Shown here: positions 1-64,000 of the stretch, piece after piece
How positions within the stretch are numbered: position 1 is the stretch's first letter
How the letters are laid out: the number at the start of each line of letters is the position of its first letter
Assembly: GCF_010500615.1 (NCBI RefSeq)
Contig: NZ_JAAGNX010000003.1
Coordinates: 62,001 to 126,000, forward strand
Direction: 5' to 3'
DNA from: Oceanipulchritudo coccoides
GTDB lineage: Bacteria > Verrucomicrobiota > Verrucomicrobiia > Opitutales > Oceanipulchritudinaceae
DNA: 64,000 nucleotides
Position numbers and translations under genes: made by a program
The notes under the pieces: generated by a model
Told to the model about the DNA's origin: nothing
What the model saw: only the letters and a program-made list of their open reading frames with translations
The model's database searches: none

Positions 1-326
1 TCCATCCCGATGAAGGCATAGTTGCTGAAACCAGCGGGGTTAGCCTCGCCACTGATTCGAAGACGAAAGGCAAGCTGTCCATCGGTCCGGCTGGTATCAT
101 CCCCGCCATTCCAGAACTGCACGTAAAATCCCGGGTTATCGGCATTTCCGACTATATCAATGTCTGCCGCCTGAGCCTGCTCATCGTTAAAGTAGTCGGA
201 CTGTCGGGTGGGATCAGAGGGAAGAATGGCTTGCCAATCGGTTGTCGGGCCATCGATGACAATTGCCCCCTGAAGCGAAAGACAACTCCCTGAAAGCAGA
301 AAAAGAAAATAGTGCACCCTGTACAT
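1..326 (-). CDS. Secreted protein of unknown function, 3' end outside window
   Basis: An open frame starts at the ATG at 326 and runs off the left edge without a stop (about 108 residues visible). The first 20 or so residues have a short basic start (MYRVH) and a hydrophobic run ending near QGA, which reads as a signal peptide. The following part is acidic and contains the phrase WQAILPSDPTRQSDYFNDEQ and a segment mentioning FYVQFWNGGDD-like residues, suggesting an extracellular beta-rich or calcium-binding domain. I do not recognise the family. It lies upstream of nothing else on its strand and is separated from uvrA by about 115 bp. Confidence 0.75.
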   Translation of the reverse strand, partial: MYRVHYFLFLLSGSCLSLQGAIVIDGPTTDWQAILPSDPTRQSDYFNDEQAQAADIDIVGNADNPGFYVQFWNGGDDTSRTDGQLAFRLRISGEANPAGFSNYAFIGM

Positions 327-410
327 AGAATTGAATATTGAATCTGGTTGACTCTATTTATGCAACTGGCGAACCGGATGGATTGAAGTTAGTACAGGGA
401 CAATTTCCTC

Positions 411-427
411 TATTAGGAAACCTAATA
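411..427. repeat. Small perfect inverted repeat downstream of uvrA
   Basis: Arms TATTAGG and CCTAATA flank a 3-nt loop, 16 nt past the uvrA stop codon. The stem is AT-rich and no U tract follows on the uvrA strand, so this may be a weak transcript end or RNA-stabilising hairpin and not a classical intrinsic terminator. Confidence 0.3.
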
Positions 428-442
428 CCGCCCATTCAAGGT

Positions 443-3265
443 TTATGCCATCCCCTTCAGAGATTTGGCGGTAGCACTTCGCTTGATGGACTTAAGTTCT
501 TCGAATGGACCCGCGTGCAGAACCTCCCCACCCTGTGTCCCGCCTCCCGGGCCCAGATCAATAATCCAGTCGGCGAGGCGAATGACATCGATATTGTGCT
601 CAATCATGATCAGGGTCTGTCCCTGTTCGCGCAGTTTAAAGAGCAAGTCCATCAGGTGCTGGATATCGACCCAATGCAGACCCGTCGTCGGTTCATCAAG
701 GATGTAGAGATTGTGGCTGCGCTGGCTTTTACTCAGCTCAAGGGACAACTTTAGGCGCTGGGCCTCCCCACCGCTGAGGGTCGGGGCAGCCTGTCCCAGG
801 CGGATGTATCCGAGACCCACGGCCTGAAGTGTCTCCAGCTTGGCCCGCAACTTTGGCTGGTGGGCAAAGAGGTCCACCGCCGAATCAACCGTCAGGTCCA
901 GCACATCGGCAATATTGTATCCCTTGAAACGGACTTCCAAGGTCTCCCGGTTATAGCGATGGCCGTGGCAACTTGGACACTCTGTGTAGACATCGCTGAG
1001 AAACTGCATATCCAGCTTGATTGCTCCGTCTCCCTGACAGCGCTCACAACGACCCCCACGGACATTGAAACTGAACCGTCCCGGACCATACCCGCGGACC
1101 TTGGCCAGCGGGGTCTGCGCAAAAAGTTTTCTCAGGTCATCAAATATCTTCGTGAAGGTGGCTGGGTTTGAGCGCGGGCTACGCCCAATCGGACTTTGGT
1201 CAACGCGAACCACGCGCTCGAATGAGGAAAGTCCATCAATTCCCCTGTGACGACCGGGTATTTCCTTGGCCCTGTTTAGCTTGAAAGCCGCCGCTTTGCC
1301 AAGGACGTCATTTACCAGTGTACTTTTTCCCGATCCACTGACACCCGTGACAACAGTCAGCAATCCCATTGGAAAAGCGACATCGATTTCTTTTAGATTA
1401 TGCTCATGGGCCCCTTTTACCCTCACCCAGCCCTCAGTGGGTTCCTTGATCGGGACTGAGCGCTCCACCCTGGCCCGCCCACTGAGAAAAGCTCCCGTTT
1501 GCGAATGTTTATCCTTCGTAGCTTCCTTGACGGTCCCTTGAAAAACGAGCTCTCCCCCAGCCTCCCCGGCTCCCGGGCCAATCTCCAGAAGATGATCGGA
1601 TGCCCGGATGACATCAGGATCATGCTCAACAACGATGACGCTGTTCCCACGATCGCGAAGATCGGTCAAGGTCCGAAGAAGGTCTGCTGTGTTGGCCGGG
1701 TGGAGCCCGATGGTCGGCTCATCCAAGACGTAGGTCACGCCGACAAGGCCCATTCCGACCTGTGTCGCCAAACGTACCCGCTGGGCTTCCCCGCCGCTCA
1801 GGCTGGCGTAGGATCGGTCAAGGGACAGGTAACTCAAACCCACCTCGTTGAGGAACTGCAGACGATTGTGTAGTCCCTTTATAGCTTCCTCAAAACCCGG
1901 CAGTTTCAACCCTTCAACAAAGGCCTGTGCCTCGCCAAGCGTGCCTCCCAGAAACTCCGTGTACGGCGTGCCGGCGAGAAGAACTGAGCGGGATGACTTC
2001 TTCAGGCGGGCCCCGCCACAATCTTCACAGCGATTCCGTATCTGGTAAGCCATGAGCCGATGACGAAATCCATCGCTTGAGGTATCCCTGCGTGAACGCT
2101 CCAGGTCAGCCAGCACGCCTTCAAAACGAGCCGGCTGAGGCTTCCGGTTACCGGGCTTAAGTTTGAACAGGAATTCGCGCTCTCCGGTACCGTACAAAAT
2201 TGCCTTCCGCACATCCTCGGACAGGTCCTTCCAGGGAACCGTTGGATCAAATGGCAATTGTTCAGCCAGCTGCTTTAGCTGGGCATTCCGGGCAATGATC
2301 ATTTTTCTCGACCCGATTCGCCATGGCTTGAGCGCCCCTTTGCGAACGGATTTTTCCGGATCGGGTACGAGCAGCTCCGGAGTGAATTGAAGTGTCTCCC
2401 CCAGCCCGCCACAGGTTCGGCACGCACCGTCGGGATGATCCCAGGAGAAGTGCCTTGGGGTGATCTCCGGGAAGACTGTTCCGCATTTCTCACAGGCAAA
2501 ATGCTGGCTGACCGGAATGCTTCGCCAGCTTTCGCTCCCTTTATCCTGCAACAGGACAAAGGCCCGATTGTCGGCTTCCCGAAAAGCCAGTTCAAGCGAA
2601 TCAGCCAGCCTGCTGCGTTGGTCCGGTCTCAGGATGAGCCGGTCAATGATGAGATCCATCTGCTGCTCACCCTTCAGGCCGGAGAACAAGTCAGGATCCT
2701 CCAATTCAAGAATCTTCCCGTCCAGACGAACCCGCAAATACCCCTTCTGCTTCAGGTGTGGCACCTCGTTCCGGAGAACTGAAACTTTGGCCTCCATGTA
2801 AGGGGCGACCACCATCACCCGGCTTCCTTCAGGTTCGGTGAATATCCGTCCCAAGCAATCATCCAGGGATTGCTGCACAATTCGGCCCCCATCCTCGGGA
2901 CAGTAGGCCTCCCCACACAGCGACCAGAGTAGCCTCGCAAAATCAGCAATTTCGGTGATTGAGGCGACAGTGCTGCGCGGATTCGCCCCCGTGCCTGTTC
3001 GTTGCTCAATGGCTATGACCGGCGTAAGCCCTTCTATGTAATCCACTTCCGGACGCTCGATTTGCTCCATGATCTGCCGGGCACGGGTCGAAAGGCTGTC
3101 CATGAACTTGCGGTATCCCTCCGCAAAAAGCGTATCAAAAGCCAGTGAGGATTTACCCGATCCACTGACCCCCGTGATGACGACCATTTGTTCACGCGGT
3201 ATCGAAACATCAATCCCCTTCAGGTTGTGGACCTTGGCGCCCTTGATATGAATCACTTTTTCCAT
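443..3265 (-). CDS. uvrA: UvrA-family excinuclease ABC subunit A
   Basis: UvrA is the damage-recognising ATPase of nucleotide excision repair and works with UvrB and UvrC in the cytoplasm. From the Met at 3265 the protein has 940 residues, the usual UvrA length. Visible parts: Walker A GVSGSGKS at about 31-38; a first zinc site with Cys 258/261 and 282/285 (CEKC...CRTC); an ABC signature [11 protein letters not shown] with Walker [11 protein letters not shown]; a second Walker [11 protein letters not shown]; a second CxxC-x19-CxxC zinc module ([11 protein letters not shown]); a second signature [11 protein letters not shown] with LDEPTTGLH. An upstream in-frame ATG at 3337 would add 24 residues without family similarity, so I prefer 3265, although no clear ribosome binding site precedes either. 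The N-terminal part ([14 protein letters not shown]) differs from the common QRRYVESLSAYARQ, so this could be a second UvrA paralogue. Confidence 0.93.
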
Positions 3266-3352
3266 CCGATTGACAGGAACTGAATCACTCACCGCGGATT
3301 CTTTCAAGTTGCATCCGGCAATTACAAAAGAGGACATCGAAACCGCTTTTAT

Positions 3353-3380
3353 TTGTCATTTTGCAAAGCCGTGCTAGGAT
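3353..3380 (+). promoter_or_regulatory. Sigma-70-type promoter of the glutaredoxin gene
   Basis: A TTGTCA -35 box (3353-3358) and a TAGGAT -10 box (3375-3380) are separated by 16 nt. The predicted transcription start falls at about 3387-3390, practically on the ATG at 3390, and no Shine-Dalgarno sequence precedes that ATG. The transcript is therefore likely leaderless or nearly so. Confidence 0.55.
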
Positions 3381-3389
3381 TAAAACAGA

Positions 3390-3680
3390 ATGAGTATTAC
3401 TACCCCCACGATCTATATCAAACCAGGCTGCCCCTGGTGCCGACAGGCCATGTCGTTCTTCTCGCAACATGGCGTTCAGTTGGAAGTGCGTGATGTGACC
3501 GCAAGCACGCAAAATATGAAGCGCATGCTGGATATCAGCGGTCAATCCCTCACGCCGACTTTTGAGTTCGGGGAATTTGTTGTGGCCGATTTCTCGGTTG
3601 ACGAGTTTATCGATGCCCTCGAACAAGTCCCCGAAGTCAAACAGCAGCTCGGCTTTGGTGACGAGGAAGACTGGAACTGA
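3390..3680 (+). CDS. Glutaredoxin-family protein
   Basis: A 96-residue thioredoxin-fold protein that would reduce disulfides or glutathione adducts in the cytoplasm. The dithiol motif CPWC lies at about residues 14-17 (PGCPWCRQA), and the conserved cis-proline loop reads TPTFEF around residue 55. A short acidic tail (GDEEDWN) follows the fold. It is transcribed divergently from uvrA, and its TGA directly abuts the stop codon of asnS on the other strand. Sequence is close to the GrxC/NrdH-like group, but the exact subtype cannot be settled by eye. Confidence 0.88.
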   Translation: MSITTPTIYIKPGCPWCRQAMSFFSQHGVQLEVRDVTASTQNMKRMLDISGQSLTPTFEFGEFVVADFSVDEFIDALEQVPEVKQQLGFGDEEDWN

Positions 3681-5072
3681 TTAAAACTCGGCGTTTCCGG
3701 GTGTACGGGCAAATGGAATGACGTCACGGATATTTCCGACGCCAGTCACAAACATCAGCATGCGCTCGAAGCCAAGCCCAAATCCTGCATGAGGTGCGCT
3801 TCCGTAACGGCGTAGGTCACGGTACCACCAGTAATCTTCCTTCGAAAGCTCGTGGTGTTCCATTGCCGCGTCAAGGCGATCAAGGCGTTCCTCGCGTTGA
3901 CTGCCACCGATGATTTCTCCGATTCCCGGAACCAGGACGTCCATTGCAGCGACCGTCTTGTCGTCATTGTTCTGACGCATGTAGAACGGTTTAATTTCCT
4001 TCGGATAATTATAGACTGTGACGGGTCGCTTGAAGTGCTTTTCCGTCAGGTAACGTTCGTGCTCGCTTTGCAGATTGGCCCCGTAGCGGATCGGAAAGTC
4101 AAACTTCTCACCGGAATTCTCCAGCAATTCCACCGCTTCGGTGTAGGATAGGCGTTCGAAAGGTCGCTCCGTGACAAATCTCAGGCGCTCGTGCAGGCCC
4201 TTGTCGACAAACTTTCCAAACATTTCCAAGTCGCCAGCGCAATGCTCGAGAATATCGCTGATGAGATACTTGATGAATTCCTCGGCGAGGTCCATATCAC
4301 CCTCCAAGTCACAGAAGGCCACCTCCGGTTCAATCATCCAGAACTCGCTGGCATGCCGGGATGTATTTGAATTTTCAGCACGGAATGTCGGTCCAAATGT
4401 GTAGACCTTGCTATGGGAGAGGGCAAAAATTTCTGCCTCCAACTGGCCGCTTACGGTAAGATAAGTGGGCCGCTCAAAGAAATCCTTTGAATAATCAATT
4501 TCGCCCTCTTCAGTCCGTGGCGGATCTTTGGGATCGAGTGTGCTGACCCGGAACATTTCCCCCGCCCCCTCACAGTCGCTCGCTGTGATTAAGGGCGTGT
4601 GTACATAAATGAATTCGCGTTCCTGGAAAAACTGGTGCACCGCATAGGCAAGCCGCGAGCGCACGCGGAAAACCGCACCGAACAGATTTGCGCGCGGACG
4701 CAGGTGCGCGATTTCCCGCAGGTATTCAAGGCTGTGGCGCTTCTTTTGCAAAGGATAGCTGTCCTCTGCCTTTCCTATCAGCTCCAGCTTGGATGCCTGT
4801 ATTTCCCATGCCTGCCCGGCTCCCTGGCTTTCCACCAGCGCACCCTGCACACAGACAGCTGATCCAGTGGTGAATTCATGGATCTGGCCAAATTCCGGGC
4901 ATTTTTCATCCACAATGGCCTGCAAATTGGCAAGGCAGGTCCCGTCATTGATCTCAAGGAAGGAAAATCCCTTGGCATCCCGCCGCGTTCTTACCCAGCC
5001 AGACACTTTCACCGATTCCTCGGCGCTTGTTGCCCCAAGGGCCGCTTTCACATTTAGTTTCTTCACGCTCAT
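3681..5072 (-). CDS. asnS: Asparagine--tRNA ligase
   Basis: AsnRS charges tRNA-Asn with asparagine using ATP. The 463-residue length is typical for bacterial AsnS. An N-terminal OB-fold anticodon-binding domain (about residues 18-110, [18 protein letters not shown]) precedes the class II catalytic core. Motif 2 is recognisable in [21 protein letters not shown] and motif 3 in [15 protein letters not shown] near the end. The terminus ([16 protein letters not shown]) is the classic AsnS ending, and residue patterns distinguish it from AspS and LysS. It is followed in the same direction after 10 bp by nothing else; upstream, 10 bp away, is a methyltransferase gene, so the two are probably cotranscribed. 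Confidence 0.97.
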
Positions 5073-5082
5073 TTTCTTGAAA

Positions 5083-5796
5083 TTACTCGTCTTCTTTTAC
5101 GCCTAAAATGGCAAGATGCGATGCATCCCGGTAGAGATTCACGGCAGCTGTCTTGGTCGAAAAGGTATAGGTTGCGGCAACCTTTGCCCGGATCAATGGA
5201 AAATAATCAACCAGGGAGAAGGGATAGAAAATCCCGTCCCAATTGGTTGAATGGTACCCCTTCCCGCCGGTCAGGAGGAGTTTAAGGAGCCACCTCAGGT
5301 GCAAGTCGCGAAAGCATTGCTTCACCCGTTTGGTTAGCGGGGAGCCCATCCCGTAAACATTGTGGTCCGAAATGAAGACCAACTTGCGTGAAACCCGCAG
5401 GGCTTCACGAATGGCAGGTTCCGGATCCGGAATATGATGCAGGACACCAAACATCATTACACAATCAAAAGCACCATCTTCATAGTCGAGGTTGCAGGCA
5501 TCGCCTTCTGCCAACTGGGACTCCTTTAAGCCCTTGCCGATTGCCACGTCCCGGAGCTCCTTCACCGGTTCAACCCCCATGAAGGTCATTTCAGGATGCC
5601 GCTGCTCCAGATAATTGATCGACCGGCCGGTGCCACACCCGACATCCAGCACCGATTTAATGTTGTAGTGACGAAATATTCCGCTCAGCAAGGCCGATGC
5701 AATGAAATGCTCATCATTGGGATCAGCCACACAGGCGTCATCATAGCTCCCAGCGGTGTCCTTGTAATACTGTCTTTGCTCGTCTACTTCGCTCAT
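5083..5796 (-). CDS. Class I SAM-dependent methyltransferase
   Basis: A 237-residue methyltransferase of the Methyltransf_11/25 type. Motif I is [11 protein letters not shown] (about residue 50), the acidic loop follows in GVEPVKEL, and motif post-II is in [17 protein letters not shown], typical of small-molecule or lipid methyltransferases. The C-terminal part is more variable, with a basic segment ([17 protein letters not shown]) that may contact a membrane or a substrate. A good ribosome binding site (AGGAGAGG) precedes the ATG. It lies 10 bp upstream of asnS and just downstream of the noncoding region at 5.9-6.8 kb. The substrate cannot be named from the sequence. Confidence 0.85.
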
Positions 5797-5887
5797 GGGC
5801 CCTCTCCTGAGGAAATTTACCCGACATCCGGCAAACGCCGGCTAGTGAAGGGTTACTTATGCCAATTCAGCGTGGCAACCCAATTTC

Positions 5888-5928
5888 CTAAAACAAAAGA
5901 GCCCCGCCTTCTTTCGAAGACGGAGCTC
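5888..5928 (-). terminator. Intrinsic terminator closing the noncoding RNA
   Basis: On the minus strand two 13-nt arms (5916-5928 and 5899-5911) pair without gaps (a few G-U pairs) around a GAAA loop, followed by TTTTGTTTT. This is a textbook rho-independent terminator. It ends a minus-strand transcript about 90 bp before the methyltransferase gene, so that gene must have its own start. Confidence 0.85.
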
Positions 5929-6792
5929 AAAATGTGGGACGTCGCTCGCCACGCGATCTTTCCCGGATGCTGACATTTGGCGCTCTGGATCTCTCCTGGC
6001 TGCCAGCTCCCCGACGCTATTCTCCGAGGCTCTTCGGAGTTGCGGCCTCGTAGCAGGGCCGAAGATGGAATTACTTCCATCTAGTTCGTGAGTGAGGCCT
6101 CTCAGCACAGATCGCTCCGCGGTTGCGAACCACAGAACTGCCGTACCTGACAGGGATATCGCTGTAATCCGGTATCCCTACCACTTTTCCCCAAGGTCGG
6201 CTCCTGTAGTTAAATAGGACGTTTGCCTTGGGTTACGGGTCTGACCTCTTACCTCTCGGGAATGCATTCAGTTTACAGGCCGACGACTCGGTTTTTCGAG
6301 CCCCCAGCTTCTCAAAGGAAACCTGCGGCTGTTGTCTAGTTTTCGGCCGCCTGCTTCCCCGCTTGCTCTACCGTTTTCGCTGCACCAACGTTTTATGGTC
6401 GCTTTTGGCGGGATTGGCCCCCACCCGGTTTGTTCAAACGGACGAACTGCACGGTAACATTCCTTGACCTTTCAGGTCACCGCGTTGGAGCTTCCAAGGA
6501 CACAAATCCTTCGGATTCCCTAACTCAGTCTGCTGTCTTTGTGGTGACCGCTTTCTACGCGGCCGACAGCGAACTGCCGGTTGTGTGCTATCACAGATCA
6601 GGGCTGTGTGACCAACCCTGGCACCAACGGTGAAATATGCCTCACCTCGTGGGGCTTGATGGCAACCTCCGCAGAGGATACCGGCCCTCGATTATGAGGA
6701 GCCAGATTCGTTCGATAAATCTGACCTTTCCCCGGTTGCCCGGGATTATCCTGAGGCCTTCGAGTTTCGAATGCCTGTTCTTTCAAAGAACT
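5889..6792 (-). ncRNA. Candidate large structured noncoding RNA, about 0.9 kb, unassigned
   Basis: A strong promoter (6799-6828) and an intrinsic terminator (5888-5928) bracket about 905 nt with no credible protein: open frames here are under 85 codons, lack ribosome sites and have no recognisable motifs. The interval is dense in perfect hairpins: GTTCTTT/AAAGAAC at 6777-6791, AATCC/GGATT at 6505-6517, GACCT/AGGTC at 6466-6478, CCCAAGG/CCTTGGG at 6190-6232 with an inner TCCT/AGGA, GGGATA/TATCCC at 6153-6178, GATGGAA/TTCCATC at 6064-6081 and CTCCG/CGGAG at 6022-6039. A possible long-range closing pair links 6751-6758 with 6096-6105. I checked by eye for RNase P, tmRNA, 6S, SRP RNA and group I/II intron hallmarks and found none. 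It may belong to a known large RNA class or be new. Confidence 0.62.
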
Positions 6793-6798
6793 GAGAAA

Positions 6799-6828
6799 AG
6801 TATGCTCTGGGGGGGCGCCGCCTGTCAA
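6799..6828 (-). promoter_or_regulatory. Strong sigma-70-type promoter of the noncoding RNA
   Basis: On the minus strand a perfect TTGACA -35 (6823-6828) is followed after 18 nt by CATACT (6799-6804). The predicted start, about 6792, coincides with the first hairpin of the RNA (6777-6791), and no ribosome binding site or coding frame follows. Confidence 0.65.
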
Positions 6829-6854
6829 CCCTAAAACGCTCATGATCAAGCATT

Positions 6855-6980
6855 TGTGAATAATTCACAGTTATTAACACTCCCCTTTTCGGGTGTGTAT
6901 CTAACTCCCTGCTAATTGGCAGGATACAGACCAAAACCGCTGTGAATAACTTTGGGCAAAAAGCAAGTTAGTGTGAACAA
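6855..6980. promoter_or_regulatory. Cluster of DnaA-box-like sites in AT-rich intergenic DNA
   Basis: TGTGAATAA, the complement of the DnaA-box consensus form TTATTCACA, occurs exactly at 6855-6863 and 6941-6949, and a one-mismatch relative TGTGAACAA at 6972-6980, all in one orientation. The first copy is part of a 15-nt palindrome TGTGAATAATTCACA. The flanking DNA up to 7045 is AT-rich, including TTTTTTCGGAAAAAA near 7008. The cluster lies between the 3' end of the 7048 membrane protein gene and the noncoding RNA promoter. It could be an origin component or a DnaA-controlled regulatory region. Confidence 0.4.
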
Positions 6981-7047
6981 CTCAATTTGGCGTAAATTTC
7001 CCAAAACTTTTTTCGGAAAAAATTGAAGAAAAAGAGCGAAACACGGC

Positions 7048-8019
7048 TCAATTTTCGTCCTTTGGCGGCCTGGTAATGTTTTGAACTGCCTCTGTCGCGA
7101 CCACCAAACGCTGCAAAGCCTGATGGAAACTGGCCTCGCTGGCAGAATTGGCAAACGAAAGGGATTGTTCGCGTCGATCATAAGACCACTCTCCCCACTG
7201 CTCTAAAAGGATATTCAGGGCCGCGAGGGCCGCCCCGATAGCCTCAACATCCAGCTTCCTGAGCTCATAGACCTTGTTTGCTTCGGCAAAGAGCAGAATC
7301 CGTTGCATTTCTGCTACCGCAACGCGGTCAGCAGGCGGCTTGAGAGCCAGTTGATCAACGGCCTCGGTGTAGGAGTCTTCGAACGATTCAACAAACTGGG
7401 TAAATCCGCGAGCGGCCTCATAGAGCTTTTGATGCGCAAGTCGTTCGTCCTCCAGCTCCTCCCGGGTACGGAAAGTAATCCAAGTATCGGGTCCTCGCGT
7501 GGGATAAGTATTCAAGGCCTCTTTATAGTCATCGCTTTTGCGCTTGAGGGCGTCCCCCATTTTCTGGTCCAGGGCGCGGATCTTTTCGAGGGAAAGGACA
7601 TCAATCCGGCCCTCGTACTGGGTAAAGCGGTCCTTCGGGCGAGTGGATCGGGCAGACCGCACTTCATCAAGGGCCGCCTGCGCCTGACGGCGGAGCTCAC
7701 CCTGAAGGGCCTTTTGTCGACTGCTGATTTCCTTTGCAAACTGCTCATCAAAGCGCTCCTGGGCTAATTTTGCCATAAACAGGGGAAGGAGCAGAAGGCA
7801 TCCACAAAGACCAAAAGCAAACCACCCGACAAGGACCGGATCACGCCTGTTGATAAGAGGAGCACTGAGAATAAGGCCAATCCCGATAAGGACGACTGCC
7901 AACGGCCACCCGGTCGAGACGTAGACCGTATTGAACCAGTCAACATCAGGATACCAAGCACCCAGCTGACTGAACAAGAAGCCAATAAAGAAGATCAAAC
8001 TACCCAGAACCACCCTCAT
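7048..8019 (-). CDS. Membrane protein with N-terminal helices and coiled-coil region
   Basis: A 323-residue protein not recognised as a named family. Three hydrophobic helices are seen at about residues 4-22, 37-56 and 63-83. A charged alpha-helical region follows (QKALQGELRRQAQAALDEV and onward) with heptad-like spacing, probably coiled coil, and then a soluble helical domain to the end. Its ATG overlaps the tatD stop by 4 nt (ATGA type), so the two are translated together. The layout suggests an inner-membrane anchor with a large cytoplasmic or periplasmic helical domain. Function unknown. Confidence 0.85.
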   Translation of the reverse strand: MRVVLGSLIFFIGFLFSQLGAWYPDVDWFNTVYVSTGWPLAVVLIGIGLILSAPLINRRDPVLVGWFAFGLCGCLLLLPLFMAKLAQERFDEQFAKEISSRQKALQGELRRQAQAALDEVRSARSTRPKDRFTQYEGRIDVLSLEKIRALDQKMGDALKRKSDDYKEALNTYPTRGPDTWITFRTREELEDERLAHQKLYEAARGFTQFVESFEDSYTEAVDQLALKPPADRVAVAEMQRILLFAEANKVYELRKLDVEAIGAALAALNILLEQWGEWSYDRREQSLSFANSASEASFHQALQRLVVATEAVQNITRPPKDEN

Positions 8020-8816
8020 GAATCGCTTAATCCATAGAATTCAATGGCATTCCGGGTCGTGATCTTGGCCAGCTCCTCAGGAGTCACACCGAACAATTCC
8101 GCCGCGAAATTGGCAATGTGGAGAACATTCGCTGGCTCGTTGGGTTTGCCGCGGAGCGGTTCGGGGGACAGGTAGGGAGAGTCCGTCTCGAGCATCAGCC
8201 GGTCCAGGCCTTGGGCGAGGGCTGCTTGGCGGACAGGTTCGGCATTCTTGTAAGTCAGGATTCCTGTAAAGGAGGCGCGTCCACCACGTTCGAGGATCGG
8301 CTCGAGTAATTCAGGACCGTCGCTGAAACAATGAAACACAACCTTTTCCCAGTTAAGCCCGCTGGCATCAATAAACCGGATACAGTCCTGAACGGCATTA
8401 CGCGAATGAATGACCACTGGACAATCCAGCTGGAAGGCCAATTCCAGTTGTGCCTTGAAGGCCCGCTCCTGTAGTTGGCGGGCTTCCGCCGCTTCGTCCG
8501 GATACTTTGGCAAATGAAAGTAATCCAGTCCGATCTCTCCAAGGGCCACCGGTTGTGGATCCGTGGCAAAATATGTTGAGACCGCTTTGATGTGGTCGCC
8601 CCATCCTTCTTCCACATCGCACGGGTGGATACCCACCGTCCAGTCAACCCGTCCGCGCTCGCTGGCCGCCAGGCGGTAATACCGCTCCCAGTCCGCAGGG
8701 CCCGTTCCAACCGTGATACAGCGGCCAATACCAGCCTCCTGCATACGCCCCAGAAGGGCTTCCCCATCGCCCTTTAGGAAGGCCTTCTCCAAATGGCAGT
8801 GCGTATCAATCAACAT
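8016..8816 (-). CDS. TatD family hydrolase (metal-dependent DNase-like)
   Basis: TatD/YcfH-type TIM-barrel metallohydrolase of the amidohydrolase superfamily, about 266 residues from the preferred start. The N-terminal metal motif DTHCHLE begins at residue 3. Further ligands appear in ALGEIGLDYF (Glu), VVIHSRNA (His), VFHCFSDG (His) and METDSPYLSPEPLRGKPNEP (Asp) with the classic TatD ending NAIEFYGL. An in-frame ATG at 8852 would add 12 residues before the family start, but the ATG at 8816 follows GGTGGA and begins exactly where homologues begin. It overlaps the downstream membrane protein gene by 4 nt. Family members have 3'-5' exonuclease or D-aminoacyl hydrolase activity; which applies here is open. 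Confidence 0.92.
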   Translation of the reverse strand: MLIDTHCHLEKAFLKGDGEALLGRMQEAGIGRCITVGTGPADWERYYRLAASERGRVDWTVGIHPCDVEEGWGDHIKAVSTYFATDPQPVALGEIGLDYFHLPKYPDEAAEARQLQERAFKAQLELAFQLDCPVVIHSRNAVQDCIRFIDASGLNWEKVVFHCFSDGPELLEPILERGGRASFTGILTYKNAEPVRQAALAQGLDRLMLETDSPYLSPEPLRGKPNEPANVLHIANFAAELFGVTPEELAKITTRNAIEFYGLSDS

Positions 8817-8902
8817 AATCCACCAATGGACCAGATTAGCCGGGAACTTCAACTGATCTTTTTGATTTGAAAGCTACGCACTTTTCGCATTCTCATTAAG
8901 GC

Positions 8903-9817
8903 ATGATCGGTGAACGACTCGAAGAAGCCCGTAAGCGCAAAGGTGTATCTGTCCGCGAGGCAGCCGAAGCTACCAAGATCCGGGGAGATTTTCTCCTCGC
9001 GATGGAGGACAATTCCTTCGAGATCGACTTGCCGCAGATTTATGTGCGCGGGTTCCTCAAGAACTATGCCCGCTTCCTTAAATTGGATCCGGTCAAGATT
9101 TTGACTGACTACGACGCCCACCAGCTGGGCCGTACCCAGCAGGAAGCCCACAACCTGCGAGTGGCCAATGAAAAGGAATCGCTTGGCCATGTTGAGTTAA
9201 AGCTCGAGGATGAGCCTTCTGATGGCCCACAGCACCCAGCCAATGAACGCGTTGTCGTCACCGAGGCTCCTGAAGAGGATGGTCCTGAGCCGGAATTGCA
9301 CTTTAGTTTGGATAAAGACCGTGGGACAGGCGGAACGGTGCAAAGCCCGCCTCCCCCGACGCTTGAGCGGGAAGGCACACGGCACGATCAGGAGTCATGG
9401 AATGAAAACAAGACCCTTTACATGAAAATCGGGATTGTCTTCTCCGGTATTCTTCTGGTCTCGATTATTCTGATTGTCCTCATCCAGCTTCTCAAGGGTG
9501 ACGACACCCCGGAAATCAACCCGGATCTGGCCCCCACGCAGACCACTTCGCTTCCCGCAACGCCCACCTCCACCGTGACAAGCGGCCAAGACACTATCAT
9601 CGTAACTGCTTCTGACAATGTGACCTTGATCGTCGAGCAGACAATCGATCGCAAGCGCTTGTACAGCGGTTCGCTGAATGCCGGTGAAACACTGTCGCTC
9701 GACAAGGAAGGTCCAGTCTCCATCCGCTTCACCAACGGTTCGGCAGTGACGATTGAGAAGAACGGCCAGCAATTCCGTCCGGGCCAACCCGGTGTGGGAC
9801 GCACCGTGGTCGAATAG
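8903..9817 (+). CDS. RodZ-like helix-turn-helix membrane protein
   Basis: A 304-residue protein with the RodZ layout. An N-terminal HTH_25 domain (about 1-75, starting IGERLEEARKRKGVSVREAA, with QIYVRGFLKNYARFL) is followed by an acidic, proline-rich linker. A single membrane helix lies near residue 175-197 (IGIVFSGILLVSIILIVLI). The periplasmic C-terminal part has a beta-rich DUF4115-like domain (about 235-300). RodZ links MreB filaments to the cell wall elongation machinery. The gene stands alone, divergent from tatD and convergent with rsmG. DUF4115 is weakly conserved here, so RodZ itself is likely but not certain. Confidence 0.83.
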   Translation: MIGERLEEARKRKGVSVREAAEATKIRGDFLLAMEDNSFEIDLPQIYVRGFLKNYARFLKLDPVKILTDYDAHQLGRTQQEAHNLRVANEKESLGHVELKLEDEPSDGPQHPANERVVVTEAPEEDGPEPELHFSLDKDRGTGGTVQSPPPPTLEREGTRHDQESWNENKTLYMKIGIVFSGILLVSIILIVLIQLLKGDDTPEINPDLAPTQTTSLPATPTSTVTSGQDTIIVTASDNVTLIVEQTIDRKRLYSGSLNAGETLSLDKEGPVSIRFTNGSAVTIEKNGQQFRPGQPGVGRTVVE

Positions 9818-9823
9818 CCGCGA

Positions 9824-10501
9824 TCAGCTTGCTTCCTCTTCAGGAAGTTTTGCCTTCATGACCTGTTCGCGAGTCAGGTGGACAATGTACTTCTCTGAAA
9901 AATACGGATCAGGAATCTGTTCCTCGATTGAATAAACTGCGTGCGGCTCAATCTCGAGGAGAGCAAGTTCCTCTTTGTACAAACTGCCTTTCCAATAAAG
10001 AACCCCATTCGGGATAGCAGCATCTCCGCCCGCGCGAATGTTATCCTGAATCCAGCCGATAAAGCGCGGTAGCGATGTCACAGCCCGGCCAATGATGTAG
10101 TCCCACTTGGACTCAAGCTTCTCCGCCCGCTTGTTGATGACCGTGGCGTTGCCCAAACCGATTGTGTCCACCATATCCTGAACAGCTTTCGCCTTCTTGG
10201 TAATGGAATCGCACAGGAAGACATTGGCTTTCGGGTAACAGATCGCCAGCGGCAATCCGGGCAAGCCCCCACCCGTGCCAACATCCAGGATCCGGCAACT
10301 GTCCCGGAATTGGACAAACTTGGTCAGGGCCAGCGAGTGGACCAGATGGTGCAGGACAAAGGCTTCCATGTCCTTGCGGGAAACAAGATTGATCCGTTCA
10401 TTCCATTCGCGGAAAGCCGTCTCAAGCTGGTTGAGTTTCTCCAGCCGGGCAGGAGCAATCTCAGGAAAGTGCTTTTCCAGCAGTGAATCCATACCGGGCA
10501 C
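9824..10501 (-). CDS. rsmG: 16S rRNA (guanine-N7) methyltransferase RsmG
   Basis: RsmG (GidB) methylates G527 of 16S rRNA. The 225-residue length fits the family. The SAM-binding motif is ILDVGTGGGLPGLPLAI around residue 68, followed by VFLCDSITKKAKAVQ and the RsmG-typical VINKRAEKLE and IIGRAVTSLPRFI. The start ATG at 10501 touches the stop of trxB, so the gene is the last of an operon miaB - membrane protein - trxB - rsmG. In many bacteria rsmG lies near the chromosome origin, which is of interest given the DnaA-like boxes 3 kb away. Confidence 0.94.
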   Translation of the reverse strand: MPGMDSLLEKHFPEIAPARLEKLNQLETAFREWNERINLVSRKDMEAFVLHHLVHSLALTKFVQFRDSCRILDVGTGGGLPGLPLAICYPKANVFLCDSITKKAKAVQDMVDTIGLGNATVINKRAEKLESKWDYIIGRAVTSLPRFIGWIQDNIRAGGDAAIPNGVLYWKGSLYKEELALLEIEPHAVYSIEEQIPDPYFSEKYIVHLTREQVMKAKLPEEEAS

Positions 10502-11434
10502 TTACTCTTGTTCGGCGAGCCAGCGCTCTGCATCGATCGCTGCCTGGCAGCCCATTCCCGCGGCCGTGATGGCCTGGCGGAAAACGTGGTCGGCACAATC
10601 CCCTGCCACATAGACACCCGGAATCCTGGTCTTCACCTGGCTCCCGCCCTCTGGAATAAAATATCCATTGTGGTCCGTCTCGAGCTCATTGGCAAAGGGG
10701 GCCGTATTGGGAATATGTCCGATTGCGATGAAAAAGCCCTTCGACTCCAATTCACTTTCCTCACCCGTATTGACATCCTTGATACGCGCGGCACGCATCA
10801 GGCCATCGTCACCAGCCAGCACTTCAAGCGGTACAGTGTTCCAATGCACCTCAATCTTCTCGTGGGCCTTCACTCGATCGGCCATGATCGAGGACGCTCG
10901 CAATTCGTCGCGCCGATGAAGGAGGTGAATCTTGCTACAGAAGTGCGTCAGGAACAAAGCCTCTTCACAGGCACTGTCGCCACCACCGACAACAATCACT
11001 TCCATGTCACGGTAAAACGCGCCATCGCAGGTCGCGCAGGTTGTAACACCCTTTCCACCAAACAGTTCCTTCTCGCCGGGAATGCCCAAGAGGCGCGGGC
11101 TAGCGCCCGTGGCAATAATAACGGATTTGGCCTCGAAGGTCTTTCCATCCTCGGCAACCAGCTTTTTCACATCACCCCCGAAGTGGACTGAGTCAATCCG
11201 GGCATATTCCGTACGGGTGCCAAAGCGCATGGCCTGCTTGCGAAGCTTGTCCATGAGTTCGAACCCATCAATGCCTTCTGGCCAGCCCGGGAAGTTCTCG
11301 ACTTCACTGGTTGTCGTGAGTTGTCCACCAGGTTGGGTCCCTTCGAGGACTAGAGGGTTCAGGTTGGCTCGAGCCGCGTAAATGGCGGCCGTTAAGCCGG
11401 CACAGCCAGTTCCGAGAATAATGATGTTTTCCAT
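10502..11434 (-). CDS. trxB: Thioredoxin-disulfide reductase
   Basis: A 310-residue flavoprotein that passes electrons from NADPH to thioredoxin. An N-terminal FAD-binding fold is followed by the redox-active CATC (Cys133/Cys136 in [11 protein letters not shown]), then an NADPH-binding [10 protein letters not shown] and the C-terminal FAD motif [24 protein letters not shown]. The first dinucleotide loop reads GTGCAG where most relatives have GSGPAG, so a cysteine replaces the usual proline. The gene is in the middle of a tight minus-strand operon with rsmG directly downstream. Confidence 0.95.
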
Positions 11435-11452
11435 TATATAAATAAAGAGATG

Positions 11453-11998
11453 TTAATAGAGAAATGCGCTAACTACCAAGGAGGAGCCCAATATGCTGAG
11501 GATTATTCCCAAGGAGCGCAAACGGGACCGGGAAATGAGCAGCCAATTCATCGTGTCGCGCATCTTGTAGGGCAATGTCCCGTAGACCAATGATAGAACG
11601 ATAAACAGGTATAAAATGGTCACCAGGACCAGTCGTTCCGGGATGTCATACAAACCAAATGCCGATTTGAGTCCGGTATTGGCTGCGAGAAGGATGATGA
11701 TCGCCACCCCTCGAACGGCCAGGAAATCGCGCACATAGAAGATCGAGCCAAGCAAGGTCGCCCCAAAAAGAAGCATCATAATCACCTTGTAATCGCCGAA
11801 GTCCGATTGCCCAAGCTGGGAAATCTTCCAGATGAACCAGCCACCCCCGATGATCATCGTGATAATCCCGGTCAGTCGATGTCGAGGAAAGGCCCGAAGA
11901 CAGGGCTCCAGTTTTCCGGGAACAGCCAGCAGGGAAATCCCCCCGAGAAGGAGGACAAGGGCGGCAAGAAGCGTGTAGGTAAAGAGCGATGGAATCAT
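11453..11998 (-). CDS. Multi-pass membrane protein of unknown function
   Basis: A 181-residue protein that is almost entirely hydrophobic. About six transmembrane helices can be drawn: 6-26, 42-60, 70-88, 93-111, 119-141 and 160-180. Short basic loops such as KMRDT and RSRLRS suggest cytoplasmic sides. No catalytic or transport motif is seen and the family is not recognised. It sits between miaB (17 bp upstream) and trxB (18 bp downstream) on the same strand, so it is probably cotranscribed with them. Confidence 0.82.
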   Translation of the reverse strand: MIPSLFTYTLLAALVLLLGGISLLAVPGKLEPCLRAFPRHRLTGIITMIIGGGWFIWKISQLGQSDFGDYKVIMMLLFGATLLGSIFYVRDFLAVRGVAIIILLAANTGLKSAFGLYDIPERLVLVTILYLFIVLSLVYGTLPYKMRDTMNWLLISRSRLRSLGIILSILGSSLVVSAFLY

Positions 11999-12015
11999 TT
12001 TCAGTGGCGTTAAAA

Positions 12016-13404
12016 CTAGTGAGAAAGGACAGCCGACTCGCTTTCGTCAATACCCGTGAGACATAACTCACCGGACAAGGTGGTGACAGTTGCCTTCGTA
12101 ATCCGAACAGGGACAATCTCCCCCACCAGCCGCGGAGAGGCCGGAACGATGACTTTCCGGTTGCCGGGGTTACGCCCCATGAACATCCCTTCGCCTTTCC
12201 GCGCAGGCCCTTCCAGCAAGACTTTCTGCACGGATCCCACAAGGGCTGAGTTTTTCTCAAGGGATGTCCGGCCAAGGATTTCCAACAGGACCTGGTTTCT
12301 CGATTCCTTTTCTTCAGCAGGAATGTCGTCACCCATCTCGGCTGCCTTCGTGCCGCTGCGTTCCGAATATTTAAAGATAAATGCCATATCGAAGCGAATC
12401 TCCTCAAACAGGCTGCGGGTGTCCTCAAATTCCTCATGGGTCTCACCGGGGAAGCCGACGATGATATCGGTCGAGAGACAGATGTCCGGACAGACTTCCC
12501 GTAACTGGGAAACTATTTCTGAAAATCGTCTCCGTGAATAGGGGCGCCGCATGCGCTTCAACATCTCATCTGACCCGCTTTGCAGGGGAAGATGCACATA
12601 CGGCATGAGCTTTTCCAGCCGGCCATAAGCCTCGACAAGATCCTTCTGGAATCCACGCGGGTGCGGTGAGGTGAACCGGATTCTCTCCAGTTCCGGGATT
12701 GCATTGACCCGCTCAAGCAACTGGACGAATGGACTGATGCCGCTTCGATAGGGTATTTGTCGCATGCCATAGCTGTTCACGATCTGACCCAGTAATGTCA
12801 CTTCCCGGGTCCCGGCAGCCACAAGCTCCTCAATTTCCTCGCAGATTGAATCCATGCTCCGGTAGCGCTCTGCTCCCCGGGTCTTCGGGACTATGCAGAA
12901 GGTGCAGTGCATGTTACAGCCCTGCATGATGCTCACAAACGAGGAAACCTTACGCTCTCCTTCCGTATGCTCGCGAATGGTTTCCTCAGAACCGCTTTCC
13001 TCTCCAAGGTCGACAATGGTGCTTGGACGAGGCCCAATGCCTTTCTGGCTGGCAATAAACCGGTCCAGCATCTCCGGTACACGGTGGAACTTCTGTGTGC
13101 CGACAAGTAAATCCAGATCCGGGAGGCGCTCCAGAAGATCCTCACCACGATTCTGTGCCATACACCCCATCACCCCGATGATGAAATTCGGGTCCTTGCG
13201 CTTTCGCTTGGCCAGATGTCCCGTCTTCCCGATGGCTTTTTGCTCAGCCTGGTCGCGGACAGCACAGGTGTTTAACAAGACCACATCAGCCGATTGCTCG
13301 TCGGCCACAATGGTATAGCCCCGGCCCCGGAGCTGGGCAGCTACCGCTTCCGAGTCGCGCTCGTTCATCTGGCAGCCATAAGTCTTGATATACACGCGAT
13401 TCAT
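12016..13404 (-). CDS. miaB: tRNA-2-methylthio-N6-dimethylallyladenosine synthase MiaB
   Basis: MiaB adds a methylthio group at position 2 of i6A37 in tRNAs that read U-initial codons. The 462-residue protein shows the MTTase domain (IKTYGCQMNERDSE, LLNTCAVRDQAEQKA, GVMGCMAQ) with three cysteines for an auxiliary 4Fe-4S cluster. The radical SAM motif is CNMHCTFCIVPKTRG, and a C-terminal TRAM domain covers about 380-450. Full length fits MiaB, and the R-S-M-D and early GCQMNE motifs separate it from RimO and MtaB. It is the first gene of the operon running to rsmG. Confidence 0.96.
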   Translation of the reverse strand: MNRVYIKTYGCQMNERDSEAVAAQLRGRGYTIVADEQSADVVLLNTCAVRDQAEQKAIGKTGHLAKRKRKDPNFIIGVMGCMAQNRGEDLLERLPDLDLLVGTQKFHRVPEMLDRFIASQKGIGPRPSTIVDLGEESGSEETIREHTEGERKVSSFVSIMQGCNMHCTFCIVPKTRGAERYRSMDSICEEIEELVAAGTREVTLLGQIVNSYGMRQIPYRSGISPFVQLLERVNAIPELERIRFTSPHPRGFQKDLVEAYGRLEKLMPYVHLPLQSGSDEMLKRMRRPYSRRRFSEIVSQLREVCPDICLSTDIIVGFPGETHEEFEDTRSLFEEIRFDMAFIFKYSERSGTKAAEMGDDIPAEEKESRNQVLLEILGRTSLEKNSALVGSVQKVLLEGPARKGEGMFMGRNPGNRKVIVPASPRLVGEIVPVRITKATVTTLSGELCLTGIDESESAVLSH

Positions 13405-13632
13405 TCGGGCGACAGGTTCATGCTTTCAGCCCAAAGGGGTCAAGCCTTGGATTTTGGTGGGTTGAAGGAACTTTCAATATAGGGAAGTTTCTTCCCAGCC
13501 TCATGGCCCTGCTAAATCCGTCTAGAAGTCTGTAGGGCTTGTTAAAAAGATTTAAAAAGAGCAATGCCAATGATTTGCGCTTGAGGGATTGTTGAAAATA
13601 AGGGAATATCACACGGAAATGGGGAATAGTTC

Positions 13633-14082
13633 ATGAAGACAGTAGATAAGTTATACACAAACAAAACAGGTGGTTTTACCCTGGTGGAGGTGATCATTGG
13701 ATCTGTTTTAATGGCAATCGTTTTCACGGCATCCTATGCTTCCTACTTCCTGGGGATGAACTTGGTTGAGGACGCCCGGGAAGAACTGCGGGCCTCCCAG
13801 ATTATTCAGAGCGAGCTGGAACGCATGCGTACCATGAATTGGGACGCGATCAATTCCGTCGCCCAAGTCACAAGGGTAATTCCGCAGGGTGACTTTATAC
13901 AAAAGTTTTCCGGCGATTATCGGGCCTACCGCGAAATCAAGGACATTGACGGACAAACCAACCTTAAGATGGTGCGTGTCTTCGTCTGGTGGACAAATGC
14001 CAAGGGCTTGAGGACGTATCAGGTTTTTAATACCATTGTGACCAAAGAAGGTCTGAATGACTACCATTACAGAAAGGTCTAA
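13633..14082 (+). CDS. Type IV prepilin-like (pseudopilin) protein
   Basis: A 149-residue protein with a class III signal: a short basic leader ends in G14, followed by FTLVEVIIGSVLMAIVFTAS, so a prepilin peptidase would cut after Gly14 and leave N-methyl-Phe with the conserved Glu at +5. The hydrophobic helix runs to about residue 37, followed by a globular region with the common pseudopilin phrase ELERMRTMNWDAI. It is the first gene of a plus-strand set of prepilin-like genes, probably minor pilins or type II secretion pseudopilins of the GspI/PilV type. Confidence 0.88.
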   Translation: MKTVDKLYTNKTGGFTLVEVIIGSVLMAIVFTASYASYFLGMNLVEDAREELRASQIIQSELERMRTMNWDAINSVAQVTRVIPQGDFIQKFSGDYRAYREIKDIDGQTNLKMVRVFVWWTNAKGLRTYQVFNTIVTKEGLNDYHYRKV

Positions 14083-14083
14083 A

Positions 14084-14671
14084 ATGAAAGCCTTCACAAA
14101 ATCCAAGGCCGGTTTCTCGCTTGCTGAACTAGTGATCGCCATGACGATCGCATCCTTCGTCTTAACAGCTTCATACGCAACTGTGATCAGCTTGGCCAAG
14201 GGCTCCCAGAGCATGATCAATTTCTCGGAGATGAACAACCAGACGAGATATGCGATTGAGGTGTTTGGTCGGGATTCCCGAATGGCCTCAAATGTGATCG
14301 CCGCTGAAACGACTACATTCACCAGCCGAAATTCTCTCTGGGATGAAACAACAAAGGCCTATCGGGATTATGAGGTGACTTACAAGTTCATTTCATCGGC
14401 TGGCACCTTCAAGAGGACGGTTTACGACGTTGCTTCAGGAGCCCTCGTTGAAGACAGAATCCTGCTCTATGATGTTCAAGATCTAAAATTTACCTATTAC
14501 AGCCTGATTAACCAGTCAAACCCGTTAGTCAGTCCGGAGACCACACGTCTCCTCGAAATCAAACACGTACAAGTGGAAGCAGAACTCCAGCGGGAAGTTT
14601 TGAATGTAACCAATACCAATTACATCATTTCAGCCCGCTTCATGTTAAGGAATAAAGATGTTAGCTCTTAA
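14084..14671 (+). CDS. Type IV prepilin-like (PilW/GspJ-like) protein
   Basis: A 195-residue prepilin-like protein. The leader MKAFTKSKAG is followed by FSLAELVIAMTIASFVLTAS, giving the Gly/Phe cleavage site and the Glu at +5. The rest resembles the PilW/GspJ group in length and in the phrase ARYAIEVFGRDSRMA-like NQTRYAIEVFGRDSRM. The ATG at 14084 lies one base after the stop of the preceding gene, so translation is coupled; an upstream frame extension from 14057 overlaps that gene and adds no leader-like residues. It overlaps the following gene by 14 nt. Confidence 0.88.
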   Translation: MKAFTKSKAGFSLAELVIAMTIASFVLTASYATVISLAKGSQSMINFSEMNNQTRYAIEVFGRDSRMASNVIAAETTTFTSRNSLWDETTKAYRDYEVTYKFISSAGTFKRTVYDVASGALVEDRILLYDVQDLKFTYYSLINQSNPLVSPETTRLLEIKHVQVEAELQREVLNVTNTNYIISARFMLRNKDVSS

Positions 14672-16307
14672 AAACAACACTCGCGGCTCAATCATGATTG
14701 CAGCCTTGATCATCACTTTGGTGACAGGGACCTTGGTCGGGCTTTTTCTTAAAACCGTCAGCCAGGAAGTGGCCAACACTCACCGGGCAAGGATGGGATT
14801 CCAGGCGATCAACCTCGCTGAAGCAGGCGTTGAATATGCCATGCATGGGATGATCGAGGATAACTTGGACACGGCCTGGACCTCAACCAGTGGAGGTGGA
14901 TACTATAAGGACAATTTTCCACACATTGATATTACCTCGGAAGCTAAAAATGATCAGGACTCCCGGCTATATCGGGTCCGTTCCAGTTTGAGAAATGATA
15001 ACCGCTCCCTGCGGGTATACTTGGAACCGGAATGGATCAATCCAGACGGTGATAAAGTTCCCGTCGTCATTTCCGAAGGATTGGTCACTTTGAACAATGG
15101 CATGCTCGTCAGGAAGCAAATCCGGGTTGAGATGGAGAAGGGATCTTCAAAGCCATGGAAGCGCGGATGGGGAAATGGTATTCTTGGCAAGGATAGTGTG
15201 ACCTTTGTTGGAGGGAACGTATTCGTGGATAGTTACAGCTCCTCGGCCGGTCCGTATGATGTGACTACAAACAGGCGCGACAATGGCTCTGTAGCTTCGA
15301 ACGAAGTTGTTTCAGGGGCTGTCTCCATCGGCAATGCAACAGTCGTCGGAAACGTGGCGACAGGTGGTGGAAAACCGGATATTGGTCCCAATGGTAGTAT
15401 CCGCGACCTCACTGACTATGAAAACGGCGTTACTGGGATCGACTGGGACCGGGTCGCACTCGATTTTTACGCTGATCTTCCCGAGCCTGAGCTCCCTACT
15501 CTGACGACTCCTCAAACCAGTCTGCCGAGCACTTTTAGTGCATCCACTTTGATTCCCGGCAGTTTGGCAGTCTCGCAATTGAAAGCTGAGTTTCCATCCC
15601 TGGAGTTCAGTACGAAGTCAGAGTCAATTGGTAAAGGGCTTAAGGTAGAAGTCATTGAGTTTGCGTACATCGATACCGATAATGACGGCACGTATGATAC
15701 GAGCTCGGAGATTAAATATGAAAACATCGCATTGGTGACTGAAGAGGCTTACAAGCTTACCGAAATTGATGTCCACAGCTCAGAACTATACCTCTTCTCA
15801 GGGGAAACACAGATCGTTGTCGACAACGAGGATATCAATACTCCAGCCGACACAATAATCAACGGGGGCATGCTCCTGGGCTCCTCGGCCAGTTTGGAAT
15901 TTTATCTGGCTGGCAGCCTGACCGTGACAGGCCCGGAAGCCGCCATGATCAATGATACGGGCCGTCCGCCGAATCTGCAGATTTACGTTGCCGAGCTAAA
16001 CTCGGATTGGGACACGAGCGTTTATATGGGCGGTAATGGTACTCTTTCCGGGGCGGTATATTCACCCAGTTCATCCCTTGAATTCAAGGGTGGCGGTGGT
16101 GGCGGAGACGTCTTTGGTGCTGTTGTTGGTGAAACCATCAAGTTCAGCGGAACCTACAAATTCCACTACGATGAGGATCTTGCCAATATCAATGACGATG
16201 ATGACGACGATGGCGATTTTGTCCCGGTTGTCACCGCTTGGCGGGAACTGAACTATGCTGGGGAACGCATCTCCAGTTGGGAAGACCTCAAGAAGTCCGG
16301 ATTGTAA
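14658..16307 (+). CDS. PilX-like pilus assembly protein with large passenger domain
   Basis: A 549-residue protein beginning with a PilX-type leader (NTRG before SIMIAALIITLVTGTLVG) and the helix continuation FQAINLAEAGVEYAMHGM, hallmark of PilX_N proteins. The long remainder is rich in Gly, Ser, Asp and beta-strand-forming residues, with a DNDGTYDTS segment that could bind calcium and an acidic run (NDDDDDDGD) near the C-terminus. PilX-like proteins prime type IV pilus assembly and can carry adhesive domains. The large C-terminal part is of unknown fold and is the interesting portion. Confidence 0.83.
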   Translation: MLALKNNTRGSIMIAALIITLVTGTLVGLFLKTVSQEVANTHRARMGFQAINLAEAGVEYAMHGMIEDNLDTAWTSTSGGGYYKDNFPHIDITSEAKNDQDSRLYRVRSSLRNDNRSLRVYLEPEWINPDGDKVPVVISEGLVTLNNGMLVRKQIRVEMEKGSSKPWKRGWGNGILGKDSVTFVGGNVFVDSYSSSAGPYDVTTNRRDNGSVASNEVVSGAVSIGNATVVGNVATGGGKPDIGPNGSIRDLTDYENGVTGIDWDRVALDFYADLPEPELPTLTTPQTSLPSTFSASTLIPGSLAVSQLKAEFPSLEFSTKSESIGKGLKVEVIEFAYIDTDNDGTYDTSSEIKYENIALVTEEAYKLTEIDVHSSELYLFSGETQIVVDNEDINTPADTIINGGMLLGSSASLEFYLAGSLTVTGPEAAMINDTGRPPNLQIYVAELNSDWDTSVYMGGNGTLSGAVYSPSSSLEFKGGGGGGDVFGAVVGETIKFSGTYKFHYDEDLANINDDDDDDGDFVPVVTAWRELNYAGERISSWEDLKKSGL

Positions 16308-16373
16308 AATCAAGATTGACGAGTGAGTTGACAGACGCGCTTGAGCCCCAAAGTATGGCGTTCAACCTTACAG

Positions 16374-16699
16374 ATGGGCTCAGAGCAAATTCATGTAGTT
16401 GATCCTTCCCTCTCCACCCTCGTAAAACTTTGGATTTTTGCGCTGGCTGGGCTGGCCGTGCCCTCGGGTATCGCCTATTTCTGGCCGGACATGAGCTGGG
16501 CCGGTCAAGCGGAGCGAGCTCTCGAAAATTCGATTGAAGAGGGTCAATGGCAGGATCCATGGAAACCGATTGACCAGAAGGCTTTCAGCTCGGGTTGGGT
16601 TCGCTGCACATCCCTTGAGGATGCTCTTGCCCTGGACCGGAAGGTGGACGATGGCCACCTTTATACAGGGAACTTGGTACTTTCGGAAGGGGGTCTGGC

Positions 16700-16715
<16 letters not shown>
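16374..16715 (+). CDS. Small membrane-anchored protein of unknown function
   Basis: About 113 residues from the preferred ATG at 16374 (a TTG 33 bases upstream is possible). One transmembrane helix at about residues 13-33 (VKLWIFALAGLAVPSGIAYF) is followed by a soluble part with several Trp (FWPDMSWAGQ, EEGQWQDPWKP) and a domain ending ALDRKVDDGHLYTGNLVL. The architecture fits an accessory protein of the neighbouring pseudopilin genes. It overlaps the next gene by 16 nt. Family not recognised. Confidence 0.7.
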
Positions 16716-19976
<3,261 letters not shown>

Positions 19977-20025
19977 TTATTCTCCGCTAGCAAGCGGTAC
20001 ACAAATTCAAACCAAAGGAAATTCA

Positions 20026-20829
20026 ATGAACCCCGAAACGTTCTTTACCCATCTATGGGAAGACTACATCCGGATGGCTCCAAGAGCCGCAAAAATTAAA
20101 CAGCTATTCGAAGAGCAAGGCGAAACTGTCCTGAACGACCATGTCGCCTTCCGCACATTCGGGCTGGACCCAATTGGATTGAAAACCTTGGAAAAACCAA
20201 TTCTGGCTCTTGGCTATGAACGCTTTGCGCCATACCGGTTTGAAGCGAAAAAACTCAATGCAATGGGATATCTGCATCCAAAACCGGAGTATCCGCGTAT
20301 TTTCCTCAGCGAGTTGGAAGTGGAAGCGCTGAGCCCGAAAGCACAATCAATTATTCAGGCTCTAGTCGGACAGATAGATGCTACTGTAGTGGAAAATGAC
20401 GACATTCTGTGGGCCGGGCCACTCTGGTCCCCCGTTGCTTACACAGACTATGAACAGCTCTTGGAGGAAAGTGAGTATGCAGCTTGGGTTGCTGCATTGG
20501 GCCTTCATGCCAACCACTTTACCATTGCGGTTAATCACCTGGAGAAGACCCCTTCGCTGGAAGCCGTGCTGGACTTTGTCGAATCGGCTGGCTACGCCAT
20601 AAACGAATCCGGAGGACGGGTGAAGGGAAGCCCGGATGTCTTGCTTGAACAAGGCTCCACGTTGGCTGACCGGATGGAGGTCAACTTTGCCGATGGAATC
20701 AAGCGCAGTATTCCCACCTGCTACTACGAGTTTGCCCGGCGCTACAAGGGTCCTGACGGGGCCTTGTACAATGGCTTTGTCGCGGCAAGTGCCGACAAGA
20801 TATTTGAATCCACAAATACGAAACAATGA
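20026..20829 (+). CDS. hglS: 2-oxoadipate dioxygenase/decarboxylase (HglS, DUF1338)
   Basis: HglS converts 2-oxoadipate to D-2-hydroxyglutarate, an end step of lysine degradation. The 267-residue protein starts at the ATG at 20026, preceded by AAAGGA. Upstream in-frame codons back to 19825 look noncoding. A VOC-like metal site can be drawn from His39 (NDHVAFRTF, with Arg43), His164 (ANHFTIAV) and Glu235 (YYEFARR), matching the His-His-Glu pattern of the family. The gene overlaps the saccharopine dehydrogenase gene by 4 nt, and the two-step context (lysine to aminoadipate to oxoadipate) supports the assignment. This short form resembles plant and bacteroidete DUF1338 proteins. Confidence 0.87.
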   Translation: MNPETFFTHLWEDYIRMAPRAAKIKQLFEEQGETVLNDHVAFRTFGLDPIGLKTLEKPILALGYERFAPYRFEAKKLNAMGYLHPKPEYPRIFLSELEVEALSPKAQSIIQALVGQIDATVVENDDILWAGPLWSPVAYTDYEQLLEESEYAAWVAALGLHANHFTIAVNHLEKTPSLEAVLDFVESAGYAINESGGRVKGSPDVLLEQGSTLADRMEVNFADGIKRSIPTCYYEFARRYKGPDGALYNGFVAASADKIFESTNTKQ

Positions 20830-21968
20830 AGCCGGTCGTCATCCTGGGCGCAGGAAAAATCGGTGGTGCCGTCGCCAAGATGCTTTCGGGGTCCGGCGAA
20901 TACGCTGTCACAATCGCAGATAAGAACGAGCGGGCCCTTGGCCGACTGAAGGACAAGGTCCCTGAAGTGGATACCCATGTCGTGGATCTATCCGAGGAAA
21001 AGGCGCTCGTGGACCTTTTGAAGGGCCGCGAGCGCGTCATTTCGGCGTGCCCGTACTACATAAACACATTGATTGCGCGCTCTGCCCTTGCAGCAGGCGT
21101 CAGCTACTTCGACCTCACAGAGGACCGCGAGACTACTCGCGAAATCATTGCCATCTCGAAAAAGGCGACTGACGGGCAAATCTTCATGCCACAATGTGGG
21201 TTAGCTCCCGGATTCATCAGCATCCTGGCAAATGATCTTTGTAAGGCATTCGACAAACTGGACAGCGTGAAAATGCGTGTGGGTGCCCTGCCCCAGTTTC
21301 CCTCGAACATGATGATGTACAATCTGACTTGGTCCACCGACGGCCTGATCAACGAATACTGTAATCCCTGCGAGGCAATCCATGAAACCCGACTTGCTGA
21401 AATTCTCGCTCTGGAAGGGCTGGAGCTCTTTTCCCTCGACGGAAAGAATTATGAGGCCTTCAACACCTCAGGTGGATTGGGAACGCTCTGTGAAACCCTC
21501 AAGGGAAAGGTCCGCAATCTCAATTACAAGACGGTCCGTTACAAGGGACACCAATACCTGATGCAATTTCTTGTTAATGAATTGCACCTGGGAAAACGTC
21601 GCAAACTCATGCGGGAAATCCTGGAGAATGCGATCCCGGTAACGTTTCAGGATGTGACCCTGATCTTCTGCACGGTGAGTGGTTGGATTGACGGCAAACT
21701 GACACAACACAGCAATGCCCGGAAAATCTACAACGCCGACTTCAGTGGTGAGCAATGGAGTTCAATCCAGATCACGACTGCGGCTGGTATCTGCGGAGTT
21801 GTTGACCTGGCCGCCAATGGACAACTGGCCAGCAAGGGATTTGTCAGACAAGAGGAAGTGTCCTATGATGAGTTTATCAACAACCGCTTCGGCCAGTACT
21901 ATGGAACCGGTGAGGAAGATTCGGATCCGGAAGTTAAAATTGAACCCATAACAGATTTCTCATCATGA
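20826..21968 (+). CDS. Saccharopine dehydrogenase
   Basis: A 380-residue NAD(P)-dependent dehydrogenase of the saccharopine dehydrogenase/Lys9 group. The Rossmann motif GAGKIGGAVA lies at residues 8-17. Family features include PQCGLAPGFISILANDL, the substrate-binding region QFPSNMMMYNLTWSTDGLINEY and EHGQ-like C-terminal phrases. Saccharopine dehydrogenases link lysine with 2-oxoglutarate or release aminoadipate semialdehyde and glutamate. The gene overlaps hglS by 4 nt upstream and the ALDH7 gene by 4 nt downstream. The exact direction (lysine- or glutamate-forming) is not settled by sequence, but the neighbours argue for lysine breakdown. Confidence 0.9.
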   Translation: MKPVVILGAGKIGGAVAKMLSGSGEYAVTIADKNERALGRLKDKVPEVDTHVVDLSEEKALVDLLKGRERVISACPYYINTLIARSALAAGVSYFDLTEDRETTREIIAISKKATDGQIFMPQCGLAPGFISILANDLCKAFDKLDSVKMRVGALPQFPSNMMMYNLTWSTDGLINEYCNPCEAIHETRLAEILALEGLELFSLDGKNYEAFNTSGGLGTLCETLKGKVRNLNYKTVRYKGHQYLMQFLVNELHLGKRRKLMREILENAIPVTFQDVTLIFCTVSGWIDGKLTQHSNARKIYNADFSGEQWSSIQITTAAGICGVVDLAANGQLASKGFVRQEEVSYDEFINNRFGQYYGTGEEDSDPEVKIEPITDFSS

Positions 21969-23512
21969 AACCCTATTCAGACACCCTATCCTGTCTCCAA
22001 TCCTTCATTACAGGAAATGCTTACCCTGCCTGTGTCTCAGGCATGGAAGCCCAGGAGGGAACAGGAGAAACCCTTGAAAAGTACAGCCCGATTGACGGTG
22101 CCTTGACAGGCACCTTCAAGGAAGCGTCTGCCGGACAGGTCAAGGAAACCATTTCAAGGGCCAGTGCGGCCTTTGTTGCCCTCCGCAAAGTTCCCGCCCC
22201 CCGAAGAGGCGAATTTGTGCGCCGCATCGGGGAAGCCCTCCGTACTCACAAGGAGGCCCTTGCCGGCATTGTCACATTGGAGGCTGGAAAGATTCATCAG
22301 GAGGCTCTGGGGGAAGTCCAGGAGATGATTGATATATGTGAGTTTGCGGTCGGCCTTTCCCGGCAGCTGCACGGTTTAACAATTGCCAGCGAGCGCCCGC
22401 AACACCGTTTGATGGAACAGTGGCATCCGATTGGCCCCGTGGGCGTTATTTCCGCCTTCAACTTCCCGGTCGCGGTCTGGTCATGGAATGCCATGCTGGC
22501 GCTGGTCTGCGGGAATCCGGTGATCTGGAAGCCTTCTGAGAAAGCCCCCTTGTGCGCCCTGGCCTGCCACGCCCTCGCGATGGAGGCCCGCAAGGGAATG
22601 GATGATATTCCGGAGGATGTCTCTTCTGTCCTTCTGGGCGGCAGGTCCACAGGTGAGGCACTGGTTGATGATCCTCGCGTACCCCTGATTTCGGCTACCG
22701 GTTCGATTCCCATGGGTCGTACGGTTGCCCAGCGGGTGGCGGCCCGTCTAGGCCGTAGCCTGCTCGAACTGGGAGGCAACAATGGGGTGATTGTCATGCC
22801 GTCCGCGGATTTGGATATGGTCCTTCGCGGGGCGGTATTTGCCGCAGCTGGCACAACGGGACAGCGCTGTACTTCTCTGAGGCGCTTCATCGTCCACAAG
22901 GATATTCAAGAAACATGTGTCAAGCGCCTGTCCAAGGCCTTTGCCAATCTCCCGGTCGGAGATCCGCGTGATCCGGAAATTCTGGTTGGTCCATTGATCG
23001 ACGAGGGTGCGCTTGCCAATATGCAAACGACTCTGGAAGCGGCCCGTGCCAGCGGCGCCACGGTGATCGGAGGAGATCCCATCACGGAAAAAGTTCCTTC
23101 CGGTGGCGTTTATGTTCGCCCGGCAATTGTCACTGGGCTTTCGCCCGATCACGAACTTGTGCAGAAGGAAACATTCGCTCCCATTCTTTATGTTCTTCCT
23201 TTCCATAACCTCGAGGAGGCAATTACCATCCATAACGGCGTTCCGCAGGGATTGTCTTCCGCCATATTCACCGATCGTCTCATTGAGTCGGAGCGTTTCC
23301 TCTCCTCCGAGGGATCAGACTGTGGCATTGCCAATGTGAACATCGGGACATCCGGTGCGGAGATTGGCGGTGCATTCGGTGGCGAAAAGGAAACAGGAGG
23401 AGGCAGGGAATCCGGCTCGGATGCATGGAAAAACTACATGCGGCGCCAGACTGTCACGATCAATTACTCACCTGAATTGCCACTCGCCCAGGGGATTAAA
23501 TTCGAGATTTGA
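21965..23512 (+). CDS. ALDH7/antiquitin-like aminoadipate semialdehyde dehydrogenase
   Basis: A 515-residue aldehyde dehydrogenase that would oxidise alpha-aminoadipate semialdehyde to aminoadipate. Catalytic Glu is in LLELGGNNGVI and catalytic Cys in TTGQRCTSLRR, with the NAD site at GSIPMGRTVAQ. The C-terminal block GGAFGGEKETGGGRESGSD is the hallmark of the ALDH7 (antiquitin) group, and GTS-like substrate phrase NVNIGTSGAEIGG precedes it. Four-nt overlap with the saccharopine dehydrogenase gene ties the two steps together. Product aminoadipate would need an aminotransferase, not present here, before HglS. Confidence 0.92.
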   Translation: MKPYSDTLSCLQSFITGNAYPACVSGMEAQEGTGETLEKYSPIDGALTGTFKEASAGQVKETISRASAAFVALRKVPAPRRGEFVRRIGEALRTHKEALAGIVTLEAGKIHQEALGEVQEMIDICEFAVGLSRQLHGLTIASERPQHRLMEQWHPIGPVGVISAFNFPVAVWSWNAMLALVCGNPVIWKPSEKAPLCALACHALAMEARKGMDDIPEDVSSVLLGGRSTGEALVDDPRVPLISATGSIPMGRTVAQRVAARLGRSLLELGGNNGVIVMPSADLDMVLRGAVFAAAGTTGQRCTSLRRFIVHKDIQETCVKRLSKAFANLPVGDPRDPEILVGPLIDEGALANMQTTLEAARASGATVIGGDPITEKVPSGGVYVRPAIVTGLSPDHELVQKETFAPILYVLPFHNLEEAITIHNGVPQGLSSAIFTDRLIESERFLSSEGSDCGIANVNIGTSGAEIGGAFGGEKETGGGRESGSDAWKNYMRRQTVTINYSPELPLAQGIKFEI

Positions 23513-23517
23513 AGACT

Positions 23518-23538
23518 GGTTCCCGGCAACCGGGAATC
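23518..23538. repeat. Hairpin after the lysine operon
   Basis: GGTTCCCGG and CCGGGAATCC pair across a CAA loop, 6 nt after the ALDH7 stop. A weak U-rich run comes only later (about 23560), so this may be a transcript end or a processing hairpin, not a classical intrinsic terminator. Confidence 0.35.
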
Positions 23539-23624
23539 CGTGACTTGTAAAAAACCTGTTTTAGTTTCTTCCCTACTGATGGCTGGCTTTCAACAGGGGG
23601 CTCCGGCTTGTTTAAGTAAACGGT

Positions 23625-24047
23625 ATGAGAAAAGTCGGTGCCACAACTTCAGGATCAGTCATTGTTGAAATGGATCTCGCCCAGTTTGAGGCCCTGAAAC
23701 AATTCATGGATCCAAAACCAGCGCCGGCCGAGAAGATGGAAAAGCAGGAGGTCAAGGCAATGGCCGTCAAGCGCAAGCTGGACAACATCCGCAACTGTGT
23801 CCGTAAACTGAAACCTGAATCCCGGGAAAGTCTCGTTTTATTGATCAAGAATGCCCATTCATTCTCAGGGGCCTATGCGGAGAAAGAGCTCGATCACCTG
23901 ATTGAAATTCTTGCCCGCGAGAAGCACTTTGAAATAAAGGAAGACGGCCGTCTTGAATACGGCCACCATAAGAACGAATCGAGTGATCCTCGTAGGATCG
24001 ATTTTGAAGCGTCCAAGACACCGGTCATTGCCGGCCTGTCTGACTGA
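23625..24047 (+). CDS. Hypothetical charged protein
   Basis: A 140-residue protein, basic in its middle third (EKMEKQEVKAMAVKRKLDN) and helical in character (NIRNCVRKLKPESRESLVLL, EKELDHLIEILAREKHFEI). No membrane helix, signal or metal motif is visible, and I do not recognise the family. It stands alone between the lysine operon and the lipoprotein operon on the same strand. Length and codon pattern fit a real gene. Confidence 0.7.
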   Translation: MRKVGATTSGSVIVEMDLAQFEALKQFMDPKPAPAEKMEKQEVKAMAVKRKLDNIRNCVRKLKPESRESLVLLIKNAHSFSGAYAEKELDHLIEILAREKHFEIKEDGRLEYGHHKNESSDPRRIDFEASKTPVIAGLSD

Positions 24048-24198
24048 CATTCCATCCATTCCATTACACCCCCATTACCGGCGGGCGACGGGAGGTTCCT
24101 CCATCTCTTCAGAGGCTGATCAAGAATGTGGGCCGGACAGAGATTCTTTTATCGATAGAATTTGATTAGGAAACAAATTTCACAAGTATATCTTGAGA

Positions 24199-25575
24199 AT
24201 GTCTCCTGTCCGTCAAAAGAACGCCATGCTGGTCCGCATGCACATCCTTGCCCTGTTGTGGCTGGCATGTGGGATAAGTGGTTGCCGAAGTACGGCTGGC
24301 CTTTTTCTTCCCGTTGACAACCATCCCCAACTGCTGAACGAGGCGCGCAGTGCTGTCCTTCAGCAAAATCCAGACGCGCTCGAGTCAATCCTGATCGATT
24401 TGGAGAGACGAACCTCTACTCGCTCGAGAATGCTCTACCTCCTTGAGTCGGGTCGGCTTTACGAGCTTTCGGGAGAACTTGAAGCCAGTATGCAAAAGTT
24501 TTCCGAGGCAAGTACTCTCGCGGAGAACCAGGACATGGAAGCGTCTTTCACGGCGACTGAGTCGCTTCAGCAGGCCCTTGCCATGGTTACAAATGACAGG
24601 GCCCTGCCCTACAAGGCCAAGCTCTTTGAAAGGCTGTTTCTTTACTATTTTCAAAGTCTGAATTACCTGCAAGCAAACCAACCGCAAAAGGCACGCATTG
24701 AATTGAACAAGGCTCTGCGCGATATGCGGTGGTGGAAGGACAATCTTCCCGTCCTCCGAAATCGGGCTGACCAGATGCTCGACCAAAAAGGCATACGGGC
24801 AAATGAGTTGCCACCTGGGTTTGACTTTAATGCAGGCGACGAATCTACCTCCAGCTCGGACAATGCCTTGGTTTATTACCTCAGCGGACTGCTGCATCAG
24901 GCATCTGGCGACAGGGACCGGGCGGAAATTGATTACCGGAACGCCCTTGCTTACATTCCGGACGCCACTCCCCTTCTTCATGCCCTTGAGACGCTGGACG
25001 AACCACGGTCTGGATTGTCCCGTCTGGTCATTATTCACGAATCAGATTGGGTAGCGGCCAAAGTCCCCTACAGCATCTCAGTTTACATCAACCGGAACCT
25101 CTACAGTCTGAGTTTCCCTTTTTATCCAGAATCAACAAAGCGCTGGATTATCCCCGATTTGCCTCTTCGTTTTGATTCATCAATTCCGCCACAGTATCCT
25201 GTTCTTAACCTGAACACTGCCGCTCATCGGGCACTGCAGGAGGAGTTCCCTGCCATTCTCCTCCGGCAAGCCTTGCGCATGCTGGCAAAACACGAACTGC
25301 AGGAAGAAGCACGCGAGGAAGATCCCTGGCTCGGCCTTGCGGCATCCATTTTCTCCGTCCTCTCGGATCAGCCGGATTTGCGTAGCTGGCTCAGCCTTCC
25401 AGCCTCAATCTCCCTCAGCGATTCCACTCTGCCACCGGGTATCTATGATGTCCCAAACCTTGGACAGGTGGATCTTAAACCGGGCCAAATTCTCCTGCTT
25501 CGCGCGATCAGTTCACAAGGCGCTGTAATCAAGGTTGATTCCCTCGCCATTCCGTCATACCATTCAACACAATGA
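24199..25575 (+). CDS. COG3014-like lipoprotein with TPR-type repeats
   Basis: About 458 residues. The N-terminus has a hydrophobic stretch (ILALLWLACGISGC) that ends in a plausible lipobox Cys, so the protein is probably an envelope lipoprotein; start could also be an in-frame ATG at 24226 or 24238. Helical repeats with a TPR look follow (LLESGRLYELSGELEASMQKF; LIYLSGLLHQASGDRDRAE-like). In gammaproteobacteria a COG3014 protein is encoded next to YcfL and LpoB, exactly as here, which supports the assignment more than sequence alone. Function in the family is poorly known. Confidence 0.72.
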   Translation: MSPVRQKNAMLVRMHILALLWLACGISGCRSTAGLFLPVDNHPQLLNEARSAVLQQNPDALESILIDLERRTSTRSRMLYLLESGRLYELSGELEASMQKFSEASTLAENQDMEASFTATESLQQALAMVTNDRALPYKAKLFERLFLYYFQSLNYLQANQPQKARIELNKALRDMRWWKDNLPVLRNRADQMLDQKGIRANELPPGFDFNAGDESTSSSDNALVYYLSGLLHQASGDRDRAEIDYRNALAYIPDATPLLHALETLDEPRSGLSRLVIIHESDWVAAKVPYSISVYINRNLYSLSFPFYPESTKRWIIPDLPLRFDSSIPPQYPVLNLNTAAHRALQEEFPAILLRQALRMLAKHELQEEAREEDPWLGLAASIFSVLSDQPDLRSWLSLPASISLSDSTLPPGIYDVPNLGQVDLKPGQILLLRAISSQGAVIKVDSLAIPSYHSTQ

Positions 25576-26042
25576 AAATACAATTTTGCATTACAATCGC
25601 ATTGCTGACTCTCGTCGGTTGCCAAACAAGTCAACCCGTGGGTGAGGTATATGACGGTGAGACCCGTCTGATCACCTATACCGGCGTGGGCCTTAATATT
25701 GAGGGACGACTCAACGACGAGGGCACACTCGACCCGGCCCCGTTTGTCGGGCAGTTTCTTCCCAGCCAGGACATGAAGATTGTCGGTGCCCGTGCCACCT
25801 CGACACCCAATGGATTTCCCCGAGTGCAATTTTCCATTGAGAGCAGGAGGGACAAGACTTCAGCGGTTCAATATCGCTTTACCTGGTATGACCGGGAAGG
25901 CTTTGTCGTTCAGCAGGACCAGAATCCATGGCAGTCTCTCCATCTGGCCGGACGCGAAGTGGCTGACATTGAGTCCATCGCCCGGTCAAACCGCGCAAAG
26001 GCCTTCCGTTTGATTATTCGTCCCCTCGAATTCAAGAAATAG
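25572..26042 (+). CDS. YcfL-like lipoprotein (DUF1425)
   Basis: A 156-residue predicted lipoprotein: signal MKIQFCITIALLTLVG ends in a lipobox Cys. The mature part contains a YcfL/DUF1425-type beta domain, with phrases such as FPRVQFSIESRRDKTSAVQYRFTWYD and PWQSLHLAGREV that match the family pattern. Its ATG overlaps the stop of the upstream gene by 4 nt, and the LpoB-like gene follows 38 bp downstream. In enterobacteria the counterpart gene also sits beside lpoB. Confidence 0.78.
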   Translation: MKIQFCITIALLTLVGCQTSQPVGEVYDGETRLITYTGVGLNIEGRLNDEGTLDPAPFVGQFLPSQDMKIVGARATSTPNGFPRVQFSIESRRDKTSAVQYRFTWYDREGFVVQQDQNPWQSLHLAGREVADIESIARSNRAKAFRLIIRPLEFKK

Positions 26043-26080
26043 CATCATCTTTAAAGTTTAATCCAAAAACCCAACAATCC

Positions 26081-26692
26081 ATGAAATCAATTCTACCCAT
26101 TTCCATTCTCCTCCTCGGATCGCTTATCTTGACCGGTTGCACATCCAAGGTGCGCACCGTCGATCCTTCCGATCCAACGGTTCAAACCATGGATATCAAC
26201 CAGGCGGACATCAATGACGCCGCCCGTAACATGGTGAATTCCATGCTGAATTCCCCTTCCCTGGCCAGCGTTACGGCCCGGGCCGACAAGCCAACTATTG
26301 TGATTCTTCCGGTTCGCCTCGATGCGACCAGCTTGACCAACTCCAATATCAACACGGAAGCCCTCACCACTCTCGTCCGCGGACAAGTCATCAATTCGGG
26401 AACCTTCCAGTTTGTCGACAAGACAAGACGCAACGACATTGCTGATGAAATCTGGTACCAACAAGAGTCCGGAGCCGTCAAACAGAGCACCGCCGCACAG
26501 GTGGGCCAGCAGATTGGTGCAGACTATATTCTTGAAGGCACCTTGTCAGGCTTTGATGATTTCAACCAGAAGACGCGGCGCGTTGGTTATGTACTGACAT
26601 TGACACTACAGGATATTGAATCCGGCATCATTACCTGGCAGGAAACCCAGCAAATCGCCAAGGAACAGAAAAAGGGTCTCTTTGGTTGGTAG
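26081..26692 (+). CDS. lpoB: LpoB-like penicillin-binding protein activator
   Basis: A 203-residue outer-membrane lipoprotein with signal MKSILPISILLLGSLILTGC and lipobox LTGC. LpoB activates the peptidoglycan synthase PBP1b from the outer membrane. After a short linker the C-terminal domain (about 65-200) reads TIVILPVRLDATSLTNSN, TSTLVRGQVINSGTFQFVD-like, GADYILEGTLSGF and LTLTLQDIESGIITWQE, a good match to the LpoB/PBP activator fold. It is the third gene of the lipoprotein trio. A palindrome lies at its stop codon. Confidence 0.82.
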   Translation: MKSILPISILLLGSLILTGCTSKVRTVDPSDPTVQTMDINQADINDAARNMVNSMLNSPSLASVTARADKPTIVILPVRLDATSLTNSNINTEALTTLVRGQVINSGTFQFVDKTRRNDIADEIWYQQESGAVKQSTAAQVGQQIGADYILEGTLSGFDDFNQKTRRVGYVLTLTLQDIESGIITWQETQQIAKEQKKGLFGW

Positions 26693-26693
26693 G

Positions 26694-26709
26694 AACTCCC
26701 TAGGGAGTT
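26694..26709. terminator. Palindrome between the lpoB-like and GH81 gene ends
   Basis: AACTCCC-TA-GGGAGTT starts right after the lpoB stop and covers the stop codon of the GH81 gene on the other strand. A short GTTTCC follows on the plus side only. It may serve as a shared, weak terminator for two convergent genes. Confidence 0.4.
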
Positions 26710-29700
26710 GTTTCCATGCGAATGAAGATCGGCAGGTCCGGATTTGTATCCATTGCCTCGATACTGACTTCTCGCAGTTCCACACCATCCTTCATGTTGA
26801 CGGCCGATGTGGTGGTGCCGCTGTCGCTCCATGTGGCAAGATCGTGGGACCATGAAATCCAGCCAAGCTCTGCGGGAAGGCCCGCCCGCCATGGATAACG
26901 AATCATCACCTTTCCTGTTACGGGGTTCGTGTGCAAGTTGAGAGGGTACTCGTTCGCCACCAGCGGATCCTCACCCGTGATAAACTCAAAGGTGTTCAGC
27001 AGGCCATCCTTGTCCGGATCAGCAAATGCTCCCCAGAGGGATCCCTCCAGAGCTGGATTGGCAAGATCTACCGGGTCAAAATGTTCATTTTGCCAGTTGA
27101 GCAAGGCAATATCAGGATCTGTTTCGATCGGTACGCCGCAGGTACCAATCGTGTAGGAGGCATTTTCATCAATGGAATTTCTTTCACCACCCTCCGGAAC
27201 CGAATACGTGAAATAGAACCCGATTGTGTCACCGTCGGAAACGTTCAGCGAGAAGGGTGTGTTGGGAGAGATAATGTAGCCAGGATACGGGCCTCCACCG
27301 ATTCCATAGTAGAAAATAACAATATTGGCGCCCACGCCTGAGCGCGACGGAATAAAGGTGATCGAATGGCTCTCGCCCGTTGAGCTGAATTCATACGCAA
27401 AGTTCCCACTTGTTGAAGCCTCTGTGCATGGCTGAGGGGGATTGGCGGTGAAGGAAACCGTACTGGAGGTCGCGGTCAAGTTATCCGAGTCAACGACCTC
27501 GGCGCTGAGGCTGTGCGTACCCTCAGGAGGATACCACTCGAATGTATAAGGCGCTTCCGTCAGTGATCCCAACCAGGTATCCCCGTTGAACAAGTCCACC
27601 CGGACCACTTCCCCGTCCGGGTCATTTGCCGCCATATTGATAGTCAGAGCCTGGCCAGCCAACCCGTTCGATCCCGATGACGGACTCAGGATGGAGACAG
27701 TCGGTGGCCGCGCAGCCAAGTCGCCTCTTAGGATCTCCACTTCGTCAAAATCCTCGTTGGCTCCGTCATCAATGGTGAGTTTAAACCGATAAATGCCGTT
27801 GGCGACCATGTCGGTCACGCTCGGGATGGGATCCGTCGGGCTGGAAATTGTCGCAACCGCTGGACCGGTTACCTGCTCCCAGAAATAGCTTAATGTCCCT
27901 CCGGAAGGCGCTGTGCTTCCTGATCCATCCAAGGTCGCTGTGGTCGCAGGAATCACCACGGTGCCGTCAATTCCCGCATCGGCGACGGGAGGTTGGTAAC
28001 CAAGCGGGCCGGTGTAAGTGAAAGTCAGTCGACCGAGATTTAATTCCCCGGCGGCAAAATTGAGGCGAAGTACGTGTATCCCTTCTCGCAGTTCTATATT
28101 ATTCAAGGTCTGGGTGGCAAAGGTCGACCAGCCCCCGGTTGTCGGGACGGTTTTTTGCGGGCTGGCAATACGCCCATCCAGTTCCAGAAACAACGGACCT
28201 CCGCCCGCATCGTTGCCGCTCGCATAGCGAAAATCCATCGAGTAAAGCCCGCTTGTCGCGACATCCACTGTGTATTCCAACCACTCCCCGTCGGAGATCC
28301 ATCCGACAACGGCACCCTCATTTGCGTCACTGCTTGCATCGACATACTCACTCGTCCGGTAATCCCCATTGTTGCCGACCGATGCATCCTGATAAGTGAT
28401 GCCCTGTCCCACGCCTCCTTCGAAGAGATCATATGCGCCTGCTTCGAATGTACCCGGAAGTTGAATAGGCGTTCCTGTGAACGGGAATGCATCGCCCACC
28501 TTGACGGTGGTCAGTCCTGTAATCGCGAATTCCGTCCCGGCATACAATCGTGCGTAAAAAGTATGGCTGCCCAAGCTGAGTGCTTCAGTCTGTAGTGTGT
28601 AGGGGGCCTCGTACAACGTGCCAATCCAGTTTGAACCGTCGTAAAACTCCACCGATGTCAGGCTGGAGTCATCCCCCTCAATAGTAATGGTCAAGGGAAC
28701 GGTGTTCCCCGCGGGCGCCGTTGAGAACGGTGTGCTGATCGAACCCGAAAACGGCAGGTCCACACTGGTTGCAAGGGAGCTTGGCGCAACCAGAAGGCTG
28801 GCTCCATCGGAAAACTGGACAGTCTTGGGACTCGTGCTGTAGTTATGCGCTACATACGTTTTTGTTCCCTCTTTATTGAAAACCACCGCCAATGGATCAT
28901 CGGCAGTCACGCTGGAATCAATCTGGCCAAGGGCATTCATGGAATGAAGCCAGTAATAGGTCTGGGCATCCGAGACCCCGAACTTCAGGTTCCGGCTGGG
29001 GTTGGCATCGTAGAGAGCAATCGCTGCAGCGGGATCCGTGAAGGCAAGAAACTGCCAGTAGATATCATGCCAGAGATTGTCGTTTGCTGCCTGTTGAAGG
29101 ATGCCGGTATTCTGTGTCATCTCAGTCCAGAGACTTGCCGCATAAGCAGTGTTCTCTCCGAGATAAAAGGATCCCCCATGGATGGGATAAAGCTCGATCC
29201 CGTAAGCAGCGGCAATGTCGCCTGTCCAGAAAGTCTGGTTATCATATCCGTTGCCCCAGATACGGGAAGCCAGAGAATAGCCGTAGCCGGGCTTGAAAGT
29301 GCGGTTGTTGATGTCCAGCCAGTATTCCTCGATGGCGGTTTGCTCAGTGGTGTACAAGTAAATGCCGAGATCACGAATGGCCGTGTTTCCAGTCACTGCG
29401 CCCCAATGGATTAGCGATGAATTAAACTGCATGCTTTCCGAGCTGGATTCCTGGTCGTTGCCGAAAGGAAAAGTCGCAAACCCGTTCGCCCAGGCATGGC
29501 CGGCAAACGGACTGAAGCTTCTCAAGAACGGAAACAGGGGATCATTGCGATCCGGGCTTGCCGCATCCCTGACGAGGAGGTCCACCATGCCTCCCCACTG
29601 GCTTGCCCAACCCGGTTCGAACTGCTCCATGAAAGCAGCCGCATGAATGAAATATCCCCAATGGAAATGGTGGTCATTGAGGTTGTTGTCCTGCCCATGA

Positions 29701-31022
29701 CCAGCAGGGTAACCAATCATGGCTGTCCACGTTGGCTGATAATAAAAGAGAAATGCCACTTCGCCGATTTCCGCCGTCAGCCAGTCCTCCAAGCGCTCTT
29801 TCACAGTGGCGATCATCTTGTCACGTGCCACAATATCTCCCGTCTCGTGGGCCGCCCGGGCCGTCTGGATCAAGCGGTTCATGACTTGCCCCTCATTGTA
29901 GGAATCCGTCCAAGTCGCAAGGGTGTCATCTTCCATCAGGATGATCTTTTCATGCAGCTTTGCCGGGCTGAATCCAGGACTGGTTGAACCAACCGCTGGC
30001 AAGGTTGGCAATATTCCCTGAAAAGCGCGCTCAGTGGCGAAGGTGTTGGAAGCGATCAGCTTCAATTCTCCGCGGATTGAGGAAAGTGATTGACCAGTCA
30101 GCGCAGGAGAATCAGCGCTCAAACGCGACCATTGGTGCGGAAGCAACCCTTGAATGACGGACGTTCCGCTTTCTTCATGCACGGTAACGGTTGTCGTGAA
30201 ATCTGTCCGCAGGGTTGCGCTGGCCTCATCATAGGTCCACGCAACTGCGGTATTTGTTGGTTCAACAAACGCATACTGCCTCCAAGCTGCTGCATTCGTC
30301 GCTGGCGTACCAGCCGGAAGAATTGCCATCGACCAGTAGTTTTCGCCGTCGAGCGAGGAGGTGTATGTACTCCCCGCTTGCGACCAGACCGAATCAGCCG
30401 GGCCATAGACGGCAAAGCTGGCCCCGTCCTCCGAATTGGAAATCACAAGGGTTTCTCCGACAATACTGACAGTCCCCACCTCCACGGTTATCGACGCAAT
30501 GTCTTCATCACCTTTTGTGAAGTAGACAAATGGCATGCCGATACCAGTGGTTGCGCGCAATGAATGCCCGCCCGAATCCCAGCCAATGGTCACCGTCCAG
30601 TCGGAGTAATCGTTTACCGTTGCCTGTGTTGCAGCCAATCCGCTCACACCCACAACGATATTGTTGAAGGGACTCTGTGGTTCCGAGCTGCCGTTTGCTG
30701 TCGAAACGGGCTCAACAAGGCCTATGTCCAGACCGCCCGGCAAGGTGCGCATCGCCATCGGATAATTGAACAGGTTATCCGCGTGGTTGCTGTTCAGCAG
30801 CTTTGACCACCAGTCATTCGTCGGAACAGGGCGGCCCAGCGCGTTACCGCTGAGTTGGGGTGTTCCGCCAGGAATCCCGTTCCGGCCAGCAATGTCCGTC
30901 CCCGGAAAGGTGGTCGTGTAACTGCCGCTGTCTACAGGAACAATCGCTGACTCAACAGTAACTGCTGCAACGAAAGACGTGGCAAGAATGGCAAGGGTAT
31001 TGATTCGAAACAAGGGTCGCAT
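26700..31022 (-). CDS. Secreted multimodular GH81 endo-beta-1,3-glucanase (laminarinase)
   Basis: A 1440-residue secreted enzyme with an N-terminal signal. The catalytic GH81 domain (about 40-740) includes PTNDWWSKLL, NDHHFHWGYFIHAAAFM with Asp450, PLFPFLRSFSPFAGHAW and the active-site block GNDQESSSES with Glu525/Glu529. Downstream modules: an Ig-like domain (about 775-845), a CBM6-like module (about 850-1000), a PKD-like domain (about 1010-1100), another Ig/Big_9-like domain, a CBM56-like beta-1,3-glucan-binding module around 1200-1300 with paired Cys, and a C-terminal block with DPDKDGLLNTFEF that resembles calcium-binding type 3 repeats common in this phylum. The substrate is expected to be laminarin-type beta-1,3-glucan. 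Domain identities beyond GH81 are by eye. Confidence 0.88.
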   Translation of the reverse strand: MRPLFRINTLAILATSFVAAVTVESAIVPVDSGSYTTTFPGTDIAGRNGIPGGTPQLSGNALGRPVPTNDWWSKLLNSNHADNLFNYPMAMRTLPGGLDIGLVEPVSTANGSSEPQSPFNNIVVGVSGLAATQATVNDYSDWTVTIGWDSGGHSLRATTGIGMPFVYFTKGDEDIASITVEVGTVSIVGETLVISNSEDGASFAVYGPADSVWSQAGSTYTSSLDGENYWSMAILPAGTPATNAAAWRQYAFVEPTNTAVAWTYDEASATLRTDFTTTVTVHEESGTSVIQGLLPHQWSRLSADSPALTGQSLSSIRGELKLIASNTFATERAFQGILPTLPAVGSTSPGFSPAKLHEKIILMEDDTLATWTDSYNEGQVMNRLIQTARAAHETGDIVARDKMIATVKERLEDWLTAEIGEVAFLFYYQPTWTAMIGYPAGHGQDNNLNDHHFHWGYFIHAAAFMEQFEPGWASQWGGMVDLLVRDAASPDRNDPLFPFLRSFSPFAGHAWANGFATFPFGNDQESSSESMQFNSSLIHWGAVTGNTAIRDLGIYLYTTEQTAIEEYWLDINNRTFKPGYGYSLASRIWGNGYDNQTFWTGDIAAAYGIELYPIHGGSFYLGENTAYAASLWTEMTQNTGILQQAANDNLWHDIYWQFLAFTDPAAAIALYDANPSRNLKFGVSDAQTYYWLHSMNALGQIDSSVTADDPLAVVFNKEGTKTYVAHNYSTSPKTVQFSDGASLLVAPSSLATSVDLPFSGSISTPFSTAPAGNTVPLTITIEGDDSSLTSVEFYDGSNWIGTLYEAPYTLQTEALSLGSHTFYARLYAGTEFAITGLTTVKVGDAFPFTGTPIQLPGTFEAGAYDLFEGGVGQGITYQDASVGNNGDYRTSEYVDASSDANEGAVVGWISDGEWLEYTVDVATSGLYSMDFRYASGNDAGGGPLFLELDGRIASPQKTVPTTGGWSTFATQTLNNIELREGIHVLRLNFAAGELNLGRLTFTYTGPLGYQPPVADAGIDGTVVIPATTATLDGSGSTAPSGGTLSYFWEQVTGPAVATISSPTDPIPSVTDMVANGIYRFKLTIDDGANEDFDEVEILRGDLAARPPTVSILSPSSGSNGLAGQALTINMAANDPDGEVVRVDLFNGDTWLGSLTEAPYTFEWYPPEGTHSLSAEVVDSDNLTATSSTVSFTANPPQPCTEASTSGNFAYEFSSTGESHSITFIPSRSGVGANIVIFYYGIGGGPYPGYIISPNTPFSLNVSDGDTIGFYFTYSVPEGGERNSIDENASYTIGTCGVPIETDPDIALLNWQNEHFDPVDLANPALEGSLWGAFADPDKDGLLNTFEFITGEDPLVANEYPLNLHTNPVTGKVMIRYPWRAGLPAELGWISWSHDLATWSDSGTTTSAVNMKDGVELREVSIEAMDTNPDLPIFIRMETTP

Positions 31023-31124
31023 CCGATACCGTATTCATGCGTATTCTTAATTGACAACCTAAAATTGCACTAAATTGCACCTGTTTAAACAGACCCGTCC
31101 CGGTGCCATGGATTACGGGTGACC

Positions 31125-32483
31125 TCACGGATCCCGATCAGTAATCGGCGCTCGGCGCCCCCTGTCCCGGTTCTGGGGAACCCGTCGAGGGGCGTCATCA
31201 GTTCGCCGGTAGACAGGGGTGGTAACGGTTGACCGGGAGACTGAGCGTGAGGTATCAGGCGGTGGCAAAGTGACCTTGGGCGGCGTTTTCTCAACAGCGG
31301 CGGGAGGAGTCCTTCTGGGTGGTTTTTTGGCGACCTCGGGTGGCTTGGGTCTTTCAACCGGTCGCTTGAAACGATCTTGCCGATTAGTGACGCGACCGGA
31401 GGTATCGACCTGTTTGCGTCGGTCCCGGTAGTCCCCGACCCTCTCCTGATCTTGCCTTGGATTGGTGCGGACGCGCTCATCACGTGAAGGGTTTGGTCTG
31501 TCGACAGGCCTTTTTAGACGCTCTTCCCGACTGGGAACACGGTCGGTGATGTCGACCCGTCTGGTTCGGTCCCGAAGGTCTCCAATTCTCTCATCGTGGG
31601 CACGCTTTCTGGATGAATCCACGTACCGGCGGCGATCGTACCGGTCATTCAAGTCACGACTGCGATAGTATACGCCCTTGCGGTGGACAGGTTCATGCCG
31701 CCATCTCGGAGCATCCCGAAGATGATCCCGTCTGTTATGGACACGGCGGAAATCGTATCGGTCGCGGCCCCGATGGTCGTGGTAAATGACAATGCTTCGC
31801 CGTGACCAGTCACAGCTACTGAAATAGAATGAGCTGGATACGCGGAACCCACGGCTCCACGAAAAACCGATGCTGCTGTGGTAGGCCGGACGGCCATACC
31901 AGTAAACAGGCGGATAATTGGGCCACCACCAGTCACCGTAAACAATTCGCGTGCTGTAATAAGGCACGTACACGACCTCCACACGGGCCGGTTCAATGAT
32001 GATCTGTTCAGGGGTTTCCTCTACCCTGACGTGCTCAAGGGAAGCGAGGTTACCTGTTTCCAAGGCCTTCGAACGCAAATTCTGGACTGTCTCCATGACC
32101 TGCTCCTCCTGGATCAGGAAGGCATCCCCCAAACGACGGGTCCAGGACAGGTTCCGATCCATCAGCTGGATCAGCTCTGGGAAACCTACGAGGCTTTTCA
32201 CGCTATCGTCCCAACTCTCATCCTCAACGGCACGGACCGCTTCATCGCCCTCAAGGCCTTCATTGGCTTGCGACCAACGCGAAGCTTCGACCACTTCGAG
32301 GGGATAAGTCGCTGCCATCAGGACCTGCGACAAGAGCACATCCGGATACAGGGCAACAGGGGCTAGCATCTGGTCCAGCTCGGGTTGCGTGAAATAGCTC
32401 TCCTCTTCCTCTTGGGCCCACAAAATCGGGCAGAGCGAGGTGATCAGAAGCGAGACAATCAGGGGATATTTATAAAACTTCAT
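31125..32483 (-). CDS. Exported DUF3300 protein with arginine/aspartate-rich repeats
   Basis: A 452-residue protein with a signal peptide (MKFYKYPLIVSLLITSLCPILWA) and a DUF3300 domain of about 180 residues (ELDQMLAPVALYPDVLLSQVLMAATYP, VEASRWSQAN, VVYVPYYSTRIVYGDWWWP). From about residue 230 the sequence is low-complexity and extremely rich in Arg, Asp and Tyr, with recurring units such as DRRRYVD, DRVPSREERLKRP and GRVTNRQDRFKRP. Such tails can bind polyanions or the cell surface. It is 100 bp upstream of nothing on its strand and may follow its own promoter. Confidence 0.82.
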   Translation of the reverse strand: MKFYKYPLIVSLLITSLCPILWAQEEEESYFTQPELDQMLAPVALYPDVLLSQVLMAATYPLEVVEASRWSQANEGLEGDEAVRAVEDESWDDSVKSLVGFPELIQLMDRNLSWTRRLGDAFLIQEEQVMETVQNLRSKALETGNLASLEHVRVEETPEQIIIEPARVEVVYVPYYSTRIVYGDWWWPNYPPVYWYGRPAYHSSIGFSWSRGFRVSSSFYFSSCDWSRRSIVIYHDHRGRDRYDFRRVHNRRDHLRDAPRWRHEPVHRKGVYYRSRDLNDRYDRRRYVDSSRKRAHDERIGDLRDRTRRVDITDRVPSREERLKRPVDRPNPSRDERVRTNPRQDQERVGDYRDRRKQVDTSGRVTNRQDRFKRPVERPKPPEVAKKPPRRTPPAAVEKTPPKVTLPPPDTSRSVSRSTVTTPVYRRTDDAPRRVPQNRDRGRRAPITDRDP

Positions 32484-32715
32484 TTTGACTCCTTTCGGGG
32501 TAGAGGAGATGAGCGAAATTGCAGGTCCTCTATCCTACTATGAGGTTTAACGAAGTCAATTGTTCCAATATTCACCTGAATTGATAGAAACTCGGAATTT
32601 GGCGTTGCCCGAAGGATTCGCCAAATGTAAAACAAATCTGTGTTGAGCCTCTGCGGTTCATTAGCAAAGGGCGGAATTCATCAAGAAATCGAGTCCGTCG
32701 CTGATCAAATCCACA

Positions 32716-33975
32716 ATGAAGAGTGCAATGAAATATCTACTGATCCTGATCGCCGGATCACTGTTTCAAAGTCAACTGGGTGCTTCCTGGACACGAATCA
32801 TACACCGGGACGATCCCAGCGGCTACCAATGGATCGGGACACAATGGGCCTATGATGCCGGGGATGGCTGGAAGTATCTTCCGCATGCCGGAATCTGGGT
32901 TCACGCAACATCAGGATGGGAGGAGAACATCCGCTGGCAGGACTCCTCCGGGTGGCATCAGGTTGACTTGCAGTGGGTCTTTGAAACCGGTACCGGGTGG
33001 ATGCAGATTGAGGCTTCAACTGGCTGGATGCATATATTTGATCAACCGGACGGACCACCGGAATCAAGGGAGTTCGCCTTGATTCCCGCGGGTAGCTTTC
33101 TCATGGGAGATTCTTTTAATGAAGGAAACTGGTGGGAATGGCCGGTTCATGAGGTGGAGGTCTCCACTTTCCAGATGCAGAAGACTGAGGTCACCAACGC
33201 CCAGTTTGCCGATGTCATGAACTGGGCCATTGCACAAGGCGATGTCGAAGTCAGGTACTTTGTGCTTTGGTATCAGGACAGCAGCAAACTGCTACAAAGC
33301 GGCCAACTCTGGAAGGAAGGGCATGAGCTGAATTGGAATGGCTCACGCCTGATGGTGCTCCCGGGCCGTGAGGATCATCCCTGTGTCAATGTCACTTGGT
33401 TCGGGGCGATGGCTTACTGTTATTTCCTAACCGAGATGGAGGGCTTGCTGAATCAGGCGGTTGACCTTCAGGACTGGAGCATGGATCTCTCTGCGTCCGG
33501 CTACCGCTTGCCAACCGAGGCCGAGTGGGAAAAAGCAGCCCGCGGGGGACTGGTCGGGAAGCGGTTCCCGTGGGGAGACACGATTGATCACAGCAAGGCA
33601 AACTACAGGGCCAACGGGGAGCGATTCAGTTATGACACCAGTTCGTACACTACCGAAACCTGGCATCCGGATTGGGTTGGCGATTCCTCTGTAAATCCCT
33701 TCACCTGCTCCGTCACAACCTTTCCTCCCAACGGTTTCGGACTCTATCAAATGGCCGACAACGTGTCAGAGTGGTGCTTTGATGCCTATGCCTCCAACTA
33801 CTACGAGACATCACCCTCCAAGGATCCGATGGGCCCTCCAGCCTACGGTGTGAATATCCTCCGCGGTGGGACTTGTTCCTCCGCCGCGGACATTTGCCGG
33901 GTCACTTATCGATTTGGGAACCAAGCCAGTGGCACTGGAAGTAATACCGGTTTCCGGGTTGTCCGAAGTGAATAA
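32716..33975 (+). CDS. Secreted FGE/SUMF1-domain protein with N-terminal W-rich repeats
   Basis: A 419-residue protein with a signal (KYLLILIAGSLFQSQLGAS). Residues about 25-115 are a Trp-rich repeat region: WTRIIHRDDPSGYQWIG, TQWAYDAGDGWKYL, GIWVHATSGWEENIRWQ, GWHQVDLQWVFETGTGWMQ. The rest is a formylglycine-generating-enzyme-like (SUMF1) domain with FALIPAGSFLMGD, KTEVTNAQFADV, YRLPTEAEWEKAARGG and the ending GSNTGFRVVR. Many bacterial members of this fold are not sulfatase-modifying but bind ligands or act in other roles. It faces a HAF-repeat protein whose C-terminus has similar W-rich repeats. Confidence 0.88.
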   Translation: MKSAMKYLLILIAGSLFQSQLGASWTRIIHRDDPSGYQWIGTQWAYDAGDGWKYLPHAGIWVHATSGWEENIRWQDSSGWHQVDLQWVFETGTGWMQIEASTGWMHIFDQPDGPPESREFALIPAGSFLMGDSFNEGNWWEWPVHEVEVSTFQMQKTEVTNAQFADVMNWAIAQGDVEVRYFVLWYQDSSKLLQSGQLWKEGHELNWNGSRLMVLPGREDHPCVNVTWFGAMAYCYFLTEMEGLLNQAVDLQDWSMDLSASGYRLPTEAEWEKAARGGLVGKRFPWGDTIDHSKANYRANGERFSYDTSSYTTETWHPDWVGDSSVNPFTCSVTTFPPNGFGLYQMADNVSEWCFDAYASNYYETSPSKDPMGPPAYGVNILRGGTCSSAADICRVTYRFGNQASGTGSNTGFRVVRSE

Positions 33976-33985
33976 GGCGCAGTTG

Positions 33986-35485
33986 TTAGAACGGAATGTA
34001 GGTCCAGTCGCCATCCTTTGCTGACTCAGTAGATAAGCGATGGAGCCAGGTTTTCAGTTTGCGTGAGTATTTCCAGGGACTCCCGTCAGACGCGAGCTCA
34101 CCCAGTTGTTCAACGCTGGATAATGGCATGTAGACCCATGCCCCGTTCCGGCTGATGTGTTCAGGCAAAACATGCACCCACCCGTGGATTCGGTGTACGA
34201 ACACCCATGGCGATTGGGAAATGTTTACATCCTGAAGGAATGGGCCTGTCTCAACAGTTGTCTCATCGTCCTCCACGGGCCAGCCAGACCAACTTCCATG
34301 CTCGCTGAAAACCAACCGGAAAGCCTCCTGTTGGCCTTTTTCATTCCGTCCATACCCGACAATAAAGCGGCCGCTTTGGCTGATGGCACGCGCTTCCTCC
34401 ATCCGGAAGCCTTCCCGGTCAATATTGTAATTGTCGGCCCATTCATTGAGTGACAGTGCGGGATAGACTCCTTCATCACCACCGATCCAAACTGTTGCCT
34501 CCCGATCTGTTGAATTGGGCCAAAGGCTAATGGTGCTGAAGCCGACCACAATATTTCCATCACCTGAAACGTCATAGGCGACAGACTGCCTGTATCTATC
34601 ATCCAAATGATCGAGCTGACGCATCACGTCGTTCTCCCAACGGAAGGCAGGCCAGTTTAAAGCCTCGCCAATCACATCCATGGGTGTTGTAGCCTGCCCC
34701 ACCACTACAGATCCATCAGCAGAGACCGCATAGGCACGGCTGGAATCTGTTCCCTCGATAACCGCATAGTCTGTCTGGAGGTCCTTATAATATTCAGGCT
34801 TATTAAGATTCTCCAAGTCCTCCAGATTGCCCTGCCAGCGGAAGGCATGATAGATATTGGAATAATAACTCAGTCGTCTTGAGCCAACGACCGTCCCATT
34901 GTTTGCCACGTCTTCAGCTCTTAATCCACCCACATTTTCCGGATTAATACTGCGTAGTATATCGTCCCCGATCTTGATGAAAGCGTGTAGATAATTAAGG
35001 CTTTCCCCCTCACCAACAATCAGTCTCCCGTCAGGTGAGACAGCTGTGGCCACACTGCCCCAGGTACTCGTCGGGGCATCATTGATGAAGCCCATGGAAT
35101 CGGGAAACATTGAGCCGCGTGCCCATCGTGTTGCTTCCGGATAATCCTGTCCGCGACTTTCTCCCACGATGACGCTTCCGTCACTGGAAATGCCAAAGGC
35201 ACGGCTCATCTGATCGGCTTGGTTCAAAAAGCCCATATGGTGAATTTCACCAAAGCTGTAATTGAAGGCCTCATTTCTTCCGGATTCAATTTCGCTGTAG
35301 CCGACCACAATGCTCCCGTCATTTGAGACATCCTCCGCATGGCTCCAGACATAATTCCCCTCTGTGAGGCCACCGAGCCTCGTAATTCCCCTGCCCGTAC
35401 TCAAACTCCAAACAGGTCCACATGTGAGGACCAGACAAGATGTGTAGACCAAAAGCCGGAGATTGCCGGCACATTTACCCTTCAT
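33986..35485 (-). CDS. Secreted HAF-repeat protein with C-terminal W-rich repeats
   Basis: A 499-residue protein with a signal peptide (LRLLVYTSCLVLTCGPVWS). The body consists of HAF-type beta-propeller-like repeats, each with an ending of the kind SxDGSVIVGxSR or SADGSVVVGQAT (at least seven units across residues 55-390). The C-terminal 90 residues change character to W-rich repeats (SPWVFVHRIHGWVHVL, NGAWVYMPLSS, GSPWKYSRKLKTWLHRL, KDGDWTYIPF). These resemble the N-terminal repeats of the facing FGE-domain protein. The ends of the two genes are 10 bp apart. Exported, likely surface bound; function unknown. Confidence 0.83.
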   Translation of the reverse strand: MKGKCAGNLRLLVYTSCLVLTCGPVWSLSTGRGITRLGGLTEGNYVWSHAEDVSNDGSIVVGYSEIESGRNEAFNYSFGEIHHMGFLNQADQMSRAFGISSDGSVIVGESRGQDYPEATRWARGSMFPDSMGFINDAPTSTWGSVATAVSPDGRLIVGEGESLNYLHAFIKIGDDILRSINPENVGGLRAEDVANNGTVVGSRRLSYYSNIYHAFRWQGNLEDLENLNKPEYYKDLQTDYAVIEGTDSSRAYAVSADGSVVVGQATTPMDVIGEALNWPAFRWENDVMRQLDHLDDRYRQSVAYDVSGDGNIVVGFSTISLWPNSTDREATVWIGGDEGVYPALSLNEWADNYNIDREGFRMEEARAISQSGRFIVGYGRNEKGQQEAFRLVFSEHGSWSGWPVEDDETTVETGPFLQDVNISQSPWVFVHRIHGWVHVLPEHISRNGAWVYMPLSSVEQLGELASDGSPWKYSRKLKTWLHRLSTESAKDGDWTYIPF

Positions 35486-35648
35486 GATTCTTCCCCCCGT
35501 AAGTTTTGAATAATATCCCGTGCCTATGCACGAACCCGTATTTTTCTTAACGAACTTTTAGGCAGACGGCAATCCTAACCGTATCATGGCCGCTCATCAA
35601 TCTTGCCATCGACCAGGGGCTTTCTTCCCGGCGCGCCGCGCTGGCAAA

Positions 35649-36752
35649 TCAGCGGATGGGCAGACGGAACCAGAATGTACTTCCGTTGCCGACCTCGCTC
35701 TCGACCCCGATTGTTCCACCATGGGCTTCAACGGCCAACTTGCAGAATGTCAGTCCAAGGCCGGTGGAGTATTTCTGTTTCTTGTTCTGCATCTCTACCT
35801 GTCCGAACCTTTCAAAGATCTTCTCATGAAATTCCGGTGAGATTCCCGATCCTGTGTCCGAAACAGAGACTTTCACCTCATGATCCGCCTTCTCCAGTTC
35901 GAGACGAACCGTCCCGTCGGGAGGAGTGAATTTGACAGCGTTGCCAATCAGGTTGGCAATCACCCTTTCAATAATGCTTTGGTCGCAGTTCACGGGCAAC
36001 GTCTCTAAAGTGGATTCAAAGACGACACTTGGACCGTATTTCAGTGTCTGGTAAGGAACGACGGTCTCTTCTGCTAAGAGGACAATATCCTGGTCCGCCA
36101 TATCCAACGGCATTTCATCATTATCAAAACGGCTGACATCCAATAAGGAACTCACCATCTCAATCAACCCCATGCAGGATTTTGTGATCGAATCCACATG
36201 TCCGTTTTCCCTGTCGCCAAGGTTTCCGTTCATTTTCAGGATCTCCAGATGACCGCTCATAAGAGCCAATGGGCCACGCATGTCATGAACCACCATGTGC
36301 ACCAAGTTGTCCCTCAGGGCTTCCAGTTCGCGAAGCTGGTTATAGGCCGCTTCAATCTTCAGGCGCTGTCTGTTGACTTTCAGATGCGTCTCTACCCGTG
36401 CCAGGACAACCGCCGGGGTTATTGGTTTGGAAATGTAATCGACCGCACCCAGCGCGAGGCCTTTTGTTTCATCCTGGATTTCCCCTTTTGCCGTGACAAA
36501 AATTATGGGGATATTTTTTGTTTCCTCCACTTCCTTCAACTTCCGACAGACTTCATATCCGTCCATCCCCGGCATCATGATATCAAGCAGAATGAGATCA
36601 GGCGCCTCTTGGGCACAAAGCGAAAGGGCTTTCTCTCCGCTCGTGGCTACCCTCGTGCGGTAATTTGACGACAACAGGTCGACCAGTAAATCGATATTGG
36701 CCGGTGTATCGTCAACGATGAGTAGACTTTCTTGTTCTGCCTTGTTGGTCAT
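35649..36752 (-). CDS. Hybrid response regulator-histidine kinase
   Basis: A 367-residue two-component protein with the receiver first. The receiver (about 10-125) shows DD pair in IVDDTPAN, phosphoacceptor Asp57 in LILLDIMMPGMDG and Lys109 in YISKP. A HisKA domain follows with His156 in VVHDMRGPLAL, then an HATPase with NLIGNAVKFTPPDG, DTGSGISP and GLGLTFCKLAVEAHGG. No sensor or membrane domain is present, so it acts in the cytoplasm and probably receives phosphate from another kinase. The gene is alone. Confidence 0.93.
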   Translation of the reverse strand: MTNKAEQESLLIVDDTPANIDLLVDLLSSNYRTRVATSGEKALSLCAQEAPDLILLDIMMPGMDGYEVCRKLKEVEETKNIPIIFVTAKGEIQDETKGLALGAVDYISKPITPAVVLARVETHLKVNRQRLKIEAAYNQLRELEALRDNLVHMVVHDMRGPLALMSGHLEILKMNGNLGDRENGHVDSITKSCMGLIEMVSSLLDVSRFDNDEMPLDMADQDIVLLAEETVVPYQTLKYGPSVVFESTLETLPVNCDQSIIERVIANLIGNAVKFTPPDGTVRLELEKADHEVKVSVSDTGSGISPEFHEKIFERFGQVEMQNKKQKYSTGLGLTFCKLAVEAHGGTIGVESEVGNGSTFWFRLPIR

Positions 36753-36904
36753 TAATAAAGCAAGGAAGCTGAGCTCCCCTGCGTGTATTACCTATTGGCA
36801 GACTCCGACAAGGTTTGCAAGTCACCCGTGGCCAAATGAAAAAAATGGGGTCCCAAAGCGGACGAAAAACGAACCTCTCGCTGGGTTGCTTACCTTTTTG
36901 ACAC

Positions 36905-37114
36905 TCAGAGTTTCCAATCCCTACCGGAGAACCTAACTCTTCTATTATTGGATGGGAAATTTTTGGAGACATCGCTGACCCAGCGACAGTAGGCTTCGTT
37001 GTTCTCCAAATTGGGTAAAACAAAAACAGGACTTCTTTCTTCCCCTGATTGAATCCATCCCCTCTCCGTGAGATCCCTGAAGGATTTTTTATCTGATTCA
37101 GTTAAGCGAGCCAT
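36905..37114 (-). CDS. Small protein paired with a nucleotidyltransferase
   Basis: A 69-residue, basic protein (MARLTESDKKSFRDLTERGW) that overlaps the 3' end of the nucleotidyltransferase gene by 17 nt. The N-terminal half looks like a small winged or helical domain. Not a HEPN protein: no R-x4-6-H motif is seen. Together with the upstream gene it forms a two-gene cassette, which could be a toxin-antitoxin-like pair, though order and sequence do not fit a known type. Confidence 0.65.
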   Translation of the reverse strand: MARLTESDKKSFRDLTERGWIQSGEERSPVFVLPNLENNEAYCRWVSDVSKNFPSNNRRVRFSGRDWKL

Positions 37115-37655
37115 ACAACTTCCTTAATTCCTCCAATTTGTCCGTTTTACCGAACAAATCAAGGTAATCCCCGATCAAGTCCCAGTCGATTGACTGCTTG
37201 TTCTGGCCGGCGTTTTCAATCAGCAGACGAATATCCAGCCAATCTGAAGAGGCTCTGGAAGGATCATTAGTAGCAGCCTGGATTTTTAATCCGATCAAAT
37301 CCTCAACTTGTACGACAGGTAAACTCAATTCACTGCTAAGGGAAACTCTATCGGCCCGTTTCAGCATACTGAGCGATGGACCACGAAAAGCATGCAAAAT
37401 GTCGATTCGTCCCAAATCCAGGTCCGATGATTCGTAGTGTGAAACGTTCTCACTGTGGAAAGTCCTTTTATAACCGGATTGGGTGAATATCTGATCAGCT
37501 GTACTCAGATCGTCCAGCATGAGTATGAAATCCAGATCCACGGTAGCTCGCTGTACTCCCCTTAATCCCATGGCAAATCCACCGATCAGAGCATACCGTA
37601 CGCCTTCTTTGTCCAATCGCTGGATGACTCTCTCAACCACAGAAATAAAATCCAT
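37098..37655 (-). CDS. Nucleotidyltransferase (AbiEii/MNT-like fold)
   Basis: A 185-residue protein of the DNA-polymerase-beta-like nucleotidyltransferase superfamily. The core motif LIGGFAMGLRGVQRATVDLDF contains the GG pair (residues 25-26) and the Asp40-x-Asp42 metal site. Downstream, VEDLIGLKIQAATNDPSR and DWLDIRLLIENAG match the AbiEii/DUF6036-type families whose members modify tRNA or act as toxins or antitoxins. It is the first gene of a cassette with the small protein overlapping its end. Its substrate cannot be read from sequence. Confidence 0.85.
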   Translation of the reverse strand: MDFISVVERVIQRLDKEGVRYALIGGFAMGLRGVQRATVDLDFILMLDDLSTADQIFTQSGYKRTFHSENVSHYESSDLDLGRIDILHAFRGPSLSMLKRADRVSLSSELSLPVVQVEDLIGLKIQAATNDPSRASSDWLDIRLLIENAGQNKQSIDWDLIGDYLDLFGKTDKLEELRKLYGSLN

Positions 37656-37752
37656 GGTTTAAAGTTACCTTGTATCCCCTAATTCGCCAAGATTGGAATT
37701 TTTCCCGGTCTTGATCAAAAAATGGCCTGCCATCCGAAGCCTTGGCGAAAAA

Positions 37753-37830
37753 TGGGGTGGCTAACCGGACTTGAACCGGCGACCCCTGGTACCACAAACC
37801 AGTGCTCTAACCAACTGAGCTACAACCACC
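37753..37830 (-). tRNA. tRNA-His(GTG)
   Basis: The minus strand folds as a complete cloverleaf with acceptor GTGGTTG/TAGCCAC, a standard D arm, anticodon stem CTGGT/ACCAG around loop TTGTGGT (anticodon GTG) and T arm with GTTCAAGTC. The base before the acceptor (G at 37830) can pair with C73 at 37756, the His-specific identity element, and CCA (37755-37753) is encoded. A TTGACA-like -35 (37869-37874) lies 40 bp upstream, with a poor -10 box. Confidence 0.95.
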
Positions 37831-37870
37831 ACAAATAGGAAGAAAAAAAGAAAGGGCTCTGGCGGCCTTG

Positions 37871-38482
37871 TCAATACCCCAATTTGGATTGCTCCAAGAA
37901 GGCCGCCCATGCCGAATACTGCTTCGCGGAGGGGTGCAAGCCGTCCGGGGCAAAGGCATCTGGCTGGCCGGCAAAGCTACGGGTCAGGCCGGTCCAATTG
38001 ACAAAGGGATAAACGGTCTGGATCGAGACTTTCCTGATCACCGCATTGAAAGCGTCAATCTCAGCTGCGATGGCAATGCGGTCACGATCGGCAGCAAAGG
38101 GCGAGACGCCCCAATCGGGAATCGATAAAAGGATGATTCCACCAGGCGGGTTGCTCAGGAGACAGTTGGCCTGCTTAACCAATTCCAACAGCTCGGAACC
38201 AAAAGAGGCTTCTTCCAGGCCCCGGTACTGATTATTCACGCCAACGCAGATGGTGATCCAATCCCACTCGGGCTCAAGTGACGCATTGTTGAGATTTTCC
38301 AGCAATTCGCCACAGGTCCAACCGTTTTGGGCGAGAACATGGGTCCTGCCCAATTGCCTCCCCTGCCCCTCCAGTCTTGCGCGCCATGCCTGAGGCCATC
38401 CATCGGCCGGTGAAATCCCTTCAGCGCAGGTGTAGGAATCCCCCAGATGGAGGTAATTGGGGAACTGCTCAGGTGACGACAT
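37871..38482 (-). CDS. SGNH/GDSL-type hydrolase
   Basis: About 203 residues of the SGNH hydrolase fold, which includes lipases, esterases and acetylxylan esterases. Block I is YLHLGDSYT with the catalytic Ser, block III is CVGVNNQYR with the oxyanion Asn, and block V is DGLHPSAKQY with Asp and His. The ATG at 38482 is the natural family start; an upstream ATG at 38518 would add 12 residues. It overlaps the 3' end of the kynureninase gene by 14 nt and is probably cotranscribed. No signal peptide is seen. Substrate unknown. Confidence 0.86.
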   Translation of the reverse strand: MSSPEQFPNYLHLGDSYTCAEGISPADGWPQAWRARLEGQGRQLGRTHVLAQNGWTCGELLENLNNASLEPEWDWITICVGVNNQYRGLEEASFGSELLELVKQANCLLSNPPGGIILLSIPDWGVSPFAADRDRIAIAAEIDAFNAVIRKVSIQTVYPFVNWTGLTRSFAGQPDAFAPDGLHPSAKQYSAWAAFLEQSKLGY

Positions 38483-39743
38483 CCAAGCCTTCCTCAAAGC
38501 GGGTAAATTCCTGATCAACTACAATCTCGCGGATGCGCTCAACCGCGCGGGCCAGCTCTTCAAAGGTCTGGTACAATGGGGCGACTCCCAAGCGTAAATT
38601 GTCCGGGGTCCGGAAGTCCGGAATAACAACCGGCCTTCCTTCTATTGGAGAAATCATGGCCTTGTTGATACGGAAGGCTTCCGGATGACGCAGGGAAACA
38701 TGGGAGCCCCGCCGGGCCGGATCACGCGGGCTGCCAAGGGCAAATCCAAGCGGCACAAGAATTTGGTCGTAAAGTTCGATCAGAAACTCGGTTTGCTGGA
38801 TGCTCTTCTCCCGGACAGATTGCATGCCCGCGTCAAGAAGCAGCTGAATACCGGGCTCAACAGCCCGCATTGAGAGGATCGGAGGCGTGCCGACAAGAAA
38901 GCGCTGGATCCCGGACGCTGCCAAATAGTGAGGGGAAAAGCTGAACGGTTCCTGCGCGCCAAACCAACCTGAAAGAAGGGGCAACAGTTCCTCCTGCAAT
39001 GACTCACGCACATACAGGTATGCCGGCGCACCGGGTCCACCATTGAGATATTTGTATGAACACCCGATGGCCATGTCGACTCCCCAGCGGTCCAGCTCGA
39101 TGGGTACCGAGCCTGCCGAATGGCTCAAGTCGGCCAGGACAAGCGCACCCGCCTTATGCGCGGCCTCGACGATTGCCTCAAGGTCATACAGGTATCCAGA
39201 TTTGAATACAACATGGCTGATCGTCACCAAGGCCGTGTCTGAATCAATTGCCGCTGCCAGCTCTTCCGATGGCAGGGACATCCCGTCCGGGGATGCGACA
39301 CGCACCAATTTGTGCCCTTGCTTGAGTCCGTTGATCAGCCCCTCAATTGCGTAATAATCCGAAGGAAAATTCAGGTCGTCAGTGAGGATTTTTAGCCTGC
39401 CCTCCTGACGCGCCAAGGCAGCCGATGCCAGCTTGAACAAGTTGACGGTGACTGAATCAGCAAAAACCACCTGCCCGGTCCCCGCACCGATCAGGGGCCC
39501 GAGAAGATCACCCAATCGAAGCGGCAGATCAAACCATCCCTTGTTCCATGACTTGATCTTGTCCTCTCCCCACTCCGTGCCAACAGCCCTCTCCATCACT
39601 TTCTTTGTTTGAGCGGGTAGCGGACCGAGGGAATTCCCGTCCAGATAGATCAAATCCGCACTCAACCCGCTAAAGCTGCTTCGGTACACACCAAGTGGAT
39701 CAGAGGCATCCAGCGCCCGTGCCCGCTCCGATTGTTTGCACAT
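38469..39743 (-). CDS. kynU: Kynureninase
   Basis: PLP enzyme that cuts kynurenine or 3-hydroxykynurenine in tryptophan breakdown. Family hallmarks include YLDGNSLGPLP, NLFKLASAAL, the SADLSHSAGSVP segment and GCSYKYLNGGPGAPAYLYV with the PLP Lys, plus the ending APLYQTFEELARAVERI. With the start at 39743 it has 424 residues, the family length. The open frame extends upstream by more than 80 codons, but those run through a GC-rich hairpin and have no family match. AGGAA sits 9 nt before the ATG at 39743; an ATG at 39752 is an alternative. It overlaps the SGNH hydrolase gene by 14 nt. Confidence 0.93.
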   Translation of the reverse strand: MCKQSERARALDASDPLGVYRSSFSGLSADLIYLDGNSLGPLPAQTKKVMERAVGTEWGEDKIKSWNKGWFDLPLRLGDLLGPLIGAGTGQVVFADSVTVNLFKLASAALARQEGRLKILTDDLNFPSDYYAIEGLINGLKQGHKLVRVASPDGMSLPSEELAAAIDSDTALVTISHVVFKSGYLYDLEAIVEAAHKAGALVLADLSHSAGSVPIELDRWGVDMAIGCSYKYLNGGPGAPAYLYVRESLQEELLPLLSGWFGAQEPFSFSPHYLAASGIQRFLVGTPPILSMRAVEPGIQLLLDAGMQSVREKSIQQTEFLIELYDQILVPLGFALGSPRDPARRGSHVSLRHPEAFRINKAMISPIEGRPVVIPDFRTPDNLRLGVAPLYQTFEELARAVERIREIVVDQEFTRFEEGLDVVT

Positions 39744-40120
39744 CTCACCCATTTCCTGACTCAACCCCGATTTCAGCCATTCAACAAGAAAATCCTGCCA
39801 ATCATCCGGATGCACTCGAAGAGCAACGAGAATTGTTGATGATTTAACCTGCCCAATCGGATAACACGAATACAACTGAGACCCCGCTTCGGCGGGGTTT
39901 TCTTTTCGGCATAAGCGCATTTGAGAAAAGAGTGGGACAATTTGGCGCGTAAATCCTGTCTTGGTTTCGGTGCTTGCACGCAGATGGGTCATTTTGTCCC
40001 TTACGGATGTGCTGTAATTTTCCTAAGCTTCTGGTTTACAACGGGTTAAGTAATTATATGACTTGGCATATTTCATGCGATTATCCTCGTGAACCTAAAA
40101 ACTTGAAAGGAATAAACACG
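39744..40120. other. 377-bp intergenic stretch between kynU and hsp20
   Basis: No credible gene is seen. It contains the orphan plus-strand terminator at 39881-39908 and, near the right end, the ribosome binding site GAAAGGAA of the first hsp20 gene. The part from 40010 to 40110 is AT-rich and probably holds the hsp20 promoter, but no clear -35/-10 pair or CIRCE element is seen. Confidence 0.5.
39881..39908 (+). terminator. Strong intrinsic terminator with no gene upstream on its strand
   Basis: CCCCGC (39882-39887) and GCGGGG (39892-39897) enclose a TTCG tetraloop, followed by TTTTCTTTTC. This is a textbook terminator for the plus strand, but the DNA upstream on that strand carries only the antisense of kynU. 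It may end an antisense or small RNA, or protect kynU from transcription in the wrong direction. Confidence 0.8.
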
Positions 40121-40537
40121 ATGAAACTCATTAAACACGATTCATTCTTCAGCGATCCATGGACCGACCTTGATCGGCTTTTGGAAAGCACGCTCCCCGA
40201 GCTCTACCAGTGGAATCCGATGCGTCTGAGCGGACGCGAACGGAGCCTGCCAGTGGATGTCTTCGAAGATGAGCATAACCGCACCATCCGCCTCGAAATC
40301 CCGGGGGTTGCCAAGAAAGACATTGAGCTGGAACTGGAAAACGCGGTCCTCTCAGTCCGCGCAAAGCGTATCGAAAAGACCGAATCCGGTGAAACAACTA
40401 TCAACCTGAATCGCTCTGTGACGGTTGGCGACGACGTGGAAGCTGACAAGATCAAGGCCAGCCTTGAAAACGGAATGCTGACAATCGTCCTTCCGAAGCG
40501 CGAACAGGCCAAGCCCAAGCAAATCACCATCGCTTAA
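40121..40537 (+). CDS. Hsp20/alpha-crystallin family small heat shock protein
   Basis: A 138-residue small heat shock protein that would hold unfolding proteins as an ATP-independent chaperone. The alpha-crystallin domain (about 45-138) reads PVDVFEDEHNRTIRLEIPGVAKKDIELELENAVLSVRA and ends with GVTVDADK-like VGDDVEADKIKASLENGMLTIVLPKRE; the A-x-x-x-n-GxL motif ENGMLTI is clear. The start at 40121 is preceded by GAAAGGAA, and the longer frame upstream is not Hsp20-like. It is followed by a second Hsp20 gene after 18 bp. Confidence 0.93.
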   Translation: MKLIKHDSFFSDPWTDLDRLLESTLPELYQWNPMRLSGRERSLPVDVFEDEHNRTIRLEIPGVAKKDIELELENAVLSVRAKRIEKTESGETTINLNRSVTVGDDVEADKIKASLENGMLTIVLPKREQAKPKQITIA

Positions 40538-40555
40538 CAGAAAAGGAGAACAGCA

Positions 40556-40933
40556 ATGAGTACCGAATTGAAAAAACAGGAAGAACAAGTCCCGGCACAG
40601 GCCACGACCAACTACCGCCGTCCCTACTACCGGGTCGACGGTGGAAAGGATGCCTACACTGTGGAAGTCTTCATGCCAGGCGTATCGAAAGATGACTACA
40701 ACGTATCGCTGCATCGCGATGAACTGGCCGTTGAGGGCAGGAAGGTCATTCCCCTGCCCACCGGCGCCAAGTGGCTCCACCGCGAAATTTCCCCGGAGGG
40801 CTACAAGCTGCGATTGCAGTTGAACGTTGATGTTGATCCCGAGGCTATCAAGGCCAAGACCGACAACGGGATCCTGACCATTACGCTGCCGGTCGCCAAG
40901 GAAGCCCGTCCGCGCCTGATCAAGATCAGCTAG
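40556..40933 (+). CDS. Second Hsp20 family protein
   Basis: A 125-residue small heat shock protein, shorter in its N-terminal arm than the upstream copy. The core runs from YRVDGGKDAYTVEVFMPGVSKDDYNV to DNGILTITLPVAKEARPRLI, with the GIL consensus motif in place. AAGGAGA precedes its ATG. The tandem pair is followed by an intrinsic terminator, so the two genes form one transcript that probably responds to heat or other stress. The pair may form mixed oligomers. Confidence 0.92.
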   Translation: MSTELKKQEEQVPAQATTNYRRPYYRVDGGKDAYTVEVFMPGVSKDDYNVSLHRDELAVEGRKVIPLPTGAKWLHREISPEGYKLRLQLNVDVDPEAIKAKTDNGILTITLPVAKEARPRLIKIS

Positions 40934-40960
40934 GAAAACTTTCCTTCCTTGTGTTTGCAA

Positions 40961-40999
40961 GGTCCCGCCGAAGCTTAAAAGCGCTGGCGGGGCCTTTTT
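40961..40999 (+). terminator. Intrinsic terminator after the hsp20 pair
   Basis: GGTCCCGCC and GGCGGGGCC pair (one G-U) around an inner AGC/GCG-containing loop, followed by TTTTTAAAT. It ends the plus-strand hsp20 operon 28 bp after the last stop and lies between that operon and the convergent smc gene. Confidence 0.85.
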
Positions 41000-41026
41000 A
41001 AATAACTGCAAAGCCGCTCGCTAAGA

Positions 41027-44000
41027 TCAGGAGTCCTCTTCCTTCTCGTGCAGTTCCGCCTTGCCGGTCGACTTGTTGAAGCGCATGGAAACAAGTCGAC
41101 TAACGCCCTTCTCCTGCATGGTTGCTCCATAAATTGTGTCTGCCACGCTGATTGTCCGCTTGTTGTGCGTGATAATCAGGAACTGGGAAAATTCCAGAAA
41201 GCCTTCCAGCATGCCGGTGAAGCGGCCGATATTGGCATCATCAAGCGGCGCATCAATCTCGTCCAGGACGCAGAAGGGACTGGGCTTGACCATGTAAATC
41301 GCAAATAGAAGCGCCACCGCAGTCATGGTCTTCTGACCACCACTGAGGAGGCCAAGATTGCGCAGGCGTGTCCCGGGAGGCTGGGCAGTGATGTCAATGC
41401 CGCTTTCGAGGACATCCTCGGCGTCGACCAGTGTCAGGTCTGCCCGACCGCCACCAAAGAGCGTCTCAAAAGTGTAGTGGAAATTCTCACGTATCTTGGC
41501 GAAAGTTTCGGCGAACATGCTCTGGCTGGTTGTATTGATTTCATCAATTGCCTCCAACAGCTGTTCCTTTGATTTCCAAAGGTCCTCGCTTTGCGTCTTG
41601 AGAAACTCGTGCCGCTCCTTGAGTTCCTTGTATTCCTCAATCGCTACAAGATTGACGGGCCCCATCGACTGGATCCTGCTACGCAAGGACGAGATTTCCC
41701 CCTCCACTTCATCCCAATCGACTGGTTCCAGACTGGCCCGTTCCTCATCGGTGGGGTCTGGTCGTTCCTGCAGGGATTCCATTTCCTCGGGAGTCGTCTC
41801 CTCAATATCCACACGAATACGCTCGGGCAGGCTTTCCCCGGCTTTCCACAGTTCCAGTTTCCAGTCAATTTCCGCGGCCTCGCGCTCATAATCACGCTGG
41901 CATTCCTCCGCAATAAACTGCAAACGGGATTCCTGCCGGGCAAGCGCCACTTCGGTCTTGTTCAGCTCGGCGGCCATGTTCCTCTGGGCCTCCCGCTTCG
42001 GGGCAAAGCCCTCCTCGACAACCGCAATCTTCTGCTCGACTTCCTTGAGCACCAACCGGTCCTTCTCAAGTGCTTCACGCACCATATCCAGACGCTTTTG
42101 GATTTCCTTCTCCGCCTGAACATGTTCACCGGATTCCTTTTCCAGGGATGAAATGCTCTTTTTCAGCTGCTCGACTTCCTCAAGCCGCTTGATGCGCGTC
42201 TCTTGTGTCTCCTTGGAGCGCTGTTGCAGATCGTTTAGGCCGCGATCCAGAAGTTCGAGCCGCTGGCGCTTCTGCGACACATCAAACCGCACTTCATCAA
42301 AGGCCTCCCGCTTGGTTTCACGCTCCTTGCGAAGACTGGCGACGGACTCCTCCGCTTCTCCAATCTGTTTTTTCCAAGCCTCGATATCCGCCTCAGTCTC
42401 CTCAAGTTCCTTCCGGGCCTTTTCCAGCCGGGAAGTCGATTCATCCTTGTGCGATTCCAGTTTTTCAAGATCCGCGGACTTTGTCTCATGCAGCCGGGCC
42501 TTGCCTTGAAGGGTTTGCTCAATCCCCTGTTTCTGCGTGCTCAGGGTCGTCAGTTCCGTACCGGTTTCTGAAAGGAGCTGCGTTTGCTCATCAATACGCT
42601 TTTCCGCTGCATCCAGTTTGCCCTGGATTTGCTCTGCTTCAAGGCGTCGACGCTCATGCTCGTCCTCGAGGGCTGAAAGATCCTTCGCAAAGGCCTTCAG
42701 CTGATTCTGACGCGACAGGAAAGAGCTGTTTTCTTTCTTGGCACTAGTCGACCCCGCGAGGACTACACCACGCGCATCGATGACCTCATTGTTCCGTGTG
42801 ACGGCCAGGAAAAAGGGAAAGTCCGGATTGGCCTCCCAATAGTTCAGAAATGAATCCAAATCGTCGGCGATGTAACAACCGGCAAGAAATGTATCGAGAA
42901 ATGCCTGCACATCGGCATCCGCCGAGCTGACAACCGAGCCGGCGGGGATAATACTACCCGGCAACTTGTCCGCGATGGAAGGGAAAGCGCTGGAACCGGC
43001 AGGCTTGGCCAGCAAACTGGCCCGGCCAATCCGCTTTTCAATCAGGGATTGCGCCAGCGGACGGAGAACTTTGGGGTCGCGAAGGAGAATTCCATCACTC
43101 GCCGCGCCCAGAAGAAACTCGACCGCGGAGGTAAAGCCCTCTCCCACTTTGAGCTGCTTGAGGAAAACCGTAAAGCTGCCTTCCGGAGCCACAGTCTCCA
43201 GCTTTCCCTGGAGGATTGCCTTTGCCCCCTCGGAAAAACCTTCAAATTTTGCCTGTAAGCCCTCCAATACAGTCACCTGCGCCTGCAGACTGGCCCGACG
43301 GCGCTCGGCTTCCTGAATAGCAACCTGCAGGTCGCGGAAGGCATGCGTCAATTCCTGCCGTTTTGTCTTAAGCTCCTCAAGCTTGGCGACTTGCTTTTCC
43401 TTGTCTTTCTCCCTCGTTTCACGAGTCCGCTCAAGAGTGGCAAGATCCTGCTGGAGGACTTCCTTGTCGTTTTTCAGGGTCTGCAGCTCCTCCATGAGGT
43501 TGGCATGCCGCACCTGATAAGTTGTTAAATCGAGTTCCAGCCCGCTGCAATTGCTTCGCAAGCGGCTGACCGCATTCTCTTTGGCGACCAGTCCCTGCTT
43601 CAAGCGGGAGAGGTCAGTCTCTGAGCCATTGAGTTGCTTTTGCAGCTCAGCCAGATCAGCGCTGCGCTTCTGGAATTCCTCATCGGAATTGCCGAACATA
43701 TCAAGCTGCTCCTGCTTGAGTTTTGTCTCTCCGGCCAACTTGCCTGCAATGAGCTCCTCCTCCTCTGAAAGGCGAGCCAGCTCGTCCTTGATCTCGCTGA
43801 TGCGCCGCCCGATGTCTTCCTTGCGCAGGCTGGCCATCTCGGATCGATTGGACGCGTTTTCCTTCTCGGAGCGCAACTCGTAGACCTGCTTTTGCGCCTC
43901 TTCCAATCGCTGTCTCAGCCCGAGCGCTTCATCGCGCTTGCTCGTCAGGCTGGATTCCGAGGCATCAAGCTCCTGGTTCAGCTTTTCCATCTGCTCGGCC

Positions 44001-44752
44001 AGAACATCCTTTTTCCGCCGATTCGCCTCAGATTCGGTATTTAATTCCCCGAAACGGAACCCGTTATGGGCCAGATCGAGGTGGCTCAGGCGGTGATGGA
44101 TCCGCTGGTAGCGCAGGGCCTTGGAGGCCTGGCGCTTGAGCGAACCGGTCTGCCGGGCAACTTCCTCCATCACATCGGTCACGCGCGACAGGTTGGCATC
44201 CACCTGGGAAAGCTTGTTCAGTGCTTCCCGGCGTTGTGCCTTGTATCTGGAGATTCCCGCGGCCTCCTCAAAAATCGCCCGGCGCTCGCTGGGATTGCTC
44301 GAAAGGACCTGGTCAATCTGCCCCTGCAGCATGAAGGAGTAACTGACCTGCCCAACTCCTGTATCGAGAAAGAGATTGTGAATGTCCTTCAACCGGCAGG
44401 GTTTGCCGTTGAGGAGGTATTCGCTTCCCCCGTCGCGGATCACCCGACGGGTCACCTCCACTTCATGGTGAGCCGTCCCGAGGCTGTCTTCACAGTCAGT
44501 GAAGACCAACGAGACCTCACATAAATTAACTGGCTTGCGGTTGGAAGTGCCTTGAAAGATCACATCCTGCATGCCCCCGGCACGCAGGGATTTAGCACTC
44601 TGCTCCCCCAGTACCCAGCGGAGCGCGTCCGCAATATTGCTCTTTCCGCAACCGTTGGGGCCCACAATGGCGGTCACTCCGCGCTGCAGATCCAGACGGG
44701 TCGGATCCGCAAAACTTTTGAAGCCATGAAGTCGGAGTTCTTTTAAATACAT
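41027..44752 (-). CDS. smc: Chromosome segregation protein SMC
   Basis: A 1241-residue SMC ATPase that organises and separates chromosomes. The N-terminal head has GFKSFADPTRLDLQRGVTAIVGPNGCGKSNI (Walker A at about 32-39) and the C-terminal head has LLSGGQKTMTAVALLFA and FCVLDEIDAPLDDANIGRF (signature, Walker B). Two long coiled coils flank a hinge around residues 510-665 (FTSAVEFLLGAASDGILL ... VVLAGSTS). Length and the 1:1:1 head-coil-hinge layout match bacterial Smc. It stands alone, divergent from msrA. The scpA/scpB partners are not in the window. Confidence 0.97.
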   Translation of the reverse strand: MYLKELRLHGFKSFADPTRLDLQRGVTAIVGPNGCGKSNIADALRWVLGEQSAKSLRAGGMQDVIFQGTSNRKPVNLCEVSLVFTDCEDSLGTAHHEVEVTRRVIRDGGSEYLLNGKPCRLKDIHNLFLDTGVGQVSYSFMLQGQIDQVLSSNPSERRAIFEEAAGISRYKAQRREALNKLSQVDANLSRVTDVMEEVARQTGSLKRQASKALRYQRIHHRLSHLDLAHNGFRFGELNTESEANRRKKDVLAEQMEKLNQELDASESSLTSKRDEALGLRQRLEEAQKQVYELRSEKENASNRSEMASLRKEDIGRRISEIKDELARLSEEEELIAGKLAGETKLKQEQLDMFGNSDEEFQKRSADLAELQKQLNGSETDLSRLKQGLVAKENAVSRLRSNCSGLELDLTTYQVRHANLMEELQTLKNDKEVLQQDLATLERTRETREKDKEKQVAKLEELKTKRQELTHAFRDLQVAIQEAERRRASLQAQVTVLEGLQAKFEGFSEGAKAILQGKLETVAPEGSFTVFLKQLKVGEGFTSAVEFLLGAASDGILLRDPKVLRPLAQSLIEKRIGRASLLAKPAGSSAFPSIADKLPGSIIPAGSVVSSADADVQAFLDTFLAGCYIADDLDSFLNYWEANPDFPFFLAVTRNNEVIDARGVVLAGSTSAKKENSSFLSRQNQLKAFAKDLSALEDEHERRRLEAEQIQGKLDAAEKRIDEQTQLLSETGTELTTLSTQKQGIEQTLQGKARLHETKSADLEKLESHKDESTSRLEKARKELEETEADIEAWKKQIGEAEESVASLRKERETKREAFDEVRFDVSQKRQRLELLDRGLNDLQQRSKETQETRIKRLEEVEQLKKSISSLEKESGEHVQAEKEIQKRLDMVREALEKDRLVLKEVEQKIAVVEEGFAPKREAQRNMAAELNKTEVALARQESRLQFIAEECQRDYEREAAEIDWKLELWKAGESLPERIRVDIEETTPEEMESLQERPDPTDEERASLEPVDWDEVEGEISSLRSRIQSMGPVNLVAIEEYKELKERHEFLKTQSEDLWKSKEQLLEAIDEINTTSQSMFAETFAKIRENFHYTFETLFGGGRADLTLVDAEDVLESGIDITAQPPGTRLRNLGLLSGGQKTMTAVALLFAIYMVKPSPFCVLDEIDAPLDDANIGRFTGMLEGFLEFSQFLIITHNKRTISVADTIYGATMQEKGVSRLVSMRFNKSTGKAELHEKEEDS

Positions 44753-44848
44753 GAAGCGGTGGAAGGATTCCGGGTTGAAAAAGGGTCATTCAATGGAGAC
44801 TCTTCCACTCAGCAAGGAATATTTACCTCCTTCAGTATTCTTAATGCC

Positions 44849-45463
44849 ATGACCTTTATTAAAAAAAGAATTCCCACTGCCCTTGCCCTCTTCTCAATTG
44901 GCTTTTTATTTCAATTCATGACAGTCGCCAATTCAGCTATCTCCGATAATAAACCGGTAGAGACCGAATCAGTAACCCTTGGTGGTGGGTGTTTCTGGTG
45001 CGTGGAGGCCCTCTATGAGACCCTTGATGGCGTCGAATCCGTGGAATCCGGTTATGCCGGGGGCTCCACGGCCAACCCGAGCTACAAGGACATTAGCACC
45101 GGCACAACCGGGCACGCTGAAGTCGTCAAGGTGACCTTTGACCCAAAAACCATCAGCCTCGAGCGGCTTCTCTCATTTTTCTGGCAAGCACACGACCCCA
45201 CGACCTTGAACCGGCAGGGAGCGGATGTTGGCACACAATATCGCTCAATCATCCTTTATTCCTCTCCGGAACAAAAGGCGGCCGCGGAAAGCTCCATGGC
45301 CGAGGCACAGAAAATATTTACCAAGCCCATCGTCACCGAAATCGTCGCCCTTGAATCATTCTACAAGGCGGAGGGCTATCATCAGGACTACTATAAAAAC
45401 AACAAAACTGCCCCATATTGCCAATACGTGATTGCCCCGAAGCTGAAGAAGCTTGAACAGTAG
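44849..45463 (+). CDS. msrA: Exported peptide-methionine (S)-S-oxide reductase MsrA
   Basis: MsrA reduces methionine-S-sulfoxide in oxidised proteins. From the ATG at 44849 the protein has 204 residues and begins with a signal-like hydrophobic stretch (KKRIPTALALFSIGFLFQF). The active-site GGCFWCVEALYE follows, and the substrate-binding region is PTTLNRQGADVGTQYRS with EGYHQDYY near the end. The signal suggests a periplasmic repair enzyme, coupled with the lipocalin gene just downstream. The upstream ATG at 44759 is out of the family range. Confidence 0.93.
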   Translation: MTFIKKRIPTALALFSIGFLFQFMTVANSAISDNKPVETESVTLGGGCFWCVEALYETLDGVESVESGYAGGSTANPSYKDISTGTTGHAEVVKVTFDPKTISLERLLSFFWQAHDPTTLNRQGADVGTQYRSIILYSSPEQKAAAESSMAEAQKIFTKPIVTEIVALESFYKAEGYHQDYYKNNKTAPYCQYVIAPKLKKLEQ

Positions 45464-45488
45464 GGACTCCGTCCTATTCTCCCTCTCC

Positions 45489-46019
45489 ATGAAAAAGATT
45501 TTCCTCATCATCAGCCTGCTGGCAGTCCTTTCCGGTTGTAATACTTTCCGCACTCCTGAGCCAATTCCCATGGTCGACCGGGTCAATCTGGACCAATTCA
45601 TGGGCAAGTGGTACATTGTTGCCTCCACCCCGATGCTACTCAAGTGGGACAATGATGCCTACAATGCTGTTGAGATGTATGAACGTGGGGCCAAGCGGGG
45701 CATCAAGATCACTTACCAGTACAACGACGAGGAGCCCAATGGCCCGCTCAAGACCGTCACCGCCAATGCCATGGTCGACAATCCGGGCATCAACACTGAC
45801 TGGGAAGTCACCTATGCCTGGCCGTTCGGGACGGATTACCGGATCATTTACCTGGAATCGGATTATTCCGTGGCCGTTATCGCTAATCCAGACCGGAAAA
45901 AGGTCCGTGTCCTTTCACGGCAGAGCACCATCAATGCGCCTTTATACTCGGACATCATCCTTTACCTCCAGGATCTAGGATTCAATGTGGGGAATATCCG
46001 GATGATCAGCCACCGCTAA
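45489..46019 (+). CDS. blc: Outer membrane lipocalin (Blc-like lipoprotein)
   Basis: A 176-residue lipoprotein lipocalin of the Blc type, which binds lysophospholipids or fatty acids in the outer membrane. The signal KKIFLIISLLAVLSGC ends in a lipobox Cys. The lipocalin GxW motif is FMGKWYIVAS, followed by the Blc-like EMYERGAKRGIKITYQYN, TDWEVTYAWPFGTDYRIIYLE and RVLSRQ. It begins 26 bp after the msrA stop, so the two are likely one transcript. The ATG 12 codons upstream (45453) overlaps msrA and would spoil the signal. Confidence 0.92.
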   Translation: MKKIFLIISLLAVLSGCNTFRTPEPIPMVDRVNLDQFMGKWYIVASTPMLLKWDNDAYNAVEMYERGAKRGIKITYQYNDEEPNGPLKTVTANAMVDNPGINTDWEVTYAWPFGTDYRIIYLESDYSVAVIANPDRKKVRVLSRQSTINAPLYSDIILYLQDLGFNVGNIRMISHR

Positions 46020-46043
46020 TCGCCATCCGTCAGAAGCAAGTAT

Positions 46044-47570
46044 ATGGCACCAGCTAAATCTCTGGCATGGTTGAAGGATCGATCCGCCGGAGTCCTTCTG
46101 CACCCGACATCACTTCACGGAAATCAAGGAATCGGCGTCCTTGGGGCAGAGGCCCGACAATTTGTTTATTTTCTTAAGGAATCGGGCTTCAAGTATTGGC
46201 AAGTTCTGCCGCTTGGGCCAACCGGGTTCGGGGATTCCCCTTACTCGAGTTTTTCCGCCTTTGCGGGCAATCCCTACCTGATCGACCTCGTTCCGTTACT
46301 CGAGTATGGACTGCTCAAGCCCGAGGACCTGCACGTCCTCCAGCATTTGCCACACGATCACACCGATTTTGGGATGCTCTACCGGATCAAGTGGCCCCTG
46401 CTTCGCCTCGCCCACAAGCGCTTTGTCGAGTCGGGTCGGGCCTATCTGCCAAATTATGGGATCTTTGCCGATTTCATAAAGGCGGAGAGCGATTGGTTGG
46501 AGCCGTATTGCGCCTACATGGCCTTGAAAGAGCGTTTTAACGGTACCTTCTGGGGTGAATGGCCACCCGAATGCCGGAAGTATCCCGCAGCACGGAAATC
46601 CAAGTTCTGGAAGGAAACCAAGCAGGCCCGTGAAGCCCATGCCTTTTTCCAGTACCTCTTTTTCGGGCAGTGGCAACAGCTCAAGGCCCATGCCAATGAA
46701 TTCGGCATTGAGATCATCGGGGATACGCCCATTTTCGTTGCCCTCGACAGCGCGGATACCTGGGCCTCACCCGAGCTCTTCGAAATGTCAAAGCCGGCCA
46801 AGCCGGACTTCGTTGCAGGTGTCCCGCCAGACTATTTTTCAGAAACCGGACAGCTCTGGGGCAATCCCCTCTATAACTGGGAGGCACACAAGAAAGACAA
46901 TTTCAAATGGTGGGTCCACCGTCTGGAGGCCAATTTCAAGGTGTTCGATATTGTGCGCCTTGACCATTTCAGAGGGTTTTATGACTACTGGCGCATTCCT
47001 GCCCGAGCCGAAGATGCCCGTTCGGGAAAATGGGCTACTGGACCCAAGGACGCACTCTTCAAGGAAGTGGCCCGCAAGCTCCCCTCGGCCAAGCTAATCG
47101 CCGAGGACCTTGGCGAGATTCATGACAAGATCCGCAATTTCCGCGATCGCCTTGGCCTTCCGGGTATGGCCATCCTGCAATTTGCCTTCGGGGGTAAATC
47201 CGATAACTTCAATCTCCCACACAACCTGATAGCCAATTCGGTCGTGTATCCAGGAACCCATGACAATAATACCTCTGTTGGCTGGTATGACGAGGCTTCA
47301 CCGCAAGAGCGTGATCATGCACGGCGTTACCTTCGCGTGGATGGCGATGATTTTGCGTGGGATCTGATCCGTGAATGCTACCAGTCGATCAGCCGGCTCG
47401 CCATTGTTCCCATGCAGGACATCATGAGCCTCGGATCCTCGGCGCGCATGAACTCCCCCGGAGAAGAGCAAGGAAACTGGCAATGGCGCATGGAGGAAAA
47501 TGCCTTCAATGAGACATGGCAGTCCTCAAGCACGTACCTTGCTGGGCTGGCCGATTTGTACGGACGGTAA
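46044..47570 (+). CDS. malQ: 4-alpha-glucanotransferase (GH77)
   Basis: A 508-residue GH77 amylomaltase (MalQ) that transfers maltosyl units between alpha-1,4-glucans. Conserved elements are GVLLHPTSLHGNQGIG, LPLGPTGFGDSPYSSFSAFAGNP, EIIGDTPIFVALDSADTW, the nucleophile region VRLDHFRGFYDYW, the acid/base region LIAEDLG and PGTHDNNTSVGWY with the third carboxylate, plus PMQDIMSLGSSARMN. It lies 24 bp after the lipocalin gene and meets oleB tail to tail. Nothing else for glycogen or maltose use is in the window. Confidence 0.96.
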   Translation: MAPAKSLAWLKDRSAGVLLHPTSLHGNQGIGVLGAEARQFVYFLKESGFKYWQVLPLGPTGFGDSPYSSFSAFAGNPYLIDLVPLLEYGLLKPEDLHVLQHLPHDHTDFGMLYRIKWPLLRLAHKRFVESGRAYLPNYGIFADFIKAESDWLEPYCAYMALKERFNGTFWGEWPPECRKYPAARKSKFWKETKQAREAHAFFQYLFFGQWQQLKAHANEFGIEIIGDTPIFVALDSADTWASPELFEMSKPAKPDFVAGVPPDYFSETGQLWGNPLYNWEAHKKDNFKWWVHRLEANFKVFDIVRLDHFRGFYDYWRIPARAEDARSGKWATGPKDALFKEVARKLPSAKLIAEDLGEIHDKIRNFRDRLGLPGMAILQFAFGGKSDNFNLPHNLIANSVVYPGTHDNNTSVGWYDEASPQERDHARRYLRVDGDDFAWDLIRECYQSISRLAIVPMQDIMSLGSSARMNSPGEEQGNWQWRMEENAFNETWQSSSTYLAGLADLYGR

Positions 47571-47593
47571 TCCGTCTCCGTTCACCTTAATTC

Positions 47594-48460
47594 TCAATTT
47601 ACAAATTCCCGGATTACCGGATAGATAGCCTCCCCGGCATCCTCCATCAGGTAGTGCCCCGCCTCGGCAAACCGGTAGACTTTCGCCCCGGGCAGACGCT
47701 TCTCCCATTCGTTGAGAATGCCTGTGTGAAAGCACCAGTCCTGCATGCCCCATAGAATCTGTACCGGTTTGTCCTGCCACCATGGGAGGCTATTCTCAAT
47801 CGCCTGCAATGTGGACCAGCTCCGGTGGGATTTCCGCATGGGAATGTCATTCACGAAGGCGTCGATCGCAACCCGGTCATGCCAGTTGCCATAGGGATAG
47901 CGGTAGCCCTCAGCAACCCCTTCCGGCAGAGGTTCGACCGTGGTCATTTTTGTCGCAGCCTCGACAAATCCATTCAGGCCACGAACAAGAAATTTTCCGG
48001 CCAAAGGCCAGCGGCAGACTGATATCCGGAAGGGAATTGAAGGAAAAGCGAAGGCTGCTGTATTCAGAATACTGATACTTTTGATTTGATCGCGAATCCG
48101 GTCTGCCACTCCAAATCCGATTGCTCCGCCCCAGTCATGGACAACCAGATGGAACCCGTCCAATTCAAGTGATTCAATCCAGGCAACCGTCCGTTCAACA
48201 TGGGCGGAAAGGCTGTAGTCAGCGACTTGGGGCTTGTCCGACAACCCGCAGCCGAGATGGTCGGGAACAAGGCACCGGTTGGTTTCCCGAAGCGCCAGGA
48301 CGAGATTCCTGTAGAAAAAGGACCAAGTCGGGTTACCATGCAACATGACGACTGGAGTGCCCGCGCCTGCATCAATATAGTTCAACTTGCCCGCACTTGT
48401 ATCAAATGCGTGACAGTCGAACGGGTATTGCACCTGCAGCCATGGAGGCAACGTGTTCAT
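47594..48460 (-). CDS. oleB: OleB-like alpha/beta hydrolase (beta-lactone decarboxylase type)
   Basis: A 288-residue alpha/beta hydrolase of the haloalkane dehalogenase group. Oxyanion region HGNPTWSFFYRN, nucleophile Asp109 in VVHDWGGAIG, acid Asp241 in GMQDWCFH and base His269 in AGHYLMED. On sequence alone it could be read as a dehalogenase, but OleA sits directly upstream with a one-base gap. In olefin pathways OleB decarboxylates the beta-lactone made by OleC from the OleA product. OleC and OleD are not nearby, so the pathway would need partners elsewhere. This is the last gene of the lipid cluster. Confidence 0.84.
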   Translation of the reverse strand: MNTLPPWLQVQYPFDCHAFDTSAGKLNYIDAGAGTPVVMLHGNPTWSFFYRNLVLALRETNRCLVPDHLGCGLSDKPQVADYSLSAHVERTVAWIESLELDGFHLVVHDWGGAIGFGVADRIRDQIKSISILNTAAFAFPSIPFRISVCRWPLAGKFLVRGLNGFVEAATKMTTVEPLPEGVAEGYRYPYGNWHDRVAIDAFVNDIPMRKSHRSWSTLQAIENSLPWWQDKPVQILWGMQDWCFHTGILNEWEKRLPGAKVYRFAEAGHYLMEDAGEAIYPVIREFVN

Positions 48461-48461
48461 T

Positions 48462-49496
48462 TCAACCCTCCACTCCCAGCATTGCGCAGCTCAGTCCACT
48501 CCCGATTCCCATCAGCGCAACCTTCGCACCTTGCTGGATCTTTCCCGCTTGGCGTGCCTGGTGGAAAGTAAACGGGAGCGATACCGAGCCAACGTTGCCC
48601 ATTGTCTCAAAAGTCGTAAAGTCCTTGCTCCGGTCCAGGCCCAGACTGTCAAACAAGCGGCGCTGGTGGGTCCGGCCAACCTGATGGCAGACAAAGCAAT
48701 CTGGAGTTGACTGAGACCAGCTTAATTCATCTTCAAACGCTTTCCATGTCTCTCCCGCAAGGGCAATACCCGCATCCAGCAAGTGCTCCGCATCCGTGAG
48801 CATTTCCAAAGAGTCCATTCCAATTGAATCACCTTGGCACAACTTATTAGCTTCCGAGTCGGTCCGTACAGCGCCGCCGAGCAACCTTGGGGCCTCTGCC
48901 TTGGCAAGATCATCGCGGGATAACAACATTGCCGCGGCACCGGCACCAATTGTCAGGTTGGCAAAGTATGGTTTTATGCCGTTACGGGTTAAATCCTTCT
49001 CGAGCAGTGTCTGGATCGTATGTTCCAGAAGAGGGCGTCCATTTTCCCCGGAGACGAGGAGGGCATGCCGAATCTGGCCGCTCTCGATCAGTCCGCCAGC
49101 AAGAATCATGGCATTCACAAACCCAAGGCAGGCGTTTGAAATATCGAGAATCTGACAACTTGGGGGCATTTGCAGCAGTCCGTGCACATAGGCCGCCGTA
49201 GCCGGCTCCATCCGGTCGCGACACACGCCGCAATGGATCAGGATATCAATCTCCGACTTGGCCACAGAACTCTTCTCCAACAAGGCTTGCCCGGCCTCCG
49301 CACTCGCCTGCGAGGGAAGAAATCCGGGTTCCCAGAAATGGCGGCACTCAATGCCTGTCATCAATTCAAGCCGGCCTTCAGGCAGGCGCAGGCGCTCATA
49401 AGTCGGCTTGAGTTGTTCTTCGATGTCCGCCGAGGTTATGGGTAGTGGCGGAATCACTACAGCCGTATCACTGATGACAACCCGTGAAAGTTTCAT
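48462..49496 (-). CDS. oleA: OleA-like thiolase-fold ketoacyl synthase
   Basis: A 344-residue thiolase-superfamily enzyme. OleA joins two acyl-CoAs head to head to give a beta-keto acid. Cys123 (DISNACLGFVNAM), His271 (FVCHQVGRTHQRRLF) and Asn301 (METMGNVGSVSLPF) form the Cys-His-Asn triad, and Glu97 in RDRMEPATAAYVHGLL matches the OleA-specific Glu that reaches from the partner subunit. This and the Ser/Thr pattern at the entrance are unlike FabH, which lacks that Glu. Start overlaps the fabI stop by 4 nt; oleB follows after one base. Confidence 0.84.
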   Translation of the reverse strand: MKLSRVVISDTAVVIPPLPITSADIEEQLKPTYERLRLPEGRLELMTGIECRHFWEPGFLPSQASAEAGQALLEKSSVAKSEIDILIHCGVCRDRMEPATAAYVHGLLQMPPSCQILDISNACLGFVNAMILAGGLIESGQIRHALLVSGENGRPLLEHTIQTLLEKDLTRNGIKPYFANLTIGAGAAAMLLSRDDLAKAEAPRLLGGAVRTDSEANKLCQGDSIGMDSLEMLTDAEHLLDAGIALAGETWKAFEDELSWSQSTPDCFVCHQVGRTHQRRLFDSLGLDRSKDFTTFETMGNVGSVSLPFTFHQARQAGKIQQGAKVALMGIGSGLSCAMLGVEG

Positions 49497-50317
49497 GCGT
49501 CTGAATTACCCCTGGATAGCTCGGGACGACTTGCCTTCTCGACAACCGACTCGTCAAAATAATTCCAGTCCATGCCGGCATTCACGACAATTCCCTGGGC
49601 GTTGATACCGGAACTTCTCGGACTGAGGAGGTAGACGACGGTGTCAGCCACTTCCTGCGTGGTCAGGGCCCGCTTCCGATAGGTCAGTTGCTCAGCATAA
49701 AGGTAATTATCCAGATAACCCGGTATGCCGGCTGAGGACTTGGTGCGCAGAGGTCCAGCATTCACTGAATTGAAGCGAATCTCGCTATCTTTACTGAAGG
49801 ACTTTGCGAGGAAGCGAACACAGCCCTCGAGGGCATTCTTGATCGGCGACATGTACCCGTAATTGGCCGCCGTGACCGATGAGGAAATCCCGATCGCCAC
49901 CACCGATGCATCCGGCTTCAGGACAGGCTTCAAACTGCGGGACAATTCAACCAGCGAAAAAGCGCTGATCTGGGTCGCCTGCAAAAAATCCTTCCGCTTG
50001 GTCTCATGGAATGGCACCAGGCCCTCACTGAAGTTGGCAAAGGCAATCGAGTGAACAAAGCCGTCCAACTCACCGTATTCTTCGCGCACGCGCTCTCCAA
50101 GGGTGGCAATGTCATCTTCGTATTCAACGTCACAGAGCAAAAAAGGACGCTCCTTCAAAAGTTTCTTCAACTCCCCTGCCCGCTTGTCATTGCGGATGGT
50201 GTAGATGACTTCCGCACCTGCCTCCTCAAGGGTCTGTCCAACCGCCCAGGCAACGCTGCGCCGGTTGCCCAACCCACAGACAAGAAACCGCTTTTTTGAA
50301 ATATTCAGAAAGCTCAT
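49493..50317 (-). CDS. fabI: Enoyl-ACP reductase FabI
   Basis: About 274 residues of the FabI type of SDR enzyme, which makes the last step of each round of fatty acid elongation. The N-terminus has the altered NADH motif VCGLGNRRSVAWAV, the FabI-typical LDGFVHSIAFANF, a Tyr-x6-Lys pair (YGYMSPIK) and the ending NAGPLRTKSSAGIPG with GIVVNAGMDW. The start at 50317 fits the family better than the upstream ATG at 50368, which overlaps fabZ. It overlaps the oleA start by 4 nt and follows fabZ by 20 bp, so it is translated with the cluster. Confidence 0.93.
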   Translation of the reverse strand: MSFLNISKKRFLVCGLGNRRSVAWAVGQTLEEAGAEVIYTIRNDKRAGELKKLLKERPFLLCDVEYEDDIATLGERVREEYGELDGFVHSIAFANFSEGLVPFHETKRKDFLQATQISAFSLVELSRSLKPVLKPDASVVAIGISSSVTAANYGYMSPIKNALEGCVRFLAKSFSKDSEIRFNSVNAGPLRTKSSAGIPGYLDNYLYAEQLTYRKRALTTQEVADTVVYLLSPRSSGINAQGIVVNAGMDWNYFDESVVEKASRPELSRGNSDA

Positions 50318-50336
50318 CGGAGCCGCTATCCTTTCC

Positions 50337-50768
50337 TCAGGCATCCAGCAGGGCGAGTGCAAAATCAACCGTCAGGGCGAGCTTGCCACCGACGTGCACC
50401 TTGCCACGCATGAAATGAAACTTGCTCAGGGTTTCCTTGAAAGTGGCCTCAATGCGAATGGTGTCTCCCGGACGTACCATTTGCTTGAACTTGGCCTCCT
50501 GAATGCGAGCCAGAACTGGCGTCTTGGAGCCTTCAGTCCCGACCTCGCTCGAAAAGCGTTTCATCATGTAAATGGCTGCCGTTTGGAAAACCGATTCACA
50601 GAGGAGAACGCCCGGCATGAGCGGATTGCCGGGATAGTGTCCCTGGAAATGCGGCTCATCCTCTCGGATATCGCGCTCTGCAACGGCACTCTCTTCAGTC
50701 ACCTCGATAATCCGGTCGACAAAAAGGAATGGCGGACGGTGCGGAATGGTTTTGTAAATCTCTTCCAT
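50337..50768 (-). CDS. fabZ: 3-hydroxyacyl-ACP dehydratase FabZ
   Basis: A 143-residue hot-dog-fold dehydratase. IPHRPPFLFVDRI and the catalytic loop HFQGHYPGNPLMPGVLLCESVFQ carry the FabZ His and Glu. The product completes a dehydratase-reductase pair with FabI and thus belongs to fatty acid elongation. It lies 16 bp after the FAD oxidoreductase gene and 20 bp before fabI. It may be the housekeeping FabZ or one specialised for the OleA-containing pathway. Confidence 0.93.
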   Translation of the reverse strand: MEEIYKTIPHRPPFLFVDRIIEVTEESAVAERDIREDEPHFQGHYPGNPLMPGVLLCESVFQTAAIYMMKRFSSEVGTEGSKTPVLARIQEAKFKQMVRPGDTIRIEATFKETLSKFHFMRGKVHVGGKLALTVDFALALLDA

Positions 50769-50783
50769 AAAATCAGTTCCCGG

Positions 50784-52268
50784 TTAATTTCCCACGGCTG
50801 CCTGCTTCTCACTTTCAACGAGGAATTTGTCAACTTTGTTGGCGACAATCACGCCGTAATTCATCGTTCCAAGCCAACCCGACATGATAATCCCGACGCT
50901 GCCCGCGTGGTACAATCCGGGAAGCGCTTCGGGCAGCTTTTGGGAAACCTTGAGACCTTCAAACTTTGTCCCGAATGAAGTGCCACCCATGTGGCGGGTG
51001 TAGTAATTCACCGTGCGTGGCGTGGCCGCTTCCACATGGTCCACTTTCGAGCGAATGTCCGGGATCAACTTTTCCAAGGAGGCCAGCGAGCTTTCCACCA
51101 GCCATGCCTTCTCCTTTTGGTAATCCTCTTCGTTCAGGCTTTCCCAGTCTTTCCAGCGGGCATTGATCGAGGCGACAACGGCATACCGTGGCTCACGGGT
51201 ATGCGGGCGCGTGTCGGGGTAGTACACCGAAAAAGTCTTGCTGCTCGTGCGCATGCTGGTCAGCTCCTGTGTCGAGAAGGTCTCTGCTTCCGAAGTGAAG
51301 ACAAGGTCGCCAATGTTGGGGATGGTCTCTCCCTTCCGAATCCCCATGTAAACCTGGCAGGAACTTGTGTTCACTCGCACGGCCTTGGTTTCCTCAAGAA
51401 AGTCACGGCTGAAATGTTCCTCTCCGGCAAGGTGCAGGATTGTGTTCTTGATATTCGCGTTGGAGACAACCGTTTTGCATCGGATGGTCCGCGGGGCAAA
51501 CTGCTCACCTGTGTTCTGGCTCTGCGCAACAACCCCACAAATTCGTTTTTGCCCGTCCTCGCCAAGCTCTGTAAGGACTTCCTTTACCAGCGCACATTTC
51601 CGCAGTTCGACCCCATTGCGCTTGAGTTCAGCCGTCATCTTCTTGATCAGGGTGTCCGTGCCGCCCTTGTAGATAAAGACCCCTTTGTTCATGAAGTTGG
51701 AGAAAACAATCCCGTAAGTGATGGCTGGATCCTCTAGTCCGGAGCCGTTGGCATAGGAGATCGGCTCCATCAAAAGCCGGTGCACATCATTGCGGCCGGG
51801 AAAAAATTCCTCAAACAGCTCACCGGTGGTCTGCCGGTCGTCGTCATAGAAATTCATTTCGGCAAGGCGGTCGAAAAAGGCAATGACCCGCGACTCCTCA
51901 ACACCAAACTCCTCCACGAAAATCCGGATAAAATCGGTCTTGTCGAAAGTCGTCCGAATATTCATCTGCGGATTGATGAAGCGAACATCCTCGAGCTGCT
52001 CGATTGAATCGGCAATTTCCCGGGTCCAATACTTCCGGCAGGATTTGATCATTCCAAAAGGAAATCCGTGCAGCGATATATCGAAGATATGTCCGCCGGG
52101 CCGCTTGAACCAGGTGGCCAACCCGCCGAACTGGTAATGATGCTCGAGCACGAGCACCTTGTGGCCAGCCTTGGCCAGCACGTTGGCGCTCGTCAGACCG
52201 CCAAGCCCGCTGCCGATGACCACAACATCATAGGCGTCGCTCACGCCTTCTAGCCAATCCTTTGCCAT
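50784..52268 (-). CDS. FAD-dependent phytoene-desaturase/retinol-saturase-like oxidoreductase
   Basis: A 494-residue flavoprotein of the CrtI/RetSat type. The dinucleotide motif is [22 protein letters not shown], with a second region [17 protein letters not shown], and the C-terminal FAD-binding block is [21 protein letters not shown]. Such enzymes add or remove double bonds in isoprenoid or acyl chains. It is the first gene of a five-gene run with fabZ, fabI, oleA and oleB, so a role in lipid or hydrocarbon saturation or desaturation is a reasonable inference, though not shown. The ATG at 52268 starts the family match; an ATG at 52304 adds 12 residues. Confidence 0.87.
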
Positions 52269-52355
52269 AGTCTGCGTTGGTATGATTCCCCCCATCCAGA
52301 GCAACCCTAAACCGCCAAACGGTCGCCAGGGACCGCCAACGGGAAGGAGCTTTGG

Positions 52356-52739
52356 TCAGATCCCTTTCACGCGATAACCGTCCTTCTCAAGCAACTCCTT
52401 CACCGCCGCCCGGCATTCACCCTGCAATTCGAGGACTTTGCCGCGACGCGTCCCGCCTGTCCCAAGCCGGGTCTGCAGACGCTTGAGCAGCTGGGCCAAT
52501 CCGTCCGGATGGCAATCAAATCCGGAAATTTCCGTGACCACTTTCCCGCCTTTGCCAGCCTTCAGACGACGGAGCAGCAAGGTCTCCCGCTTTTTCACCG
52601 GTGCTGCCGGCTTGCTTGGCTGAGCAGGTTGTACCGGACCGCTGGCAAGGCCCTCCGCCGAAAGCCCGGCGAAAGGATTTCCTGCCGAAAGGGATTGACC
52701 GCCGGAGGTGTCGATTCGTTCCTTTGTGCGCTTTCCCAT
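52356..52739 (-). CDS. SUI1/YciH-family translation factor
   Basis: A 127-residue protein. The C-terminal 70 residues are a SUI1 (eIF1-like) domain with GKGGKVVTEISGFDC, LAQLLKRLQTRLGTGGTRRGKVLELQG and the end LLEKDGYRVKGI. The N-terminal part is a Pro/Ala-rich flexible region. Bacterial members such as YciH affect start codon choice. The ATG at 52739 precedes the family start; an upstream ATG at 52754 adds 5 residues. It is in the same direction as the lipid cluster and follows the small gene at 52742-52954. Confidence 0.9.
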   Translation of the reverse strand: MGKRTKERIDTSGGQSLSAGNPFAGLSAEGLASGPVQPAQPSKPAAPVKKRETLLLRRLKAGKGGKVVTEISGFDCHPDGLAQLLKRLQTRLGTGGTRRGKVLELQGECRAAVKELLEKDGYRVKGI

Positions 52740-52741
52740 GG

Positions 52742-52954
52742 CTATTTCCCGCAAATGCCCTTTTCCGGATCACCACCTTCGAGGAGAATCCACGCCTTCT
52801 GGTAGCTCCGCTTGGCCAGATAATGCGATAAATGTCCGGTGGCCGACAACTTTGCAGCGTCAAGGGCGCTGATTGCCTCGGCCAAATCGCCTTTGTCGAT
52901 GCCCAGAATAACTGCCAGATGGCGCCGGATGTCTTCAATAAGTTCTGTTTCCAT
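52742..52954 (-). CDS. Hypothetical 70-residue helical protein
   Basis: A 70-residue protein (METELIEDIRRHLAVILG) that looks wholly helical, with charged and aliphatic residues at regular spacing and a C-terminal GGDPEKGICGK. No signal, metal motif or known domain is seen. Its stop is 2 bp from the SUI1 start, so the two are translated together and may act in the same process. It could be a TPR-like or coiled-coil fragment. Confidence 0.7.
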   Translation of the reverse strand: METELIEDIRRHLAVILGIDKGDLAEAISALDAAKLSATGHLSHYLAKRSYQKAWILLEGGDPEKGICGK

Positions 52955-53005
52955 ATCTACGCTTTATTCTTTTCATTCCATAGAAAATCGACTCACTCAA
53001 GCCTC

Positions 53006-53362
53006 ATGCCTTACCAATTTTATCAGATTATGCACCTTGTCGGCGTTTTCATGGTCTTTCTTGCCTACGGTGGCTTGATTGTCCGAAGCGCCACCGGTTC
53101 GGAAAACAAGGATGTCCGCCGCCTTGGTGCCATTACCAGCGGGCTGGGCCTGCTCTTGATTCTTGTCGGCGGTTTTGGCCTGCTGGCCCGCCTCAACTAC
53201 GGTTGGCCCGGCTGGGTTCTCGTCAAGGTCGGCATCTGGGTTGTCCTTGGCGCAATGATTGTCCTCATCAATCGTAAGCCCCAGTTCTCCCAGATTTTCT
53301 GGTGGATGACAATTATCCTCGGGCTGATCGCCCTCCTGATGGTCGTTCTCAAGCCGTTCTAG
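53006..53362 (+). CDS. Small four-helix membrane protein
   Basis: A 118-residue protein, mostly hydrophobic, with about four membrane helices: 8-26 (IMHLVGVFMVFLAYGGLIV), 39-59, 66-86 and 94-116. The start at 53006 begins directly with the first helix; the frame extends upstream to 52832 without hydrophobic character. No functional motif is visible. It lies between a divergent small gene and the convergent acylphosphatase gene. Confidence 0.8.
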   Translation: MPYQFYQIMHLVGVFMVFLAYGGLIVRSATGSENKDVRRLGAITSGLGLLLILVGGFGLLARLNYGWPGWVLVKVGIWVVLGAMIVLINRKPQFSQIFWWMTIILGLIALLMVVLKPF

Positions 53363-53369
53363 GCGTGAC

Positions 53370-53651
53370 TTACCGAATGGAGAAGCCTTTGTGCCTCGGT
53401 GGCTGCTCGCTTTCAGTGCGCTCCACCTGGCGAATAAAGACGCCCAGTTGATCGGCCACTTCGTCAACAAAGGCCTGAACCTGGTTCTTGTCACCTTCCG
53501 CTTCCAGCCGGACGCGTCCGTCCGCCAGATTACGCACCGTCCCACTGACATCAAATTCCTTGGCGATCTGAAATGTCTGATAGCGAAAGCCCACTCCCTG
53601 CACGCGCCCTGAGAAATGCACCTCGCAGTGATAAACTTGCTCTGTTTTCAT
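53370..53651 (-). CDS. acyP: Acylphosphatase
   Basis: A 93-residue acylphosphatase that hydrolyses acyl phosphates such as acetyl or carbamoyl phosphate. The phosphate loop GRVQGVGFRYQTFQ carries the catalytic Arg, and the Asn is in GTVRNLADGRVRLEAEG. Length and the C-terminal beta strand are typical. It is convergent with the four-helix membrane protein gene. Confidence 0.93.
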   Translation of the reverse strand: MKTEQVYHCEVHFSGRVQGVGFRYQTFQIAKEFDVSGTVRNLADGRVRLEAEGDKNQVQAFVDEVADQLGVFIRQVERTESEQPPRHKGFSIR

Positions 53652-53756
53652 AAAATCCGCCCTGCCGACAATTTTCCCTTAAATTTGAGACTTCATCATT
53701 GCCAAACGGGAGACTCCTGCCAATGGTAAAAATAACTTCCAAGAACTGTTATTTAA

Positions 53757-54461
53757 ATGACTAATTTCAATTTTGAAGGCCAGCCCGAAGGGGATTGGGA
53801 CGACCGGGGCAATATTTCCTGGAGCGAGCTCGACTGGCAACAATTCCTCAGCAGGCGGGAAAAGGAAGTGGCAAGATTGCTGCACTTTTACAATGAGTGC
53901 CCGTCTGATTCCATGGATCGCCTGGATTGGGTTGCCCGCCAGATGGGTTGGGACTCCGAGGATTGGTCTGTCAGCGACTTCATCGAGGGAGAAGATGATC
54001 CGGATGAAGAAGGAGACAGCTGGAAAGCCGATGACCGCGGCAAGGATTCCCCCGATAGCGATCCCTACACGCTTCACAGGCATCCGGTCTACGTCGTCTG
54101 TTCGGGCCTCTTCCTGCACCTGCGCTACATTTGGCGCAAGGTCATCACGGAACAGAATGACGCCATCGACAATCTGAGGGCATGGGATTTCGGGGAAAGC
54201 CTCAACGAAGCGGAAAAACACAGCCTTATCGCCATGCAATGCATGGATATGGGCGATTTCCTGCTCTGTGTCGTGCACATGAAGCGTGCGCTCAGGGGGA
54301 TCAACCTCGCCATGAGCCTGCTTCCCGAGCTGGTCACCCTTGCTGACGGCAACAAAGCCCTTCAGGAGCAACTGTATACCCGCCTCTTCGATCTCCGCGA
54401 GGTCTGTCTGCGGGTCATTCAGGATTGCCGGGAGGAAGACCGCCGAAACTTCCGCGAGTAA
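53757..54461 (+). CDS. Hypothetical acidic protein
   Basis: A 234-residue protein. The first 75 residues include many Trp and acidic residues (WDDRGNISWSELDWQQFL, DWVARQMGWDSEDW), followed by a very acidic linker (EGEDDPDEEGDSW) and a helical C-terminal domain (about 105-225, HRHPVYVVCSGLFLHLRYIW, LNEAEKHSLIAMQCMDMGDFLL). No family is recognised. It sits 73 bp upstream of the ABC transporter genes in the same direction. The opposite strand has a frame of 282 codons, but it looks like a shadow of this gene. Confidence 0.7.
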   Translation: MTNFNFEGQPEGDWDDRGNISWSELDWQQFLSRREKEVARLLHFYNECPSDSMDRLDWVARQMGWDSEDWSVSDFIEGEDDPDEEGDSWKADDRGKDSPDSDPYTLHRHPVYVVCSGLFLHLRYIWRKVITEQNDAIDNLRAWDFGESLNEAEKHSLIAMQCMDMGDFLLCVVHMKRALRGINLAMSLLPELVTLADGNKALQEQLYTRLFDLREVCLRVIQDCREEDRRNFRE

Positions 54462-54533
54462 CCCTTCTGCGTCAAGAAGGTCTCTTTCTAGTTGAAATTG
54501 TCTCTCAACTGACAACATTCCTGCCATACTTCC

Positions 54534-55559
54534 ATGCGTTCCTACTTTCTCCGAAGATTATTGCTAATTCCCCCGACCATTTTCGGGATCACGATTATCG
54601 TGTTCCTGATCACGCGAATTGTTCCCGGAGGGCCTATCGAGCGGGCCATTATGGAAATGCAGTCCGTGAGCGTGAGTGCGGGCGTCACGGGGGGCAGCCT
54701 TGGCAACCAGAGCCAGGCCCTTTCGGAAGAGCAACTTGAGCAGCTCAAGGAATACTACGGTTTCGACAAACCTGCCATCATCAGCTATTTTCACTGGGTG
54801 GGCAATGTCCTCCGGGGAGATCTCGGGAATTCCTACCGCTACAATGAACCGGTGTGGAACATCATTCGTGAGCGCTTCCCCATTTCCATTTTTTTTGGGA
54901 TCTGGACACTGATCATTACCTACACGATCTGCATCCCCCTCGGGATTCTCAAGGCCATCAAGCACCGGACCTTTGTCGACAACGCCTCTTCAATCCTGAT
55001 TTTCACCGGTTACGCGATCCCCGGCTACGTATTGGGGGCCTTGCTTGTCGTGTTTTTTGCGGCCCGGCTGGAATGGTTCCCCATGGGTGGATTCACGAGT
55101 ATCTATTTCGATGACCTTGGCTTCTGGGAAAAGGTGAAGGACATTTTCTGGCACGCCGTCTTGCCTCTTTGCTCATACCTGATCGGCAGTTTTGCCCTCG
55201 TCACACTGCTCATGAAAAACCACCTCATGGACAATCTGGCCGCCGATTACATCCGCACCGCGGTCGCCAAGGGCGTTCCCTTCCGAAAGGCGGTTACCGG
55301 ACATGCCCTCAGGAATTCCCTCATTCCGATCGCAACCACCTTCGGACAGAATATCATCCTCCTTGTTGGCGGTTCCTTCCTGATCGAGACCATTTTCGAC
55401 ATCAACGGTTTTGGATTGCTCGGATTCACGGCCATCCTCGACCGCGATTACCCGATTGTCATGGGCGTCCTCCTCCTCTCCAGCATTCTTCTTCTGCTTG
55501 GAAACATCATCAGCGACTTCCTCGTTGCCATGATCGACCCCCGTGTCCGTTTTAATTAA
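54534..55559 (+). CDS. Peptide ABC transporter permease (YejB/OppB-like)
   Basis: A 341-residue inner-membrane permease with the first helix and RIVPGGP of the OppB type and the EAA-loop region GVPFRKAVTGHALRNSLIPI near residue 250, followed by TIFDINGFGLLG. About six helices are seen. The five-gene set (permease, permease, binding protein, two ATPases) follows the Yej/Opp plan of oligopeptide importers. The YejB affinity is judged from FVDNASSILIFTGYAIPGY and the long loop with LGNQSQALSEEQLEQLKEYYG. Confidence 0.92.
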   Translation: MRSYFLRRLLLIPPTIFGITIIVFLITRIVPGGPIERAIMEMQSVSVSAGVTGGSLGNQSQALSEEQLEQLKEYYGFDKPAIISYFHWVGNVLRGDLGNSYRYNEPVWNIIRERFPISIFFGIWTLIITYTICIPLGILKAIKHRTFVDNASSILIFTGYAIPGYVLGALLVVFFAARLEWFPMGGFTSIYFDDLGFWEKVKDIFWHAVLPLCSYLIGSFALVTLLMKNHLMDNLAADYIRTAVAKGVPFRKAVTGHALRNSLIPIATTFGQNIILLVGGSFLIETIFDINGFGLLGFTAILDRDYPIVMGVLLLSSILLLLGNIISDFLVAMIDPRVRFN

Positions 55560-55574
55560 GCGATCTGATTTGCG

Positions 55575-56810
55575 ATGATAACGAGTAAGCGCCCATCCGA
55601 CCTTTCCTACCCAACCAAGCGGGTTGCCGTCTTCGGCTTCCTTGGCTTTCTGGGATTGATCGCCTTTTTTGCGGTTAACTGGCGTTTTGGCCTCGGAATC
55701 ATGCTCCTTGCCCTGTTGATGAGCCTGTTCTCCATTCCGATCCGCATGAATCCCTTGACGGTGAAGAAGCTAAGGCGGTTCAAGGAGATCAAACGCGGGT
55801 ATTATTCCTTTCTCGTCCTGCTTTTTCTGTCGGTGCTTTCGCTCTTTTCCGAGGTCTTCGCCAACAACCGCGCCCTCATGGTCCGCTACGAGGGCGAGAC
55901 GTTCTTCCCGGTTTATTCAGACGTGAAACTCGGGAACGCATTCGGACTTGAAGGTGTCATTGCAAACACCCCCGTCAACTACCGGGACCTGCAAAAGCAC
56001 TTTGAGGAGCAGGATGCCGGCAACTGGGTGCTCATGCCTCTGGTCCCTTTCAGCCCGAATGAAAACAACCTTTACGAGGGCGTTCTCAAGCCAAGGCCAC
56101 CAGACGCACCGGCTCAGCATTACCTCGGGACAGACAGCACCGGTCGCGATATTCTCTCCCGCCTCATTTACGGGTTCCGGATCGCCGTCTTCTTTTCCCT
56201 CGCCTTCATGACCCTCGTCTACCTGATCGGCATCACAATCGGTTGCCTGATGGGATATTTCGGAGGCTGGTTCGACCTGTTTGTCCAGCGCCTGATTGAA
56301 ATCTGGTCGCTGGTCCCATTCATCTACATGGTCATCATTATTTTCTCGGTTATTCCAACCAGCTTCTCGATTTCCACCCGGATTGGGATTCTTTTGTCGA
56401 TCATGGTCCTTTTCTCCTGGACGGGAATGACCTATTACATGCGGACGGCCACCTATCGTGAAAAGGCCCGTGATTACACGGCCGCAGCACAGATAATCGG
56501 GGCCAGTGCCCCGCGCATTATTTTCCACCATATCCTGCCCAACGCCATCAGCACGGTCGTTACCTTCATGCCTTTCACAATGGCAGCGGCGATCACGGCC
56601 ATCACAGCACTCGATTTTCTGGGCTTCGGCCTGCCCCCACCCACCCCAAGTATCGGGGAAATCCTCAAGCAGGGAACATCCCGGCTGGATGCCCCGTGGA
56701 TTGTCGTCAGCGCTTTCCTCGCCCTGGTCTTTATACTGACCCTTGTCACCTTTATTGGAGAGGCCGTGCGTGAGGCCTTTGATCCAAAGAAATTCACCAC
56801 TTACAAGTAA
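55575..56810 (+). CDS. Peptide ABC transporter permease (YejE/OppC-like)
   Basis: A 411-residue inner-membrane permease. The N-terminal helices are followed by a long periplasmic region (about 95-200: ALMVRYEGETFFPVYSDVKLGN, VLMPLVPFSPNEN) as in YejE, then HYLGTDSTGRDILSRLIYGFR and an EAA loop at QIIGASAPRIIFHHILPNA. Two extra N-terminal helices and a basic loop are a YejE feature. It starts 15 bp after the first permease gene. Confidence 0.92.
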   Translation: MITSKRPSDLSYPTKRVAVFGFLGFLGLIAFFAVNWRFGLGIMLLALLMSLFSIPIRMNPLTVKKLRRFKEIKRGYYSFLVLLFLSVLSLFSEVFANNRALMVRYEGETFFPVYSDVKLGNAFGLEGVIANTPVNYRDLQKHFEEQDAGNWVLMPLVPFSPNENNLYEGVLKPRPPDAPAQHYLGTDSTGRDILSRLIYGFRIAVFFSLAFMTLVYLIGITIGCLMGYFGGWFDLFVQRLIEIWSLVPFIYMVIIIFSVIPTSFSISTRIGILLSIMVLFSWTGMTYYMRTATYREKARDYTAAAQIIGASAPRIIFHHILPNAISTVVTFMPFTMAAAITAITALDFLGFGLPPPTPSIGEILKQGTSRLDAPWIVVSAFLALVFILTLVTFIGEAVREAFDPKKFTTYK

Positions 56811-56815
56811 TTCCC

Positions 56816-58927
56816 ATGAACCTTAAGAACAAGACCCTCCCTTCATTGGCTATCCTATCCGGATTGCTGGCCCTAATGCTGTCCGGCTGTGGTGGCGACT
56901 CCGCCTCATCTGAAGTGGCAATTGACAACACCGAGGAAGTCCAGGAGTACTACCGGACTTTCAAGCGTCCCCCGCTTGAGCTGAAGGCACAATTGGCCTC
57001 GGGCGCAATTGATCAGGAGGAATACAACCGGCAAATGGAAAGCGTCGAGCCGTTCTACCAGTTCAAGACAATTGAGGATTTGCCAGAGGGTTTGCTTTGG
57101 GAGCGTGGTGAGGGCCTTCCGGAAATTGGCTCATCCGAGGCAAAGAAAGGCGGCACCGCCTATGGGGCGTTGCAGGACTTCCCAAGGACGCTCCGCCGGG
57201 TCGGCCCCGATGCAAATGGGTCCTTCCGGCCTTATATACTGGATGACGTCGCCATGCGCATTGCCCGTCGCCACCCCAACGACACCTCCATCGGACCGCG
57301 TGGGCATTATTATTTCCCGGAACTGGCAGAGGAATGGGCCGTGGATTTCGAGAACAAGACAGTCTATGTCCGACTCGACCCGGAGGCCCGTTTTTCAGAT
57401 GGAGAGCCCGTCACATCGGACGACTTCATGTTCATGTTCTTCTTTTTCCAGTCCAGCTATATCCGGGCCCCATGGTATAATAACTGGTACGTTGAATCTT
57501 ATACCGGGATCACGAAGTATGATGACCATACCTTCTCCATCAGCGTGCCTGAGGCCAAGCCTGACATGAATTCGCGCGTCCTCGACCTGATCCCTGTTCC
57601 GGAGCATTTCTTCAAGGAGCTTGGGGACGATTATGTCGAGCGCTACCAGTGGCGCTTCCAGCCAACCACGGGTGCCTATGTGATCAAGGAGGACGATATC
57701 AAGAAGGGACGATCGATCTCCCTCACCCGCCAGAAGGACTGGTGGGCCAAGGACAAGAAGAACCTCCGCTACCGGTACAATCCTGACCGGATTCACCTCA
57801 CAGTTATTCGCGACATTCCCAAGATGTTCGAATCCTTTAAGCGGGGCGATCTCGATGCCACCGGGTTGGTCAATCTTCCCGAGTACAACTATGAGAAGCT
57901 GCCCGATGACGACCCGGACGTGCAGGCTGGCTACATTCACAAGGTGACTTTCTACAATGAGATCCCACGGCCCACCTACGGGCTCTGGATCAACACCGCC
58001 AAGCCCCTGCTTGATGATGTCCATGTCCGCCGCGGCATCAATTATGCCACCAACTGGAACCGGGTCATCGAGGAGTATTTCCGCGGGGACAATGTCCGAA
58101 TGAACACCACCGCTGACGGCTATGGCGAGTTCACGCACCCGACCATGAAGGCACGTCCCTTTGACGTGGACAAGGCGCTGGCGGAGTTTGCCAAGGCCGG
58201 CTTTGCAAAGCGCGGCCCTGATGGTATTCTGGTCAACGACGAGGGTCAGCGTCTCTCCTTCACCTTGAGCACCGGATATCGGACCTTCCAAGACATGCTC
58301 ACCATCGTGAAGGAGGAGGCCATGAAGGCCGGTCTGGAATTCCGTCTCGAAGTCCTCGACGGGACTGCCGGCTGGAAAATGGCTCAGGAAAAGAAACATG
58401 ATATCACGTTTTCCGCTCTTGGCGTTTCTCCGGAAATGTATCCTCGCTACTGGGAGACCTACCATGCCGACAATGCCTATGATGTGCCGTGGTTGCCCGA
58501 CGGGGTGACCCCCAACCCGGATCGGAAGATCAAGACGCAGACGAACAACCTCCAATCAGTCGCCGATCCGGAGCTGGATGCTCTCATCATGGCCTACCGG
58601 CGCTCTGACGACGCCGAGGAGATGAAGAAACTGGCATTCCGCATGGAGGAAATCCTGTACGATAACGCGTCATTCTGCCCCGGCTTCGTCAATCCGTCCT
58701 ATCGCGTTGCTTTCTGGCGTTGGGTCCGTTACCCGGACGACTTCAATGTCAAACTCAGCGCCAGTGCCGGGGAATGGTTTGTCAGCTGGCTCGACCAGGA
58801 TCTCAAAAAGGAGACCCTTGAAGCACGCAAGTCAGGAAAGACATTTGAACCGGTCATCAAGGTGTATGACCAGTACGCTCCACAATCTCTACCGGAGGAT
58901 GCCAGCCTTGCCAGAAACGCTCCTTGA
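56816..58927 (+). CDS. Peptide ABC transporter solute-binding lipoprotein (SBP_bac_5, YejA-like)
   Basis: A 703-residue lipoprotein with a signal ending in LMLSGC. The SBP_bac_5 domain covers most of the protein: [44 protein letters not shown] and FSIRQ-like [14 protein letters not shown]. It is longer than typical OppA (about 540) and near the YejA size. It delivers peptides to the two permeases. The 3' end overlaps the next gene by 28 nt. Confidence 0.93.
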
Positions 58928-59921
58928 AGTTAAAGATCTCGTCACGGCATTCGACACGGATGCAGGACAGGTCACGGCTGTTGACGGCGTAAGCTTCACA
59001 GTCGAGAAGGGCAAGACGCTTGGGATTGTCGGCGAGTCCGGCTGTGGAAAGAGCGTGACGGCCTTGTCCATAATCCGGCTCCTTCCTCAGCCAATGGGGA
59101 AAATCCTCAACGGGCAGGTCCTGCTCGATGGCCGGGACCTGACGTCCATTGAGGATGCGGAGATGCACAAAGTGCGCGGAGGCAGGATCGGCATGATATT
59201 CCAAGAGCCGCTGACCGCCCTCAACCCGGTCCATCGAATCGGTAAACAGCTCAGCGAGGTGTTTCTCCTGCACATGGACATTTCCAAAAAGGAGGCATGG
59301 GACCGTTCCATTGAGATTCTCCAGAAGGTGGGAATTCCCTCACCGGAGGTTCGCGTGACGGAACATCCGCACCAGCTTTCCGGAGGCATGCGCCAGCGGG
59401 TAGTCATTGCGATGGCCCTCGCCTGCAAGCCCAGCCTGGTGATCGCAGATGAGCCGACAACCGCACTGGATGTGACCATCCAGGCGCAGATCCTTGAGCT
59501 GATGAAATCGCTACAAGCGGAAATGGGAATGTCTATCATCATGATCACGCATGATCTCGGGGTCATAGCGGAAACCTGCGATGATGTCGTCGTCATGTAC
59601 GCTGGACGGGTGGCGGAAAAGGGCACTGTCCATGATATCTTTGAAAGACCCGCTCATCTATACACCAAGGGCTTGCTCGATTCCATTCCACGTATGGAAA
59701 ACACCCCCAAGACCCGCCTGCAGACCATCACAGGTTACGTTCCGGGCTTAATGGAATTACCGGTAGGGGCACGCTTTGCCCCCCGGTCCCCGCACCCGGA
59801 TGCCAAGGCCTACATGGAATCTGAGGCCTATCAAAACGAGCGGCCGGAACTTTTGGAAATTGAACCTGGCCACTGGGTGGAAGACCATCCCGTCGTGCGC
59901 GTTGATAAACTTACCACCTGA
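58899..59921 (+). CDS. Peptide ABC transporter ATPase (OppD/DppD-like)
   Basis: A 340-residue ATPase. Walker [13 protein letters not shown], signature [19 protein letters not shown], Walker [15 protein letters not shown], His switch [10 protein letters not shown], and an oligopeptide-transporter C-terminal region. The ATG at 58899 follows GGAGG and overlaps the binding protein gene by 28 nt; an ATG at 58866 is the alternative. The family C-terminal Cys cluster for an iron-sulfur site seen in some OppD proteins is not present here. Confidence 0.93.
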
Positions 59922-59923
59922 AC

Positions 59924-60961
59924 ATGTTATCCAACAACCAGCAACCAGAGGCCGACCAGTCCGTGGAACCGATTCTTGAAGTGAACCGGTTGCGGAAATA
60001 CTTTCCGGTAAAGGGCGGTGTCTTTCTGAGGGCGCAGGCCCAGTTAAAGGCCGTAGACGATGTCAGCCTCTCCATTCTTCCGGGTGAGACACTCGGCCTT
60101 GTCGGGGAATCCGGATGTGGCAAGTCTACCCTTGGGAAGTGCGTCTGCCGCCTGCATGATGTGACAGAGGGCTCCATTACCTTCAAGGGCAATGACCTCA
60201 CCCATTTACGCGGCAAGGCCTTAAAGCCGTATCGGCGCAATATCCAGATGATCTTCCAGGATCCCGCCGAGTCGCTCAATTCGCGTCACTCAATCGGGAA
60301 TATCCTTGAAGAGCCACTGCTCATCCATGGCATTCGCCAGGGTCGCGAACGCCGGCAGCGCGTAGCCAAGATTCTCGATACGGTTGGGCTGCCAAAGGAT
60401 TCAGTAGACCGTTTCCCATTTGAGTTTTCCGGTGGCCAGCGCCAGCGGATCGGCATCGCCCGCGCGATTTCCCTCAATCCTGAACTGGTGGTCTGTGACG
60501 AGCCGGTATCTGCCCTGGATGTGTCTGTCCAGAGCCAGATTCTCAACCTGATGCTCGATCTGCAAAAGGAATTTAATCTCTCCTACCTTTTCATTGCCCA
60601 TGATCTGGCCGTCGTGAAGCACATCTCCGACCGAATCGCCATCATGTATATGGGTAAAATCGTGGAATTGGGTGCTGCGAATGAAATTTTCAAGAATCCA
60701 TTGCATGCTTACACAAAGGCCCTGATTTCGGCGATCCCGGTTCCTGAGCCGCATGTTAAACGGGAGAAGCGCATTCTTCTCAAGGGAGATGTCCCTTCAC
60801 CCATCGATCCTCCGCCAGGTTGTGCGTTTTCAAGGAGGTCATGGATTCCCTGCACGGAGGAGCAAATGCAGCAACCGGGGGAATTCAAAGAGGTTCATCC
60901 CGGACACTGGGTGGAAGTCCATCCGGGTACGGTGGAGAATTACGAGCAATACGCCTCGTAG
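59924..60961 (+). CDS. Peptide ABC transporter ATPase (OppF/DppF-like)
   Basis: A 345-residue ATPase, partner of the preceding one. VKGGVFLRAQAQLKAVDDVSLSI is the usual OppF start, with Walker [14 protein letters not shown], signature FSGGQRQRIGIARAISLNP, Walker B VVCDEPVSALDVS and a C-terminal DPPPGCAFSRRS with a Cys. It follows the first ATPase after 2 bp and closes the transporter operon. A small hairpin and tandem repeat lie downstream. Confidence 0.93.
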   Translation: MLSNNQQPEADQSVEPILEVNRLRKYFPVKGGVFLRAQAQLKAVDDVSLSILPGETLGLVGESGCGKSTLGKCVCRLHDVTEGSITFKGNDLTHLRGKALKPYRRNIQMIFQDPAESLNSRHSIGNILEEPLLIHGIRQGRERRQRVAKILDTVGLPKDSVDRFPFEFSGGQRQRIGIARAISLNPELVVCDEPVSALDVSVQSQILNLMLDLQKEFNLSYLFIAHDLAVVKHISDRIAIMYMGKIVELGAANEIFKNPLHAYTKALISAIPVPEPHVKREKRILLKGDVPSPIDPPPGCAFSRRSWIPCTEEQMQQPGEFKEVHPGHWVEVHPGTVENYEQYAS

Positions 60962-60966
60962 GAAGA

Positions 60967-61011
60967 CCGCCTGAAGGCGGAACTCCAGCTTTTTAGGAAC
61001 TCCAGCTTTTT
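60967..61011. repeat. Hairpin followed by a 17-bp tandem direct repeat
   Basis: CCGCC-TGAA-GGCGG (about 60968-60980) is followed by GGAACTCCAGCTTTTT twice in tandem (60979-60994 and 60996-61011, 17-bp period). The hairpin plus T runs may stop transcription after the ATPase genes. The duplicated unit looks like a short dispersed element. Confidence 0.6.
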
Positions 61012-61051
61012 CCTTTGATTGAGCACGCATTCTGCTCTTCACTGGAGATAG

Positions 61052-62224
61052 ATGAGCAATGATGAGTACGAGAAGGCACTTTTGGCCAAACTTCCGGAGT
61101 ACCGGGAAAAACTGTTGAGCCTGAGGGAGCGAATTCTGGCGGATGTGGTGATGGTGGGAGAAATTCCTTCACCCACTTTCGAGGAGGAAAAGGTGGTTCA
61201 GTTTATCTGTAATCGCTTCACCGAGGAAGGACTGGACCAGATTTCCATAGATGAGGTCACAAATGCGACCGGATTACTTCCGGGAACGGAGGGCAAACAC
61301 AACATCCTCGTGGCCGCCCATACTGACCGGATCTGGCAAAACGGAATTGACCACACGGTCACAGTCACTTCCGAATCATTAATTGGCCCCGGCATTGCGG
61401 ACAATGCCCTTGGAGTCACGGCACTGACAACGCTACCGACCCTCCTCAAGGTCCTTGGCGTTGAATTAAAGTCCAACCTGATCCTTCTGGGCGCAAGCCG
61501 TAGCATGGGACGGGGAGATTTGGAAGGGCTGCGCTTCTTCACGGAGAATGCCAAGCTTCCTTTTGGGGCAGCGGTCTGTGTTGAAGGCATCCAGTTGGGT
61601 CGGCTCAGCTACTCTTCCCTGGGCATGAACCGCTGTGAGATTCAGGTCATCACACCGGAGAAGCATGATTGGGAGTCATGGAGTTTAACGGGCGCGATCA
61701 CAGCCCTCACCCAGATTGTGCAAAGAATTCTGGCAATTGAAACGCCTCAGGTTCCCAAGACCTCAATTATTCTGGGATCCATCAACTCCGGCACATCCTT
61801 CAACCTTCCCCCGACTCAGGCGACTCTGCGGTTTGAGGTCCGGAGCGAGGAACCGGGAATGGTGACGCGTATCCGTGAACAGATTGAGGAGATCCTCGAG
61901 CAGAACATCGCGGAAAACGGGATTCATGCCACGATGGAAATCCTCGCCCGGCGCAGGCCCGGCAGTATCGGCTTCAGTCATCCGTATGTCCGCTCGGCCC
62001 GTGAAATCCTGAAGGCGCTTGATATCAAGCCGCAGGTTGCTCCATCGACGAGCGAACTCTCCGTCCTTCTCGACAAGGACATTCCGTCACTGACGCTTGG
62101 GCTCACCGAGGGTGACAACAAGCACAAGCTCGACGAAGCAATCCGGATCAAACCGATGTTCAGCGGGCTGGCCCAGCTGATCGCCACGCTGCAATGCATC
62201 GATAACCAATTTGAAGATGAGTAA
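61052..62224 (+). CDS. M20/M28-family peptidase-like protein with altered active site
   Basis: A 390-residue protein with the peptidase T/M20-like fold. Metal-ligand equivalents include VAAHTDRIWQ (His, Asp) and GPGIADNALGVTAL (Asp). The expected Glu-Glu catalytic region (EEGLGDLRG in relatives) reads SMGRGDLEG, so the general-base Glu is missing. The STDAN-like segment has become STSELS, while KHKLDE near the end keeps the His. The protein may be inactive, changed in substrate, or use another base. It follows the ABC transporter genes by 90 bp and overlaps gpgS by 8 nt, so it may handle imported peptides or have a new role. Confidence 0.8.
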   Translation: MSNDEYEKALLAKLPEYREKLLSLRERILADVVMVGEIPSPTFEEEKVVQFICNRFTEEGLDQISIDEVTNATGLLPGTEGKHNILVAAHTDRIWQNGIDHTVTVTSESLIGPGIADNALGVTALTTLPTLLKVLGVELKSNLILLGASRSMGRGDLEGLRFFTENAKLPFGAAVCVEGIQLGRLSYSSLGMNRCEIQVITPEKHDWESWSLTGAITALTQIVQRILAIETPQVPKTSIILGSINSGTSFNLPPTQATLRFEVRSEEPGMVTRIREQIEEILEQNIAENGIHATMEILARRRPGSIGFSHPYVRSAREILKALDIKPQVAPSTSELSVLLDKDIPSLTLGLTEGDNKHKLDEAIRIKPMFSGLAQLIATLQCIDNQFEDE

Positions 62225-63206
62225 TATAGAAAAATGGCTTGAATCCAACACCTTCCATCACGGCGAGTTCTGGGATCTCCTCGAGCTCGTGAAGATGAAG
62301 GAAAAGAAGGATCTGAAGATCTCCCTGTGCATTCCCACGCTCAATGAAGAAAAGACAATTGGTAAGGAAATTGTCATTTTCAAGAGTGAGCTGATGGATC
62401 GCTACCCATTGATTGATGAAATTGCCGTGATTGATTCCGGGTCAACGGACAAGACGCGCGAGACCGCGGCCGCTTTTGGTGCGGATGTCTATCTCTCGTC
62501 GGAAATCCTCCCCAGTGAGGGCTTTAAGCGCGGTAAGGGAGAAAACCTCTGGAAGGCGATCTATCAACTGGAAGGCGATATCATCTGCTATGTCGATGCG
62601 GATATTAAGAACATTCACCCGCGCTTTGCCACCGGATTGATTGCCCCCTTGATCCAGCGGGATCAAATGCAGTACGTGAAGGCGTTTTATGACCGGCCAC
62701 TTGCCTTCTCGCAAGGCGTACGCCCCTCAGGGGGTGGTCGGGTCACGGAAATTCTTGTCCGTCCACTCTTCTCACTCTTCTTTCCCGAGCTGACTTCGCT
62801 GATCCAGCCACTGTCTGGGGAATACGCGGTCCGCCGGGAGGTCCTTGAGAGCATTCCTTTTCCCATTGGATACGGCGTGGAGACATCACACATCATTGAT
62901 GTCTACATGAAGTATGGCCTCGACGCCTTCGGGCAGACCGACTTGGACCAGCGGGTCCACCGAAATCAATCAACTCTGGATCTGGGCAAGATGGCCTTTG
63001 GTATCCTGCAAAGTTTCCTCAACCGCATGGAAGCCTATGACCTGGTCGATAAACTACCGGAAATGTCGAACATCTTCCGGCAATTCCAGGCTGAGGGAAA
63101 CAGGTACGAGCAGGTCCTCAAGGAAATCATTGAAGAAGAGCGGCCACCGATGATTGAGATTGCTGAATACAGGGAAAAGTTCGGCCTCAAGAAACCAAAG
63201 AAGTAA
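62217..63206 (+). CDS. gpgS: Glucosyl-3-phosphoglycerate synthase (GpgS-like, GT81)
   Basis: A 329-residue glycosyltransferase. GpgS transfers glucose from a nucleotide sugar to 3-phosphoglycerate in glucosylglycerate synthesis. Features: KISLCIPTLNEEKTIGKEI, EIAVIDSGSTDKTRE, the metal site ICYVDADIKNIHPRF, PSGGGRVTEILVRPLFSLFFPEL and GVETSHIIDVYMKYGLDAF, which are the GT81 pattern. The ATG at 62217 overlaps the peptidase-like gene by 8 nt. A second glycosyltransferase gene follows after 6 bp, suggesting an osmolyte such as mannosylglucosylglycerate. Confidence 0.88.
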   Translation: MSNIEKWLESNTFHHGEFWDLLELVKMKEKKDLKISLCIPTLNEEKTIGKEIVIFKSELMDRYPLIDEIAVIDSGSTDKTRETAAAFGADVYLSSEILPSEGFKRGKGENLWKAIYQLEGDIICYVDADIKNIHPRFATGLIAPLIQRDQMQYVKAFYDRPLAFSQGVRPSGGGRVTEILVRPLFSLFFPELTSLIQPLSGEYAVRREVLESIPFPIGYGVETSHIIDVYMKYGLDAFGQTDLDQRVHRNQSTLDLGKMAFGILQSFLNRMEAYDLVDKLPEMSNIFRQFQAEGNRYEQVLKEIIEEERPPMIEIAEYREKFGLKKPKK

Positions 63207-63212
63207 TCGGCC

Positions 63213-64000
63213 ATGCGGCTGGCTATTATCCATTATCACTTGCGCAAGGGAGGCGTTACCCGCGTCATTTCTTCCGCGCTGGAAGCGCTTGGCGATCAGG
63301 TGGAAGCATCGGTTGTTCTTTCCTCAACTGAATCGGAGGAGGCCCTGCCATGCAGCGTGGGAGTGATTCCTCCCCTTGCCTATGATGATCAGGCCACAAC
63401 CGAAAAGGCAGATGCGCTTTACCAGGCAGTCCGCGAAACGGCACGCCAACATCTTGGAGGAGATCCCGATGTCTGGCACATCCACAACCATAGTCTTGGA
63501 AAGAACGCCTGTTTCCCCGAGGTCCTGCGGCGGTTGATTGATGACGGTGCCCGAGTCCTGCTACAGATTCATGACTTTGCCGAAGATGGACGGCCTGGAA
63601 ATTACAAGACCCGGCAAAAACCCTACGAGGACGGCACCTTTTCAGACGCGGACAAGGCACTGTATCCGGTTGCCCCGCAAATCGGCTATGCCGTTCTCAA
63701 TGGCCGCGATTTGGCAATTCTCAAGTCAGCAGGCATTCCAGAGAGCAATCTCTTCTGGTTGCCCAATGCGGTTTCCATTCCAGACTTTTCAGATGAGGAG
63801 ATGAAGCGGGAACGTCACCCGGATGAGGTGCCGCTGATCCTTTATCCAACCCGGGCTATCCGTCGGAAAAATGTAGGGGAATTGTTACTACTCGCTGCAA
63901 CCAATCCGGGATACCGCTTTGCGACGACACTATCCCCTAAAAATCCACAATGGACTCCCATCCATGATGATTGGGCAGCCCTTGCGAAAGAGTTGAACTT
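63213..64000 (+). CDS. Glycosyltransferase (GT4-like), 3' end outside window
   Basis: The open frame starts at the ATG at 63213 and reaches the window edge (about 262 residues visible). It opens MRLAIIHYHLRKGGVTRVIS, a GT4-type N-terminal Rossmann segment, and later reads LFWLPNAVSIPDF and PLILYPTRAIRRKNVGELL, as in retaining glycosyltransferases. It follows gpgS by 6 bp, so it may extend the glucosylglycerate made by GpgS (for example by mannose). The acceptor is an inference from context. Confidence 0.85.
   Translation, partial: MRLAIIHYHLRKGGVTRVISSALEALGDQVEASVVLSSTESEEALPCSVGVIPPLAYDDQATTEKADALYQAVRETARQHLGGDPDVWHIHNHSLGKNACFPEVLRRLIDDGARVLLQIHDFAEDGRPGNYKTRQKPYEDGTFSDADKALYPVAPQIGYAVLNGRDLAILKSAGIPESNLFWLPNAVSIPDFSDEEMKRERHPDEVPLILYPTRAIRRKNVGELLLLAATNPGYRFATTLSPKNPQWTPIHDDWAALAKELN

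Follow-up and report, generated by a model that had tools for sequence, protein, structure and literature searches.

A MISL noncoding RNA gene of Oceanipulchritudo coccoides with additional covarying helices and a predicted DnaA-box cluster at its promoter

What is encoded by about 0.9 kb of minus strand that runs from a promoter to a terminator and holds no believable protein? The question is raised by positions 5889-6828 of a 64,000-nucleotide stretch of the Oceanipulchritudo coccoides genome (contig NZ_JAAGNX010000003.1, positions 62,001 to 126,000; hereafter the window), in which an earlier note had proposed a large structured noncoding RNA that possesses both a promoter and a terminator of its own. 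We confirmed that the feature is a self-contained noncoding RNA gene of the known MISL family, encoded on the minus strand. In addition, we predict a cluster of boxes for DnaA, the initiator protein of DNA replication, at the MISL promoter across Verrucomicrobiota. This cluster appears to be new and provides a specific clue to the timing and purpose of the synthesis of MISL, an RNA that is catalogued without a function in the accessible literature.

Identity and distribution of the RNA

The Rfam covariance scan that the earlier note had called for (Rfam 15, run over the whole window) gave a single match in this stretch, MISL RNA (RF03079), which extends over the full model (1-751) with 386.1 bits against a gathering threshold of 274.6 (cmscan, E 2.8e-115; Table 1). 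This match and the covariation among homologues bear out the proposal of a large structured RNA, about 0.9 kb long and with its own promoter and terminator. The implied novelty of the RNA class fails, as the RNA belongs to a catalogued family that had gone unnamed; MISL was reportedly first described by Weinberg et al. 2017 (NAR). The hairpins picked out by eye proved real: 174 pairs of the Rfam consensus structure were mapped onto the window sequence, where RNA position p corresponds to window position 6752-p. Hallmarks of RNase P, tmRNA, 6S, SRP RNA and group I/II introns had been judged absent, and the scan agreed, returning no covariance-model match to any of them. As for coding capacity, no minus-strand open reading frame listed in the stretch exceeds 83 amino acids, in line with the earlier reading, and we met no conserved protein frame; the homologues vary as RNA, with paired, compensatory changes. 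These changes and the lack of a long frame leave next to no room for a missed protein gene.

Within the host's order, 84 of 373 sampled genomes carry MISL, representing 36 of 100 genera. The share is 94 of 384 in the class and 26 of 338 in a phylum-wide sample, where two of the 26 lie outside the class; the control genomes had none. The note had suggested a search of Opitutae genomes, and homologues in Opitutales genomes show strong covariation. When 84,980 species genomes were scanned with a pattern, the carriers among the matches listed were Verrucomicrobiota, besides a few labelled only 'bacterium', and the groups among these matches were Opitutales, Limisphaerales, Verrucomicrobiales and unplaced Verrucomicrobia. 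MISL is missing from many near-complete genomes of the order and is thus dispensable for replication in general. One copy per genome is usual, with a second copy in two genomes, G183 and G247. These second copies (G183:C33:31713-32464 and G247:C44:328935-329675) are diverged and have an altered 3' end, e.g., GUAGGAGCGCGCGGCG. ROOL RNAs are often found in phages and prophages, whereas a nucleotide search of phage and plasmid collections gave no match to MISL. A literature search by name and accession showed that a chemical-mapping data set used a window of a MISL RNA, and the accession is mentioned in a Chryseobacterium genome paper.

Table 1. Features of the MISL locus in the window, and MISL segments in levivirus contigs.
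Feature	Sequence	Position	Strand	Basis or remark
MISL RNA, part covered by Rfam RF03079	window	5941-6751	-	cmscan, full model
Sigma-70-type promoter TTGACA-18-CATACT	window	6799-6828	-	consensus match; -35 TTGACA 6828-6823, 18-nt spacer, -10 CATACT 6804-6799
5' leader hairpin GUUCUUUGAAAGAAC, conserved, outside the Rfam model on its upstream side	window	6777-6791	-	motif count; base covaries
Intrinsic terminator hairpin and U tail, 3' of the Rfam model	window	5899-5928	-	covaries across family; stem 5928-5899, 13 pairs, tail TTTTGTTTTA
Predicted pseudoknot A, GGAAUG/CAUUCC	window	6458-6463 + 6259-6264	-	score 407, null maximum 103; 19 double canonical changes
Predicted pseudoknot B, CUGUAA/UUACAG	window	6273-6278 + 6162-6167	-	score 374; 19 double changes
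Predicted pseudoknot C, UCACA/UGUGA	window	6607-6611 + 6591-6595	-	score 234; 19 double changes
Predicted pseudoknot D, CGAAC/GUUCG	window	6710-6714 + 6443-6447	-	score 217; 22 double changes
Predicted pseudoknot E, UGCUA/UAGCG	window	6051-6055 + 6015-6019	-	score 174; 12 double changes
Predicted loop-loop helix F, ACAAA/UUUGU	window	6538-6542 + 6502-6506	-	score 127; 10 double changes
DnaA box, exact TTATTCACA	window	6855-6863	-	sequence match
DnaA box, exact TTATTCACA	window	6941-6949	-	sequence match
DnaA-box-like TAATTCACA	window	6861-6869	+	1 mismatch
DnaA-box-like TTATTAACA	window	6871-6879	+	1 mismatch
DnaA-box-like TTGTTCACA	window	6972-6980	-	1 mismatch
MISL segment	L350	62-813		full model, 543 bits; replicase clear
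MISL segment	L351	1-about 476		maturation protein clear
MISL segment	L361	47-about 317		related to L350 and L351 by tblastn

Promoter, terminator and leader

The promoter and the intrinsic terminator claimed for the locus are both present on the minus strand. Consensus matches of these two kinds are, by themselves, close to chance (0.7 and 1.9 expected in shuffles, respectively); the terminator hairpin has the added support of covariation among 128 homologues. Transcription from the RNA's own promoter would start near 6792 and end near 5890 of the minus strand. The length of about 0.9 kb follows from this span from promoter to terminator, the Rfam model covering 811 nt.

The 5' leader hairpin has the near-universal family consensus GUUCYUUGANAGAAC, and 119 of 129 homologues have a relaxed form of the motif ahead of the Rfam model, with one match in shuffled sequences. 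A pairing of the leader loop with UUUCA in the body of the RNA is suggestive only (E 0.25, six double changes).

Additional helices and pseudoknots

To score covariation, we aligned 128 homologues by sequence (MAFFT), each extended by 70 nt on the upstream and 110 nt on the downstream side, and compared the result with 12 null alignments generated by simulation on the tree so that every column kept its number of changes; with only 12 null replicates, the E-values are coarse. Thirty-two helices outscored the best helix of all 12 nulls (null maxima 58-103), most of them being helices of the Rfam structure. New were the helices 242-247:439-444, 426-431:539-544, 116-120:131-135, 38-42:256-260, 647-651:683-687 and 165-169:201-205 (numbering of the homologue G605), all six of which cross Rfam helices or connect loops. 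Further new elements above the null were an extension at 397-400:421-424 (G605), the terminator hairpin in both its halves and the base of the leader hairpin. Each of the six helices underwent 10-22 double canonical changes on the tree, whereas partners displaced by 1-3 positions gave 0-6. In the window RNA, every one of the six is formed by letters that differ from those of G605; for example, pseudoknot A, which lies outside the Rfam structure, is GGAAUG/CAUUCC in the window and GGUUGC/GCAACC in G605. A long-range pair suggested from the window sequence (6751-6758 with 6096-6105) did not hold up, its mean canonical fraction across homologues being 0.49, with no covariation; the long-range helices that covariation supports are others.

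Judged by these covariation patterns, the MISL RNA is longer and more knotted than its Rfam model. The RNA encoded here shares with RF03079 the full-length match, the mapped helices and the host phylum, whereas neither of the two flanking hairpins (leader and terminator) is in the model, nor are the pseudoknots, which a covariance model cannot hold. The extra helices and the ends are new with respect to this model, and some may be contained in Weinberg et al. 2017. The transcript would adopt an ornate fold with multiple pseudoknots, and its revised ends and added pseudoknots define the full RNA needed for structural work, which in the case of GOLLD, ROOL and OLE revealed RNA-only complexes. 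These three are likewise large, ornate bacterial RNAs with a complex pseudoknotted structure, whose function is unknown or partly known (PMC12286853). They differ from the present RNA in that the Rfam scan gave no covariance match to any of them in the window.

Neighboring genes

The clusters of genes neighboring MISL are specific to clades, the two largest comprising only 21 and 19 genomes, and no conserved partner gene adjoins MISL across families. In the window, the downstream flank holds a methyltransferase and a class II (D, K, N) aminoacyl-tRNA synthetase, and the upstream flank a 323-amino-acid protein and a TatD-family gene. The methyltransferase frame (5083-5796) follows MISL on the same strand, an arrangement that could suit a cis-acting, riboswitch-like leader. 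We give this reading hardly any credence: MISL has its own terminator, which covaries family-wide, and the genes downstream are not conserved. That neighbors are conserved only within clades argues against a cis-regulatory role.

Two minor features of the locus were also recorded. The 323-amino-acid protein (window 7048-8019, minus strand) has no Pfam match and adjoins MISL in genomes of the same genus. ARAGORN reported a tRNA-Arg at 6518-6604 on the plus strand, antisense within MISL; this call is probably spurious, given that position and the absence of an Rfam tRNA match.

DnaA boxes upstream of the promoter

On reading the upstream flanks of MISL loci, we saw TTATTCACA repeated. Within the 160 nt upstream of the leader at 115 loci, the exact sequence TTATNCACA, the textbook DnaA box, occurs 58 times at 45 loci (shuffle mean 0.9, reversed pattern 2), and the relaxed TTNTNCAC occurs 254 times (15.2 and 22, respectively). 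All of these box counts include related genomes and are inflated by relatedness. The signal ends about 250 nt upstream, and within that distance 112 of the 115 loci have at least one relaxed box and 100 have at least two. Of the three loci without a box, two are the second, diverged copies of G183 and G247. Among loci outside the discovery set, 48 of 50 have boxes (131 boxes, compared with 6 for the reversed pattern), and the loci with an exact box ahead of MISL are spread over many families of the class. Boxes near the MISL promoter are therefore more frequent than chance, as would be expected of a promoter regulated by DnaA.

The boxes are also unusually close together. The window genome has 57 exact boxes, and the two upstream of MISL (Table 1) are its only pair at most 200 bp apart; in eight other genomes, any two exact TTATTCACA within 200 bp sit upstream of MISL. 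The same sequence also directly precedes dnaA, at a distance of about 20 nt from the start codon in the window genome, and does so in several relatives too; the host DnaA retains its DNA-binding domain (Bac_DnaA_C, E 1.3e-24; GGRDHGTVIHAVK). MISL resembles a DnaA-autoregulated dnaA promoter in having TTATTCACA just upstream of the gene, and differs from it in its tighter box cluster and in having a noncoding RNA as the target. As a side observation, the upstream regions of dnaA (L174, about 2680-2700, own contig C3) and of MISL both contain GTTATTAACACTC(T)CCC, a match that extends beyond the exact DnaA boxes.

Could another protein read these sites? In Opitutaceae and Limisphaerales-like genomes, they take the form of degenerate tandem GTGAAYAA/TGTGNANAA repeats, and binding by DnaA is here a prediction from sequence, both of which would suit a different regulator that recognizes TGTGNATAA. 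Such a regulator seems unlikely to us in view of the exact textbook letters and of the TTATTCACA that precedes dnaA in MISL-carrying genomes.

The boxes lie within an A+T-rich stretch, as they might at a chromosomal replication origin. GC skew, however, does not change sign at MISL in 55 of 63 loci, and the distance between MISL and dnaA ranges from 75 kb to about 2.5 Mb in 13 genomes. Sampled skew is weakly negative through both MISL and dnaA on the window's own contig, and in the complete genome G050 it flips near 2.1 Mb, with MISL at 2.45 Mb. An origin at MISL is rejected by the skew and the dnaA distances, and we regard it as highly improbable.

A trans-acting RNA under DnaA

Direct support exists for the assignment to the MISL family, the extensions at both ends, the extra helices, the box cluster, and the lack of both conserved neighbors and an origin signature. 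The explanation that we consider probable is that MISL is a stand-alone RNA that acts in trans and whose transcription is set by DnaA. DnaA would bind the boxes directly upstream of the -35 element, and this binding would most likely set the level of MISL, presumably through a change in transcription, and would thereby link the RNA to the replication or growth state of the cell. Activation by DnaA is our guess because the boxes sit upstream of the -35. A more specific proposal is that DnaA controls MISL as a trans-acting RNA linked to replication, with an RNA level that signals, or acts back on, the initiation of DNA replication in Verrucomicrobiota; we put its chances at about even. To our knowledge, no large structured RNA is known to be under DnaA control, and a limited literature search found none.

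A box cluster can also store DnaA without regulating a promoter. In Escherichia coli, datA and DARS are DnaA-box clusters outside the origin, and the boxes upstream of MISL might similarly be a DnaA reservoir or a locus controlling DnaA-ATP, with MISL adjacent or co-opted. Like datA and DARS, they are clusters away from oriC, and they form the tightest exact-box pair in the genomes searched. However, datA and DARS are fixed chromosomal regions, whereas the MISL boxes go with the promoter of a single RNA gene phylum-wide, keeping their position just upstream of it while all neighboring genes change. The diverged second copies in G183 and G247, two cases only, show that the RNA and the boxes can part. 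We see the reservoir as a minor possibility, and a trans-acting RNA whose transcription is set by DnaA as the probable explanation.

MISL in viral contigs

In three ssRNA-phage (levivirus) contigs in IMG/VR, MISL is joined directly upstream of the viral 5' end, each contig having a different MISL 3' breakpoint and a different virus (Table 1). Since leviviruses are without a DNA stage, these contigs derive from RNA, which suggests that MISL was transcribed and plentiful in the samples behind them. The topology of the fusions is that of template switching in cDNA synthesis, and they are therefore probably cDNA chimeras; a natural capture of MISL, a host RNA, by RNA phages is conceivable. A comparable one-pattern scan for RNase P yielded 20 viral contigs, and no match to the three levivirus query proteins was seen in any of them.

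A fourth fusion with the same topology lies at the end of a 15.1-kb viral contig (L444). Its positions 1 to about 165 comprise part of the leader and about the first 135 nt of MISL, and are followed by phage-like coding sequence that, by eye, resembles a tail sheath gene.
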